Origin: an uncultured Pseudomonadota bacterium
Lineage (GTDB): Bacteria; Pseudomonadota; Gammaproteobacteria; Burkholderiales; Burkholderiaceae
DNA: 46,642 bases
Direction of reading: 5' to 3'
NCBI GenBank assembly: GCA_946480245.1
Contig: CAMLIZ010000011.1
Coordinates: 1-46,642 of the forward strand
Positions 1 to 46,642 of the stretch are shown piece after piece. A program made the translations under genes and the position numbers. A model generated the notes under the pieces. That model was not told the DNA's origin and searched no databases. It was given only the letters and a program-made list of their open reading frames with translations. Position 1 is the first letter of the stretch, and each line of letters opens with the position of its first letter.

Positions 1-219
1 GGCCGCGCGGTGGTCGTTGGCGCGCAGCTGTTCGACCGCGGCCTGCGCGCGCGCCGCGTCGGCCTGCGCCGCCTTGGCCTCGCACGCGCTGGCGCCGCGC
101 TGCTCCAGGTGATGCTCCAGCCAAAGCCAGCCGCCCAGCAGCGCCAGCAGCCCGACCGCCCAGGCGATCAGCTTCGCGCTGGCGACCTGCGGCAGCGCGA
201 GCGCGGCGAGCGGGTTCAT
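1..219 (-). CDS. Rz-like i-spanin, C-terminus cut by window edge
   Basis: Partial leftward frame that runs off the window start, leaving 73 residues. It opens with a short hydrophobic N-terminal segment (LIAWAVGLLALLGGWLWL, roughly residues 16-33). An Ala/Gln/Glu-rich stretch follows and looks like the start of a periplasmic coiled coil. This is the architecture of inner-membrane spanins (Rz), which join inner and outer membranes in the last step of lysis. Its ATG overlaps the stop of the upstream small membrane gene (ATGA), and it is the last gene of the lysis cassette seen here. An embedded Rz1 lipoprotein cannot be judged because the gene is cut. The family call rests on topology and position. 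Confidence 0.6.
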   Translation of the reverse strand, partial: MNPLAALALPQVASAKLIAWAVGLLALLGGWLWLEHHLEQRGASACEAKAAQADAARAQAAVEQLRANDHRAA

Positions 220-431
220 GGCGTGGCTTGGCCGGCCACCTCCTGCTGCTCCGAAGTCTTGTCGGCCAGCATCTCGATCGCGCGCTCGAAGGACGCGAAC
301 GCCGCCTCCTCGGCCGACTGCTCGACCTTGGAGGGTGCCTGTCGGACCGTGAAGCGCGCCACGACGATGCCGATCAGGAATGCGGCCAGCACGGCCACGA
401 CGATGACGAGGATGAGGGACTGCATGTCCAT
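216..431 (-). CDS. Small single-pass membrane protein of the lysis cassette
   Basis: A 71-residue protein with one strong N-terminal transmembrane helix (about residues 5-25) and a charged Glu/Ala-rich tail that is likely helical. It lies between the GH19 endolysin and the Rz-like gene and is translationally coupled to the latter by an ATGA overlap. Position and topology fit an accessory holin/antiholin or spanin partner. I recognise no specific family and nothing in the sequence decides the role. Confidence 0.6.
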   Translation of the reverse strand: MDMQSLILVIVVAVLAAFLIGIVVARFTVRQAPSKVEQSAEEAAFASFERAIEMLADKTSEQQEVAGQATP

Positions 432-455
432 GCTGTTGCTCCAGCGGTTGAAAAA

Positions 456-1052
456 TCAGGTGGTGGCGAGGGCGGTCACCGCGGCCGCGTAGCGCGCGGC
501 GCGATCGTCGAGGCCGAGCTGGCCGCCGTTGATGCGCTGCGTGGCGCCGTCGACGTCCAGGCCGTCGGCGCCGCAGTCCTTGAAGAACCACACGGCGGAC
601 GCCGCCCCAGGTCCTGGTTGCAGCAGCAGCTCGGGCTGCTCGACCAGCGGCAGGTTGAGGGCGATTGCGGCACGCCGGTAGGTGTTGGCGCCGGTGAGCT
701 GGATCGGCCCGCGGCCGTGGAAGCGCCAGCCGTCGCCCGACTCATAGGCGCCATTGCCCATGCGGGAGGCGTACACGAGGTTGGCCAGGCGCTCGGGAGC
801 GTGCTCGTAGTAGTGGGCCGATTCGATCGACGGGAACCGCCGCGGCCAGACCTGCATGAGGCGCTGCGCCGTGTAGTTGAGGTTCTCCTCGACGCGCGTC
901 AGCCCGGCCGACTCGTGGCCGACCTGCGCCAGCAGCATGGCCACGTTCGTCACGCCCCAGCGCGCGATCGCATCGATGAAGGGCTGGTACCAGGTAGCCG
1001 CGATCGACGGCGCGCAGCCCACCGCGCGCGCGAACTGCTGCTGCGTGATCAT
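456..1052 (-). CDS. Endolysin, glycoside hydrolase family 19 (chitinase-like)
   Basis: A 198-residue muralytic enzyme of the GH19 fold, which phages use to cut the glycan strands of peptidoglycan. Typical features are the VGHES segment (Glu47, the likely general acid), a second acidic pair at E55-E56 followed by NLNYTAQRL, then FHGRGPIQLTGANTYRR and a C-terminal INGG motif, all conserved in this family. The frame stays open upstream, but the start is placed at ATG 1052 because it overlaps the stop of the preceding membrane gene (ATGA) and the extra 37 residues look non-coding. There is no signal peptide, so export must rely on a holin. The flanking genes encode membrane proteins, as expected for a lysis cassette. 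Confidence 0.9.
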   Translation of the reverse strand: MITQQQFARAVGCAPSIAATWYQPFIDAIARWGVTNVAMLLAQVGHESAGLTRVEENLNYTAQRLMQVWPRRFPSIESAHYYEHAPERLANLVYASRMGNGAYESGDGWRFHGRGPIQLTGANTYRRAAIALNLPLVEQPELLLQPGPGAASAVWFFKDCGADGLDVDGATQRINGGQLGLDDRAARYAAAVTALATT

Positions 1053-1384
1053 GATGTCGGCTCCAGCGGCTTGGTGTCCGACTGGCCCCAATCGCTTGCG
1101 CGGCGCATCGGGTGCCGCTGGCGCGCCAGTCGGTGGTGCTCGCGCACCATGTAGCCGATCCACAGGGCGACGCCGATGGGCAGCAGCACGATGCCCCAGT
1201 CGCTCATGGGCGCCGGCGACAACGCTTCGCCAATGCGCAGCGCGCCGCCGGCGCCCATGAGCCCGGCTGCGACCGAACGCAGCGACAGCTCGCCGCGGTC
1301 GCAGTCGTGGAGCACGTACAGGGCCGCCAGCAGGATGACGACACCGGCCAGCAGGCCAATCATGGAGAAGACGAGGTTAGGCAT
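1049..1384 (-). CDS. Membrane protein of the lysis cassette, possible holin
   Basis: A 111-residue protein with two to three predicted transmembrane helices: about residues 3-25, a weaker one around 38-52, and 62-79. A basic C-terminal tail follows. It lies directly upstream of the endolysin and overlaps it by 4 bases. Size, topology and place fit a holin, although the neighbour at 1377-1784 is an equally good candidate. I cannot assign a named holin family from the sequence. Confidence 0.65.
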   Translation of the reverse strand: MPNLVFSMIGLLAGVVILLAALYVLHDCDRGELSLRSVAAGLMGAGGALRIGEALSPAPMSDWGIVLLPIGVALWIGYMVREHHRLARQRHPMRRASDWGQSDTKPLEPTS

Positions 1385-1784
1385 TCGGGCCTCCCGCGGC
1401 GGTATCGACCTTGCGGCTCACCAGCTTCCACACGAGGGGTGCGCAGCGGTGGATCAGCGCGGCGATCACGCCGGCGACTGACCACTGCGGCACACCCGCG
1501 AGCATCTGCAGGTAGGACCATGCCTGCGGGCTCGCGGCCACCGACACCGCAAACGACGACAGCGCAACGCCAGAGGCCGAGCTCACGAAGACGTGGCCCA
1601 CCGCGCTGAGTACCCAGCGCGTGTTGAGCGCTACGTCGGTCGCGCGGTTAAGCCAAACGCTCACCAGGCCGCCGAGCACGGCCCAGGCGATGACAATGCC
1701 GGGGGGCCATCCTGCTGCCGCTGCCGATGCGGCAGCAGCGCTCGTGGCCGTAGCCACCGCAGCCGACGATAGGGGTTCTGTCAT
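1377..1784 (-). CDS. Putative phage holin (multi-pass membrane protein)
   Basis: A 135-residue protein. It has an Ala/Ser-rich N-terminus, then hydrophobic segments near residues 25-45, 55-80 and 95-112, and a basic C-terminus (KLVSRKVD). It is the first gene of the lysis cassette after the tail fibre and overlaps the next membrane gene by 8 bases. It would permeabilise the inner membrane to release the endolysin. The holin call comes from topology and synteny, not from a recognised motif. Confidence 0.6.
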   Translation of the reverse strand: MTEPLSSAAVATATSAAAASAAAAGWPPGIVIAWAVLGGLVSVWLNRATDVALNTRWVLSAVGHVFVSSASGVALSSFAVSVAASPQAWSYLQMLAGVPQWSVAGVIAALIHRCAPLVWKLVSRKVDTAAGGPNA

Positions 1785-1811
1785 TCGATTCTCCAGGTCG
1801 AGCTGATGTGG

Positions 1812-3872
1812 CTATGAGAAGGCGTACCAAGCGGTGCCGTCCGAGATGAACTCAGATTGCGCACCGTTGGCCGGAGACCACGTCGCTGCGCCGGCTGTCG
1901 AGTTGGGCGGCACGATGTTTCCGCCAGCTGTGGCGACCGTGATCGTTCCGCTCATGGCCTTGAGGCAGTACACCCGGCCCGTATTGCCTGACGCTGCAGG
2001 AAGGGTCAGGGTCATGGTGCCCGCGCAGATGAAGGCGACGTCGTCGGCTCCCGCTGTGGTGTTCGCGCTGACCGACTGGATCTTGCGAAAGTCACGCGAG
2101 AGAAACCCGGCTGCAACGGCCCACTTCACAGTCCCGCTGCGCTTGGTGCTGAAGTCGTAGCCGGTGGTCGTGTCGCGTGCCTCGAACGCGTTCGTGTTCG
2201 TGTCCGACACAAAGGCGTTGTCTGCACCGGTGCGAGCGAAGAACCCGTAGGTCCGTGAGCCGCGCGACATGAAGTGCGCTTCTGGCTTGCCGCCCAGCGT
2301 ATTGACATCGAAGCCCCAGACGTTGGTGCCACTCGTCGTCGCGTCGCACGAGATGTCGAGTTCGTAGCCGGTGCCGGTCTGCGCTTGGTTGTTGGTCGCG
2401 TTGCCGCTCAGGAACAGCCCGCTGTTCTGAACCCATACCTTCGTGTTCGGGTTGATGATGGCGCCGGTACCGTTGGCCGGCGTCGCCGCAGCGCCGGTGC
2501 CACGAGTCCACCAGCCGTCCACGGTGATCGTGTTGCCGCTCCACGACTGGATGCGCCCTGTCAGCGGCGTCGCGTGCTTCGTGTCGATGATCATGCCGCG
2601 CTGCAGCTTGCCGGCCGCTGCGAGGGTGCTCACCGTCGAGTCCGTGAGAGTCGTCGAGGTGTAGGTTGTCGCCGCGCTGGTCACGTCGGGGTCGAAGCTG
2701 TAGGCCTGGGCGTACAGCGCGACGTGGTCGCGGTCGGTGTAGGTCTGGGCCATCCCTTGTGTGGTGGTGCCCAGAATCTGCGTATTGGTGCGTTGCTGCC
2801 CATTTTGCGAGTTGATGGAAATCGACGCGCCGGCTGCGTTCTCATAGTTGCCAAACGTGCGCGTCCGATAGTTCTTCAACAGCGAGCCGGCTTGCGGAAA
2901 CTGGTTCAGTTCCCATGTGACACCGTTCTCAACGACCGCGCCAGGGCCCCAGAACTGCCAGTAGTTCAGACCGGCGGTGACCTTCGCCGTCTTGCCGGCC
3001 GGCACGTATACGAACGGCGCGGCAGCTTGCGCCGACGTGGCGGCAGCCGTGTCGTCGGTAACACCGTCCAAGACGGCGTTGTACGGGTAGTCGGAAATGC
3101 TGACGGACCGATCACGCAGTGCCTTGCCAGCGCTGCTTGCAGGATAGGTGAGCGAGCTGCTAAAGCCGATCTGCCCAGCGCCGACCGCCGCACTTGCCGT
3201 GCTGAGCAGATTGGCGATAAGCCCCGGCAACGACGAGCTGAGAAATGGCGCCCCGCTTGCTTGCGTGATGTTGCCGGAGGTGATCGTGGCCTGGCCGTTG
3301 GCCACGGTGACGACGAACAGACCCACATAGCCGGCGTCCGCGGCTGGCGTCGTCTGCGATCCGGTGGCGGCGGCGACACCGGCCTTCGCCTGAAGCAAAA
3401 CGATGCCCTTGCGCTGCGTGCTCTGAGAGGTGCCAGTGTTGTTCGGGCCGGAATAGGCCTGAGACGGGTTGCTCGCGTTGTAGTACGGGAGCGTCACCGG
3501 CGTCGTGTCGGAATCCTGGTAGGCAGCCTCGATCAGATAGTTGATCGAATAGCCCACAGTCGCGGGAGCCGGGCAGTTCAGCGTGACGGCATCCAGCAGA
3601 ATGCCCTGCTTCATCACCTGGTGCGCGGTGTCGGCGGCCAGCGACGAATACGCGGTACCGTCGAGATTCTGCAGGCTGTAGAAGCGGCCCGGCGTGACCT
3701 GGACCGCGAGCGATGCCGGTGCCGTCGGGATGCACGTGAAGCCAGAGACCAGCGAGGCCGACCCCAACACGTCCTGCACGAGCATTGCGAGCGCGACCAA
3801 CGTGTTGCGGTTCGTGTTCAGGAGGTCCGTCTCAAGCGGAATCTGGCCGGGGTAGACAATCTGACGATCCAT
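1812..3872 (-). CDS. Tail fibre / receptor-binding protein
   Basis: A 686-residue protein, the largest structural product after the baseplate genes. The N-terminus (MDRQIVYPGQIPLETDLL) resembles the baseplate-attachment end of myovirus fibres. A long Thr/Ala/Gly/Asn-rich body of probable beta structure follows. The C-terminus, with several short TLTLPAASGNTG-like strands, resembles fibre tip domains. It is preceded by GGAG at good spacing before ATG 3872 and by a terminator, so it may be expressed partly on its own. It would set host range. No sequence resembling the DGR variable repeats is present, so this fibre is not a target of the nearby retroelement. A separate fibre-assembly chaperone was not found. 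Confidence 0.8.
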   Translation of the reverse strand: MDRQIVYPGQIPLETDLLNTNRNTLVALAMLVQDVLGSASLVSGFTCIPTAPASLAVQVTPGRFYSLQNLDGTAYSSLAADTAHQVMKQGILLDAVTLNCPAPATVGYSINYLIEAAYQDSDTTPVTLPYYNASNPSQAYSGPNNTGTSQSTQRKGIVLLQAKAGVAAATGSQTTPAADAGYVGLFVVTVANGQATITSGNITQASGAPFLSSSLPGLIANLLSTASAAVGAGQIGFSSSLTYPASSAGKALRDRSVSISDYPYNAVLDGVTDDTAAATSAQAAAPFVYVPAGKTAKVTAGLNYWQFWGPGAVVENGVTWELNQFPQAGSLLKNYRTRTFGNYENAAGASISINSQNGQQRTNTQILGTTTQGMAQTYTDRDHVALYAQAYSFDPDVTSAATTYTSTTLTDSTVSTLAAAGKLQRGMIIDTKHATPLTGRIQSWSGNTITVDGWWTRGTGAAATPANGTGAIINPNTKVWVQNSGLFLSGNATNNQAQTGTGYELDISCDATTSGTNVWGFDVNTLGGKPEAHFMSRGSRTYGFFARTGADNAFVSDTNTNAFEARDTTTGYDFSTKRSGTVKWAVAAGFLSRDFRKIQSVSANTTAGADDVAFICAGTMTLTLPAASGNTGRVYCLKAMSGTITVATAGGNIVPPNSTAGAATWSPANGAQSEFISDGTAWYAFS

Positions 3873-3916
3873 TGCGTCTCCGATGGGAACAAGGCGCCGC
3901 AGCGCGGCAAATGAAA

Positions 3917-3938
3917 AAGGCCGCCCTGTGGCGGCCTT
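3917..3938 (-). terminator. Intrinsic terminator between baseplate genes and tail fibre
   Basis: A perfect 9-bp stem (AAGGCCGCC / GGCGGCCTT) with a 4-base loop. On the minus strand it is followed by TTTTT then CATTT. It lies in the 90-bp gap between the stop of the 3965-4633 gene and the tail-fibre start. It could limit read-through from the late operon into the fibre gene. Confidence 0.75.
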
Positions 3939-3964
3939 GAGGAGGCGGTGTAGGCGTGACGACG

Positions 3965-4633
3965 TCAGCTCGCGATGCGCGCCCAGACCACAGTACCGGC
4001 TGGTTTGACGCTGTCGATCGCGGCGTAGATGTCGGCGTCGGTGACCGCGCCGGTGACCATTGACAGCGCCGCGTACTCGCCCTGGGAGGCGACGCCATAG
4101 CCCGCGGTGGAGATGCCGTAGCCAGCCACGAGCGGGATGCCGGTGCCCACTGGCCTGTACGCGGTCACGAAGGCCTGCATCGGCAGCAGCAGCGAGCCAT
4201 AGCCACCCGCCACCCCGTAGCCGATTGCCGGGCCGCCGTAGCAGCCGGTGTCGGCCGGCCGCGCGGGCTCGAACACGACCGGCGTGCGCCCGGTGATCTG
4301 CTGCAGCACCTTGACCACGCCCGCGCGCGTCGCGCGCTCGCGGAAGATGTTGATGAGGATGCGAGCCCGATAGCTCGCGTCGCTCTGCCCCGCCGCCCGC
4401 GGCAGGCCCGCGCCGAAGAAGTCCCCCGCGATCATGTCGAGGAAGCCGTCGGTGGCGGTGCTGATGCGCGTCTGCTGCCGCACGTAGGCGAGCAGCGAGA
4501 AAACGAAGGCCAGGGTCTTCGCAACCCCCTGCATCAGCGCGTCGCGCAACGGCGCGAGGCCGGGGACGAACCAGCCGTGCGGCGTCAGCTGCTGCAGCCG
4601 GTTCGAGATGTCGTTCTGATCGCCGGTAGCCAT
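3965..4633 (-). CDS. Baseplate/tail protein between gp47-like and fibre genes
   Basis: A 222-residue structural protein with no signal peptide. The first half is helical and charged (residues 1-115, with SYRARILINIFRERATRAGVVKVLQQITG). The second half is Gly/Tyr-rich with repeated GYG and AGYG steps (about 125-190). Its place immediately after the baseplate J gene and before the fibre matches the tail protein I / DUF2612-type slot in other myophages, where the product links fibre to baseplate. The helical segment is consistent with that; the Gly-rich part is unusual. Confidence 0.65.
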   Translation of the reverse strand: MATGDQNDISNRLQQLTPHGWFVPGLAPLRDALMQGVAKTLAFVFSLLAYVRQQTRISTATDGFLDMIAGDFFGAGLPRAAGQSDASYRARILINIFRERATRAGVVKVLQQITGRTPVVFEPARPADTGCYGGPAIGYGVAGGYGSLLLPMQAFVTAYRPVGTGIPLVAGYGISTAGYGVASQGEYAALSMVTGAVTDADIYAAIDSVKPAGTVVWARIAS

Positions 4634-4642
4634 GCTGGTGCC

Positions 4643-5767
4643 TCAGGTGACGGAGATGGTGCCGGCCTTGATGACCTGCTGGTTGTTGGCGGCCAGGTCC
4701 GCCGTGCCGCCGTTCAGGGTGACGCCGGTCACGTTCGTCACGGCGGCGGACGCGCCGAAGGCGATGGACGCGAGCTTGGTGTAGGGCAGCGTCTGCCCGA
4801 TCACCATGCCGTTGATGTAGGCCTGCAGCGCCGCCTGGACCTGGGCCACGATCGCCGGGTGCGAGTAGCCTGAGGCCGTGGTGATCGTCATCGCGACGTT
4901 GGCGGTCTGCACCACCGGCGCGAACACGCCGAAGGTGGTGGTCAGCGGCCGCACGGCATCGATCGCGTTCGACGCCGTCGACAGGAAGGTGCCGGACGGC
5001 GTGCCGGTGCCGTCATCGACCACCACGTAGAAGTAGCCGAGCTGCGCCGAGCCGCCATAGGTCTGGTTCTCGGTGATGGTGTAGTTCACGCCCTGCTGCA
5101 GCGACGTGATCGCGTTGCCGACCGCGACCTTCGTGGCCTTCGACAGCCCGGCGATGTAGGAGATGAAGCGCAGGCGGAAGGCGGCGTCCGTCTCGGGGTC
5201 CGAGCCGCTGGTGAGGGGCGCCGCGTTGGTCACCGAATCCACGCCGGCAATCGCGCCGCCGAGCGTGTTCACCATGCCGGCGCTGACGTTGGCCGCGGCC
5301 GCCGCCACCTGGGACTGCACCGTCGCCGCGCAGCTGCTGACGCCCGCCGCGATCACGTAGGCATTCAGCGTCGAGCTGTAGGCGGTCTGGCCGGTGTCGG
5401 CGATCACCGAGTATTTCTGCGAGCCGTCAGCGGTTTGCACCACCGTGCCCACCGGGATCACCGCCTGCGCCGTGGGCGTGAAGCGCGAGAAGGTGACGGT
5501 GCCCTTGGCGTAGGTGGCGCCCAGGCGCGTGAAGCCGTAGTCGGCGGCCCAGCTGTCGGCGTCGGCCGCGTTGCTGGTCGCAAAGCGCGTCAGCGAGGCG
5601 ATCTGCAGCGCGATCCCCTGCAGCCACAGCGCCAGCGCGGCGGTCGCTTCTACGAACGAGCGCAGCAGCGAGCCGACGGTGAGGTCGATCAGCTGGCTGG
5701 CCGCGCCCTGGATCGCAGCCACCGCGTCCTGCACGATGGTCTGGAAGGTCTTGGTCTGGATGGCCAC
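4643..5767 (-). CDS. Baseplate J / gp47-like wedge protein
   Basis: A 374-residue protein with the features of the baseplate J (Mu gp47, T4 gp6-like) family. The N-terminus is helical (FQTIVQDAVAAIQGAASQLIDLTVGSLLRSFVEA). A central part carries SGSDPETDAAFRLRFISYIAG, close to the family hallmark of ETD..R.R. The C-terminal half includes a VVVDDGTGTPSGTFL strand and LPYTKLASIAFG. It forms the wedge ring of the contractile baseplate. It lies between the gp25-like gene (5777-6154) and the tail protein at 3965-4633, the usual order in Mu/P2-type tails. Confidence 0.85.
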   Translation of the reverse strand: MAIQTKTFQTIVQDAVAAIQGAASQLIDLTVGSLLRSFVEATAALALWLQGIALQIASLTRFATSNAADADSWAADYGFTRLGATYAKGTVTFSRFTPTAQAVIPVGTVVQTADGSQKYSVIADTGQTAYSSTLNAYVIAAGVSSCAATVQSQVAAAAANVSAGMVNTLGGAIAGVDSVTNAAPLTSGSDPETDAAFRLRFISYIAGLSKATKVAVGNAITSLQQGVNYTITENQTYGGSAQLGYFYVVVDDGTGTPSGTFLSTASNAIDAVRPLTTTFGVFAPVVQTANVAMTITTASGYSHPAIVAQVQAALQAYINGMVIGQTLPYTKLASIAFGASAAVTNVTGVTLNGGTADLAANNQQVIKAGTISVT

Positions 5768-5776
5768 GTGGCCCCC

Positions 5777-6154
5777 TCACTTCGTGACGTTGAAGGACAG
5801 CACGGTCGGCTGCTGCGACAGCGCATCGTTGTAGGCGATGGTCACCGACAGCCCGGTCAGGTCGGTGGAAAGCTGCTGCACCGTGATCTGCGGCGCCGGC
5901 GTCTTGGCCACGCTGTCCTCCAGCAGGATCTGCGAGCGGATCAGCGCCACGATCTTGCCCACGTCGAGCGGCTGGCCCACGTACTGGGGCAGCCCCGCAC
6001 CGTAGTCGGGGTGGAAGAAGTAGTCGCCCGGGTTCGTCAGCAGTCGGCGCAGCACCCGCTGCTGGCCGCGCAGCGTGCTGTTGGCCAGGGCCAGGTCGCC
6101 GGTGGGCCCAACGGCCAGGTCGCCGCCCCAGTAGTGATTGATGTCGTTGATCAC
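5777..6154 (-). CDS. gp25/GpW-like baseplate wedge protein
   Basis: A 125-residue protein whose size and composition match the T4 gp25-like family. It contains LLTNPGDYFFHPDYGAGL near residues 39-56, followed by IRSQILLEDSV; family members carry a similar P-G-x-x-x-x-P-x-Y-G segment. GTG 6154 is chosen as start because it overlaps the TGA of the upstream gpV-like gene (GTGTGA). The longer frame upstream is antisense-type repeat translation of the spike gene. It would act in the wedge that holds the sheath on the baseplate. Confidence 0.8.
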   Translation of the reverse strand: MINDINHYWGGDLAVGPTGDLALANSTLRGQQRVLRRLLTNPGDYFFHPDYGAGLPQYVGQPLDVGKIVALIRSQILLEDSVAKTPAPQITVQQLSTDLTGLSVTIAYNDALSQQPTVLSFNVTK

Positions 6155-6885
6155 ACCGGCGCTCCCGTGTTGCTGGTGCCGCTCTGCACGCCACTGTGGA
6201 CGTGGGTGTGCACGTTGGTGCCCTGGGCTGTGACCGCGTTGGTGACGGTCAGCGGTCCGATCAGGCTCGCCGAAGTGCCGCCGGTGCCGGAGCCCTGAGC
6301 GATCGGGCCGTTCAGCGTCGTGGTGCCGTTCACCGTCGCGTTGCCGTTGATCGTGGTGTTGCCGTTGATCGTCGTCGGCGCGTTCACCGTCGCCGCCGCG
6401 GCCGTCGCGGTCAGGTTTCCTGTCACGCTGGCTGTGGCGTTGCCGCCCACGGTTGCGCTCAGGTTCCCGCCCACCGTGGCCACCAGGTCCGCGGCGCTGT
6501 GCACGCTGACGTTGCCGTCGTTGGTGAACTTCAGGAAGCTGCCCGACTTGTGCACCAGCCAGAACTCGGCGCTCGGCACGCTGAGCGGCCGGTCCACGTC
6601 GTTGTACAGCCGCCCTTCGACGAAGCCGGCCTCGAGGTCGCCGCCGAAGAACTGCACCGACACCATGTCGCCGACCGACGGCGCGCAGAACAGGCCCCAC
6701 GCATTGCCGATCCACGGCGAGCACAGCGGCAGCCAGCCGCTGAGGATGCCTTCGGGCTGCAGGTTCACCCGCACGCTGAAGGTGTCCGGGTCGTAGCTGG
6801 TGATGAGGCCCTGCCGCGTCTCCGCGCGCTCGCCGAGCGCACGCATGGCCTGCAGGCGCATCGCGTTCTGCAGCGCGCCGATCAT
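6151..6885 (-). CDS. Baseplate assembly protein V / tail spike (puncturing tip)
   Basis: A 244-residue protein with the gpV plan. An OB-fold-like N-terminal region (about 25-105) includes VSVQFFGGDLEAGFVEGRLYND. A run of short triangular-helix-type repeats follows (about 120-195; LSATVGGNATASVTGN, then TTINGN-type steps). Near the C-terminus are His226, His228 and His230 in HTHVHSG, the kind of motif that binds a metal ion at the membrane-piercing apex of phage spikes. It sits between the hub gene and the gp25-like gene, as in P2 and Mu. Confidence 0.85.
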   Translation of the reverse strand: MIGALQNAMRLQAMRALGERAETRQGLITSYDPDTFSVRVNLQPEGILSGWLPLCSPWIGNAWGLFCAPSVGDMVSVQFFGGDLEAGFVEGRLYNDVDRPLSVPSAEFWLVHKSGSFLKFTNDGNVSVHSAADLVATVGGNLSATVGGNATASVTGNLTATAAAATVNAPTTINGNTTINGNATVNGTTTLNGPIAQGSGTGGTSASLIGPLTVTNAVTAQGTNVHTHVHSGVQSGTSNTGAPV

Positions 6886-8048
6886 GACGACACCGCCGTG
6901 TCCGGGTTGTGGTTGCGGGCCTCGACGGTCATCGTGTAGCCCTCGTCCATGCTCATCATCCTGGTGACCGCCACCGGGTAGTACACCTGGTCGAAGGCGG
7001 TGCCGGTGCCCTCCACGCGGATCAACGACTTCACCCCCAGCAGGTTGTCGCCCGGCAGCCGCGCCTGCAGCCGCATCTCGTGCGACAGGATCTCGTTGTA
7101 CTTGCGGATGGCGTACTGCTGAACGTCCACCGGCGTCTTGCCCGCGGCGATGGTGAAGTAGTAGGACTGCACCCCGCCGAAGGGCGAGGCCTTGCCGGCC
7201 TGGATCACCTTCGGGTGCGACGGATAGGACTGCACCACGGGCGTCTTCTTCGTCAGGCTGGGGCTGCGCACGGTCACCGAGATGCCCTTGGCCACGGTGA
7301 GGCTGCGCGAGAAGCTGAGCGCCTGCACGTTCGCCAGCGGATGCGCGCGGCTGTCGTCAGCCGGCTCCCAGCGCAGCACGTAGGGCTCGGCCGTCTCGGT
7401 AGGCGCCGGCTCGAAGTGCAGCTCCTGGCCGGTGACGAAGCAGACGAAGCCCTCCTCGCGCGCCAGCCAGGCCAGCAGGTCCCACTCGCTGCGGTCGGCC
7501 TGCATGCGCACCTGGTCGTGCTTGTAGAAGGTGCCCACCGGCGTGCTGGTCGCCGTCACCACCGGCTTCAGGCCATGCGCCTGCGCGAGCTGCGTCGCGA
7601 TGTCGCTGGATCGCTGGTTCGACCACTCCGAAGTGATCTTCGCGTCGATGAAGGCCGCGGTCAGGTCGCGCCCCGTGAGCGTCACCATGCCCGACACCGG
7701 GTCGTACTCGATGTCATCCACGCGGCCGTAGATCAGGCTGCCGAGCTCGGACGCCGCAGGGTGCGCCGGATCGGACGGGAAGCCGGCCAGGATCTCCACG
7801 AACAGCTCGACCTGCTGGGCGAACCAGTCCGGGCCGTTGCCCAGCGGGAGCGCCGAGGCGGCGAACGAGACGTGGAAGGTGTCGGCCTCGTAGTAGGTGT
7901 TGCTGGTCACCTCCCACGACACCCAGGCATCCAGCTGCGTGGTCGCCGACGAGGACGCGGAGACGTTGTTGCCGGTGGTGCTGCTGGTCACGCGCACCAG
8001 GGCGCGCGGCTGCCTCGCCTGTGGCGCCACGGGAAGGGTGTTGAGCAT
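6882..8048 (-). CDS. Baseplate hub protein, late control D / gp44-like
   Basis: A 388-residue protein resembling the phage late control gene D / Mu gp44 hub family. Family-like segments are SWEVTSNTYYEADTFHVSF, EILAGFPSDP and LIYGRVDDIEYDPVSGMVTLTGRDLTAAFID in the first 140 residues, a region equivalent to the beta-barrel ring of T4 gp27. The middle contains a LARAEGFV-like segment (WLAREEGFVCFV). The trimeric hub joins the spike to the tail tube. Its stop overlaps the start of the spike gene (ATGA). Confidence 0.85.
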   Translation of the reverse strand: MLNTLPVAPQARQPRALVRVTSSTTGNNVSASSSATTQLDAWVSWEVTSNTYYEADTFHVSFAASALPLGNGPDWFAQQVELFVEILAGFPSDPAHPAASELGSLIYGRVDDIEYDPVSGMVTLTGRDLTAAFIDAKITSEWSNQRSSDIATQLAQAHGLKPVVTATSTPVGTFYKHDQVRMQADRSEWDLLAWLAREEGFVCFVTGQELHFEPAPTETAEPYVLRWEPADDSRAHPLANVQALSFSRSLTVAKGISVTVRSPSLTKKTPVVQSYPSHPKVIQAGKASPFGGVQSYYFTIAAGKTPVDVQQYAIRKYNEILSHEMRLQARLPGDNLLGVKSLIRVEGTGTAFDQVYYPVAVTRMMSMDEGYTMTVEARNHNPDTAVSS

Positions 8049-8058
8049 CGTGAGGCCT

Positions 8059-9018
8059 TCAGGCCACCAGCACGCCCTGCTGCTGGTCGGACTGCTTCGG
8101 GATCGTGAGCACCTTCGTGCCCTGGATGAACGGGTCGGTCAGGCCGTTGGCCTTGGCGATCGCGGTCCACGCGGTGGCGTCGCCGTACTGCTGCTCGGCC
8201 ACCTGGAAGAGGTTGCCGCCGGCCACCGCCACAGTGTTCGAGGACGAGTTGATCGCGCCCAGGTTGGAACCCATGCGGCCCAGCACATTGCGCAGCTGGA
8301 CCAGGGTGGTGAGCTGGGTCATCGAGGTCACCTGCCCCGTGAGCGCCGCGGCGGCCTGCGCCACCGGCGTGTTGGGCAGCACGCCGCCGAACGTGCTCAC
8401 GTTGCGCACCGTGTTGCCCACGCTGGTGATCAGCACCTGCACCCGGGCCTGCACCGCCGCCAGCGGCGCCAGCACGCTGTTGATGGTGCTCTGCGCCGCA
8501 GTGGCGAACGACGACACGGCGCTGATCGCGCTGTTCAACGTGGTCATCAGTCCGGACAGCGTGGAGTCGCCGACGGCACCGGCCAGCGTGGTCGCTGCCG
8601 TCGAGTCGTCGCTGATCGCTTGGTCCACCGGCAGCACGCCGCTGCTGTTCAGCGGCGACGTCTGGTCGGCCACCACCTCGCAGGAGATGGTGTAGGGGAT
8701 CTGGTAGGCCCGCTGGAAGGTCGCCTGGAACTCCCGCACCACCACGAGGTAGCTGAAGGCGGACCACGTCAGCACCTGCTGCTGGCCGCCAGCGCGCAGC
8801 GCGTCGAGGGCGCGGGCGCGGTCCAGCGCGGAACTGCCCAGTAGGAGGCCGGACCACGCGAGCGGCCGGTCGGAGCGGCCCATCGCGTCGACCACGCGCG
8901 TGCCGCCGACCAGCTCGTGCACGTTCATCCGCTGGCTGCCGCCGAACGGGATCTCGGCCGGCACCTCCATAGCGCCGAACTGGAAATCGCCGAGGACAAG
9001 GGTCGTGTCGGGTCGCAT
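8059..9018 (-). CDS. LysM-type baseplate/tail protein (XkdP/gp53-like)
   Basis: A 319-residue protein. The N-terminal 110 residues (VPAEIPFGGSQRMNVHELVGGTRVVDAMG...) resemble the tail assembly proteins that precede hub genes. The middle (about 130-240) is Ala/Thr/Ser-rich and helical. The C-terminus has a LysM-like motif, with NLFQVAEQQYGDATAWTAIAKANGL followed by PFIQGTKVLTIPK. The start at ATG 9018 shares a base with the tape-measure stop (TGATG). LysM baseplate proteins in this position stabilise the hub-tube junction. Confidence 0.8.
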   Translation of the reverse strand: MRPDTTLVLGDFQFGAMEVPAEIPFGGSQRMNVHELVGGTRVVDAMGRSDRPLAWSGLLLGSSALDRARALDALRAGGQQQVLTWSAFSYLVVVREFQATFQRAYQIPYTISCEVVADQTSPLNSSGVLPVDQAISDDSTAATTLAGAVGDSTLSGLMTTLNSAISAVSSFATAAQSTINSVLAPLAAVQARVQVLITSVGNTVRNVSTFGGVLPNTPVAQAAAALTGQVTSMTQLTTLVQLRNVLGRMGSNLGAINSSSNTVAVAGGNLFQVAEQQYGDATAWTAIAKANGLTDPFIQGTKVLTIPKQSDQQQGVLVA

Positions 9019-10907
9019 CACCAAGCTCCCACGCCGCCGGCGGGCGTCAACTGCATGCGGCCATCGAAGCCGCTCGCGCCGGTCTGCGGGCGCCCTGCAG
9101 CGCGCGCCTGGTGGCCGCTGACGATCTCGCCCACCTTCCGGCCGTCCATGTTGAGCACCACGGGCGCCTGGCCGCTGCCGCCGGGCTTGCCGGCGACGAA
9201 GGGGCTGTCGCCCCACGGCCGGTTGATCCCGGGCACCGGCATGCCCATGCTGGCCCAGTACTCCCGCTGCGCGTGGCTGCCGGGCAGCTTCAGGCCGGTC
9301 TCGCCCGCCTCCACCCGCGCCATCGCCTCGGGCGTCAGCTTCACGCCCTCGCGGGAGCTGGCCTTGTGCCAGTCCCACAGCGCGGCGCCCAGCTCGAAGA
9401 CCTTCGTGGCGCCCCAGATCGCGGCCAGCGCCAGCGCGGCCTTCCCGAGCATCGTCAGGCCCCCGGCCGCCTCCAGCAGCTGAGCGCCCAGCGCCGTCCC
9501 CTTGGTGACCGTCAGCGCCAGGCCCAGCGCCTTGAAGCCGGCCGTGGCCAGGGTGAGCACGCCACCGACCGCGACGATGCCCGACAGCACGCCGAAGCCG
9601 ACCACCAGCATCTTCGTGAGGGTCGGGAACTGCCGGGTGAACGCGATCACGCCCTTCACCACCTCGGTGAGGCCCTGCACCGCCTTGATGGCGATCGGCA
9701 GCACCGTGTTGCCCAGCTCGCGCATCACGTCGCGCCATTTCGCGTGCAGCTCGATCTCCTTGCCGGCCAGCGTGTTGCGCGCCGCGGCGTCCAGATCGTT
9801 GATGCCCAGGGCGTTGCGGTTCGCTGCCGACTGCGTCTTCAGCGTCTCGCGCTGCTGGAAGATGCGCGACATCAGGCCCGCGCCCGTGCGGTTGCCCAGG
9901 ATCATCCCCAGTTCGCGGATCACGTCCTCTTCCGAGGTGATGCCCTTGGACGCGAACGCCGGCAGCAGCACATTCTCCAGCAGCGCGAGCTCGCCCTCCT
10001 TCTCCAGGATGCCCGAGCCGACGAACGCGCCGGGCAGAGCCTTCTTCAGCTTGCCCAACTGGTTGAACTGCACCTTCGACGGGTCGAGCAGGCCGAGCCG
10101 GAACAGCTCCTGCTGCGCCGTGATCGTGCCGCGCGCCTGCACGAGGTTCTGGTAGATGCTCATGGCCGCCGTGCCGTAGCGGCTGCCGCCGAACTCCTGG
10201 ATCAACGGCTCGGCGCCCAGGTAGAAGGCCTCGTTCGTGCGCCCCGACAGCGCGACGCCACCCGTCTTCAGCGCCTGCAGCAGCGCCGTTGAGTCGACGC
10301 GACCGCGGCTGCCGGCGATCACCTTCTGCACGAAGTCGGCCTGCGAAGCGAACTCGGCATCGCTGGACAGGCCGCGCCGGAACTCGATGACCTTCAGCAT
10401 GTCCATGAACTTGCGCTCGTTGGACTTGCCGGCTTCGGATCCGAAGACCGCCTCGTTGGCGAACTTCATCTTCGCCATGATGGGCGCGGCCATCTCGGCG
10501 TGGTGGATGTCCTTGAACACGGCCATGGCGTCAGCCACCAGCATCATGTTCTCGCGGGCGCTGGTGCCGAAGGTCCTCATGCCCACGGCGAACTTCTCGG
10601 CCTCCCGGTTGACCTTGTCGCCGAAGCCGAGCGACGCGAAGCGCGCCACTTCGGTCTGGAACTGCTTGGCCTCCTCCAGCGGGGCGCGGAACAGCGACAG
10701 ACCGAACGCGCCGGCACCAACGGCCAGGCCGCCCACCAGTCCCATCATCTTCAGCTTGCCTAGCTGCTTCTCGATGTCGCTCAGGTGGGCGTGCGTCTGC
10801 TGCGCCTGGCGGTTGAGCGCCGTGAACTGGCCGGCCAGCGCGACCAGGCCGCTGGACACCCCGTCCACCAGCTTGAGCCGGACGGCCACGCTGTATGCTT
10901 CGAACAT
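9018..10907 (-). CDS. Tape measure protein
   Basis: A 629-residue protein with the usual tape-measure plan. The N-terminus is helical and coiled (FEAYSVAVRLKLVDGVSSGLVALAGQF...), followed by a hydrophobic stretch near 55-75. A long helical body leads to two or three hydrophobic helices around 430-500 (MLVVGFGVLSGIVAVGGVLTLATAGF). Tape measures set tail length, and this length is moderate for the family. It follows the tail-assembly chaperone and the HK97-gp10-like gene and precedes the LysM baseplate gene. A 212-bp gap upstream holds a plus-strand gene. Confidence 0.85.
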   Translation of the reverse strand: MFEAYSVAVRLKLVDGVSSGLVALAGQFTALNRQAQQTHAHLSDIEKQLGKLKMMGLVGGLAVGAGAFGLSLFRAPLEEAKQFQTEVARFASLGFGDKVNREAEKFAVGMRTFGTSARENMMLVADAMAVFKDIHHAEMAAPIMAKMKFANEAVFGSEAGKSNERKFMDMLKVIEFRRGLSSDAEFASQADFVQKVIAGSRGRVDSTALLQALKTGGVALSGRTNEAFYLGAEPLIQEFGGSRYGTAAMSIYQNLVQARGTITAQQELFRLGLLDPSKVQFNQLGKLKKALPGAFVGSGILEKEGELALLENVLLPAFASKGITSEEDVIRELGMILGNRTGAGLMSRIFQQRETLKTQSAANRNALGINDLDAAARNTLAGKEIELHAKWRDVMRELGNTVLPIAIKAVQGLTEVVKGVIAFTRQFPTLTKMLVVGFGVLSGIVAVGGVLTLATAGFKALGLALTVTKGTALGAQLLEAAGGLTMLGKAALALAAIWGATKVFELGAALWDWHKASSREGVKLTPEAMARVEAGETGLKLPGSHAQREYWASMGMPVPGINRPWGDSPFVAGKPGGSGQAPVVLNMDGRKVGEIVSGHQARAAGRPQTGASGFDGRMQLTPAGGVGAW

Positions 10908-11130
10908 GTCCTCGTTCCTGTTCCGTGCGCACGAGTGGCTCGCCGACCGCGTGCAGTGGGTGCAATACCCGCGCGTGCGCCGGCTGGCGCCGCGGGCGCC
11001 GCTGTTCCGGCATCAGATGCCGTGGACCATGCGCGCGGTGCTGGTGCTGATCGGCGTGCCGCTGCTCGTCGGATGCGCGATCGCGCTGTTCTTCCTGGGC
11101 CTGCTGGCCTGGGCGGCGATCACGGCTTGA
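10906..11130 (+). CDS. Small membrane protein encoded against the tail operon
   Basis: A 74-residue plus-strand frame exactly filling the gap between the tape-measure start and the next tail gene. Its ATG shares the CATG palindrome with the tape-measure ATG, and it ends 11 bases into the convergent neighbour. The product has a charged, Arg/Trp-rich N-terminal half with HEWLADRVQWVQYP, then one strong transmembrane helix (about 45-73, AVLVLIGVPLLVGCAIALFFLGLLAW). It reads as a real protein while the minus strand here does not. No clear Shine-Dalgarno is visible. It could be a moron-type gene such as an exclusion factor; function unknown. Confidence 0.55.
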   Translation: MSSFLFRAHEWLADRVQWVQYPRVRRLAPRAPLFRHQMPWTMRAVLVLIGVPLLVGCAIALFFLGLLAWAAITA

Positions 11131-11626
11131 TGTCGCCGCCGAAGTAGCCGCCGTCCGGCACCACCTCGCCGCCGAGGATCCCCTCGACGATCGCCTGGCC
11201 AAGGATCTGCTGCACCTTCTCGCGGGTGCGCACCACCGCAGGCCCGAGCACCGGGCGCGGCGGCATCTTCGACGTGCCGAACTCGTGATAGACCAGCGTG
11301 GGGTCTGTCGAACCCACCACGCCCTCCTCCGGGCTCTCCACCTCGTGCTGGAAGCTGGCGTACAGGCCGCCGTGCCGCAGCAGCGGCGCGCCGAGCGGAG
11401 CGCCCAGCCGAGCCTTCTCGGCCTCGGTGCTCGGCGCCAGTGGCGCCCAGGCGGGAAACTCGCCCACCGCCGGCTGGTAGTGGCCGATCTCGCCCTTCGC
11501 CTCGTTCTCGATCACCAGGAGCGCCCGCTCCAGGCCTCGGCGCTGTGCGACCTGCACGCTGTGCTGCATCTGCACCAGGTGCAGCGCGAACAGCCCCAGG
11601 TCCTCGAACTCCTTCACCGCGCCCAT
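11120..11626 (-). CDS. Minor tail / virion morphogenesis protein (HK97 gp10-like)
   Basis: A 168-residue protein. The N-terminal helix (MGAVKEFEDLGLFALHLVQMQHSV) is followed by GRH-like basic segments, a YHEFGTSKMPPRPVLGPAV motif (about 115-135) and a C-terminal helix. The E-[FY]-G-T-x-x-[MI]-P-[PA]-R-P-F/V pattern is typical of the HK97-gp10 / virion morphogenesis family that completes the tail-neck joint. The start at ATG 11626 follows the stop of the frameshifted chaperone (TGATG). The frame upstream of this ATG belongs to the chaperone in another phase. Confidence 0.75.
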   Translation of the reverse strand: MGAVKEFEDLGLFALHLVQMQHSVQVAQRRGLERALLVIENEAKGEIGHYQPAVGEFPAWAPLAPSTEAEKARLGAPLGAPLLRHGGLYASFQHEVESPEEGVVGSTDPTLVYHEFGTSKMPPRPVLGPAVVRTREKVQQILGQAIVEGILGGEVVPDGGYFGGDIKP

Positions 11627-12164
11627 CACTGCTCCTTGAAGGCCATGGTGGTCCAGTCGAAGACGTTGCCCTCCATCTCGGAGAACACGATGCACCAGGC
11701 GGCGCGGGTCACATCGTCAATGCTGAAGGCCACGTCGAACGGGACGCCGTTGCGCACCAGCCAAAGGCACTCCCGGACCGGCGTGGCCTGCGCTAGTTTT
11801 TTAGCGCCGCCTTGTCCGCCGCCGGGTCGGCTGCACCGCCGAATGCGGCACGCACGCCCTCCAGCACGGCGTTGATGCCATCCTCGTCCAGCCGCTGGAT
11901 CAGCACCTCCACCTCGCTCTTGCGCGTGGGCGGGATGACCGCCTCGCCGTCGATCTCGGCCACGTAGATCAGCGGCAGCACCATCGCCACATAGGTCTCG
12001 TTCTTCGCGCTGTCACCCAGCGCCTCGATGAGGCGGTACTGCGCCAGCACGCCGGGCTTGCGCAGGGTGATGGAGCGGCCGCGCGCGTCGGCGACGGCGG
12101 TGCTGGCCGCGGCGGCCGCGATCAGCTGCTGGCTGGGCGTGTCGTTGAGGGTGACGGTGGTCAT
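11626..12164 (-). CDS. Tail-assembly chaperone, long form by -1 frameshift
   Basis: Two products are predicted. The 123-residue short form ends at TAG 11795-11793. Just before that stop the zero frame reads CTA AAA AAC, so the slippery heptamer A AAA AAC (11802-11796) is in correct phase. A -1 slip continues for 55 more sense codons (LAQATPVRECLWLVRNGVPF... to ...TTMAFKEQ) up to a TGA that overlaps the next ATG, giving 179 residues. The extension is good protein sequence with natural codon use. Paired short and long chaperones made by programmed slippage are the rule between tail tube and tape-measure genes (lambda gpG/gpGT). They coat the tape measure during tail assembly. Confidence 0.85.
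11793..12164 (-). CDS. Tail-assembly chaperone, short (zero-frame) form
   Basis: A 123-residue protein, rich in Ala in the first 30 residues, with ITLRKPGVLAQYRLIEALGDSAKNETYVAMVLPLIYVAEIDG as its core. This core resembles the gpG / gp24-type chaperones of siphoviruses and myoviruses. The segment VIPPTRKSEVEVLIQRLDEDG follows, and the end is AALKN at the slippery site. It lies directly downstream of the tail tube gene. It should be the abundant form, with the frameshifted product at lower amount. Confidence 0.85.
   Translation of the reverse strand: MTTVTLNDTPSQQLIAAAAASTAVADARGRSITLRKPGVLAQYRLIEALGDSAKNETYVAMVLPLIYVAEIDGEAVIPPTRKSEVEVLIQRLDEDGINAVLEGVRAAFGGAADPAADKAALKN
11796..11802 (-). 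promoter_or_regulatory. Programmed -1 ribosomal frameshift site
   Basis: A AAA AAC heptamer on the minus strand, one of the strongest bacterial slippery sequences. It stands one codon before the zero-frame TAG (11795-11793). The -1 frame is open for 55 codons beyond it and closed tightly against the next gene. No downstream stem-loop was verified; the following 40 bases are GC-rich and could fold. Confidence 0.8.
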
Positions 12165-12196
12165 CAGCGTCTTTCCGTGGATGGTGGCGGGTGGCG

Positions 12197-12628
12197 TCAG
12201 GCGATCTTGACGCGGCGGGAGGCGACGAAGCTCAGGCGCTGCTTGACGGTCTGGTCGCCGCGTTTGGCGCCAGCGTCGTCGAGCTTCAGCAGCACCTGCA
12301 GGTAGCGGTACTGCGACACCTGCCCGCTGGTCTCGGTGATCGTCTCGGTGAGCGTGGCCGGCTGCTCGTTGATGCCGGCGTAGTAGTTCGCCTCGAGCTG
12401 CGCGAAGTAGTCATCGACCGTGCTGTCCTGGCGCTCGATGTCGAAGCTGCCGCGCCAGCCGTCGAAGAACCGGGCGTGGCGGGTGATGCCGTCCAGGCCC
12501 TTGACCTTCACCTCGGCCATCTCGGGCGAGGACTGGAAGCCGGTGATGAGGTTGAGGTTCAGCGGGCCGCTGGCCGTCACGACCGTCAGCGTGCAGTCGC
12601 GGCCGACGGTGAAGTTGTTCACGGGCAT
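12197..12628 (-). CDS. Major tail tube protein
   Basis: A 143-residue protein matching the tail tube family in size and plan: VGRDCTLTVVTASGPLNLNLITGFQSSPEMAEVKVKGLDG, then HARFFDGWRGSFDIERQDSTVDDYFAQLEANYY, then beta-rich C-terminal strands ending in SFVASRRVKIA. Tube proteins stack as hexameric rings inside the sheath. It lies directly after the sheath gene and before the chaperone, the standard order in contractile tails. Confidence 0.85.
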   Translation of the reverse strand: MPVNNFTVGRDCTLTVVTASGPLNLNLITGFQSSPEMAEVKVKGLDGITRHARFFDGWRGSFDIERQDSTVDDYFAQLEANYYAGINEQPATLTETITETSGQVSQYRYLQVLLKLDDAGAKRGDQTVKQRLSFVASRRVKIA

Positions 12629-12655
12629 GGTGTGCTCCTACTCGGTGCCGCGCGC

Positions 12656-14191
12656 TCAGGCGAGCTGGGTCTGCTGCTTGTTGATCTGGACGCTGGTGCC
12701 GCCCTCGACGTTGATCAGGAACTTCTCGATCACCGCCAGGTACTTCACCTTCACGTCGGCCTGCATGTAGCCCAGCGCGACGCGCGACGACGGGTTGTTG
12801 TTCGCGTCGATCTGGACGCTGTAGGCCGCGCCACCGTTCGGGTCGCCGATCATTCCCTGCTGCTGCAGGTTGTCCAGGAACGCGCTGATGGTCGCCATCG
12901 CCTGCGTGCGCACCGTGGCGCTTTGCAACTGGCCGACGAACTTGCCCATCCCCGCATTCAGCGTGTAGGCGATGTAGTTCGTCATCCGCGTGTAGTTGTC
13001 CCCGTTCGTGACCGGGTTGGAGCTGCTGTTGTGGCCGAAGCGCGCGCCGAAGTAGCTGCCGCCCGGCACCGGGTTGGTGATCAGGTCGATGCCGGCGATT
13101 CCGAGCGTTTGCAGCTCGGCGGAGCTGTACTGCTGGTTGGCGTAGCTCTTCTGGGTGCCGACGATGCCCTGCAGCTGCTTGTTCAGCGAGCTGTTTTGCG
13201 GCGAGAGGTTGGACAGCAGGCCGGCGATGAAGCCCTGCGGGCTGACCAGGCGCAGCACGTTGTTGTAGGTGTCCAGCCAGTACACCCAGTCGCCGAACAG
13301 CAGCTTCGCGGCGTAGCTGTCGATGCCGGCCGTGCCCTTGGTGGTGACGGCGTTCGAGATGCTGTCGCCCGAGGGGCCGGTCATGATCATGTAGATGCCC
13401 TCGGACAGGCCGAAGGACACCTGCGTGCTCCAGGTGGTGGAGTCGTCACAGTCGGACAGCACCGCCAGGCTGGCACCGGTGTTGCGCAGCGCGTACATGC
13501 CCTTGCGCGGCACCGTGTCCTGGCCGATCAGCACCGAGCCGGTGATGGTGGTCGCGCCATCGGTGCCGCTGGCGAGCGTGTAGGTGGCGCTGGCAGGCGC
13601 CGTGGTGCCAGCGCCAGCCGTGGCCACGATGATCTGCGAGGGACCGCGCAGCGCGTTGGTGCCGTTGTTGATGGCTGCGGCGATCGCGACCCACAGCGCA
13701 TTGCCAGACAGGCCGGCGCCGATGTTGTCGAAGGCCTCCGGCACCAGGCCGGGCGCGGCCACCACCACCTTTTGCGTGTTGGCCTGCGAGCCCGGCGAGA
13801 CCGTCACCGAGATGTTGTTGCCGAAGCTGCCGGTGTACTTCGAGGTGAACGTGATGCAGTTCGTCAGCACCGCGACGCTGGCGGCCACGTCAGTACCGTC
13901 GGTGATGCGCACCACGCGGAAGTTGTTCGCGCCCTGCAGCACCGCGGCGGCCAGGGGCGTGCCCAGGTCGTACTTGCGGTTCTGGATCGGGCCGAAGATC
14001 GCCGCGTACTGCGCGACGTTGCCCACCACGGTGGGGCTGTTCACGGGGCCCCAGGTGGCCGTGCCGACGATGCCAAGCACGTTGGTCGGCACGCCGTTGA
14101 GGTACTGGGTCTGGGGCGGGACGATCTGGACGTAGAGGTCCGGGACCACCAGCGCGGTGGTGTTGATCTGGCCCTGCTGGGTCACTGGCAT
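12656..14191 (-). CDS. Tail sheath protein
   Basis: A 511-residue contractile sheath protein. The N-terminal region carries the typical VPDLYVQIVPPQTQYLNGVPTNVLGIVG segment, where the usual sheath fold begins. The C-terminal part has GARFGHNSSSNPVTNGDNYTRMTNYIAYTL and a final VKYLAVIEKFLINVEGG beta-strand region, as in Mu gp39-like sheaths. It would form the outer contractile helix around the tube. A short spacer separates it from the tube gene at 12197-12628. Confidence 0.9.
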   Translation of the reverse strand: MPVTQQGQINTTALVVPDLYVQIVPPQTQYLNGVPTNVLGIVGTATWGPVNSPTVVGNVAQYAAIFGPIQNRKYDLGTPLAAAVLQGANNFRVVRITDGTDVAASVAVLTNCITFTSKYTGSFGNNISVTVSPGSQANTQKVVVAAPGLVPEAFDNIGAGLSGNALWVAIAAAINNGTNALRGPSQIIVATAGAGTTAPASATYTLASGTDGATTITGSVLIGQDTVPRKGMYALRNTGASLAVLSDCDDSTTWSTQVSFGLSEGIYMIMTGPSGDSISNAVTTKGTAGIDSYAAKLLFGDWVYWLDTYNNVLRLVSPQGFIAGLLSNLSPQNSSLNKQLQGIVGTQKSYANQQYSSAELQTLGIAGIDLITNPVPGGSYFGARFGHNSSSNPVTNGDNYTRMTNYIAYTLNAGMGKFVGQLQSATVRTQAMATISAFLDNLQQQGMIGDPNGGAAYSVQIDANNNPSSRVALGYMQADVKVKYLAVIEKFLINVEGGTSVQINKQQTQLA

Positions 14192-14265
14192 GTCGGCCTC
14201 CTGGAAGCGCGAAAGCCGCCCGCAGGCGGCTCAGGTGATGACGGGGTGGCGGGCGCGCGGGGCGC

Positions 14266-14427
14266 TCAGTCCTTGGCGGCCTCGGCGGCCGCTTCGTCGG
14301 GCAGGTTCACTGCCACAACGTTGGCCGCGTTGTGCGAGTCGCGCAGCTCGGCGACCTTCTCCGGGTCGGTGATCTGGTCGCCCCGCTGGTAGTCGGCGAA
14401 GGCGTTGGTGACGACGAGAGCGAGCAT
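14266..14427 (-). CDS. Small DUF2635-like protein upstream of the sheath gene
   Basis: A 53-residue protein (MLALVVTNAFADYQRGDQITDPEKV...) ending in an Ala/Glu-rich tail. A small protein of this size with a DYQ-x-GD-x-I segment commonly sits immediately upstream of Mu-type sheath genes (the gp38/DUF2635 slot). The start at ATG 14427 gives a compact product; the longer upstream frame is shadow sequence of the neighbouring gene. Role in virions unknown. Confidence 0.6.
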   Translation of the reverse strand: MLALVVTNAFADYQRGDQITDPEKVAELRDSHNAANVVAVNLPDEAAAEAAKD

Positions 14428-14435
14428 CGCGGTCC

Positions 14436-15299
14436 TCACGAGGTGAAGGTGGTGATGGGTTGGTAGGGCAACACCCCGGAAGGTGCCGCGCTGACGTTGA
14501 GCTGGGCTTCGGTGATCTGCGTCTCGGTCTCGACCTGCAGCGTGCCGAACTCCACGGTGTAGAACAGGTCCCGCCGGTACAGGCGGTCCTTCTCGAGCTG
14601 GTCGGTCACCGGGCTGCTGCGGTACACCAGCCGGCCCGCGGAGCCGTCGGCCAGCGTGAGGAAGGTGGTCGCCGCCAGCACCGGGTCGATGGCCCTCACG
14701 ATCGCGTCGCGGTTGCCCGGCGAGTCGGCCCAGATGCCGATCTGGAACATGCGCTCCTGGCGCCGCACCTCGCGCACGCTGGTGCCGTTCACGCCGATGC
14801 GCGCCGCGTTGATGCGCGCCGAGCCGGGCAGCGTGATGACGGCGCCCGCGGCGCTGGTGCCGCCGATGTCGGCAGCGATCAGGGCTGCCAGCGCGGCCGC
14901 GATCGTGGCCAGCGTGTCGCTGACCTGCACCGGGTAGACGTAGGGCTTGCCGTTGGCGATCACGACCGCGTTGTGCGGGTTGTTCGCCGGCGGCACGCTG
15001 CCGCCCACGGTGATGGTCTGGCCGGCCACCGTGAGGGTCAGCGTCGGCGTGTTCACCGAGGCCTGCTTCCAGTCGGCCTGGTAGCGGGTGGTGTTCCGCT
15101 CCTCGGGCCGCGGGAAGATGTTCACGTGGCAGATGGGCGTGCCCGCGCGCAGGTCGACGTCGAGCTGGTCCGGCAGCGGCCACCCCTGGTACACCTTGAC
15201 GCCCACGCCGGCCGCAGAGGGCTGGCCGGTGCCGTTGGGGTACAGCGTGGCGCTGATCAGGTCGCGCAGCGCCGTCGCGACATCGGAGAGGTCGGCCAT
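14436..15299 (-). CDS. Tail terminator/completion-like structural protein
   Basis: A 287-residue protein. It begins with a helix (MADLSDVATALRDLISATLYP). A beta-rich middle includes TLTLTVAGQTITVGGSVPP and NGKPYVYPVQVSDTLATIAAALAALI, which looks like an inserted LysM- or Ig-like module. It ends with RRDLFYTVEFGTLQVETETQITEAQLNV, a pattern seen in tail-completion proteins. It lies between head-closure genes and the sheath. Start at ATG 15299 overlaps the upstream stop (TAATG). Family uncertain. Confidence 0.6.
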   Translation of the reverse strand: MADLSDVATALRDLISATLYPNGTGQPSAAGVGVKVYQGWPLPDQLDVDLRAGTPICHVNIFPRPEERNTTRYQADWKQASVNTPTLTLTVAGQTITVGGSVPPANNPHNAVVIANGKPYVYPVQVSDTLATIAAALAALIAADIGGTSAAGAVITLPGSARINAARIGVNGTSVREVRRQERMFQIGIWADSPGNRDAIVRAIDPVLAATTFLTLADGSAGRLVYRSSPVTDQLEKDRLYRRDLFYTVEFGTLQVETETQITEAQLNVSAAPSGVLPYQPITTFTS

Positions 15300-15952
15300 T
15301 ACGAATGCACCTCGTTGCCGCTGAGCCGCCAGCCCAGGTCGGTGAGCTCGGCCGAGTCCACGGCGTAGCGCCGGCCCATGTCGTCGGTCAGGATGTCGCC
15401 GGCCTGCAGGGTGATCGGCACCGAGGGCGGCAGCAGGATCTTCCAGCCCGCGTTCTTCACGCCGGCCGGCAGGCTCGCCGCCGCTTCCTTGCGGCCGCCC
15501 ATCAGGATCGACGCCGGCCACAGCGCGCCGGCAGTGCCGAGCACGTCCACGTCGTTCGCCTTCTGGATGCCGCCGTACCCGACCGCGCCGACGCTGGTCA
15601 CCGGCTGCTGGCGCGTGACGCGCAGGCTGCGGTTGCAGTCGATGCAGACGATCGGCAGCAGCGGCTGCTGCGCGGCGATGAAGAAAGTGGCGCCGTCGCT
15701 GACCCGCACCAGGTAGTCGCCCGGCAGCGTCTGGCGCGCGTCGAAGTCGCCGTACCAGACCGGATCACCGTACAGGTTGGGCGCGCGGTAGCTGCTGTCG
15801 CCGGCGTTGAACGCCGCCTTCAGCGTGGCCAGGAGGTTGCCCAGCGGCGCCGCGGCCGACAGCGGCCGGTACTGGCGGCAGTCCAGGCCGATGCGCAGCG
15901 CGGCCTTGCCGCGGCCGGCGTAGATCCGCTGCTGAATCGTCGCGCCGTCCAT
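15299..15952 (-). CDS. Head-tail joining region protein, function unknown
   Basis: A 217-residue protein with no signal peptide or membrane helix. Recognisable segments are QYRPLSAAAPLGNLLATLKAAFNAG and PVWYGDFDARQTLPGDYLVRVSDGATFFIAAQQPLLPIVCIDCNRSLRV, followed by LLPPSVPITLQAGDILTDDMGRRYAVDSAELTDLGWRLSGNEV. The last part looks like a small beta-barrel, such as those in head-closure proteins. It lies between the 128-residue protein at 15954-16340 and the tail-completion gene, and overlaps the latter by one base. I do not recognise the family. Confidence 0.65.
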   Translation of the reverse strand: MDGATIQQRIYAGRGKAALRIGLDCRQYRPLSAAAPLGNLLATLKAAFNAGDSSYRAPNLYGDPVWYGDFDARQTLPGDYLVRVSDGATFFIAAQQPLLPIVCIDCNRSLRVTRQQPVTSVGAVGYGGIQKANDVDVLGTAGALWPASILMGGRKEAAASLPAGVKNAGWKILLPPSVPITLQAGDILTDDMGRRYAVDSAELTDLGWRLSGNEVHS

Positions 15953-15953
15953 G

Positions 15954-16340
15954 TCACACCACCAGCTGCATGCCGCCGTTGCCGCCGCCCAGCTCGGGCC
16001 CGGGCGGCACGCCCAGGAACGCGCACAGCTTGCGGCGCCAGCTGCTGAACAGCCCTTCGCGGTCGGCCACCTCGCGCTTGTTGTGCTTCCACACCGCGGC
16101 CTCGTCGGTGTCGAGGTTGGCCGAGGCGGCCGGGATCGCGCTCTCCAGCGTGGCCAGGTTGGCCAGGAAGGTGGTGCGCACGACCGTCTCCTCCTCGGGG
16201 AGTAGGTTCGACAGCCGGTACTCCAGCGTGCCGTAGGACTGGAAGAAGCGATAGGACTGGAAGCTCGACGGGACGGCGCCATAGGCGGGGTACCCGCAGT
16301 AGCGCCGGATGTCGACCCGCTCCTGCGTGGTGAACGCCAT
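15954..16340 (-). CDS. Putative head-tail connector protein
   Basis: A 128-residue, mainly helical protein. Segments include TTQERVDIRRYCGYPAYG, an aromatic stretch FQSYRFFQSYGTLEYRLSNL and LATLESAIPAASANLDTDEAAVWKHNKREVADREGLFSSWRRKL. Small helical proteins in this slot usually form the adaptor ring under the portal. The start at ATG 16340 is preceded by a GGAGG-like run (GGGAGGCCGCC). Its stop lies one base before the next ATG. Confidence 0.65.
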   Translation of the reverse strand: MAFTTQERVDIRRYCGYPAYGAVPSSFQSYRFFQSYGTLEYRLSNLLPEEETVVRTTFLANLATLESAIPAASANLDTDEAAVWKHNKREVADREGLFSSWRRKLCAFLGVPPGPELGGGNGGMQLVV

Positions 16341-16351
16341 GGCGGCCTCCC

Positions 16352-16660
16352 TCAGTCGTAGGACACGGCCACGGTCTGGCCGGTGCCGGGCACGACGACG
16401 ATGCCCTTGAGGCAGGGCATGTCGATCAGGTAGGTGCCAACCGCATTCGGGATCACACCCACTTGGTTGGCCACGGTGTTGCCCGAGGTGCTGTTGCCGT
16501 CGTACACCGCGCCGGCGGCCGAGCCGGCCACCAGGACCTGCACGCGCACGATGCGGCACTGGCCGGGCGCGAAATCGCTTTGCACCTGGGCCACCACCGC
16601 GGCAGCCGTGATGTTCAGCGTTGCGCACCGGCCTTGCCGGGTATAGACGCCGTCGCTCAT
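16352..16660 (-). CDS. Small capsid-region protein, possible decoration or head fibre
   Basis: A 102-residue protein of predicted beta structure (LNITAAAVVAQVQSDFAPGQCRIVRVQVLVAGSAAGAVYDG...), rich in Val, Ala and Gly and without a signal peptide. It lies between the capsid and connector genes, and its ATG overlaps the upstream stop. Such proteins often decorate the capsid surface. I cannot name the family. Confidence 0.6.
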   Translation of the reverse strand: MSDGVYTRQGRCATLNITAAAVVAQVQSDFAPGQCRIVRVQVLVAGSAAGAVYDGNSTSGNTVANQVGVIPNAVGTYLIDMPCLKGIVVVPGTGQTVAVSYD

Positions 16661-16836
16661 AGCACCTCGCGGTAGCGCGCACCGTGCTGCAGCAGCGCCT
16701 TGATGTCGTCGGGGTTCTGCACGATCTGGCCTTCATGGAACTGGCGCAGCACGCCGTTGTCCGACCAGCCGATCGTCTCGCTGAGCAGGATGGACGGTGG
16801 CAGCAGCTCCTCGTCCTTCTTCGGTTTCGTGGCCAT
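16657..16836 (-). CDS. Small capsid-region protein (59 aa)
   Basis: A 59-residue protein beginning MATKPKKDEELLPPS and ending GARYREVL, with a helical core containing DIKALLQHGARY. A GGAGG element lies just upstream of ATG 16836. Its stop overlaps the next gene by 4 bases. It is part of the head operon; function unknown. Confidence 0.6.
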   Translation of the reverse strand: MATKPKKDEELLPPSILLSETIGWSDNGVLRQFHEGQIVQNPDDIKALLQHGARYREVL

Positions 16837-16847
16837 CGTGGCCTCCT

Positions 16848-17069
16848 TCAAACGACCGGCGCGCTGATGGCCGTGAGGGCCGCCAGCAGCTGCGCGTCGC
16901 AGACGACTGGCACGCCGTTGAAGAACTGCACGTGGTGGCCCTTGTAGTTGAGCGTGAAGTCCTTCGTGGGGGTCTTCACGTTGCCGGCGCCATACAGCGT
17001 GCCCAGCTGGGTGCCGGTGAGCTGCGCGAGGCTGCCGTTCGTCGCGCACGCGACAGTGGGGGTGGGCAT
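16848..17069 (-). CDS. Small capsid-region protein (73 aa)
   Basis: A 73-residue protein (MPTPTVACATNGSLAQLTGTQLGT...) with a beta-type middle (TKDFTLNYKGHHVQFFNGVPVVCD) and a short C-terminal helix. ATG 17069 is preferred over a TTG 15 bases upstream because GGAGA stands 5 bases before it. It is the first gene after the major capsid gene and lies just past a stable hairpin. Possible decoration or stabilising protein; family not recognised. Confidence 0.6.
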   Translation of the reverse strand: MPTPTVACATNGSLAQLTGTQLGTLYGAGNVKTPTKDFTLNYKGHHVQFFNGVPVVCDAQLLAALTAISAPVV

Positions 17070-17084
17070 GGTGCTCTCCATCAA

Positions 17085-17108
17085 GGGGCAGGACCGAAGC
17101 CCTGCCCC
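17085..17108 (-). terminator. Hairpin after the major capsid gene (partial terminator or attenuator)
   Basis: An 8-bp perfect stem (GGGGCAGG / CCTGCCCC) with an 8-base loop, 18 bases past the capsid stop. It lacks a uridine run (TTGATGG follows). It may stabilise the abundant capsid mRNA or dampen read-through. Confidence 0.45.
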
Positions 17109-17125
17109 GTTTCACCGATCGGCGA

Positions 17126-18454
17126 TCAGCCGGCGTGCTCCATCACCACGGCGCGCTTGTAGTACGCCTGCGACGCGGTGGGCACGATGTTGGTGTTGAC
17201 AGTCTGGTCGGTCGGGGCGGTGAAGCCGCCGATCCAGTACCAGGACTGGGCGATGATCTGCTGCAGCCGGTCGAGCGGCTCGCGGGTGACCATCACGATG
17301 TCGTCCACCACCGAGATCTCGGCGTTGTCGCCCACCGTGTCCTTCGCGCCCATGCCCTCGAAGTCGCCCTCGACCAGCGCCTCGGCGCCGACCAGGATCG
17401 GGCGACGCACGGTGACGCTGCCCAGGGTCTGCACGTAGGCCTCGGTGGTCGGGATCACGCGCACGTCCACCAACTCGACCACGCGGCCCATGCGGAACTC
17501 CTGCGCCGCCGCGGTCGCGCCCTGGAACAACTGCTTGAAGTCGGGATCGGCGAAGAACTGCCGGGCCGACTTCGGGTCCAGGTAGAGGTTGTACATGCCG
17601 TTGACCGTCGGCACGCCGTTGCTGCGCAGGTAGGCCACGCCGTCGAGCACCGAGCCCATCGTCAGCAGGTCGGTGCCGATGATCTGGCTGGTGTTGCCGC
17701 GGCCGTTCGGACGCAGGATGAACGGGGCCACGCCCGCGCCGCCGTTGTACGCCGTCACGGTGTTGAGCGCGGTGCCGTCGGCCACGGTCACGTTGCCCGA
17801 GAAGGTCAGCGTGCCGGAGATGCCGCCAGGCGCGGTGCTCACGTTCGAGCCGTCCACCGCCACGCCGGTGAGCGTGTAGATGTTCGAGCCGACCGTCACC
17901 TGCATGGTGTTGCCGCCGCTGACGTTGGTCAGCACGCCATTGACGAACACCTGCTGGAAGCCGCGCACGTCATCGACGCTGATCGTGGCCGCCGGCGCGC
18001 CGAGCGTGGTGCGCACGCGGGTGTTGCCGCCCATGTACGGGTTGAACAGCGCGGCGCGCGCCAGGCGGTCCAGCGACTGCGCCGATTGCAGGCCGTTCGC
18101 GCGAGCGTTCTGCAGGAACTGCTCGACGATGCCGACGCGGTTAGTGACCGTGTTCAGGTCGATGGTGTCGCCGTACATCGCGATCGACAGCGTGTACTGC
18201 TCCACCGTCCAGGTCGACGGCGTGAGGCCGTTGTCCAGGTTGGTGTTGCTCGACGGCGTGATCGGCGTGGTGGTGGGCGCCTTCAGGCCCGGGCGGGTCT
18301 TGGTGACCGTCTCACCGATCTTGTTGGGGAACATCTCGCGCCGTGCCACCTGGCGGTAGCCGAGGACGGAGCGGATCTGGTCCTGGAACTCGCGCTCCAG
18401 GAAGTTCTGCTGGATGATCGGCTGCAGGGCAGCCGGGAAGTTCTGGATGGCCAT
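17126..18454 (-). CDS. Major capsid protein
   Basis: A 442-residue protein in the position and size expected of a coat protein. It starts MAIQNFPAALQPIIQQNFLEREFQ, then TVTKTRPGLKAPTTTPITPSSNTN and LDNGLTPSTWTVEQYTLSIAMYGDTIDLN, a P22/HK97-type coat pattern. A beta-rich inserted domain (about 165-250) and a C-terminal region RRPILVGAEALVEGDFEG...SVVDDIVMVTREPLDRLQQIIAQSWYWIG complete the fold. No prohead protease gene was found, so the scaffold is probably not cleaved by a phage protease. Scaffold lies upstream, a hairpin downstream. Confidence 0.85.
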   Translation of the reverse strand: MAIQNFPAALQPIIQQNFLEREFQDQIRSVLGYRQVARREMFPNKIGETVTKTRPGLKAPTTTPITPSSNTNLDNGLTPSTWTVEQYTLSIAMYGDTIDLNTVTNRVGIVEQFLQNARANGLQSAQSLDRLARAALFNPYMGGNTRVRTTLGAPAATISVDDVRGFQQVFVNGVLTNVSGGNTMQVTVGSNIYTLTGVAVDGSNVSTAPGGISGTLTFSGNVTVADGTALNTVTAYNGGAGVAPFILRPNGRGNTSQIIGTDLLTMGSVLDGVAYLRSNGVPTVNGMYNLYLDPKSARQFFADPDFKQLFQGATAAAQEFRMGRVVELVDVRVIPTTEAYVQTLGSVTVRRPILVGAEALVEGDFEGMGAKDTVGDNAEISVVDDIVMVTREPLDRLQQIIAQSWYWIGGFTAPTDQTVNTNIVPTASQAYYKRAVVMEHAG

Positions 18455-18582
18455 GTCGGGCTCCTAGAGGGTTGAGGTTCGACCCCCTGGGCGTCGGGCC
18501 CCGATGGGAATGGCGCTTGCGCGCCGGGTAGCAGTTGGTGGTGGAGAAAGGCGCGCGGATCGGCCGCGCGCCCGGTGGTGGA

Positions 18583-19173
18583 TCAGCGGATGCCCAGGGC
18601 CCGCTTCGCAGCGGCGTATTCCTCGGGCGTCATCTCGGTAGCCTTCTTCGCGTTCGGCTTGCCGCCATCGTTCGGCGGCGGCTTGCCGGTGCTGCTGGTG
18701 CTGCTGGCGCCGAAGAGGTAGGGCTTGCCCTTCTTCATCTCTTCCATCAGCGCGTCGGCCCCCTCCACCTCGCCGGTCTCGGGGTTCAGCTTCACCTTCG
18801 ACAGGTCGGCCAGCTTCAGACCATCGAGGTCCACCATGCCGGCCTTCAGGGCCGCGGCCTTGAGCTCGGCGCGGATGATGCGCTGGTCGGCGGCGGTGTT
18901 CGCCTCCTTCAGCTTCTCCTCCAGCGTCTTCGGGAAGGCTTCGACATCGGCCTGCATCTTCTGCAGCTTCGTCTCCAGCTCGGTGGCCTTCAGGCGGTAG
19001 CCCTTGTTCTCGGCGCGCAGCTCGCGCACGTACTCGACCGAGAAGGTCTGCGGCTCGGGTGCTGGTGCGGGGGGGTTGCCGCCACCACCACCACCGCCCC
19101 CGCCCCCGCCGCCGTCGTTCTCGGGCTCCATGTAGCCGCCATGCCTCAGGAGCTTTCGCAGGAGCGCGCTCAT
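18583..19173 (-). CDS. Capsid scaffolding protein
   Basis: A 196-residue acidic, helical protein directly upstream of the coat gene. It has a 12-Gly run at about residues 21-32 and a long predicted coiled coil (about 50-105, ENKGYRLKATELETKLQKMQADVEAF...). The Lys/Ala-rich C-terminus (EMTPEEYAAAKRALGIR) fits the coat-binding helix of scaffolds such as the GP20 / DUF4355 types. It would guide coat assembly and then leave the prohead. Start at ATG 19173 overlaps the stop of the preceding gene. The Gly run is coded by a repetitive CCACCACC/CCCCCG stretch, prone to length change. Confidence 0.75.
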   Translation of the reverse strand: MSALLRKLLRHGGYMEPENDGGGGGGGGGGGGNPPAPAPEPQTFSVEYVRELRAENKGYRLKATELETKLQKMQADVEAFPKTLEEKLKEANTAADQRIIRAELKAAALKAGMVDLDGLKLADLSKVKLNPETGEVEGADALMEEMKKGKPYLFGASSTSSTGKPPPNDGGKPNAKKATEMTPEEYAAAKRALGIR

Positions 19174-19478
19174 TGCACACCTCCGACCTGCTCGCCGTCG
19201 AGCATCAGCTGCTTGGCTTGCGCCAGCGCGCCGGCCAGGCCCTGCCGCACAAGCTCGTCGTGCTGGTTCAGGTTGACCTGCATCGCGCGCGACAGCATCT
19301 CGTTGGCGGCGTGGTGATTCACGCCGTGGCCGAGCAGCATCATGGTGCCGTCCTCGGCGCGCGTGATCACGAGCGCGCCGGCGACGCCGAGCTGCTCGCA
19401 CACCGTCTGGGGCGCGGTCGCGATGGTCATCGCGGGAGGCGCCGCGGGGGGCGCGTCGGTGGTGGTTTCCTCAGCCAT
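19170..19478 (-). CDS. Small head-operon protein, function unknown
   Basis: A 102-residue protein (MAEETTTDAPPAAPPAMT...). The N-terminus is Pro/Ala-rich, followed by a probable small alpha/beta unit with LGVAGALVITRAEDGTMMLLGHGVNHHAANEMLSRAMQVN. A GGAGG stands 5 bases before ATG 19478, which is why I prefer it to the in-frame start 57 bases upstream. It lies between portal and scaffold. I do not recognise the family. Confidence 0.6.
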   Translation of the reverse strand: MAEETTTDAPPAAPPAMTIATAPQTVCEQLGVAGALVITRAEDGTMMLLGHGVNHHAANEMLSRAMQVNLNQHDELVRQGLAGALAQAKQLMLDGEQVGGVQ

Positions 19479-19495
19479 CAGGCCTCCAGGAAGAA

Positions 19496-19513
19496 GCCCG
19501 CCATCGGGCGGGC
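19496..19513 (-). terminator. Short hairpin between portal and next gene
   Basis: A 7-bp perfect stem (GCCCGCC / GGCGGGC) with a 4-base loop, followed on the minus strand by TTCTTCCT. It lies 42 bases past the portal stop. The weak U-run suggests partial termination or mRNA end protection rather than a full stop. Confidence 0.4.
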
Positions 19514-19554
19514 GGTTGCACAACGCCGGCGGCACCGGGCCGCGGCGACAGGGA

Positions 19555-21033
19555 TCAGTCGTCGGATTGGCTCAGCGGCTCCTGCTTGGGCTTGGCCGCC
19601 ACGCTGTTCGGGGGTGGCGGGTCGGCGTCGATCTGCCGCATCTCGTCTTCGGGGTCCGCGATGTCATACGCCGGCGCGATCGACTTGATCGCCGTCTCGC
19701 GCGACAGCAGCCCGGCACCGCGCAGCACGTCCAGCGTCTCGGCCTGGGTCTGCTTGTCGGCGTAGGTCGGCTGGTACCACTGCGGCCAGCGCAGCACGAT
19801 GTCCTCGTCGACCTTGAGCTTCTGCAGCGCGCGGCCCTTCTTGTCGCGCAGCGGGAACTTCGCCGAGGCCTTGAGCACCATGCCCAGCAGGTCCAGCAGC
19901 GCGCCCTCGCCGTAGCTGATGCGCAGCTTGTCGGCCAGCCAGATCAGCGACTGGTTCATCAGCTCCATCGCGCGGCCGCTCTGCGCCGAGCTGAGCTTGT
20001 CCGCGTTCGCGCGGTTGCCGCCGGCGCCTTCGAGCGCCAGCTCGCGCAGGCCCTTGACCCAGTCGAGCACCGCGGCCGCCGCGTCGCCGCTGATCTCCAG
20101 CAGCTTCGCGTCGCCGTTCTCGGAGGTGACGATCGCGTTGGCTGCGCCCTTGACCACCGCGGCACCGTCCTGGAACGCCGGCTCCTTGATGTGCAGCGTC
20201 GGGTCGCTCTGGTACTTCAGGCCGCGGCCACCCTGGCTGAGCAGGTAGTCCGCCTCGATCTGAGTGTCGATCGCTTCCGGCGGGAACGTCGGCTCGCCGT
20301 CGATGTCGTCGCCGCCCGGCAGGTTGCGCACCCATGCGATCGGCACGAAGCCGATGCCGTGGGTCACCGTGCGCGCGGTGTCCACCACCGGCGGTGTGCC
20401 GGCGCTCGCGTCGGCTTTCTTCTGCGGCTGGTACCACGTCTCGGCGCCGGCATTCCATTCGCGCTGGAACCAGAACTCGGTGGCGAGGTCATCATCCGCG
20501 ATCGCGTAGCCGGCCCGCTTGAGCACGTCGCCCTTGACCTTGTAGCGCTCGGTCACGCGCAGCAGCGTGTCGGGCGCCTCTGGGTCCCAGGTGGGCGTCA
20601 GGTAGGTGGTGCGCATCACCGACCAGAACACGCGGCCCTTGAGCACGCGCATCAGGATCGCCACGCTGCCCACCGAGCCGGCTGTGGCCGCTTCGATCAT
20701 CACCGCGTTCAGACACGTCTCACGCACGATCGCGGTCAGCGTGTCGCGGGTGGCCTCGTTGGTGCACTCGATGGCCGGGAAGTGGCCCTCCGAGAACAGC
20801 AGCGACACCGAGTCATTGACGACAGTGCGGCAGAAGCGCGTGCGCGCCGAGGGGCGCCGGCTTGCCAGCGGCACGTACTCGCCGGCCTTGTTCTTCTCTT
20901 CGCCGAACGGGTACTTCAGCTCGTCGTACAGCGTGCCGTCCAGCACGCGCAGGTAGGACGCCACCCGGAACGCCCGCTCGGGGTAGTCGTTGTCCTTCGT
21001 GTAGGTCGCCTGCAGGGTCTTGAAGTCGGGCAT
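19555..21033 (-). CDS. Portal protein (SPP1 gp6-like)
   Basis: A 492-residue protein with the portal family layout. It has an N-terminal helical part with SARTRFCRTVVNDSVSLLFSEGHFP and a core containing RVTERYKVKGDVL and FVPIAWVRNLPGGDDIDGEPTF. A helical C-terminal half includes SAQSGRAMELMNQSLIWLADKLRISYG. The last part is a Pro/acidic tail. The dodecameric portal is the DNA entry and exit channel and docks the terminase. It lies 3 bases downstream of the large terminase gene. Confidence 0.85.
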   Translation of the reverse strand: MPDFKTLQATYTKDNDYPERAFRVASYLRVLDGTLYDELKYPFGEEKNKAGEYVPLASRRPSARTRFCRTVVNDSVSLLFSEGHFPAIECTNEATRDTLTAIVRETCLNAVMIEAATAGSVGSVAILMRVLKGRVFWSVMRTTYLTPTWDPEAPDTLLRVTERYKVKGDVLKRAGYAIADDDLATEFWFQREWNAGAETWYQPQKKADASAGTPPVVDTARTVTHGIGFVPIAWVRNLPGGDDIDGEPTFPPEAIDTQIEADYLLSQGGRGLKYQSDPTLHIKEPAFQDGAAVVKGAANAIVTSENGDAKLLEISGDAAAAVLDWVKGLRELALEGAGGNRANADKLSSAQSGRAMELMNQSLIWLADKLRISYGEGALLDLLGMVLKASAKFPLRDKKGRALQKLKVDEDIVLRWPQWYQPTYADKQTQAETLDVLRGAGLLSRETAIKSIAPAYDIADPEDEMRQIDADPPPPNSVAAKPKQEPLSQSDD

Positions 21034-21036
21034 GGC

Positions 21037-22338
21037 TCATCGACCCATGTGGTTGATCTGCGCGTGCGGCACCAGCGGCCGCTTCACCGGCCAGCGGTAG
21101 TGCAGGAAGTAGCCGCCGGCGTCGTTGGTGTGGTCCAGGCCCCCGTCCTTGTCCGGCTCGCCGTTCTCGTCGTAGACCTGCTGCTCCAGGCTCTCGGTGA
21201 ACGTGGGGCAGTTGTCGGTGTTCACCTTCAGCCGCCGCTGGGCCCGGTCGTTCAGCACCAGCGCGTTGACGGCGTTGATGCGGTCCTTCACCGGCGGGTT
21301 GGCGCTGGGCGCGCGCACCGTCAGGCCGGCCTGCTGCAGGATGGTCAGGTCGGACACGGATGCCGACTTGCTGCTCGTGTTCTGGCCGCTGGCGTCCGGG
21401 TAGACCGCCACCTGGTGACCCTGCGACTTGAAGCGCTCGACGATCAGACGCGCCATCGTGGGCGTGTCGCGCACCTTCACCAGCTCGGCCAGCGCGCGCG
21501 GCTCGTCGTCGCGGATGACGAACACGATCGCGGCCATCTTCGTGACGTTGAAGTCCATGCCGATGTGCAGCTGCTCGCCCGGATGGATCTGCTCCAGCGT
21601 CGCGTTGAGCGCGCGATCGAAGTCCGGGTACACCGCGCCGCTCGTGAGGTTCACGAACCGGCCGCGCAGGTAGGCCTCGATGAGCTGCGGCGGGTAGCTG
21701 GCGCGCAGCGACTCGATGTACCCGTCGGGCAGGTACTTCTCGTTGTCGTACGTGCTGGCCTGCACGATGCCGTAGAGCTTGGCCAGCCCGGGCTTGTCGC
21801 GCACGTCCTTGACGAACTGCTGGTAGACGAACTTGAAGCCCTCGGGCGTCGTCGTCACGTCGATGCCGTTGCGCAGGCCGTCGACCCGGTAGCGCATGCG
21901 CGCGATGATCTTGCGCCACGCCAACTGCGCCTTGTCGCGCTTGAGCAGGTCCAGCTCGTCGACCTGCGCGTGGCCGATCTTGAAGCCCACGATCTCGTTG
22001 GGCTTCTCGAGCGATCGGCACAGCACGGTGCCGCGGCTCTGGCGCCCCGAGAACAGGTGCACCTCGTGGTTCGCCTGGTTGATCCGCGTCCGCAGCCCCC
22101 AGTCGAACGCGACCTCCTCGATCGTCGGATAGAAGATGTCGCGGATCTGAGGGTAGGTCGGCGCGAAATAGCCGGCGTTGATCCGCGGGTGTTCCCAGAA
22201 GTGCTTGCACAACCCCGCGCCGCCCACCCACGTCTTGCCCGAGCCGAAGCCGGCCACGAAGGCGCGGAACTTGTGCGGCAGCGCCAGGAAGCGCGCCTGC
22301 GGGACGTTAAGCGTCGGATTGAGCGTCACGGCGGCCAT
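21037..22338 (-). CDS. Terminase large subunit (TerL)
   Basis: A 433-residue DNA-packaging motor with both catalytic domains. The ATPase has Walker A at 30-36 (GFGSGKT) and Walker B at about 123-128 (HAQVDE). The C-terminal RNase H-like nuclease has Asp262 (HIGMDFNVTKMA), Asp315 (VYPDASG) and Asp406 (HTNDAGGYFLHY), the classic metal-binding triad. It cuts concatemers and pumps DNA into the prohead through the portal. The start overlaps the 3' end of the small-subunit gene by 32 bases. Confidence 0.95.
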   Translation of the reverse strand: MAAVTLNPTLNVPQARFLALPHKFRAFVAGFGSGKTWVGGAGLCKHFWEHPRINAGYFAPTYPQIRDIFYPTIEEVAFDWGLRTRINQANHEVHLFSGRQSRGTVLCRSLEKPNEIVGFKIGHAQVDELDLLKRDKAQLAWRKIIARMRYRVDGLRNGIDVTTTPEGFKFVYQQFVKDVRDKPGLAKLYGIVQASTYDNEKYLPDGYIESLRASYPPQLIEAYLRGRFVNLTSGAVYPDFDRALNATLEQIHPGEQLHIGMDFNVTKMAAIVFVIRDDEPRALAELVKVRDTPTMARLIVERFKSQGHQVAVYPDASGQNTSSKSASVSDLTILQQAGLTVRAPSANPPVKDRINAVNALVLNDRAQRRLKVNTDNCPTFTESLEQQVYDENGEPDKDGGLDHTNDAGGYFLHYRWPVKRPLVPHAQINHMGR

Positions 22339-22798
22339 CGACGACGTTCACGGTGACCTGCACCGGCGTCGGCACGTCGGCGCCTTCACCGACATCCGGG
22401 TTTGAGCGCCAGCGCGTGGGCTGCCGGTTGTGGAGCCAGGCGCGCGCGGCAGGCGTGTCCGGCGGGTAGTGCTCGGTGTAGTCGACGGTGATCGGCTGAC
22501 CCTCGTACTGCAGGATCTTCACCGCCTTGTGGCTGTAGCCGATCGCGCGGTGGTACAGGCTGGCGGCCACCTCTGCGTCCGCCAACAGCTTCCCGCGCGT
22601 GATGGACTCACGAAACTCGGGGTGCTCTTTTTTCCACCGGTTGAGCGTGTTCTCGGACACGCCGAAGAAGTCGGCCATCTCCGCATCGGTCGCACCCAAC
22701 AAGCAGAGCTTTCGAGCCTGCTCGGGAACGTCCTTGTGGAACTTGGTAGGCCGGCCAATCTTTCGCGGCGGCGACTCTTTCGCCTTGCGTTTGGCCAT
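22307..22798 (-). CDS. Terminase small subunit (TerS)
   Basis: A 163-residue protein with a basic N-terminus (MAKRKAKESPPRKIGRPTKFH) and a helix-turn-helix at about 24-56 (ARKLCLLGATDAEMADFFGVSENTLNRWKKEHPEF). An oligomerisation region with ADAEVAASLYHRAIGYSHKAVKI follows. This is the small-terminase pattern: it recognises the packaging site and loads TerL. It is the first gene of the late leftward operon, so the late promoter should lie in or beyond 22799-23030. Confidence 0.85.
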   Translation of the reverse strand: MAKRKAKESPPRKIGRPTKFHKDVPEQARKLCLLGATDAEMADFFGVSENTLNRWKKEHPEFRESITRGKLLADAEVAASLYHRAIGYSHKAVKILQYEGQPITVDYTEHYPPDTPAARAWLHNRQPTRWRSNPDVGEGADVPTPVQVTVNVVDGRRDAQSDA

Positions 22799-22994
22799 GG
22801 TGTTGCCTCATCTGCACATCGGCGCAGGTGAATGACCCTTACGGACTGACGCCGGGACGGCGCAGGGTCAAGCCGCCCGCACTCACGCGCAAATGCCCAG
22901 CGAGTGCGACTGAGGAAAATCCCGCCCCATTTGCCCGTGGGGCGCACGATTGCGCTACGTGTGTGTGCGGGGCCGCAAGTGCGGTACGGAAACG

Positions 22995-23014
22995 AAAAGG
23001 CCCGCCGGCTTTTT
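22995..23014. terminator. Bidirectional terminator-like hairpin before the late operon
   Basis: AAAAGGCC-CGCC-GGCTTTTT forms an 8-bp stem (one G-U pair) with a 4-base loop and T runs on both strands. It lies 13 bases before the HNH start. On the minus strand it precedes the whole late operon, so it may act like a lambda tR' type terminator that a late regulator must overcome; that role is inference. The remaining intergenic sequence from 22799 shows no other clear element. Confidence 0.5.
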
Positions 23015-23026
23015 AGAATCGGCGGT

Positions 23027-23416
23027 ATGGGAAAGCATGTTCACGTCTTGCTGAGCAAGAACATTGATGAACGAACCGGCGTATGCAGACACTGCGGTCC
23101 CGTCGCGCTCCGTCTGAAGGTGAATGTGTGGCGCTGCGTGAACTCGGTTCGCCAGCATCGAGGTGCAGGCGGACCGATACGTGAGCCACATGGCCTTACC
23201 CGGGAGCAGGCGTCCGAGATGCGGGCAGACAGATCGTGTGCGATCTGCGGCACCACCTCACGTCTTGCAGTTGATCATTGCCATCGCACCAAAACGATCC
23301 GGGGCGTCATCTGCAAGAGATGCAATTCCGGGCTGGGATTCTTCGGTGACGACGCGCGGTTGATCAGCAGGGCCGCCCAGTATCTGAGCGACCACGAAAA
23401 AGCCCGCGACGCTTGA
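23027..23416 (+). CDS. HNH / recombination endonuclease VII family nuclease
   Basis: A 129-residue zinc-binding nuclease. An N-terminal CRHCG pair (about 20-24) is followed by the signature CAICG...VDHCHRTKTIRGVICKRCNSGLGFFGDDARL (about 78-115). The DHCH carries the catalytic His, and the two CxxC pairs bind zinc. This is the T4 endonuclease VII-like pattern for cutting branched DNA, also found as HNH nucleases next to terminase genes, where they aid packaging. The start at ATG 23027 is preferred because upstream codons look non-coding. It is on the strand opposite both flanking operons. Confidence 0.85.
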   Translation: MGKHVHVLLSKNIDERTGVCRHCGPVALRLKVNVWRCVNSVRQHRGAGGPIREPHGLTREQASEMRADRSCAICGTTSRLAVDHCHRTKTIRGVICKRCNSGLGFFGDDARLISRAAQYLSDHEKARDA

Positions 23417-23429
23417 AGCGAGGCGGGCT
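23397..23429 (-). terminator. Terminator of the leftward early operon
   Basis: Stem AGCCCGC / GCGGGCT with an inner CGC-TTGAA-GCG arm. On the minus strand it is followed by TTTTTCG. It lies about 80 bases past the last gene of the leftward early operon (stop at 23511) and overlaps the stop codon of the convergent HNH gene, so it may serve both directions. A further small inverted repeat, GGGAC/GTCCC, lies at about 23443-23459. Confidence 0.7.
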
Positions 23430-23510
23430 CATTCGGGCTCTAGGGACACTTACGTCCCGACAGTAGCAAAAACTATAGCAGGTTGATTCACGGCCGACCA
23501 GAGGGATCGC

Positions 23511-24095
23511 TCACGCGCAGCTGATCGCGTCCTCGCAATCGACGAGTCCGTCACGCCGGAACATCGGCTCCAACCGGTCCATGCCCTGGCGGCGCAGTCG
23601 CCCCGCGGTCTTGGCCACCATCTGCATGTTCCGGTGCACGGTCGACTGCGACAGCTCGTGCTCGGCAGCGATCGCGCGCTGGGTGCAGATGTCTCGCGCA
23701 CGGCCTGTGGCGTGCACTGCCCACACCATCAGCATCTGCGCCTGCGGGCTCTGCACGGTGAAGCCGGGCTCGCAGAAGTCGCGCAGCTGGCGCACGCCCT
23801 CGGCCTTGTCCTCGGTGTGCGAGAACCACGCCCAGATGGCGAAGCGCTCCAGCGCCGTGCAGTGGTGTTCCACCGCGCCGCGCACCATCGCGCACTGCCC
23901 GCGCACCTCCATGGGCGACAGGCCCTTGAAGTTCAGCGTGCCATCGCGCACCACCTCTTGGCGGATGCCCGCCTCCTGCAGCAGCCGCTCGATGGCGGCC
24001 TGCGTGTTGCCCTTCTGCGTGACCGGCAGCGAGGCGATGAGAAAGCTCACGTGCAGCGCCTGGTTCACGCTGCGGAAGATCGCCTGATTGCTCAC
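23511..24095 (-). CDS. Putative late-gene regulator with C-terminal HTH
   Basis: A 194-residue soluble protein, last gene of the leftward early operon. A predicted helix-turn-helix is near 145-175 (RAIAAEHELSQSTVHRNMQMVAKTAGRLRRQGMDRL). The N-terminal half is helical and contains MEVRGQCAMVRGAVEHH. GTG 24095 is taken as start because GGAGG stands 5 bases upstream and the codon overlaps the previous stop (GTGA). Lambda's Q occupies the same slot at the end of an early operon just before the late genes, so a role in switching on the late operon is a reasonable inference. No family was recognised with certainty. Confidence 0.6.
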   Translation of the reverse strand: MSNQAIFRSVNQALHVSFLIASLPVTQKGNTQAAIERLLQEAGIRQEVVRDGTLNFKGLSPMEVRGQCAMVRGAVEHHCTALERFAIWAWFSHTEDKAEGVRQLRDFCEPGFTVQSPQAQMLMVWAVHATGRARDICTQRAIAAEHELSQSTVHRNMQMVAKTAGRLRRQGMDRLEPMFRRDGLVDCEDAISCA

Positions 24096-24382
24096 CAAAA
24101 CCTCCACCACGGTTTGCGCGCTACCGCCTTCGCGTTCTCGATGGCCTGCATCGCCGCGCGCGTCGCCTCGATGTCGTTGGACACCGGCTCTGCGTCGGTC
24201 AGCGTCACGCCGCCACACTGGCCGATGAAGATCAGCGCCGCGCGCAGCTGCTCCTGCCGGTGTAGCGGTGTGTCGGGAATGCGCCCGCTCATGCCGGCCC
24301 CGAAGAAGGTCCAGCCATTGAGCTGGATCTGCCCCTCGTTGAAGGTCAAGGTGCCAGCCCTGACCACGCCCTTGATGTTCAC
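24092..24382 (-). CDS. Small phage protein of unknown function (96 aa)
   Basis: A 96-residue protein: a beta-rich N-terminus (NIKGVVRAGTLTFNEGQIQLNGWTFFGAG), then a helical C-terminus (NDIEATRAAMQAIENAKAVARKPWWRFW). GTG 24382 is supported by GGAGGG 9 bases upstream and by overlap with the RusA stop. No family recognised. Confidence 0.6.
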   Translation of the reverse strand: MNIKGVVRAGTLTFNEGQIQLNGWTFFGAGMSGRIPDTPLHRQEQLRAALIFIGQCGGVTLTDAEPVSNDIEATRAAMQAIENAKAVARKPWWRFW

Positions 24383-24843
24383 GATGCACAGCCCTCCAGC
24401 TCCTGGATCTCGACCACCACGCCCGGCGTTTCCGCGTAGCGCTTGCTGACGAACAGCTCGACTACCTGCACGTCGTCCACCCACACCACGCCGTTCAGCC
24501 CGTCCTCGATGGCCTTCAGCACGTTGGAGGTGTCGGGCTTCTTCGTGGGCCGCAGCCGACCAGCCAGCGCCGCGGCTCGGTCGCGCTTGCTCAGGCTCTT
24601 GGGGATCGCCATGTCGAAGCGCAGCACCATCTCGACGGGGCCCGAGAGCAGCGGCCGGCCGGCCATGGCCACGCGGCCCTCGTGCGCGACCAGCCCCTCG
24701 TAGGCGATGGTCTTCTCGGGCGTGTGGCTGGTGACGATCGGTCGGCCGTTGGGCCCGAGCACGGGCTTGCCGCCGCGCATGAGCGCCTGGCTGCGGTGCC
24801 GGCCCTTGCCGACAGGTGCGCCGGGGATGACGAAGCGGATCAC
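24379..24843 (-). CDS. rusA: RusA-type Holliday junction resolvase
   Basis: A 154-residue endonuclease that resolves four-way DNA junctions during phage recombination and packaging. The fingerprint is FVIPGAPVGKGRHR at the N-terminus and KKPDTSNVLKAIEDGLNGVVWVDDVQVVELFVSKRYA in the C-terminal half. Here the spaced Asp residues (PDTSN, EDGLNG, WVDD) form the metal site. GTG 24843 overlaps the previous stop (GTGA) and has GAGG 8 bases upstream. It sits in the replication/recombination part of the operon, typical for RusA. Confidence 0.88.
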   Translation of the reverse strand: MIRFVIPGAPVGKGRHRSQALMRGGKPVLGPNGRPIVTSHTPEKTIAYEGLVAHEGRVAMAGRPLLSGPVEMVLRFDMAIPKSLSKRDRAAALAGRLRPTKKPDTSNVLKAIEDGLNGVVWVDDVQVVELFVSKRYAETPGVVVEIQELEGCAS

Positions 24844-25022
24844 GATGCGCACCTCGCGACGGCGATCGCAATGCCGCCCCAGAAGGCGGCCAGCAGCGCG
24901 AGCACAGACCACAGGGCGCCGCGCGAGGTCTTCACCACCGGCTCGTCGCCGGTGTCGATGGCTTCCGGCGGCGCGCAGTCGTGCATGCCGCAGCAGTCGC
25001 CGTTGCAGGGTGGGCAGGTCAT
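24840..25022 (-). CDS. Small Cys-rich membrane protein
   Basis: A 60-residue protein with five Cys and a His in the first 16 residues (TCPPCNGDCCGMHDC), a possible metal-binding or disulphide knot. One transmembrane helix follows (about 38-56, LWSVLALLAAFWGGIAIAVA). The Cys-rich head and C-terminal anchor with almost nothing else is an unusual plan. It overlaps the genes on both sides by 4 bases. Confidence 0.6.
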   Translation of the reverse strand: MTCPPCNGDCCGMHDCAPPEAIDTGDEPVVKTSRGALWSVLALLAAFWGGIAIAVARCAS

Positions 25023-25240
25023 GAAGCCTCCACGGGGTCAGCGGGTTGAAGTCGGGACGGCACGCGCTCCCACGCGCCGGCCGGTGTACGGATCACGATG
25101 GGGAACTCGATGCCGACGCCGTCGGCGCCCGGCACGCACAGGCGCTCCGCGGGCTGGCGCCGGTTCTCGGCGTGGAAGTGCGGGCAGTGGTCGCGCTTGG
25201 CGCACCAGCCGCCCATGCAGGCCTTCAGGTCGCGGTTCAT
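25019..25240 (-). CDS. Small Cys/His protein, possible zinc-binding
   Basis: A 73-residue protein starting MNRDLKACMGGWCAKRDHCPHFHAENRRQPAERLC. The spaced Cys/His residues suggest a zinc-binding unit, as in other short phage operon proteins with a C-x4-C-x5-C-x2-H pattern. The rest is a short beta-type segment (VGIEFPIVIRTPAGAWERV). Start at ATG 25240 overlaps the previous stop. Function unknown. Confidence 0.6.
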   Translation of the reverse strand: MNRDLKACMGGWCAKRDHCPHFHAENRRQPAERLCVPGADGVGIEFPIVIRTPAGAWERVPSRLQPADPVEAS

Positions 25241-25761
25241 TCGTCGAACTCCCCGAGGATGGCTTCGATGGCCTGCGTGCGCGAGGCATCGGGCAGGTGC
25301 GGCCACAGCACGCGGCCGGCGTGCTCGGTTCGCAGGAACACCACGATGTCGGCGTGCACGCGCTCCATCTCGTCCTGCTCGAGTTGCGAGTAGCTGATCG
25401 ACTTCGGCACCGGGATCACGCCGCCCTTCGGGCCCGGGATCCAGTCCACGAAGCCGGCGCCGGTCTTCAGCCACGCGCGGAACTGGCCGAAGTGCTGGAA
25501 GCGCTCCTGGGCTTCGAACACGCGCTGCTCCAGCGCCATGTGCTTGCGGTGGTACCAGCCGATGCGCTCGCGGTGCGTGCGGATCTCCAGCATCTCACCG
25601 GGCTCGGCATGGTTCAGGAACCAGTGCCAGATGCGGCGCCAGCTCTTGCGGTGCTGCTCGCTCAGGCCGTCGATCGCGCCGAAGAGCACGCGGCGCGCGG
25701 CCTCGCGATCGGCCTCGGCGATCGGCTGGCGGTCTTGCTTCACGAGAACGATCTCGGTCAC
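25237..25761 (-). CDS. DUF1367-like protein
   Basis: A 174-residue protein. The C-terminal pattern VPKSISYSQLEQDEMERVHADIVVFL matches the SISF-x-x-M-D-x-x-x-F segment I recall for DUF1367. The N-terminus contains HRKSWRRIWHWFLN, like the HRKFFALL core of that family. DUF1367 proteins occur in replication/recombination operons of temperate phages and their role is unknown. GTG 25761 overlaps the preceding stop (GTGA), and there is no competing ATG. Confidence 0.65.
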   Translation of the reverse strand: MTEIVLVKQDRQPIAEADREAARRVLFGAIDGLSEQHRKSWRRIWHWFLNHAEPGEMLEIRTHRERIGWYHRKHMALEQRVFEAQERFQHFGQFRAWLKTGAGFVDWIPGPKGGVIPVPKSISYSQLEQDEMERVHADIVVFLRTEHAGRVLWPHLPDASRTQAIEAILGEFDE

Positions 25762-26579
25762 GATGCTTCCCCTTCCTCGCCCTGCGGCGCCGACGGCTCC
25801 AGCGGGATGCCGCGCTCCGCGGCGTACTGCGCGACCTGCTCGGCCGTGCGGTCCTTCGCTTCCTCGGTGCTGGCGCGGGCCAGGGCGTCGCGGCTCGGCT
25901 CGTCCTGCTTCGCCTTCAGGCGCTCGCCCAGCGCGCGCAGTGCCGCGCGGGCGCGGATTTCGGCGTCCGATGCGCTGCCGCTCGCCGGCTCGTAGCCGAG
26001 CGCCAGGACGTCGGCGCGCGTCGCGTCCAGCGCCAGCAGCTCGGCCTGCGGCAGCCGGCCGGCATCGACCGCGGCGCGCAGGCGCTCCACGCGCAGCGCC
26101 GGGTCGTGGCCCAGCGACGCGGACCAGCTGGCCGGCACGCGCTGGCGGCGCGCCTCGTCGACCAGCCGGCCGTAGGCCTCGCGGAACGCCATGCGCGCGC
26201 CCACCTCGTCGCCGAGCTGCAGCACCGGCTTGGCCACGCTCCAGGCCTCGGCCATCTCCCGCGTCCACACGACCGTCTCGGCCTCGTCGCGTGCGCGCAG
26301 CGCCAGAGCCCAGGCCTCCTCAACGCCGGGGCGCCCGTCGTGCTCGGCGAAGCCCTCGATCTGCGCGATCACGTCGGCCGGCGTCGGCACGAAGCGGCCA
26401 CGCTGCGGGTCGCGGACATGGGCATCGAGCGCGGCTCGCACCGTGGCGAGGTCGTAGGCCTCCATGGCGCGGAACCACAGGGCCGTGTTCGTGGCGTTCG
26501 GGACGTAGCTGCCGCGACTGAGCAGGCCGCACACGGCGTCAAGCAGCGCGCCGAACTCGTCGAAGTCGGCCTCACGCAT
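25758..26579 (-). CDS. Possible helicase-loader-like replication protein
   Basis: A 273-residue, mostly helical protein. The first 75 residues (FGALLDAVCGLLSRGSYVPNATNTALWFRAMEAYDLATVRAALDAHVRDPQ...FVPTPADVIAQI) resemble the N-terminal domain of phage helicase loaders and inhibitors. Those have a Trp-centred helix, a variable Ala helix and an F-x-P-T-x-A-[ED]-[IV] step. The remainder is Ala/Arg/Glu-rich with no ATPase motif. It follows the DUF1376 replication gene with an 8-base overlap, the place where lambda has P. The loader role is inference from pattern and context. Confidence 0.6.
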   Translation of the reverse strand: MREADFDEFGALLDAVCGLLSRGSYVPNATNTALWFRAMEAYDLATVRAALDAHVRDPQRGRFVPTPADVIAQIEGFAEHDGRPGVEEAWALALRARDEAETVVWTREMAEAWSVAKPVLQLGDEVGARMAFREAYGRLVDEARRQRVPASWSASLGHDPALRVERLRAAVDAGRLPQAELLALDATRADVLALGYEPASGSASDAEIRARAALRALGERLKAKQDEPSRDALARASTEEAKDRTAEQVAQYAAERGIPLEPSAPQGEEGEAS

Positions 26580-27513
26580 GGGGCGCCTCCTCGGCGGTGC
26601 TGAAGCCCAGCAGCCGCTTCGCCTCGGCGTTGCGCGCCGCCGTGTCGACCGGCGCGGCGGCGGCGCCGCGGCCGTTCGGCTTCGGGTCATCGCGGTGGGC
26701 GATGTCGCTGCGGCACCAGTTGCGCCAAGTGGCCAGCCAGTCGAGCTTCGTCGCGTCCTTGCCGGTCTTCGCGCACCAGTGGTCGCGGAAGGCAGCACCC
26801 TCGCGGCGCACCTTCTCGGGCGTCCACTGCGGGAACTCCGCGAGCGCCCAGTCGCCCCAGGCTTTCGGCAGTTGCCAGTCGGCCGGAAGACGGTGGCCTC
26901 GGGTGGACGCCGCGTCAGCGGCGGCATTCGGCGCTTCGGCGCCCACCACCTTACCCACAGTACTGGCGTCTGGGGACTGGGGACTGGGGATTGGGGACTG
27001 GTGTTTGGTGACTGGTGTCTGGGTAGCCGTGTCGTCACGCGCTGGTGCTGGCGTGACGTTCGCGTGACTACTGGGGGTTGTCACGCGTGACAACATCTCT
27101 TCAAGATCCTGGGTCGTGGTCTTGAAGGACGGCACCAGACCGTGAGCGCGCAGCGCCTCGAACAGCTGCGCTCGGCGCTCGCGCGCCCGGCGCTGGCGCT
27201 CCGCCGCGGCCTCGCGCTCCTGGGCCCGCTCGGCCTGCTTCTCGTGGAACTCGCGGATCACCTCGTCGCAGCGGCGCTGGTGCCAGCCGTCCGCTTCGAG
27301 CGAGAAGAACTCCTGCAGCACCGCATCGACCGCCTCGCGCTCCTCCTTCGTGCGAGCGCCCACCAGCCGCTGGACCTGGCGCAGCTCGGGCGGTAGCGGC
27401 CTCTCGGTGGCGTAGTACTTCCTGATGAGCCGGCTGTAGGCGGCATCCTCGACGAACGAGAGATGCGCCGTCGCTTCGGCGTAGTCACCGATGTGGTGCT
27501 CGTAGTAGTTCAA
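26572..27513 (-). CDS. DUF1376 (YdaU-type) replication protein, with possible origin inside gene
   Basis: A 313-residue protein. The N-terminal 110 residues (MNYYEHHIGDYAEATAHLSFVEDAAYSRLIRKYYATERPLP...) are the DUF1376 pattern of phage replication initiators. A basic coiled region follows (EKQAERAQEREAAAERQRRARERRAQLFEALRAHG), then a low-complexity linker (about 145-205). The C-terminal domain, with LPADWQLPKAWGDWALAEFPQWTPEKVRREGAAFRDHW, resembles the DnaT-like primosome domain. The DNA for the linker holds tandem 7-bp repeats and a cluster of GCGTGAC heptamers, as lambda has its origin inside O. Confidence 0.75.
   Translation of the reverse strand: MNYYEHHIGDYAEATAHLSFVEDAAYSRLIRKYYATERPLPPELRQVQRLVGARTKEEREAVDAVLQEFFSLEADGWHQRRCDEVIREFHEKQAERAQEREAAAERQRRARERRAQLFEALRAHGLVPSFKTTTQDLEEMLSRVTTPSSHANVTPAPARDDTATQTPVTKHQSPIPSPQSPDASTVGKVVGAEAPNAAADAASTRGHRLPADWQLPKAWGDWALAEFPQWTPEKVRREGAAFRDHWCAKTGKDATKLDWLATWRNWCRSDIAHRDDPKPNGRGAAAAPVDTAARNAEAKRLLGFSTAEEAPHA
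26964..27026. repeat. Tandem 7-bp iteron-like repeats inside the replication gene
   Basis: Nine head-to-tail heptamers on the plus strand: TGGCGTC, TGGGGAC, TGGGGAC, TGGGGAT, TGGGGAC, TGGTGTT, TGGTGAC, TGGTGTC, TGGGTAG. The period of 7 is not a multiple of three, so the repeat is kept at DNA rather than protein level. Together with the neighbouring heptamer cluster it is a candidate replication origin. Confidence 0.6.
27034..27094. repeat. Cluster of GCGTGAC/GTCACGC heptamers with 18-bp palindrome
   Basis: Five copies: GTCACGC at 27034-27040, GCGTGAC at 27051-27057 and 27062-27068, and an overlapping pair within the perfect palindrome GTTGTCACG|CGTGACAAC at 27077-27094. The first two form an inverted repeat CGTCACGC...GCGTGACG. 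They lie next to the 7-bp tandem repeats inside the DUF1376 gene. Binding sites for the phage initiator are the simplest reading. Confidence 0.55.
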
Positions 27514-30062
27514 GCCGCCTCCTGCAACTCCGGCAGGTCGAACAGGTCCGGCATCGCCATCTCGCGTGCCGCGGCCGCGCAGTAGGTGGCGCCGTCAGCG
27601 AAGTACGCCGGATTCAGCTCGATCCCCACGGCCTGGCGCTTCGCCTTGATCGCGCGGAAGGGCACGGTCATCAGGCCGCCGAACGGGTCCAGCACCACCT
27701 CGCCGGGCATGCTGAATTGGTTGATCACCCGGTCGGCGATGTCGAACTGCATGGGGCACAGGTGCATCTCCTTGCCCTTGGCCGACTGCGCGCCGTTGAG
27801 GGTCAACATTCGCGTGATGTCGGTCCATACCTCATCGCTCCAGCTCTGTGGCTGCAGCAGCATGAAGGTGGTGGGCAGCCGGCCCACGGCCTCCAGTTCC
27901 TCGCTGATGCGCACGTGGTGCTCAAAGTCGTAGACCTCGCTCAGCGAGTACTCCTTGAACAGCTTGAAGATCGCGTCGTGCGGCAGCTCCAGAAGCTCTT
28001 CCGGCTTCAGCTGCCGCCGGCCCGAGGACCTGGTGAAGCCGTGCGCGTCGACCTGCCAGCGGCTGCGCGTGTAGCGCTCCTTGCTCTTGACCACCGGCAC
28101 GTCGGCGTAGCTCTTCTCGTTGCTGGTCGGCGGCTTGCGGAACAGCAGCAGGTACTCGGGCATGCCCACGCCCATCTTGGTCGCGTCCTTGCACTGCTCG
28201 GTCCAGCCCAGGCGGTAGGTCTGCTTGTTCTCCCGCACCACGTCGGTGACGATCGTCTTCATGCCCAGATAGGCAAAGCCGTGGCGGGTGTAGTGCTCGA
28301 TGCACCGCGCGTGGAACGGGTAGACGGTCTGGAAGCCCAGGCCGGTCATGCCGCCCGGCACGATGCGGTCCTTCACGTGGATGGCGGCGATGCGCCCCGG
28401 CTGCAGCACGCGCAGCAGCTGCGGCGTCAGGAAGTCCATCTGCCGGAAGAAGTGGTCGTTGGTGTCGGTGTGGCCGAAGTCCGCGTAGTTCGGCGAGTAC
28501 TCGTACTGGGTACTGAAGGGGATGCTGGTGAGCACCAGGCCGACGCTGTTCTCGGCCATGCGTGCCGTCTCGCGCACGCAGTCCTCGTTGACCAGGATGT
28601 AGCCGTCGCCGCGGATCTCGACGCGCTCCACGCCCAGCTTGCGGGTGAGCGTGTGGGCCATGGCGGCCTGGCTCAGGCCGAATTCCTTGATGATGGCGGT
28701 CATCTTCTGCATCTGCTCCAGGTGCTGCTGCCACTTGCGTTCGAGCTGGCGCCGCACCTCGCGCTCGGCCTCGGTGTAGATCAGGTCCACGCGCACCTGC
28801 CGCGACTGCAGGAAGCGGTGCAGCCGGTGGATGGCCTGGATGAAGTCGTTGAACTTGAAGCCGATGCCCAGGAAGATCGCCCAGGCGCAGTGCCGCTGCA
28901 GGTTGCAGCCGCTGCCCAGCATCACGGGCTTGGCGGCGAACTCGGCCACGCGGCCGTCGCTGAAGCCGACGACGATGCTCTCGCGCTCGTCCAGGTCCTG
29001 GGTGCCGTAGACGCTGGCCACGCCGGGGATCGCGCGCTCGATGGCGCGCCGCTCGTCTTCCAGGTCGTGCCACAGCACGCGGTGCTCGGCCGGCGCCTCG
29101 GCGCGCAGCGCCAGCAGCTTGGCCAGCCGCGCCGGCAGGCTCTCGCGCTTCTCGCGCGCGGCGTCCACCACGCCGATCGCGGCCTGCTTGAACATGAGGC
29201 CCTGGCCGTCGCGGTTGTGGCCGGCCTCGTCGTGCTCTGCCGGTATCTCGTGCCATCGCACATCGAGGTCCGGCAGCTGGTAGCCCTCGTCGCTGAATCC
29301 CAGGTCGCTGGGCCGCTGCACGAACAGGCCCCAGCTGGCGCACCACAGCCAGAACTCGCGCTCCTTGTGCGGGTGGATCGTCAGCTGGTCGGCCTTCTCG
29401 CTGTTGCGCTTGAAGAACCGCGTCTTCGCCTGGCCGACGTCCATGATCCCCAGGAAGGCGCTGTAGGCCAGCAGCTCGATGTAGTCGTTCGGGCTGGGCG
29501 TCGCCGTGGCCACGAAGCGATACGGCACCGCGCCGCCGCGCACGCGCGCATTGAGGTGGTCGCGCCGGTCGTCGCCGGCGAACAGCGCCATGAACTCGCG
29601 GAAGGTCTTGGTGCCGCCGAAGCCGCGCAGGCAGGCGGCCTCGTCAAGGCTGGCCACGGTGAACAGCCGCGGGTCCAGCTTGCCGTCGCGCACCGTCTCG
29701 TAGTTCGTGAGGTAGATGCCCTCGGGGTCGTCGGCCTCCTCGATGCGGCGGATGAACTTCACCGTGATGCCGAGCATCGCGGCGTCGCGCATGAACTCCT
29801 GGCGCACGCCCAGGGGGATGACGATCAGCGCCATGCCGCCGGCGCGCTCGCGGGTCAGGCGCACGGCCTCGAGCTGAATCACCGACTTGCCCAGACCGAA
29901 AGCGGCGAAGCACGCGCGCCGGCCGCCGGCCACCATCCAGACGACGATCGCCACCTGGTGGGGCTTCAGCAGCGGGTTGACCTCCGCGGGGTCGATGTCG
30001 AAGCCCCAGGACTCGGCCATCTGCACCTTGGCGCGGAGGAAGCTGTCGTAGTCGCCGCTCAT
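27510..30062 (-). CDS. Helicase-DNA methyltransferase fusion (SNF2-like + N4/N6 MTase)
   Basis: An 850-residue two-domain protein. N-terminal superfamily 2 helicase (about 30-450): Walker A-like FGLGKS at 55-60, DEAA box at 140-143, motif III-like VATATPSPND at 184-193, motif VI-like QAIHRLHRF at 409-417. C-terminal N4-cytosine/N6-adenine methyltransferase in beta order: motif IV at about 512-516 reads TSIPF instead of the usual (D/N/S)PP(Y/F/W), and motif I is LDPFGG at 791-796 with GIELNP after it. Such fusions occur in phages and may modify phage DNA while translocating. The start at ATG 30062 overlaps the upstream stop; 101 more open codons upstream are shadow sequence. Confidence 0.8.
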   Translation of the reverse strand: MSGDYDSFLRAKVQMAESWGFDIDPAEVNPLLKPHQVAIVVWMVAGGRRACFAAFGLGKSVIQLEAVRLTRERAGGMALIVIPLGVRQEFMRDAAMLGITVKFIRRIEEADDPEGIYLTNYETVRDGKLDPRLFTVASLDEAACLRGFGGTKTFREFMALFAGDDRRDHLNARVRGGAVPYRFVATATPSPNDYIELLAYSAFLGIMDVGQAKTRFFKRNSEKADQLTIHPHKEREFWLWCASWGLFVQRPSDLGFSDEGYQLPDLDVRWHEIPAEHDEAGHNRDGQGLMFKQAAIGVVDAAREKRESLPARLAKLLALRAEAPAEHRVLWHDLEDERRAIERAIPGVASVYGTQDLDERESIVVGFSDGRVAEFAAKPVMLGSGCNLQRHCAWAIFLGIGFKFNDFIQAIHRLHRFLQSRQVRVDLIYTEAEREVRRQLERKWQQHLEQMQKMTAIIKEFGLSQAAMAHTLTRKLGVERVEIRGDGYILVNEDCVRETARMAENSVGLVLTSIPFSTQYEYSPNYADFGHTDTNDHFFRQMDFLTPQLLRVLQPGRIAAIHVKDRIVPGGMTGLGFQTVYPFHARCIEHYTRHGFAYLGMKTIVTDVVRENKQTYRLGWTEQCKDATKMGVGMPEYLLLFRKPPTSNEKSYADVPVVKSKERYTRSRWQVDAHGFTRSSGRRQLKPEELLELPHDAIFKLFKEYSLSEVYDFEHHVRISEELEAVGRLPTTFMLLQPQSWSDEVWTDITRMLTLNGAQSAKGKEMHLCPMQFDIADRVINQFSMPGEVVLDPFGGLMTVPFRAIKAKRQAVGIELNPAYFADGATYCAAAAREMAMPDLFDLPELQEAA

Positions 30063-31456
30063 GCCGCCCTCCGCAGCGCCTGGCGGTTGCCGTAGTTGGC
30101 GGCAACGATCAGCCGCATCGGCAGAGGCGACACCGAGTTGCCGCACATGCGCACCTGAGCGGTCTTCGTCAGCAGCTTGCCGCTTGAGGTGCGGTCGATG
30201 ATGTAGCTGGCCGGGAAGTCCTGAGCGTTGTAGAGCTCGCGCGGCACCAGCATGCGCAGGCAGATGTCCACGATCACCCACGGCTCGCCCTTGAGCCAGA
30301 CGGTCACCAACGCGAGCCGATCGTGCGTCGTCACTGTGGTCGCCGGGTCGCGCAGGTCGGCCCACTGGCCGCCTGTGCCGTGGTAGCGCATCAGGAAGGC
30401 GGCGCAGCGAAGGGCCCCCTCCTCCTGCTCTTTGCTCAGGTGGTACTCGACGAGCGCGTGATGCTCGCCGCCGGCCGTCACCGTGGGCACCGGCTCGCGC
30501 ACGTCGGTGCCCTTGCTGTGCCGGCGCATCGCGGTCAGGTGGGCCGCGATCAGCTGCTGCTGGCTGCCGCTGGTGGTGACCGTGGACACGGGGTCGCGTA
30601 GATCGCGCGCGGGCGTGTCGTTGAAGCCGCCGTTGGCCTGGACCATGAAGGCCGTCGAGAGCCCATGCTTCAGGCCTCCAGCGACTACGGTGCCGAGCGG
30701 CTGCTCCAGGTCGAGCGCGCGCGGCGCCTGGCCTTCGCGCTCGCCATAGCCCATCTGGACCAGCACCGCGGCAGCGAGCGCCGTTTCACCGCCCTTTGCA
30801 GTGGTGATGGTGCGCAACGGGTCGCGCGGATCGAAGGCGACATCGCGGGTGTGCGTGACCGGCACCAGCGTGGGGGCCAGCAGCATCAGCTCTCCGCGGT
30901 TTGCGGCCGTCACTGTCGGCATCGGCTCGCTCAGCGGGCGCGTGCGGTTGCTGGCGTCGGTGTGGGTCGCCGGCACGATGAACGGCTCGGCTGCCTCCAG
31001 GACGAACTTGCGCATGCCGTGGGCGATGCGGCGCATGGTCGCGTCGGCCAGCGGCTTCTCGCGCCCGAAGATGCTGCGCCCGGGGATGCTCCAGTCGATG
31101 CAGTCGGCCGCGGGCTTCCAACGCTTCTGCCCCGCCTTCGGTTTCTTCGCGTGGGTCTGCTCGGGCCAGACGATCGGCTCGCCGTCGAACCGGACGATCA
31201 CGTACAGGCGTTCCCGCGTGCTGTGGGCGCCGAGATCGGCGTTGACGATCACGCGCCACTGAATCGCGGTCGCACCCATTGCGCGCAGGCCGTCGATGAA
31301 GTGCTTCCAGTTCCGCCCGGTGCGCTTCGGGTCCGGCACCAGCCACTGTTCCTGCACCGGCACGCGCTCGCCCTTGGCAGCCACAGTGCCGTCCACGCGC
31401 ACCACGCGCCCGGTGGCCTTGTCGCGCTTCGCGATCAGCGGAGACCACAGCATCAT
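30059..31456 (-). CDS. C5 cytosine DNA methyltransferase, N-terminally truncated
   Basis: A 465-residue protein homologous to the C-terminal half of a cytosine-5 methyltransferase. Visible are RERLYVIVRFD at 81-91 (motif VIII-like), a long middle region, then LVPRELYNAQDFPASYIID at about 403-421 (motif IX-like) and MCGNSVSPLPMRLI at 437-450 (motif X). Codons just upstream of the start read VPRENVKQ, so motif VI (ENV) is there in frame. The SAM-binding motif I and the catalytic PCQ motif IV are absent. The middle has six repeats of (D/E)P-x-x-TVT(T/A)-x-G (starting 178, 212, 252, 288, 321, 370). Probably catalytically dead unless another protein supplies the missing half. Confidence 0.7.
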   Translation of the reverse strand: MMLWSPLIAKRDKATGRVVRVDGTVAAKGERVPVQEQWLVPDPKRTGRNWKHFIDGLRAMGATAIQWRVIVNADLGAHSTRERLYVIVRFDGEPIVWPEQTHAKKPKAGQKRWKPAADCIDWSIPGRSIFGREKPLADATMRRIAHGMRKFVLEAAEPFIVPATHTDASNRTRPLSEPMPTVTAANRGELMLLAPTLVPVTHTRDVAFDPRDPLRTITTAKGGETALAAAVLVQMGYGEREGQAPRALDLEQPLGTVVAGGLKHGLSTAFMVQANGGFNDTPARDLRDPVSTVTTSGSQQQLIAAHLTAMRRHSKGTDVREPVPTVTAGGEHHALVEYHLSKEQEEGALRCAAFLMRYHGTGGQWADLRDPATTVTTHDRLALVTVWLKGEPWVIVDICLRMLVPRELYNAQDFPASYIIDRTSSGKLLTKTAQVRMCGNSVSPLPMRLIVAANYGNRQALRRAA

Positions 31457-31593
31457 CTGCTTGACGTTCTCGCGCGGAACGCGGAGCGGATGCAGTTCAC
31501 GAAGCCCGCGGCCGCCATGCGGCGCAGGATGCGGTCGCGCTCCTGGTCGGCACTGTCGCGGAACGCGGCGTGTGTGCAGGTGAGGCAGGTCAT
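31453..31593 (-). CDS. Small CxxC protein, likely 3'-truncated
   Basis: A 46-residue frame (MTCLTCTHAAFRDSADQERDRILRRMAAAGFVNC...). The CLTCTH start and the GFVNC segment are typical of small phage CxxC proteins that usually run to 60-70 residues. The last codons (IRSAFRARTSSR) read through DNA that in another frame encodes the methyltransferase ENV motif. The ATG overlaps the previous stop and the stop overlaps the methyltransferase ATG. It looks like the front of a gene fused by deletion to the back of the methyltransferase. Confidence 0.5.
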   Translation of the reverse strand: MTCLTCTHAAFRDSADQERDRILRRMAAAGFVNCIRSAFRARTSSR

Positions 31594-31892
31594 GCGAAAA
31601 GCTCCTCCTGCCCCTTGAGCGGCAGGCCCAACAGCTCCTGCGGCTTTCCCGTTGCCGGGTCCTTGCGCTCGCCGCGCACCGCCAGCTGCTTCTTGTCCAG
31701 GAGCGAGCGCACGCGGCCGCAGACGCCGCTCAGCGCCATGCCGGTCATATCGGCCAGCTGCTGGCGCGTGTAGCGCGCGTCGGGGGTGCGCTCGAACACC
31801 TGCATCAGCTCGCGTTCCTTCGGCTGCAGGTAGCCCGCAGGCGACAGCGAGCGGAACGTCGCGAGGGACGTTTCGGCGACGTTGGTCCTCAT
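31590..31892 (-). CDS. Winged-helix regulator-like protein
   Basis: A 100-residue protein with a winged-helix pattern over its middle (LQPKERELMQVFERTPDARYTRQQLADMTGMALSGVCGRVRSLLDKKQLAVRGERKDPATGKPQELLGL). The recognition helix would be SGVCGRVRSLL, followed by a beta wing. Phages carry such proteins in early operons, often with replication or regulator roles. Start at ATG 31892 overlaps the previous stop. Family name not certain. Confidence 0.6.
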   Translation of the reverse strand: MRTNVAETSLATFRSLSPAGYLQPKERELMQVFERTPDARYTRQQLADMTGMALSGVCGRVRSLLDKKQLAVRGERKDPATGKPQELLGLPLKGQEELFA

Positions 31893-32467
31893 GACGCGGC
31901 GACCTCCCGCATGTCGTGTACGAACTCGGCGATGCGCTGCGCCTGGTGCGCCGTGCACTCGATCTGCAGGGTCACGCGGATCTGCGGAGCGATGAACACC
32001 GGCGCGGGCGCAGGCGATCCGCCGGGGCTCGCAGGCCCACCGTCGCGCTTGGCGTCGTCACCCGCGCCTTCGGGCTTCGCGGCCCGGCCGGCGCCCCGCT
32101 GGGTGGTTTCCTTGGCCGTGAGGCCGGCGCGCGGCTCCTGCGAGCCCCTTTGGTCGTTGCCGTCACGCGTGGCAAGCGGCTCGCCGTCGGCGGCGGTGAT
32201 CGCCACCATGCGCTGGCGCGGCAGCGAGGAGTGATCCGTCAGGGACCACCACCACGGCGATCGAGCATGCGTGTCCTTCTGGCGACGGAACACCGCTCGC
32301 CCGCGCAGCGCGGGCTCAAGACATGGACCAACGCTCAGCGCCGGCGCGCCGATCGCTTCGGCCAGCGCGCTGGTCATGATCTCGGCCCCAGCGGGCAGTG
32401 TCTCCAGGTGCGCGAGCGCACGGAAGGCAACCGTGCCGGGCTGCGGGGTGTAGGTGCCCGCGCTCAT
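31889..32467 (-). CDS. Early operon protein with possible N-terminal HTH
   Basis: A 192-residue protein. Residues 10-85 look like a winged-helix unit (GTVAFRALAHLETLPAGAEIMTSALAEAIGAPALSVGPCLEPALRGRAVFRRQ). A long disordered Gly/Ala/Arg linker (about 95-155) follows, then a short C-terminal alpha/beta unit (APQIRVTLQIECTAHQAQRIAEFVHDM). The start overlaps the previous stop (ATGA). Function unknown; a DNA-binding role is inferred from the N-terminus. Confidence 0.6.
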   Translation of the reverse strand: MSAGTYTPQPGTVAFRALAHLETLPAGAEIMTSALAEAIGAPALSVGPCLEPALRGRAVFRRQKDTHARSPWWWSLTDHSSLPRQRMVAITAADGEPLATRDGNDQRGSQEPRAGLTAKETTQRGAGRAAKPEGAGDDAKRDGGPASPGGSPAPAPVFIAPQIRVTLQIECTAHQAQRIAEFVHDMREVAAS

Positions 32468-32994
32468 GACAGCACCCGCGGTTGCTCTTGCACCGGGCGG
32501 CCGGTGAGGATCTCGGAGAGCATGCGACGCTCGGCGTGACGCTCGGCCTGCAGGCGCTCGATCTCTTCCTGGGCAAGCCGTAGCTTGCGGGCCGTCTCGG
32601 TCTCCTTTGGCCGCAGGCTGTGTAGGTCATAGCCGCGGATGTCGACCAGCCACAGCATCGGCGCCTCGTTGCCGCACAGGTCCATCAGGTCCGGCAGCCG
32701 GTCGATCGGGAAATGCGCCTCGCCGCGCATGATCCTGGTCCAGTGCCCGGCATCGATGCCCAGCGGCATGTACACCTCCTTGTCGGCCTCCAGGCCACCC
32801 ATCGAGATGCACAGCTTCACGGCGGACAGCATGGTGGGCTGGCGCCGCACCAGCGCGTGGTCGATCTCCTGTATCGGCTGCTTGGCCATAGGCAGCAGCC
32901 GCTGGGCCGGCAAAGGTTGCACGGGGGGTTCGTCAACCGCAGTCCTCTTCTTGGACTGGCTTTGACGGTCCCCGAGGGTCGAAGCTGTCGGCAT
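32464..32994 (-). CDS. CII/YdaS-type regulator candidate
   Basis: A 176-residue protein downstream of cro. The central part (EIDHALVRRQPTMLSAVKLCISMGGLEADKEVYMPLGIDAGHWTRIMRGEAHFPIDRLPDLMDLCG) resembles the helix-turn-helix proteins at the second place of Burkholderiales prophage early operons. It ends in a predicted coiled coil with KLRLAQEEIERLQAERHAE. ATG 32994 has AAAGG 8 bases upstream; an internal ATG at 32889 (141 residues) is the alternative. It may steer the lysis-lysogeny choice. Confidence 0.6.
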   Translation of the reverse strand: MPTASTLGDRQSQSKKRTAVDEPPVQPLPAQRLLPMAKQPIQEIDHALVRRQPTMLSAVKLCISMGGLEADKEVYMPLGIDAGHWTRIMRGEAHFPIDRLPDLMDLCGNEAPMLWLVDIRGYDLHSLRPKETETARKLRLAQEEIERLQAERHAERRMLSEILTGRPVQEQPRVLS

Positions 32995-33118
32995 GAACAA
33001 GACCTTTCGGAACGAGGATCTGGAGTGGGCCCGCTACGCGGTAGCGGAGTTGCTTCGCAGGTGCTGCGCAGGCCTTGCCGCGCAGTTCAAGCAGATGGCG
33101 CGCGAGGTGAAGCCTTGA
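32993..33118 (+). CDS. Possible 41-aa plus-strand protein in the early leftward operon
   Basis: A short frame (MNKTFRNEDLEWARYAVAELLRRCCAGLAAQFKQM...) with good helical composition, sharing its CATG with the opposite-strand start of the regulator gene. It lies between two minus-strand genes. No Shine-Dalgarno is visible, and it may be chance. The sense of the codons is the only support. Confidence 0.3.
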   Translation: MNKTFRNEDLEWARYAVAELLRRCCAGLAAQFKQMAREVKP

Positions 33119-33132
33119 GCGCGCATGGCCGC

Positions 33133-33417
33133 TCAGCTCCCTGCGGTGGCGGGCTGCCGATCACGCGCCACAGACGGAGCACTCTTCTTGCGGGACGCGG
33201 CGACGCGCTCGCGGTCCAGGTAGAGATCACGCAGCTCCATGCCTGGCAAGAGCAACGGCTCCAGCCGAAGCACGTGCATTGGCGATGCCCAACCCCGCTT
33301 CAGCCAGCGCTGAATCTCTTGGTACGCGGGGGTCCCGCCCAGCTTGCGGGCCAGTTCGGTTGGTCCCCCATGGCGGGAGACCAGTCGTGCGATCGCTGGT
33401 TCACGTTTCGGCTTCAT
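33133..33417 (-). CDS. Cro-like repressor
   Basis: A 94-residue basic protein with a helix-turn-helix near residues 18-50 (GPTELARKLGGTPAYQEIQRWLKRGWASPMHVLRLEPLLL). It is the first gene of the leftward early operon and divergent from the cI gene, the classic Cro place. Its promoter (TTGCGA-17-TACCAT) ends 7 bases before the ATG, and no Shine-Dalgarno is present, so the mRNA is probably leaderless. It should bind the operators at 33432-33483 and favour lytic growth. Confidence 0.8.
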   Translation of the reverse strand: MKPKREPAIARLVSRHGGPTELARKLGGTPAYQEIQRWLKRGWASPMHVLRLEPLLLPGMELRDLYLDRERVAASRKKSAPSVARDRQPATAGS

Positions 33418-33423
33418 GCGCCC

Positions 33424-33452
33424 ATGGTACACAACAAAAACGTGTGTCGCAA
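33424..33452 (-). promoter_or_regulatory. Leftward promoter of cro (PR analogue)
   Basis: On the minus strand, -35 TTGCGA (33452-33447) and -10 TACCAT (33429-33424) with 17-base spacing. The +1 would fall at or near the cro ATG at 33417. Operator 1 fills the spacer, so bound repressor would block RNA polymerase. Confidence 0.6.
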
Positions 33453-33483
33453 CGATTTCGTGTGATGACACATCGATTTGTTG
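33432..33483. promoter_or_regulatory. Three repressor operators between cro and cI
   Basis: Three copies of a 15-bp site CAAC-N5-CGTGTG. O1: 33432-33446 (CAACAAAAACGTGTG). O2: 33450-33464 (CAACGATTTCGTGTG). O3: 33469-33483 in reverse orientation (CAACAAATCGATGTG, one half degenerate). Start-to-start spacing is 18 and 19 bases, about two helix turns. O1 lies in the spacer of the cro promoter, O3 in that of the cI promoter, and O2 overlaps the cro -35. This is the lambda OR1-3 arrangement. Two further perfect copies of the O1 sequence lie at 34856-34887. Confidence 0.7.
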
Positions 33484-33493
33484 TACAGACAAT
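33465..33493 (+). promoter_or_regulatory. Rightward promoter of cI (PRM analogue)
   Basis: -35 ATGACA (33465-33470), 17-base spacer, -10 GACAAT (33488-33493). The cI ATG at 33501 would be at about +1 and has no Shine-Dalgarno, giving a leaderless message as for lambda cI from PRM. Operator 3 lies in the spacer and operator 2 abuts the -35. Confidence 0.6.
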
Positions 33494-33500
33494 CGCGCCC

Positions 33501-34097
33501 ATGAAGGAGACCGTGGGTGACCGCATCGAGCGTTTGGCGCGTGAACGAGGGCTGCCAACCGGCGGGGCTTTGGCCGACGCGCTGGAGGTGTCCTACGAGA
33601 CGCTGCGCAAATGGAAGGTGGGGAGCACGGCTCCGAATCGCGGGCGCGTAGAACTGATCTCCAAGTACCTCAAGGTGCCAGAAGCCCTAGTGATGCACGG
33701 GGAAGACCGTGAAGATTCCTCGCGGCCAGCTCATGCCGTGAGCCTGGAAAAACATACAGTCACGCCACGAGTTGAGTGGAGCGAACTGATGGGAGATCAA
33801 GACCTGCCCGACCTCTTCGAGGTCGAGGTGCCTGACAACGCCATGGGTCCGCGTGCTGGGTCTGGCCGCATCGTGAAGTTCGATCGACGGGTCAAGGCTC
33901 AGCCGGGCGACGGTGTCCTGGTCAAGGATCGCGGGGGAAGAGTTTTCTTCCGCATGTACCGCGAAGGCATCGGGGGCCACTGGCAGGCCGTGCCACGCAC
34001 CGAGGGTTACCGAACGCTCGATTCGCGCGATGACGCGCTGGAGATCGTTGCCGTGATGGTGGGCGTCAGCGTACGGGGTACCGAAGGATTTTGGTAA
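33501..34097 (+). CDS. CI-type repressor with degenerate S24 peptidase domain
   Basis: A 198-residue repressor. The N-terminal helix-turn-helix covers about residues 5-60 (GDRIERLARERGLPTGGALADALEVSYETLRKWKVGSTAP). The C-terminal half has the S24/LexA-like fold pattern (EVEVPDNAMGPRAGSGRIVKFDRRVKAQPGDGVLVKDRGGRVFFRMY). In cleavable repressors a Ser precedes Met in the DSMxP step; here it is Ala114 (DNAMGP). The catalytic Lys place near 151 is Arg (FFRMY). The protein should dimerise through this domain but not self-cleave, so induction probably does not follow simple RecA-assisted cleavage. It maintains lysogeny by binding the operators described above. Confidence 0.85.
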   Translation: MKETVGDRIERLARERGLPTGGALADALEVSYETLRKWKVGSTAPNRGRVELISKYLKVPEALVMHGEDREDSSRPAHAVSLEKHTVTPRVEWSELMGDQDLPDLFEVEVPDNAMGPRAGSGRIVKFDRRVKAQPGDGVLVKDRGGRVFFRMYREGIGGHWQAVPRTEGYRTLDSRDDALEIVAVMVGVSVRGTEGFW

Positions 34098-34124
34098 CGC
34101 GGCGCACCGCCGCGGGGAGGCTCG

Positions 34125-34427
34125 ATGAGAAAGCTCTTGGCTGTCGCGCTTGCGGCGGCGCTCGCCTGCGCGTCTGTAGTCGCGAAACCACCCGCGCCTT
34201 CGGCGCCAGCATCAGCGGCAAGTAGATCATCGATCGACGAGAGACAGCTGCAGGAGCACGGCACTTACAGAAGGCGTGACGGGTCAGTTGCCCACTCGCC
34301 CGCTCATTCGGTGACCGGCCAGGCCCCCGGTGGCGCGACGGCGCACTGTCGCGACGGAACATACAGCTTCAGCCAGCACCGCAGCGGCACCTGCTCTCAC
34401 CATGGAGGAGTCGCGCAATGGCTATAG
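34125..34427 (+). CDS. Secreted DUF3761-type protein
   Basis: A 100-residue protein with a signal peptide (MRKLLAVALAAALACASVVA, cleavage likely after about residue 20) and the DUF3761 pattern at the C-terminus (GATAHCRDGTYSFSQHRSGTCSHHGGVAQWL). GGGGAGG stands 4 bases before the ATG. It follows cI on the same strand and would be expressed in lysogens from the cI promoter or its own, so it is a lysogenic-conversion candidate. The role of DUF3761 is unknown. Confidence 0.75.
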   Translation: MRKLLAVALAAALACASVVAKPPAPSAPASAASRSSIDERQLQEHGTYRRRDGSVAHSPAHSVTGQAPGGATAHCRDGTYSFSQHRSGTCSHHGGVAQWL

Positions 34428-34801
34428 CTCGAATCGCATCGGCGACCCTGCTGCTCGCCGCCTGGACCGTTGCAGGCGCTGAACCCACCGGCACCATTCG
34501 CATCTGCCGCGCGCCCAGCATCGTCGGGCTGATGGACGGCAAACAGGCGCCGATCCCTGCCGGCTCGCGCTTCGCCGGGGCGTGCGACCAAAACCACGAG
34601 CGCTGCCGCAACATCACGGTGGTGACCACGGCCCCGGCCACCGTCGGTCCCAAGCGGCAGGACTGCGCGACGGTCGCCGCCACTCTGCAGCAGGGCGATG
34701 GAGCGCCGGTGCACGCAGGCGAGCGACTGCTGGCATCTTGGGAAATTCCCGGCTTTGAGCCCAGGATCGTCGTTCAGAAAGCTTTCGCAGAGCGGCCGTA
34801 G
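34418..34801 (+). CDS. Secreted protein of unknown function
   Basis: A 127-residue protein with a signal peptide (ARIASATLLLAAWTVAGA) and four Cys in the mature part at RICRAP, ACDQN, RCRN and DCAT, likely two disulphides. It overlaps the DUF3761 gene by 10 bases and ends just before a strong terminator, so the two form a short cassette with cI. It is a lysogenic-conversion candidate. I recognise no family. Confidence 0.65.
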   Translation: MAIARIASATLLLAAWTVAGAEPTGTIRICRAPSIVGLMDGKQAPIPAGSRFAGACDQNHERCRNITVVTTAPATVGPKRQDCATVAATLQQGDGAPVHAGERLLASWEIPGFEPRIVVQKAFAERP

Positions 34802-34820
34802 CCCACACGCCCAGCCAGCC

Positions 34821-34845
34821 AGCCCGCATTCAGCGGGCTTTTTTT
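34821..34845 (+). terminator. Intrinsic terminator of the cI-secreted protein cassette
   Basis: AGCCCGC stem, ATTCA loop and GCGGGCT, followed by a run of seven T (34839-34845). It lies 20 bases after the last secreted-protein gene. It isolates lysogenic transcription from the rightward early operon. Confidence 0.85.
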
Positions 34846-34855
34846 CGTCCGCACA

Positions 34856-34887
34856 CACACGTTTTTGTTGCACACACGTTTTTGTTG
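34856..34887 (+). promoter_or_regulatory. Two operator copies at the rightward early promoter (OL analogue)
   Basis: CACACGTTTTTGTTG occurs at 34856-34870 and 34873-34887. Each is the exact reverse complement of operator O1 beside cro, so relative to the following gene they sit as O1 does to cro. TTGCAC at 34868-34873 is a fair -35; the -10 17 bases on (CACAGT, 34891-34896) is weak. The downstream operon runs from 34927 to the integrase. The cI protein would thus silence both early arms. Confidence 0.65.
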
Positions 34888-34926
34888 TGGCACAGTTGCT
34901 CCGTCCAATCAACGACGGAGCAGGAG

Positions 34927-35310
34927 ATGGGAGCAGTCGAGAACCTTCGGGTCGCCAGCGGCCCGGCGCCGTACGCCGACAGGTGGGCGAGGCGCGCCGC
35001 GCTGATCGCCGCCGCAACCGAACAGCTCAAGCGCGAGTTCCTCGCGGCGTTCAGCGCCGGGCCGCAGGCCGTGGTGCGCACGCCCGGCGCGATGCCTCCG
35101 GTGTCCCGTTCGATCGCATGGCTGGCCGAGGACAGCTTCGCCGGCCGCGACGGCGACCAGTTGCTCAGCGAGTTGCTGCTGCTGGTGCGCGATGCTGCCG
35201 CCGGCCAAGACGTTCAGTTGCGCGCGATCGCCTGGCGCGACGCGCAGGCCAAGTCCTTCGCCGAGTACTACGCCTCTGACGACGTGGACGCAATGGAGGC
35301 CGACGAATGA
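34927..35310 (+). CDS. First gene of the rightward early operon, unknown function
   Basis: A 127-residue, largely helical soluble protein (ENLRVASGPAPYADRWARRAALIAAATEQLKREFLAAFSAG...). The acidic end (YYASDDVDAMEADE) is notable. ATG 34927 is preferred over an in-frame TTG at 34882 because GGAG stands 6 bases upstream and the earlier codons cross the operators. The stop overlaps the next ATG. Family not recognised. Confidence 0.65.
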   Translation: MGAVENLRVASGPAPYADRWARRAALIAAATEQLKREFLAAFSAGPQAVVRTPGAMPPVSRSIAWLAEDSFAGRDGDQLLSELLLLVRDAAAGQDVQLRAIAWRDAQAKSFAEYYASDDVDAMEADE

Positions 35311-35657
35311 AGGCCGCCGCGCTCAAGGCCCTCGCGGCATGCGTCCTGCTCGCGGCGGCCAGCGCCGCCCACGCCTGCCCCAAGGGCGACTGCTGGGGCG
35401 AGGAACACGTGTCGCTCCACCTCGGCGGCGAGTTCGTTCTCGGCGCCGCGGCCGGCCTGGCCACCGACAACAAGCCTGCTGCATTCGCGGCGGCATTCGC
35501 CGTCGGCCTGGCGCGCGAGCAGTGGAAGCGCGAGCACGGCTTCGCGAACTACCAGCCTTCGCGCCTGGTGGCCGACGCCGCCGGCGCGGCACTGGGTGTC
35601 TACGTGGGCCGCTGCGTGCTCATGCAGCGCTCGATCACCTGCGCCGTGGAGTTCTGA
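35307..35657 (+). CDS. Exported/membrane protein, YfiM (DUF2279)-like pattern
   Basis: A 116-residue protein with a signal peptide (residues 1-23, ending AHA before a Cys). Two weak hydrophobic segments (HLGGEFVLGAAAGLATDNKPAAFAAAFAVGLAREQWKREHG and LVADAAGAALGVYVGR) resemble the pattern of YfiM/DUF2279 proteins, with HxxG...E-x-W/D...Ala/Gly helix. The match is weak. It follows the first early gene with an ATGA overlap. Confidence 0.55.
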   Translation: MKAAALKALAACVLLAAASAAHACPKGDCWGEEHVSLHLGGEFVLGAAAGLATDNKPAAFAAAFAVGLAREQWKREHGFANYQPSRLVADAAGAALGVYVGRCVLMQRSITCAVEF

Positions 35658-35660
35658 CCC

Positions 35661-35801
35661 ATGACGCCGCTCTTCAAGCTCGTGCTGTGCCTGCTCGCCG
35701 CCATGGTGTTCGCCCTCGTCATGGTGGCCTGCGGCGGCGGCAGTGACGACAGCACCTCGTCCACCGATCCAGTGCGCTGCGAGCGTCAGGAGTGCCGCTG
35801 A
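35661..35801 (+). CDS. Small lipoprotein-like peptide (46 aa)
   Basis: MTPLFKLVLCLLAAMVFALVMVAC then GGGSDDSTSSTDPVRCERQECR. The N-terminal hydrophobic helix ends in a lipobox-like MVAC-GGGS, which would give a lipid-anchored 23-residue tail with two more Cys. It fits exactly between its neighbours, with a TGATG overlap on the right. Confidence 0.55.
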   Translation: MTPLFKLVLCLLAAMVFALVMVACGGGSDDSTSSTDPVRCERQECR

Positions 35802-36010
35802 TGGACATCATCCCTTGCCTGGGAGTGGGTTGCTGGCTGCACCGCACCTGCGCCGCCTATGAGGCGGTCGAGAACAGCGACCCGATGGGCATGCGCATCA
35901 GCCACTGCGCCACCGACGCCCAGACCGGCCGACGCGTGCGCTACGTGCCGATCGTCTCGGTGCCGTGGCCCTTCCCCGTGTCGGAGTTCGGCCAGGAGGT
36001 GCGGCCGTGA
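35801..36010 (+). CDS. Small protein of unknown function (69 aa)
   Basis: MDIIPCLGVGCWLHRTCAAYEAVENSDPMGM... has four Cys in the first half and a Pro-rich C-terminus (IVSVPWPFPVSEFGQEV). Start at ATG 35801 overlaps the previous stop by one base. No family recognised. Confidence 0.55.
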   Translation: MDIIPCLGVGCWLHRTCAAYEAVENSDPMGMRISHCATDAQTGRRVRYVPIVSVPWPFPVSEFGQEVRP

Positions 36011-36108
36011 TCCCCCTGCGTGAACGCATCGCCGGCGTCGTGTTGGCGGTCCTGATCGGCCTCGTCGGAGCGATGGCCATCCAGGACTGGATGCTGAGGG
36101 GCTGGTGA
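36007..36108 (+). CDS. Tiny transmembrane peptide (33 aa)
   Basis: A 33-residue frame with GTG start, overlapping the upstream TGA (GTGA), and a stop overlapping the next ATG. VIPLRERIAGVVLAVLIGLVGAMAIQDWMLRGW is one transmembrane helix with charged flanks. The tight coupling on both sides supports it. Confidence 0.5.
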   Translation: MIPLRERIAGVVLAVLIGLVGAMAIQDWMLRGW

Positions 36109-36347
36109 TGCCGAGCCCGAACCTCGTGACCACCAGCACCGGCATCGTCATCGGCGGCGCATGGCAGCCCAAGCCGCCCGCGATGAGCGATGACGCCGAG
36201 TACCTGCAGGCGGTGCTGCTGTCCGGCATGCCTGGCGCGGTTGATCCCGGCCGATGCCCCTCCCCTCGCCTGTCACTGCTGCAGCGCTTCGTGCGCTGGC
36301 TCGACCGGCACACCGTCGACCCCACCCTCCTGGAAAGCCTCGAATGA
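36108..36347 (+). CDS. Small protein of unknown function (79 aa)
   Basis: A 79-residue protein with a short Ser/Thr-rich start and a helical C-terminus (RLSLLQRFVRWLDRHTVDPTLLESLE). ATG 36108 shares a base with the previous stop; GTG 36105 would add one residue. Its stop overlaps the nuclease ATG. Family not recognised. Confidence 0.5.
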   Translation: MPSPNLVTTSTGIVIGGAWQPKPPAMSDDAEYLQAVLLSGMPGAVDPGRCPSPRLSLLQRFVRWLDRHTVDPTLLESLE

Positions 36348-37195
36348 ACGCGCCCGAAACCCTCCCCACCGCCGAGCACCTGCTCGGCATCATCCGGGCC
36401 AGCTCGTGGCCCTCCCTCTTCGACTGCTCGTACCGCTGGTACTGGCAGAACGTCATGGGCCTGCGCATGCCGTCGGCCGCGCCCGCGGCGCTCGGCACCG
36501 CCGTGCACGCCGGCACCGCAGTCTTCGACAGCGCCGTGCTGGAGGGCCGGCCGACCAGCGTGGAAGAAGCGATCGACGCTTCGCGCAAGGCCGTGGCCGA
36601 GCCCGACCAGGAGGTGGCCTGGGACGAAGACATGAGCCAGCGCGACGCCGACGCGTTCGCGATCAAGCTCACCGCGCGCTACTGCCAGGACATCGCGCCG
36701 GCGCAGCGCTACAGCGCGGTCGAGCTGAAGTGCACCGCCCTGGATGTGGTCACGAAGCACGGCGTGGTGCGCCTGACCGGCACCACCGACCGCGTGCGCG
36801 TGCTGGCCGATGGCAGCAAGGGCGTGACCGACCTGAAGACCGGCGGCCGCGCCACCGAGAAGACCGACGACGGCCGCGGGCGCCGCGCCGTCACGAAAGG
36901 CCACCAGATGCAGCTCGGCGTCTACACGCTGATGGCCGAGCAGGCCAGCGGCGAGCGCCTGGATGGCCCGGCGCAGATCGTCGGGCTGCAGACCACCAAG
37001 GAAACGCCCGTGGCCACCGGCGAGATCGCCGACGTGAAGACCCCGCTGCTGGGCACCGACGAGGCGCCCGGCCTCATCGAGATCGCCGCGTCGATGTTGA
37101 AGACGGGCGTGTTCCCGCCCAACCCCAAGTCGATGTTGTGCTCGGCCAAGTACTGCCCTGCGCACGCCGCCGGCCGCTGCCGCTACCACGACTGA
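36344..37195 (+). CDS. RecB/Cas4-like PD-(D/E)XK exonuclease with likely Fe-S cluster
   Basis: A 283-residue nuclease. The catalytic residues are visible: His55 in GTAVHAG, Asp149 in TGTTDRV, Asp163-x-Lys165 in GVTDLKTG and Gln188/Gln190 before Tyr194, as in the PDDEXK_1/Cas4 families. Cys28 in LFDCSYRWYW and Cys266, Cys271 and Cys279 at the C-terminus (MLCSAKYCPAHAAGRC) form the four-Cys pattern that holds a 4Fe-4S cluster in AddB and Cas4. Directly before recT, it should provide the 5'-3' resection that feeds the annealing protein, a lambda Exo-like role. Confidence 0.85.
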   Translation: MNAPETLPTAEHLLGIIRASSWPSLFDCSYRWYWQNVMGLRMPSAAPAALGTAVHAGTAVFDSAVLEGRPTSVEEAIDASRKAVAEPDQEVAWDEDMSQRDADAFAIKLTARYCQDIAPAQRYSAVELKCTALDVVTKHGVVRLTGTTDRVRVLADGSKGVTDLKTGGRATEKTDDGRGRRAVTKGHQMQLGVYTLMAEQASGERLDGPAQIVGLQTTKETPVATGEIADVKTPLLGTDEAPGLIEIAASMLKTGVFPPNPKSMLCSAKYCPAHAAGRCRYHD

Positions 37196-37223
37196 TCAAC
37201 CACCAACACCGTCAGGAGAGTCC

Positions 37224-38435
37224 ATGAACGCCCCCGCCAACACCGCTTCCATGTCCGAGCTGCGAGCGCTGCAGCACGCACCGGCGCTGATGCCCGATCA
37301 GCGCGTCGACATGTTCTCGCTGCGCGGCTTCGAGCTGGCCCAGCGCATCGCCAAAGCCTTCGCCAACTCCGACGCCGTGCCCGCGCAGTTCCGCACGATG
37401 GTCGAGAAGAAGGGCAAGGGCGGTTCCACGTGGGTGGAGAACCCCTCGGCGCTCGGCAACTGCATCGTGGCCATCGAGGTGGCCCAGTCGGTCGGCATGT
37501 CGATCACCGCGGTGATGCAGCAGGCCAACGTGATCGAGGGCAAGCTGTCCTGGTCGGCCCAGTTCGTGATCGCCGCGATCAACGCCAGCGGCCGCTTCAC
37601 GCCGCTGCGGTTCCAGATGCGCAACCTGGGCCGCATCAAGGCGACCTACAAGGAAAAGCTCGGCTGGAACGACCAGAAGCGGGGCTTCGATTTCGCGGAG
37701 CGCACCGTCGAGGTGGACAACGTCGAGTGCGTGGCCTGGGCGCTGCCGAAGGGCGTGCAGGAGCCGAAGATCACGCCCGAGCTGATGCGCGAGTTCAAGG
37801 GCCAGCTGCTGGACCTGTACAAGGCCTACGGCCTGCCGGTGGTGGAGTCCGCGCCGGTGAGCATGAAGCTCGCCGTCGAGGAAGGCTGGTACGCCAAGTC
37901 GGGCTCGAAGTGGCAGACCGAGATGCGCGCGCTGATGCTGCAGTACCGGGCCGGCGCCTTCTTCGGCCGCATCCACGCGCCCGACATCGTGATGGGCATG
38001 GGCCACACCACCGAAGAGCGCATCGACATGACGACGGTCGACGTGGCACCGGACGGCACCGTGACCGCGGTCACCACGGATGAGCTGCGGCGAGCCGCCG
38101 GCGCCACGGCCCCGCCTCCTGCCGAAGTGGTCGAGGTGACCCAGAAGGGCGACGTCGATCACGGCGACCAGCACGCGCCCGAGCCCGAGCAGCAGGCCAG
38201 CGACAAGCCGCTTGCGTTCGACGCCGAGGCCTTCGCCGAGCGCCTGGAGAAGTGCGGCGACGTGGACACGCTCGACCTGATGGCCGACGAGATCCGCACG
38301 GTCGAGGGCGACATGGCCCAAACCCTCACCGACATCTACCGCCGCCGCCGTGAGCAGCTGCAGGCCACGCCTGCCGCCGCGCCCGCGCCGCAACCCCAGA
38401 GCCGGCGCCGCAGCGCGCCGCCCTCGATGGAGTGA
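37224..38435 (+). CDS. recT: RecT-family single-strand annealing protein
   Basis: A 403-residue protein with the RecT core in residues 30-270: ELAQRIAKAFANSDAVPAQFRTM, NCIVAIEVAQSVGMSITAVMQQANVIEGKLSWSAQFVIAAINASGRF, MLQYRAGAFFGRIHAPDIVMGM. It anneals complementary single strands during phage replication and marker rescue. The C-terminal 120 residues are a disordered Pro/Ala/Glu-rich tail with an Arg-rich end, perhaps a docking tail for SSB or the nuclease partner. GGAG precedes the ATG by 5-6 bases. The tail is longer than usual for RecT. Confidence 0.9.
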   Translation: MNAPANTASMSELRALQHAPALMPDQRVDMFSLRGFELAQRIAKAFANSDAVPAQFRTMVEKKGKGGSTWVENPSALGNCIVAIEVAQSVGMSITAVMQQANVIEGKLSWSAQFVIAAINASGRFTPLRFQMRNLGRIKATYKEKLGWNDQKRGFDFAERTVEVDNVECVAWALPKGVQEPKITPELMREFKGQLLDLYKAYGLPVVESAPVSMKLAVEEGWYAKSGSKWQTEMRALMLQYRAGAFFGRIHAPDIVMGMGHTTEERIDMTTVDVAPDGTVTAVTTDELRRAAGATAPPPAEVVEVTQKGDVDHGDQHAPEPEQQASDKPLAFDAEAFAERLEKCGDVDTLDLMADEIRTVEGDMAQTLTDIYRRRREQLQATPAAAPAPQPQSRRRSAPPSME

Positions 38436-38550
38436 CCGTTTTCCGGGCGCCGCGGGGTGGGTGTGCTTCTCCTCCTCCCTCCCTGACGTTCCCATCCCGC
38501 GCCGAGCGATCGGCCGCCCGCTTTCTTCACAGCCGACCTGAAGGACCATC

Positions 38551-39198
38551 ATGACCGAGAAGACCATCAACATGACCGCCGCCACCTTGGGCCGCGACCT
38601 CCTGCAGGCGCTGGTCCAGGAGGTGCGCCTGCTGGTGGCGCATGCCGATGATCACCTGGACGGCATGGACGACGTGCGCGGCGAGCCCGACCAGCGCGCG
38701 ATGGACCTGGGCCACGAGTACGACCCGAACAGCGACGGCAAGGGCATGGATGACAGCAACGTCGTCGATGCCGAATTCAAGGTGCTGGGCAACGAGCCGA
38801 CGCAGGAGCAGCTCGACGCCGCCTACCAAGCCGGCCGGAAGTCCGCCGAGAACGGCGAGCCGAAGGACGCTGCGCCGGTCGATCGGCACGAGCTCGTCGC
38901 GCGCTGGACGCAGGGCTGGCACGACTGGCACGACGAGAACGACAACCCGAGCGCCGCGACCGGTGACGGCGGCGCAGCGCCCGATGGCGAGCCACAGGAT
39001 GAGCTGTACGACCAAGCGGTGCAGCTGGTGGTCCGCTCCCGCCGCGCGTCGATCAGCAGCATCCAGCGCCATCTGCGCATCGGCTACAACCGCGCGGCTC
39101 GGCTGCTGGAGCAGATGGAGGCCGAGGGCATCGTCAGCGCGATGGCGCCGGACGGCTCCCGCAAGGTGCTGCGCAACGATGAGGAGGCCACGGCATGA
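38551..39198 (+). CDS. FtsK-gamma-like DNA-binding protein with RMF-like segment
   Basis: A 215-residue protein with three parts. Residues 1-70 are acidic and helical. Residues 80-135 ([23 protein letters not shown]...[21 protein letters not shown]) resemble the ribosome modulation factor family of phage accessory proteins. Residues 150-208 ([46 protein letters not shown]) are a clear winged-helix FtsK gamma domain, which in FtsK reads the KOPS sequence. There is no motor domain. It sits between recT and the SMC-like ATPase, so a DNA-reading role in phage recombination is likely. Confidence 0.75.
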
Positions 39199-40988
39199 AG
39201 CTGGCCGGCATCCACATCGAGAACTTCCTGGGCGTGCGCGCGGTGAACGTCTCGCTGCACAAGCGCGTGAACCTCTTCGCCGGCCGCAACGGCGCCGGCA
39301 AGTCGTCGATCCAGGAAGCGGTGCGCATGGCGCTCACCGCCGAGCCGGTGCGCGTCGAGCTGAAGAAGGAGTACGGCGCGCTGGTCGCGGACGGCGCCGA
39401 GCACGGCTTCGCCGACGTGGCGCTGGAGGATGGCCACGCCGCCATCACCCTGCCTCAGGGCAAGCAGACCAGCAGCCACACCGTGGCGCCTGCCCTGCCC
39501 TACGTGCTGGACGCGCAGCGCTTCGCGCGGCTGCCCGCGGCCGAGCGGCGCTCGTTCCTGTTCGGGCTGATGGGCCTGAAGACCGACGGCGCGGCCGTGA
39601 AGCAGCGCCTGCTGGACCGCGGCTGCGACGCCGCGAAGGTCGAGCGCGTGGTGCCGCTGCTGCGCGCCGGCTTCGAGACCGCGTGCAAGGAAGCCAAGGC
39701 GAAGGCCACTGAGGCCAAGGGCGCCTGGCGCGCGGTCACCGGCGAAACCTACGGCAGCGAGAAGGCGAAGACCTGGCGCGCCGAGGCGCCGGTCGCCGAC
39801 GCCGAGTTGGCGCGCCGCCTGGCCACCGAGCTGGACCACTGCAGCATCGCGCTGGAGCAGTGGCAGCAGGAGATCGGCAAGCTGCAGGCCGAGCAGCAGC
39901 GCCGGGCTGCGCTGAGCGCGAAGCTGGTGCCGCTGCAGGAGCGCGCCGCGAAGATCGCGCGGATCTCGGCCAAGCTCGGCGCCGACGAGGAGCAACTGGC
40001 CCAGTGGGAGGCCGATCTTGTGAAGACCGCGGCCGCCGCCGGCGCTGGCCCGCGAGTCGGGCTGGTCCACGATCTGGCCGCCTGCCTCTCAACGCTGCTG
40101 CGCTGTGTCGGCAACGAGGACGATGAAGGCCTCTTCGGACACGCGCCGGAGGTGGAGCGCTCGCGCGCTGCGATCGCGGCCTACGAGCGCGAGCACGGGC
40201 CGCTGAACGCCACCGGCGGCGACGAGAAGGCGCGGGCCCGGTTGCCCAACATCCAGCGCAGCCGAGACCTCCTGGCCAGCTCGGTCGCCAACGACAAGCG
40301 CGACCTCGAGGCGGCGCGCGCGGCGCTGGCCGAGGTGAAGGCCATCGAGCAGGAGCTGGCGGCCGAGTTCAATGCGGCCGGCCTGGACGAAGCACGGGCC
40401 CAGGCCGAGAAGCTGAAGGTGCAGCGCGCGGACCTGGTGCGCCAGCTCGACGCGCAGAAGGCGCTGAAGCAGCAGGCCGACAGCGCCGAGCGCAAGACCA
40501 AGGAAGCCGCGGCGCACGCGGCCGACGTGGCGGCCTGGGACGCGATCGGCGAGGCGCTGGCGCCCGGCGGCATCCCGGGCGAGATCCTGGCCGAGGCACT
40601 GGACCCGATCAACGAGCGGCTGATGCAGGCCTCGCTGGACACGGAATGGCCGCGCGTCGGCGTGGAGTCCGACATCAGCGTCACCGCCGGCGGCCGGCCC
40701 TACGCGCTGCTCAGCGAGTCCGAGAAGTGGCGCGCCGACGCGATGCTGGCCGAGGCGATCGCGCACCTGTCGGGCCTGAAGCTGCTGGTGCTGGACCGCT
40801 TCGACGTGCTCGACATGAAGGGCCGCGAGGACCTGCTGGCATGGCTCGACATCCTGGCCAGCGACGGCGAGATCGATACCGCCCTCATCTTCGGCACGCT
40901 CAAGGCGCTGCCCCCGCAACTGCCCGAGACCATCGCCGCCCACTGGGTCGAAAACGGCGTGGTGGGCCAACTCAAGGAAGCCGCATGA
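39195..40988 (+). CDS. SMC/RecF-like ATPase
   Basis: A 597-residue ABC-type ATPase. Walker A is GRNGAGKS at 30-37 in an N-terminal [38 protein letters not shown] pattern. A Walker B-like [11 protein letters not shown] lies near 530-540, with [23 protein letters not shown] as its signature region. The middle (about 200-450) is a helical region rich in Gln/Glu/Lys/Ala, typical coiled-coil. Phage versions take part in end-processing or SSB-coated DNA handling. It follows the FtsK-gamma-like gene and overlaps the exonuclease gene that it may serve. Confidence 0.8.
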
Positions 40989-41593
40989 ACACCGCCCTCT
41001 TCTACGATACCGAAACCACTGGCCTGCCGCTTTTCAACGAGCCGAGCGAGGATCCGCGACAGCCGCACATCGTGCAGCTCGGCGCTTGCCTGGTGGACCT
41101 GGACAGCCGCAAGACGCTGGCAACGCTCGACGTCATCGTAAAGCCTGCGGGCTGGGTGATCCCTGACGACATCGCGGCAATCCATGGCATCACCACCGAA
41201 CACGCGACGCGTGTGGGCGTGCCGGAGGAGCTGGCTGTCGAGCTTCTGATGGAGCTGGCACGAGGTCAGCTGCGGATCGCGCACAACGAGAGCTTCGATC
41301 AACGCATCGTGCGCATCGCCTGCAAGCGCTACTTCGACGAGTCCACGGTCGAGGAGTGGAAGGCCGGCACCGCGAAGTGCACCGCCTCGCTGGCGACGCC
41401 AATCATGAAGCTGCCGCCTACGGAGCGCATGCTGGCCGCTGGTCGCCGCCACCCGAAGACGCCCAATCTCGGCGAGGCATACCGCTTCTTCACCGGCCGC
41501 GAGCTCGAAGGCGCACACAGCGCGCTCGTCGACGTGCGCGCCTGTCGTGACGTGTTCTTTGCCATCACCGATGGTGTTCGGGAGGCCGCGTGA
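40985..41593 (+). CDS. DnaQ-like 3'-5' exonuclease (DEDDh)
   Basis: A 202-residue exonuclease with the DEDDh set: Asp8-Thr-Glu10 in FYDTETTGL, Asp in HNESFDQRI at about 104-105, and His/Asp in AHSALVDVRA at about 176-185. This is the proofreading-type fold. The start overlaps the ATPase stop (ATGA). With the preceding ATPase it may form an end-processing pair. Confidence 0.85.
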   Translation: MNTALFYDTETTGLPLFNEPSEDPRQPHIVQLGACLVDLDSRKTLATLDVIVKPAGWVIPDDIAAIHGITTEHATRVGVPEELAVELLMELARGQLRIAHNESFDQRIVRIACKRYFDESTVEEWKAGTAKCTASLATPIMKLPPTERMLAAGRRHPKTPNLGEAYRFFTGRELEGAHSALVDVRACRDVFFAITDGVREAA

Positions 41594-42198
41594 TGCGCGT
41601 CTACCTCAGCGGCCCGATGTCGGGCCTTTCCGAGAGCAACTTCCCGGCGTTCCACCAGTGGGCGGCACACCTGCGCGAGCAGGGCCACGAAGTCGTCAAT
41701 CCAGCCGAACTGCAGTACCCCGGCACGTGGGAACTGTGCCTACGCAACGACCTGCGCGAGCTGTGCACCTGCGACGCGATCGCGCTGATGCCGGGCTGGG
41801 AGAGCAGCAGGGGGGCGAACCTCGAGCTTCACGTCGCGCACCGGCTCGGCCTGCGCGTGATCCACCTGCCGCTGCAGTTCGACCTGGTGTCGCACCTGCG
41901 CCGGCAGATGGCCTTCAGCGAGCGCACCTTCGGCCCCGGCCGGCGCGTCGAAGGCGTCACCGACCACATCGCCAAGGAACTGCAGGAGGTGCGCGAGAGC
42001 GGCGGCGCACTGGCCGAGTGGGTCGACGTGATCATCCTCGGCCTCGACGGTGCTTGGCGCAGCGGCGCGACGCCCGAGCAGATCGTCGCCGCAATCGAAG
42101 CCAAGCAGACCAAGAACGAGGGTCGCAAATGGCCGGACTGGCGCGCCGCCGCCCCCGGCAAGGCCATCGAGCACATGCGGGACACGGAGGCGGCATGA
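41593..42198 (+). CDS. DUF4406-DUF550 fusion (nucleotide metabolism)
   Basis: A 201-residue two-domain protein. The N-terminus (MRVYLSGPMSGLSESNFPAFHQWAAHLREQGHEVVNPAEL) is the DUF4406 domain, related to nucleoside deoxyribosyltransferases. The C-terminus (FSERTFGPGRRVEGVTDHIAKELQEVRES...WVDVIILGLDGAWRSGATPEQIVAAIEAKQTKNEGRKWPDW) is DUF550, the dATP/dGTP pyrophosphohydrolase type with the MazG-like E..E..D motif. It may adjust the deoxynucleotide pool during replication. ATG 41593 shares a base with the previous stop. Confidence 0.8.
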   Translation: MRVYLSGPMSGLSESNFPAFHQWAAHLREQGHEVVNPAELQYPGTWELCLRNDLRELCTCDAIALMPGWESSRGANLELHVAHRLGLRVIHLPLQFDLVSHLRRQMAFSERTFGPGRRVEGVTDHIAKELQEVRESGGALAEWVDVIILGLDGAWRSGATPEQIVAAIEAKQTKNEGRKWPDWRAAAPGKAIEHMRDTEAA

Positions 42199-42389
42199 CG
42201 ATCGTCCCCATCGAGAAGATTCGCCGCGCCGTGATCGCTGCAGTGCACGGTGGCGCTGACCTGGCAACGGCTGTACATGCAGCCGCGGTTCAGTTCGGCC
42301 TCACTCCCGAGGCAGTGGTCGAGGCGCTTGAGCGCGAAGACCAAGCCGCCCGATCTCACATCACCAATTCACCACAGGAGCAAAGATGA
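42195..42389 (+). CDS. Small helical protein before the DGR (64 aa)
   Basis: A 64-residue protein (MTIVPIEKIRRAVIAAVHGGADLATAVHAAAVQFGLTPEAVVEALER...) with a helix-turn-helix-like arrangement of two helices. Its start overlaps the previous stop and its own stop overlaps the first DGR target. No family recognised. Confidence 0.6.
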   Translation: MTIVPIEKIRRAVIAAVHGGADLATAVHAAAVQFGLTPEAVVEALEREDQAARSHITNSPQEQR

Positions 42390-43003
42390 ACGCTCAGATC
42401 GAACAGCGGCTTGCCGCGCTTACCAGCCTGCAGCCCGGCACGCCCGTCGAAGGCGGCTTCTTCGCCGGCTACATCACGATGCCAGACGGCGTCTATGGCA
42501 TCGCCGTCGCGCCCAAGGCGACCGGAGAGATCAAGGGCCGCTGGCTGCCGACGTGGAAGGACGTGCCGGCTGCCCGCAGCTGCTTCGACTGCCGCGCCAA
42601 CACCCTCGCCATGGCCGAGGCCGGCAGCGAGCTCGCGCAACGCATCCTCGCGCTTGACATCAACGGCTGCAAGGACTGGGCCCTGCCGAGCCGCGATGTG
42701 CTGGAGGTGATCTACCGCAACCTGAAGCCCACGGCCGACAGCAACAGCTGCAGCTATCGCGACGGAGACAACCCGAGTTCCGTGCCGGTCGGCTATCCCT
42801 ACACCGAAGAGGCTCCGGCGCAGACGGCGGCCGAGGTCTTCAGGGCTGGCGGCTCAGAAGCGTTCGAGCCGCGTTGGTACTGGACCAGCACGCAGTACTC
42901 CGTCGACTCTGCCTGGATCCAGGACTTCAGCGGCGGCGGCCAGCACTACGACGACAAGCACGACGAGTTCCTCGCACGAGCCGTCCGCAGATTCAAGGCT
43001 TAG
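42386..43003 (+). CDS. DGR target protein 1 (variable C-type-lectin/DUF1566-like end)
   Basis: A 205-residue protein whose last 33 codons lie in variable repeat VR1. The N-terminal 60 residues (GGFFAGYITMPDGVYGIAVAPK...) look beta-rich. The middle has NTLAMAEAGSELAQRILALDINGCKDWALPSRDVLEVIYRNLKP, typical of DUF1566-like lectin folds. The end WYWTSTQYSVDSAWIQDFSGGG...FLARAVRRF is the DGR ligand-binding surface. There is no signal peptide or transmembrane helix. The ATG is supported by AGGAG 5 bases upstream. Second target at 43041-43493. Confidence 0.85.
   Translation: MNAQIEQRLAALTSLQPGTPVEGGFFAGYITMPDGVYGIAVAPKATGEIKGRWLPTWKDVPAARSCFDCRANTLAMAEAGSELAQRILALDINGCKDWALPSRDVLEVIYRNLKPTADSNSCSYRDGDNPSSVPVGYPYTEEAPAQTAAEVFRAGGSEAFEPRWYWTSTQYSVDSAWIQDFSGGGQHYDDKHDEFLARAVRRFKA
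42890..42989 (+). repeat. Variable repeat 1 (VR1) of the DGR
   Basis: A 100-bp copy of the template at 44050-44149. It differs at 12 positions, every one an A in the template (changed to G 8 times, C 3 times, T once). The 5' edge is clear because upstream bases fall out of register. The 3' edge is CCGTCCGCA, after which VR reads G-ATT and the template reads C-GTT. The coded peptide is TQYSVDSAWIQDFSGGGQHY and on to FLARAVR. Confidence 0.9.
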
Positions 43004-43040
43004 TCCTTCAGTTCTTTTCCAACCACCACCAGGAGAGCAG

Positions 43041-43493
43041 ATGAGCGAAATCACGCTGCAGCAGATCGAGGAGCAGCACAGCAAGCTGACCACGATGATC
43101 GCTGCGTTCAAGGCCCAGGCAGCCACCGAGATCTCGATCCCCGCCGGGACCATCAAGCTCCGCGATGGCGAGCGCTATGCCGGCATCGTCATCGAGAACG
43201 GCAAGCCTTCTCACCACCTGATCCTGCTGCCGGCCAAGCCCACCGGCCGCCTCGACTGGAAAGAGGCCATGGCCTGGGCTGAAGACGTAGACGGCGCGCT
43301 GCCGTCGCGATTCGAGGCAGCCCTGCTCTACGCGAATCTGCGCGACGAGTTCGACCAGAGCGCATACCACTGGACCAGCACGCAGTTCTCCGGCGACTAT
43401 GCCTGGATCCAGTACTTCGGCTGCGGCAACCAGGACTACGACGGCAAGAGCGGCGAGTTCCTCGCACGAGCCGTCCGCAGATTGACCATTTGA
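43041..43493 (+). CDS. DGR target protein 2 (variable C-type-lectin/DUF1566-like end)
   Basis: A 150-residue protein ending in VR2. The N-terminus (MSEITLQQIEEQHSKLTTMIAAFKAQ) is a predicted coiled coil, followed by beta-type ISIPAGTIKLRDGERYAGIVIENGKPSHHLILLPAKPTG. Then comes WKEAMAWAEDVDGALPSRFEAALLYANLRDEF, a DUF1566/lectin core. VR2 gives HWTSTQFSGDYAWIQYFGCGNQDY and then FLARAVRR. It shares no obvious N-terminal similarity with target 1, so two scaffolds display the same variable surface. AGGAGA stands 6 bases before the ATG. Confidence 0.85.
   Translation: MSEITLQQIEEQHSKLTTMIAAFKAQAATEISIPAGTIKLRDGERYAGIVIENGKPSHHLILLPAKPTGRLDWKEAMAWAEDVDGALPSRFEAALLYANLRDEFDQSAYHWTSTQFSGDYAWIQYFGCGNQDYDGKSGEFLARAVRRLTI
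43380..43479 (+). repeat. Variable repeat 2 (VR2) of the DGR
   Basis: A 100-bp copy of the template at 44050-44149 with 13 differences, all at template adenines (10 to G, 3 to T). Eight of these positions also differ in VR1, five are unique to VR2, and four are unique to VR1. The 10 bases upstream, TGGACCAGCA, are identical in VR1 and VR2 but not in the template, so they lie outside the exchanged segment. The 3' edge is the same as in VR1 (CAG-ATT). Confidence 0.9.
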
Positions 43494-43511
43494 TCCTTTG
43501 ATTCTTCAGCC

Positions 43512-43877
43512 ATGGCGCTGCACCACGACCTCCCGATCTACCGCACCGGCTCCGCGCTGCTCTCGCTCGCGCTGGACGTGCAGACGCAGATGCCGCGCGC
43601 GTTCAAGCGCTCGATCGGCCAGCGGATCCACGATCACTGCATCGAGATGTTGGACGCGATGGCCATGGCGAACGCCAGCCAGCGCGGCGATCGTCAGCGG
43701 TACATCGAGGAGCTGCTCAAGCTGCAGCGCACCGTCACCGTCTTGCTACGCGTGTCGTTCGACCGACGCATGGTCTCGCCGAAGCTGTGGGCACAAGCCA
43801 CGCAGTTGCTGGAGAGCATCGGCAGGCAGGGCGGCGGCTGGCTGAAGTCCGCACGCGAAAGGGCGCCTGCAGCATGA
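43512..43877 (+). CDS. avd: Avd, DGR accessory protein (four-helix bundle)
   Basis: A 121-residue protein of the 23S rRNA-IVP/Avd four-helix family. It has the pattern LPIYRTGSALLSLALDVQTQMPRAFKRSIGQRIHDHCIEML, LLKLQRTVTVLLRVSFDRRM, LLESIGRQGGGWLKSARER. The usual Avd length is about 120-130 residues. Avd pentamers bind the reverse transcriptase and the template RNA and are needed for mutagenic cDNA synthesis. It lies between the targets and the template/RT, and its stop overlaps an in-frame ATG for the RT frame at 43874. Confidence 0.85.
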   Translation: MALHHDLPIYRTGSALLSLALDVQTQMPRAFKRSIGQRIHDHCIEMLDAMAMANASQRGDRQRYIEELLKLQRTVTVLLRVSFDRRMVSPKLWAQATQLLESIGRQGGGWLKSARERAPAA

Positions 43878-44049
43878 AGGTCACGGCCTGCCATGCCCGT
43901 GCGCAACTTGAATCTGGTTGTGCCGCTGCCCCACAAGGGCACCGCCATGCGCACCACGGGAACCGCCCGACTGGTTCGGGTCTGCCCGGCGCAGTTTCCC
44001 CGCTGATCGGCGCAGGCCTTCGGCGGGGCGACGTCGATAGCACGACACG

Positions 44050-44149
44050 ACGCAGTACTCCGACGACTATGCCTGGATCCAGAACTTCAACAACGGCAAC
44101 CAGAACTACAACGACAAGAACAACGAGTTCCTCGCACGAGCCGTCCGCA
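44050..44149 (+). repeat. Template repeat (TR) of the DGR
   Basis: The 100-bp template that yields VR1 and VR2. It holds 33 adenines. The target-frame peptide would be TQYSDDYAWIQNFNNGNQNY... with eight AAC Asn codons, the hallmark design because AAC can mutate to many residues. The 284-base gap between avd and the conserved RT region (43878-44161) contains it. The TR is not followed by a target gene stop but runs directly into the RT frame. A 37-residue frame at 43893-44006 is not supported. Confidence 0.9.
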
Positions 44150-45247
44150 CGTTCAGCTTCCGCGTGCACCTTCGAGGCGCTGGTCAGCGCCTATCTAGAC
44201 TGCCGGCGCCACAAGAGCAACACCGACAGCGTACAGGTATTCGAACGCCACCTCGAGCGCAACCTCTGCGATCTCTTCGACGAACTGAAGGCCGGCACCT
44301 ACCGGCCCGGCCGCAGCATCTGCTTCGTCATCACCCACCCGAAGCCGCGCGAGGTGTGGGCCGCCGATTTTCGGGACCGCGTGGTCCACCACCTGCTGTA
44401 CAACCATATCGCGCCGCGGTTCCTTGCCAGCTTCGTCACCGACAGCTGCGCCTGCATCCCGGGGCGCGGCACGCTGTACGCCGCCAAGCGCCTTGAGCAC
44501 CAGGTGCGCAGCATCACGCAGAACTGGTCGCGGCCAGCACACTACCTGAAGTGCGACCTCGCCAACTTCTTCGTGTCGATCGACAAGCGCGTGCTTGGCG
44601 ATCAACTGCACGCGCGCATCGATGAGCCCTGGTGGCACTGCCTGACTGACACGGTGCTGTGGCACGACCCGCGCGGCGACGTGGAGGTGCGCTGCCCGCG
44701 CCACCTGCTCGCGCTGGTGCCACCCCACAAGAGCCTGTTCAACGCGCCCGCCCACTGCGGCCTGCCGATCGGCAATCTGTCGTCACAGTTCTTTGCCAAT
44801 GTCTACCTCGACGCGCTGGACCAGTTCGTGAAGCATCGCCTGCGTGCGCCGCACTACGTCCGCTATGTCGATGACTTCGTGCTGCTGCACGCATCTCCCC
44901 AGTGGCTCAATGCCGCCCTGGCCAGCATCGACGCCTTCCTTCCGTCGCGGCTCGGCGCGCGACTGAACCCGGCCAAGACGATCCTTCAGCCGGTGGATCG
45001 CGGCGTCGACTTCGTCGGCCAGGTCGTGCTGCCATGGAGACGCATCACGCGGCCGCGCACCGTGCGCACCGGCCTCGCGCGCGTGGAACGCACGCTCGAT
45101 GCCGATTTGCCTCGCACCGCGAACAGCTACTTCGGCCTGCTGCGGCAGGCATCGCACAGCCATCACGACCGGACACGTCTGGCGAACCTGCTGCGGCAGC
45201 GCGGGCGCGCGGTGAAGGCTGACCTCACCAAGATCTACGGGGCATGA
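44069..45247 (+). CDS. DGR reverse transcriptase
   Basis: A 392-residue group II/retron-like reverse transcriptase with DGR hallmarks. Motif 1 region: GTYRPGRSICFVITHPKPREVWAADFRDRVVHHLLYN. The IGNLSSQ motif (44768-44788) is the DGR form of motif 4. The catalytic YVDD is at 44864-44875 (RYVDDFVLL). The C-terminal thumb includes RLGARLNPAKTILQPVDRGVDFVGQVVLPW. The conserved region begins at 44165 (TFEALVSAYLDCRR). The start is unresolved: ATG 44069 lies inside the template, and an in-frame ATG at 43874 overlaps the avd stop, giving 457 residues. The RT copies the TR RNA into A-mutagenised cDNA. Confidence 0.9.
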   Translation: MPGSRTSTTATRTTTTRTTSSSHEPSARSASACTFEALVSAYLDCRRHKSNTDSVQVFERHLERNLCDLFDELKAGTYRPGRSICFVITHPKPREVWAADFRDRVVHHLLYNHIAPRFLASFVTDSCACIPGRGTLYAAKRLEHQVRSITQNWSRPAHYLKCDLANFFVSIDKRVLGDQLHARIDEPWWHCLTDTVLWHDPRGDVEVRCPRHLLALVPPHKSLFNAPAHCGLPIGNLSSQFFANVYLDALDQFVKHRLRAPHYVRYVDDFVLLHASPQWLNAALASIDAFLPSRLGARLNPAKTILQPVDRGVDFVGQVVLPWRRITRPRTVRTGLARVERTLDADLPRTANSYFGLLRQASHSHHDRTRLANLLRQRGRAVKADLTKIYGA

Positions 45248-45468
45248 TGGAAGCGATCGCAACCCTGCCGCCCTACCTCACCGATGCCGAGGTCGACGAG
45301 ATCTGCGCCGGCCTGAAGCAGAACGCGGCCAAAGTGCGCTACCTTCGCGACGTGCTGCGGCTGCCCGTTGAGCGCAAGCCCAATGGCCGGCCGCTGGTGC
45401 GCCGCACCGACCTGGCCAGGGCCCAAAACACCCGCCAGGGCGGCCCGAAGTGGAGCAAGCCGATATGA
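45244..45468 (+). CDS. DUF4224 family protein next to integrase
   Basis: A 74-residue protein (MEAIATLPPYLTDAEVDEICAGLKQNAAKVRYLRDVLRLPVERKPNGRPLVRRTDLA...) matching the DUF4224 pattern, with LTxxEvxxicxglkqxaakvryLrx. DUF4224 genes typically lie directly upstream of phage integrase genes; the role is likely regulatory or as excisionase-like partner (inference). ATG 45244 overlaps the RT stop (ATGA), and its own stop overlaps the integrase ATG. Confidence 0.8.
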   Translation: MMEAIATLPPYLTDAEVDEICAGLKQNAAKVRYLRDVLRLPVERKPNGRPLVRRTDLARAQNTRQGGPKWSKPI

Positions 45469-46502
45469 ACCGCCCGCGCGATCGCAAGAGTGCCGCCGGC
45501 CTGCTGCCGCGCATGGAGGCGCGGCTCTGGAAGGACGGCAAGACGATCACCTACCGCTACCACCCGGTGGGCGCCAAGCCGATCAACCTCGGCACCGACA
45601 AGATCGAGGCGATGCGCCGCGTGTTGGAGCTGAACGGCGACATCGACGACAGCGGCACCATCCGGCGTCTGTGGGGCCAGTACAAGGCCTCACCGGAATG
45701 GAAGGCCCTGAAGGACCGCACGCAGGCCGACTACGAGGCCTACAGCGAGCCGCTGCTGCAGGTGTTCGGCGACGAGCCCGCGGCCAGCATCACCGCGCCT
45801 GACGTGGCGCGCTACCTGCGCGTGGAGCGTGCCGAGGCGCCGGTGCGCGCGAACCGCGAGATCGCCCTGCTGGGCAACCTGATCGCGCTGGCGATCGAGC
45901 GCGGAGAGGCGACCGCGAATCCGTGCCGCGGCGGCCAGGTGAAGCGGAACAAGGAGCGGCCGCGCACGGTCGCGCCGACGCCGGACGAGATCGCCGCGCT
46001 GGTGAAGCACGCCGAGGCCAAGGGCGGCCAGTGGCGCGTGATCACGATGGCCGCGGAGTTCGCAGCGCTCGCAGGCAGCCGACAGGCCGAGTTCCTTTCG
46101 CTCGGCTGGGCGCAGTTCGGGACCGACGAGGTGCGCCTGCGCCGCGCCAAGCAGCGCAAGGGGGTGGAGAAGGTGGAGGCGGTGAAGGTGAGCTCGGCAT
46201 TGCTTGAGCTGCGCGGCCGGCTTCAGGCGATCGCGCGTGACCCGAAGGTCGGCACCGTCTTCCCGAACCGCCACGGCAACCCATACACCGCGGCCGGCTT
46301 CGCGGCCATGTGGGGCAAGCTGATGCGCGAAGCGATCGCCGAGAAGGTGATCACCAGGCGCTTCACCTTCCACGACTTGCGGGCCTACTACACCACCGCG
46401 CACAAGGAGCGCGAGGGCGCGCTGCCCGACCTGCATGCGTCGCCAACGACCACGGCCAAGGTGTACGAGCGGTCAGGCGTGGCCCGGCGCAAAGCGCTGT
46501 GA
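45465..46502 (+). CDS. int: Tyrosine recombinase integrase
   Basis: A 345-residue integrase. The N-terminal arm-binding region (about 1-60), with ITYRYHPVGAKPINLGTDKIEAMRRVLEL, and the core-binding helical domain (about 65-160) are followed by the catalytic domain. Its Arg206 is in AALAGSRQAEFLSLGW, His303-x-x-Arg306 in FTFHDLRAYYTT and nucleophile Tyr334 in TTTAKVYERSG. The spacing fits the family. It overlaps the DUF4224 stop (ATGA) and ends 91 bases from the tRNA-Lys 3' end. It would insert phage DNA into the tRNA gene. Confidence 0.93.
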   Translation: MNRPRDRKSAAGLLPRMEARLWKDGKTITYRYHPVGAKPINLGTDKIEAMRRVLELNGDIDDSGTIRRLWGQYKASPEWKALKDRTQADYEAYSEPLLQVFGDEPAASITAPDVARYLRVERAEAPVRANREIALLGNLIALAIERGEATANPCRGGQVKRNKERPRTVAPTPDEIAALVKHAEAKGGQWRVITMAAEFAALAGSRQAEFLSLGWAQFGTDEVRLRRAKQRKGVEKVEAVKVSSALLELRGRLQAIARDPKVGTVFPNRHGNPYTAAGFAAMWGKLMREAIAEKVITRRFTFHDLRAYYTTAHKEREGALPDLHASPTTTAKVYERSGVARRKAL

Positions 46503-46558
46503 TATTCCCACGGTGGGAATTTCGCGCCTTTCGAGCACTGGCCGGCCATACAGTAAGA

Positions 46559-46589
46559 AAGCCGTTGACCCTATAAGAATCAACGGCTT
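46559..46589 (-). terminator. Terminator-like hairpin between integrase and tRNA-Lys
   Basis: A 10-bp perfect stem (AAGCCGTTGA / TCAACGGCTT) with an 11-base loop. On the minus strand it is followed by TCTTACTG-type sequence, as in host tRNA gene ends. Four bases separate it from the CCA-coding end of the tRNA. It may end tRNA transcription and also lie within the attachment region. Confidence 0.6.
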
Positions 46590-46593
46590 ATGT

Positions 46594-46642
46594 TGGTGGG
46601 CCCTGTAGGATTCGAACCTACGACCAACGGATTAAGAGTCCG
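46594..46642 (-). tRNA. tRNA-Lys(CUU), 3' part (cut by window end); likely attB/attL site
   Basis: On the minus strand the window holds the anticodon arm with loop CTCTTAA (anticodon CUU, Lys), the T arm GTAGG-TTCGAAT-CCTAC, acceptor half AGGGCCC, discriminator A and CCA. The gene's 5' half lies beyond the window. Integrases commonly use the 3' end of tRNA genes, and here the int gene ends 91 bases away, so the crossover probably lies in this 3' half. A second copy of the 3' end should exist at the far prophage end. Confidence 0.85.

Follow-up and report, generated by a model that had tools for sequence, protein, structure and literature searches.

A prophage diversity-generating retroelement with a structured RNA 5' of its template and a predicted helix to the template's 3' end

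The window (the whole stretch of DNA analysed, 46,642 nucleotides) contains a diversity-generating retroelement (DGR) of a prophage. The element, with template repeat (TR), variable repeats (VR) and reverse transcriptase (RT), and its neighbour genes are laid out as follows.

42386..43003, plus strand: target gene 1, 205 aa, Lcl_C / C-type lectin fold (Pfam Lcl_C 37.0 bits, cut-off 34.9; PHROG 4245)
42890..42989, plus strand: VR1, 12 differences from TR, all at TR adenines
42999..43020, plus strand: period-8 array after VR1, CTTAGTCC TTCAGTTC TTTTCC, overlapping the stop codon
43041..43493, plus strand: target gene 2, 150 aa, C-type lectin fold (Lcl_C 23.4 bits, below the cut-off of 34.9; PHROG 4245, 2.8e-12)
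43380..43479, plus strand: VR2, 13 differences from TR, all at TR adenines
43489..43511, plus strand: period-8 array after VR2, TTTGATCC TTTGATTC TTCAGCC
43512..43877, plus strand: avd, accessory variability determinant (PHROG 3206 'Avd protein of DGR', 6.3e-23; Pfam bAvd 39.5 bits)
43861..44052, plus strand: RT-15 structured RNA, 192 nt, 5' of the template (Rfam RF03018, 173 bits, cut-off 82)
43908..43916, plus strand: 5' strand of the helix (TTG + AATCTG), putative primer strand (covariation, TR/VR comparison)
44050..44149, plus strand: TR (TR/VR comparison)
44148..44156, plus strand: 3' strand of the helix at the TR 3' junction, IMH* (covariation)
44069..45247, plus strand: RT (RVT_1 49.2 bits; PHROG 1423, 8.1e-112), core from 44189
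45244..45468, plus strand: excisionase-like ORF, neighbour (PHROG 8896, E 0.0025)
45450..46502, plus strand: tyrosine integrase, neighbour (PHROG 1, 3.3e-35; Phage_integrase 36.6 bits)

Each protein component is of the DGR type. Both targets combine a C-type lectin fold with a C-terminal VR, according to Pfam and to structure models (pLDDT 93.5 for target 1 and 95.0 for target 2; nearest PDB entry 8q4e for both, E 9.3e-4 and 3.8e-5). The product of avd is recognised by its PHROG match, its bAvd score lying 0.5 bits below the Pfam cut-off of 40. The RT matches PHROG 1423 and is a homologue of brt; its frame is open from 43787 to 45247, and the translation contains GLPIGNLSSQ and YVDD. The motifs IGNLSSQ and YVDD we take to be typical of DGRs. 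The original prediction of a complete DGR in a prophage, including the positions of both targets, avd, TR and the RT frame, agrees with our analysis as far as RT, Avd, Lcl_C-type targets and phage genes are concerned, the prophage being evident from the integrase, a partial tRNA at the window end, and major-head, tail-sheath and tail/baseplate proteins (10 ORFs of the window were tested). However, its parts list lacked the structured RNA, and neither the helix to the far end of TR nor the arrays after both VRs figured in it. Searching viral_contigs with the TR pattern yielded no match and thus no second copy of the element. The phage survey comprised 13 records picked by hand from 40 listed, among 105 with a match.

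Compared with TR without gaps over 100 bp, the two VRs differ from it at none of the 67 C, G or T positions, as had been predicted. Adenines make up 33 of the 100 TR bases, and if the differences were evenly spread over all bases, the chance of their falling on adenines throughout would be 3.4e-7 for VR1 and 8.1e-8 for VR2. A VR scan with A as the tolerated base scored 84.4 and 83.1; with C, G or T tolerated instead, only VR1 and VR2 were recovered, with scores of 40 and 35. Across the 46.6 kb the scan found no VRs beyond these two on the plus strand and none on the minus strand. As for the relatives, base tallies in 239 VRs, made without scoring by base, have A differing in 23-60% of cells per 5-nt bin from -85 to -21 relative to the TR 3' junction, and C, G and T in at most 2% per bin from -70 to -31.

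The related loci number 160 (the best 80 from each of two collections), and the hosts of this DGR clade include Pseudomonas, Burkholderiales and others. Two targets sharing one template had been called less usual, which is correct for DGRs at large, multiple VRs being given for about 13% of DGRs in excerpts of one survey and for about one seventh in excerpts of the DiGReF survey (PMC3521204), but not for this lineage. VRs were counted in those sequences that have 2.3 kb or more of upstream DNA, 141 of 161; in these, a TR is accompanied by two VRs in 106 and by three in 24 (together 130/141, or 105 of the 111 sequences left after removal of near-duplicates). In BPP-1-type loci where a TR was found (n=57) there was one VR each, within at most 3 kb of upstream sequence. 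Two targets are thus the norm in the clade, and both they and an overlap of TR with the RT ORF are already on record in DGRs: the DiGReF excerpts (PMC3521204) report multi-VR DGRs, with Pseudomonas fluorescens WH6 having two, and a 'group 3' whose TR overlaps an RT ORF end, as here. We therefore rejected the pair of targets as a novelty. In those same excerpts there is no mention of a structured RNA on the 5' side or of a helix reaching the 3' end of TR.

Between avd and TR, filling the gap, lies an RNA that is a member of Rfam RF03018 (RT-15), its score standing well above the curated cut-off. The family label names no DGR and the model stops at the TR start, so that a helix with the TR 3' junction falls outside it. 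The distance from avd to TR is 135-191 nt in 116 of 120 loci (55, 224, 231 and 2886 nt in the other four), and the RT-15 region was aligned for 118 loci. In the BPP-1 DGR (mtd, avd, TR, spacer, brt), by contrast, avd abuts TR (0 nt) and the Rfam Phage_DGR RNA lies 3' of TR. One could still suppose that ours is an ordinary element of the BPP-1 type, in which a 3' spacer overlapping the RT gene provides the priming and the 5' RNA does no more than stabilise the transcript or bind Avd; BPP-1 is described in excerpted sources as primed from its 3' spacer, and its RT is a distant homologue of the window RT (32% identity). We consider this unlikely. Only 39 nt separate TR from the RT core in the window, and Phage_DGR (RF03022) was not matched at its curated cut-off anywhere in the window, nor up to E 10 in 43500-44600. 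Nor do synonymous ratios reveal a structured spacer downstream of TR: over codons 1-50 of the RT core (150 nt), analysed on 148 and then on 128 non-redundant RTs, they are 0.88-1.11, and this lack of marked constraint gives no sign of a spacer hidden within the RT gene, an idea that was rejected on these grounds. Finally, in four loci (L136, L090, L050 and L057) the RT core stands 1.0-1.2 kb after TR, and yet the RNA and the helix are kept.

The evidence for the helix comes from 120 loci with TR, of which 118 have avd and TR 100-240 nt apart; 116 were anchored (L129 and L077 being left out of the anchored set), giving 101 distinct pairs. The window's helix has 9 positions, of which position 3 is a C-C mismatch and the other 8 are paired, 6 as Watson-Crick and 2 as G-U pairs; a single-sequence scan did not recover the helix in the window and found chance helices, the window included. 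The core register was picked after AATCTG/CAGATT had been noticed, and positions 7-9 and the held-out loci are free of that choice. In the fixed register, position 7 is paired in 90 of 101 cases (GC 51, TA 21, CG 12, AT 6), and positions 7-10 are paired at 0.658 versus 0.515 with partners from other loci (0/3000 shuffles). Sliding the register by 1-3 lowers the mean over ten helix positions from 0.80 to 0.20-0.42. At position 7, the RT tree has 15 joint changes of RNA and TR, both on one branch, with 2.3 expected, and 10 of these 15 lead from one pair to another, G-U counted. In a scan of 1950 column-by-position pairs the position 7 pair came first (z 9.2; next 5.5), while those of positions 6 and 9 (z 4.2 and 4.0) did not rise above the phylogenetic background. 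The held-out loci have helices of 10 bp (L136, L080), 9 bp (L090, L050) and 8 bp (L057, L079); in L078 the register was not matched. On these comparisons, a predicted helix of about 9 bp joining the RT-15 RNA to the TR 3' junction is well supported.

Since the core is common to the VR tails (positions 1-6 paired 0.848), the 5' strand might pair instead with a VR, that is, with target DNA, and guide target choice. Position 7 of the VR tail is indeed paired above its own shuffles (0.58 vs 0.44, z 4.6), a register-free test has the strand fitting its own VR tails over those of other loci almost as well as TR (z 7.8 and 8.2; the positive control of this test in the BPP-1 clade was weak, z 1.9, 39/1000), and in the window the complementarity runs on into VR1, which lacks the position 3 mismatch. 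In loci where the two repeats are not alike, however, it is TR that matches at positions 2, 5 and 7-9: loci in which TR alone pairs outnumber those in which VR alone pairs by 13:0, 44:5, 45:3, 58:7 and 56:11, respectively, and among 98 loci the conserved RNA strand has the better fit to TR in 72 and to VR in 8. Position 6 has no such preference (TR 22, VR 31 loci), which counts against pairing with TR as the best explanation. Altogether, we regard VR as very unlikely to be the partner of the strand.

Another suggestion is that the helix is a regulatory structure of the mRNA, controlling, for example, RT translation, outside priming. Its 3' strand is close to where the RT core begins, and the RT frame, assigned by a motif present in 105 of 120 loci, crosses TR in a conserved phase in 101 of those 105, so that the RNA and RT translation overlap; in the window the nearest in-frame ATG of the RT falls within TR. 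Nevertheless, helix and RT-15 RNA are also kept where the RT stands about 1 kb further down and has an in-frame ATG beyond TR, and at the 3' junction of TR the strand has the polarity that extension into TR would require, which makes a purely regulatory role rather improbable. The 5' region as an N-terminal extension of RT was rejected, as the RT frame has a stop inside TR in 20 of 105 loci and it is the RNA that is conserved.

Pairing, polarity and layout suggest that cDNA may be primed from the 5' strand, and we infer that the guide part stands 5' of the template, as in retrons, and not 3', as in BPP-1. The transcript would fold in such a way as to bring the AATCTG strand onto the 3' end of TR, and this helix would place the expected cDNA start beside the RNA core. 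The complex of RT and Avd would bind the 5' RNA and start the cDNA at an internal 2'-OH beside the AATCTG strand, copying toward the TR 5' end with adenines misread; the cDNA would then replace either VR, the VR-flanking array helping target recognition. This whole explanation, one TR serving two targets of C-type lectin fold by means of a 5' RNA, a helix to the TR end and retron-like priming, we consider the probable one, though with considerable reservation.

Comparison with known systems places the element among DGRs. It shares with BPP-1 the RT homology, Avd and adenine-only differences (17 in BPP-1, all at A). The BPP-1 target also has a C-type lectin fold. According to excerpted sources, BPP-1 likewise has an IMH at the VR 3' end. 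It differs from our element in having one target and not two, and, as excerpts describe, a GC-rich hairpin with a GRNA loop after the VR. In our element a period-8 array stands after the VRs in place of that hairpin; the hairpin scan found no GRNA-loop hairpin after the two VRs of the window, and in the clade a BPP-1-like hairpin was rejected as rare (of 239 VRs, 7 are followed by a GRNA-loop hairpin of 6 bp or more and 85 by any such hairpin). Retrons (msr-msd-RT) have the same order of structured RNA, template and RT, and priming in them is ascribed, in the excerpts consulted, to a guanosine 2'-OH of the retron RNA. A 5' RNA clasping the template 3' end through the covarying helix would give a cDNA start as in retrons. 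This is a likeness in working and not membership, Avd, TR/VR pairs and adenine-only mutation being features of DGRs.

The start of reverse transcription in DGRs is described, in the source excerpts, for BPP-1 only. There is, in our estimate, an even chance that DGRs have two opposite RNA layouts and that in the present one a 5' primer RNA clasps the TR 3' end and an array replaces the cruciform. If so, the template is not tied to one side of the priming RNA, and a guide RNA on the opposite side would bear on the relationship between DGRs and retrons and yield a testable rule as to which strand primes; the opposite layout would also matter for DGR-based mutagenesis tools. The period-8 array, a candidate target tag common to the targets of one template, may, in place of a cruciform, let one template serve two or three targets.

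The DGR of the window belongs to a prophage module, situated at the window's end, that reads, in order, target 1, target 2, avd, the template repeat (TR), the reverse transcriptase (RT) gene, an excisionase-like ORF, a tyrosine integrase gene and a partial tRNA. Eight of ten further ORFs matched phage families, among them tail sheath, major head, tail/baseplate, helicase, DNA methyltransferase, RecT-like annealing and SbcC-like proteins, while the other two had no match. The RecT-like single-strand annealing protein and the SbcC-like protein, encoded a few kb upstream of the DGR (37224-38435 and 39195-40988), could have a role in cDNA placement. The partial tRNA is perhaps the attachment site. 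The features referred to are:

41590-42198, ORF with DUF4406 and dATP/dGTP pyrophosphohydrolase domains
43861-44052, structured RNA RT-15 (Rfam), lying between avd and TR
44050-44149, TR, with 33 adenines
46597-46642, minus strand, partial tRNA adjoining the integrase gene (Rfam match; ARAGORN found none)

In the prototype DGR of Bordetella phage BPP-1, no gap separates avd from TR, and the structured RNA (Rfam Phage_DGR) follows TR and precedes brt, which puts it on the other side of the template from RT-15 of the window. Layouts were compared in 13 phage records chosen from 105 matching ones. Nine show the 3' layout, with 0-34 nt ahead of TR and 159-344 nt between TR and the RT core; the 5' layout, with 128-172 nt and 33-65 nt, respectively, is seen in four, namely three records carrying RT-15 and Bacteroides phage F2, for which no Rfam match was obtained. 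In L162, a record without annotated genes, the end of avd was placed from the position of RT-15. RT-14 RNA of BalMu-1 is located 3' of TR. At the F2 locus (L165, 2204-2333) avd and TR are 128 nt apart and the RT core follows TR after 65 nt; ATCTG occurs in the avd-TR gap (a single sequence, not significant). A C4 antisense RNA (12215-12301, minus strand) lies close to the DGR in L080. In four relatives (L136, L090, L050 and L057) RT-15 immediately precedes TR despite the RT being about 1 kb away, thus RT-15 travels with TR and not with the RT gene.

One conserved stretch of RT-15, AATCTG, has no partner in the Rfam structure and directly precedes GG. It is present without change in 80 of 101 distinct loci and is complementary to CAGATT of the TR 3' junction. 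With the junction anchored by its T[CT]CG[CT] motif, complementarity not being used, and pairs counted in a fixed register over the 101 loci, the paired fraction at positions 1-10 (core, 1-6) was 1.00, 0.97, 0.90, 0.91, 0.87, 0.67, 0.89, 0.80, 0.63, and 0.31. Position 7 shows all four Watson-Crick pairs (GC in 51 loci, TA in 21, CG in 12, AT in 6), and is paired in 0.45 when partners come from other loci. On the RT tree both strands change together at this position on 15 branches versus 2.3 expected; joint changes switching one pair for another number 10 at position 7 and 7 at position 9. A scan of 1950 column-by-position combinations ranked the position-7 pair first (z 9.2; next 5.5).

The best control is the comparison of TR with the variable repeats (VRs) within a locus, since VRs have the core but not the flank. 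Loci where TR alone or VR alone pairs stand at 45:3, 58:7, and 56:11 for positions 7, 8, and 9, and at 44:5, 25:7, 14:5, and 13:0 for positions 5, 4, 3, and 2; at positions 10-12 the advantage of TR is lost. Position 6 favours VR (22:31 loci) and VR position 7 is also paired above its shuffles (z 4.6), so the helix signal is partly common to VRs. The held-out L136, L090, L050, and L057 agree with the helix (lengths read by eye from the strands), as do the distant held-out L080 and L079, with CAAATG for CAGATT and CATTTG for AATCTG. L078 falls outside the register; its TR is flanked by GGTCTTCCAC (just before 4757) and the exact complement GTGGAAGACC (just after 4848), a possible clasp around TR at another place.

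We infer that a 2'-OH beside the AATCTG strand would be the cDNA primer: the strand on the TR 3' junction here originates 5' of the template and has its 3' end directed into TR, which is the polarity required of a primer. In BPP-1 the priming site is presumably A56 of the spacer. This spacer has AGGTGGTCA at the counterpart of AATCTGGTC in RT-15, and its AGGTGGT could base-pair with ATCACCT, at the end of the BPP-1 TR. A similar pairing test gave a weak result (z 1.9) over 46 loci of the BPP-1 clade, so the parallel with the RT-15 helix is only a lead. PMC12875486 describes cDNA synthesis in BPP-1 as being primed, within the TR 3' junction, by an adenine inside the 3' spacer. Among the top-ranked matches of a literature search, mostly without subscription papers, none described DGRs with a priming RNA 5' of the template, and the novelty of such priming is judged within the accessible literature only. 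Retrons, as described in PMC8867640, have the same order as the DGR of the window: RNA bearing the priming guanosine, template, RT.

In 101 of 105 loci, across 29 different spacings, the RT frame keeps the same phase against the target frame inside TR. No in-frame ATG, GTG or TTG occurs from TR to the RT core in 56 of the 105, and 15 of these 56 have an in-TR stop; in such loci, judging from the reading frames, RT translation seems to begin inside TR. The RT frame of the window has its nearest ATG at 44069, within TR, and a further one at 43874, overlapping the avd stop. The TR/RT overlap as such is already on record (PMC3521204).

On the target side, the 45 nt 3' of VRs hold a period-8 repeat where a GC-rich hairpin would be. 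Lag-8 identity is 0.49-0.50 after 99 distal, 112 proximal, and 28 remote VRs, versus 0.27-0.29 in shuffled sequences and 0.22 after TR; a three-copy score of at least 11/16 is reached after 47%, 62%, and 64% of them, respectively, at most 0.4% of shuffles, and 0% of TRs. Like the BPP-1 cruciform, described as target-only in PMC3240598, the array is found at the target only, and by this analogy it may have a role in target recognition.

As originally noted, VR1 and VR2 differ from TR over 100 bp at 12 and 13 positions, all of them TR adenines. Their 3' junction reads CAGATT versus CACGTT in TR, which is a difference of the IMH/IMH* kind, as these terms are used in the accessible published text. 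In 239 VRs of the clade, compared along fixed diagonals, repeat-core differences fall at template A, with at most 2% elsewhere. Three TR adenines of relatives, at -32, -31, and -22 relative to the junction, which in the window belong to AAG and GAG codons, are seldom changed in these VRs (11/199, 5/217, and 14/214), and that at -34 is changed in 145/237; selection on structural residues and a local effect on mutagenesis are candidate readings of the rarely changed ones. Both targets are predicted to have a C-type lectin fold (mean pLDDT 93.5 for target 1 and 95.0 for target 2), the closest solved structure being 8q4e, the Lcl C-terminal domain (E 9.3e-4 and 3.8e-5, respectively). They share 49% identity across 61 C-terminal residues, and no similarity was reported N-terminal to this stretch.

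The VR counts cover 141 sequences for which 2.3 kb or more of upstream DNA was available, namely the window and relatives taken from the best 80 RT matches in each of two collections. Three-VR loci (e.g., L046, L035, L153) have one VR 3.4-9.7 kb upstream of RT in 20 of 24 cases, mostly inside another short lectin-like gene in those inspected. Six sequences had no VR inside the scanned region: in L136, L090, L050, and L057 TR lies 1.0-1.2 kb before the RT core and two or three VRs are present, the other two being L059 and L075. In the BPP-1 clade a single VR accompanies each of the 57 loci with TR found, of 67 examined (flanks up to 3 kb). Two targets on one template had been considered less usual, which does not apply to the lineage of the window: two VRs per TR occur in 106 of the 141 sequences, three in 24 and one in 5 (82, 23, and 2, with none in 4, among the 111 left after removal of near-duplicates). 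Since nearly all scored relatives have two or three, one TR for two targets is the rule of this lineage.
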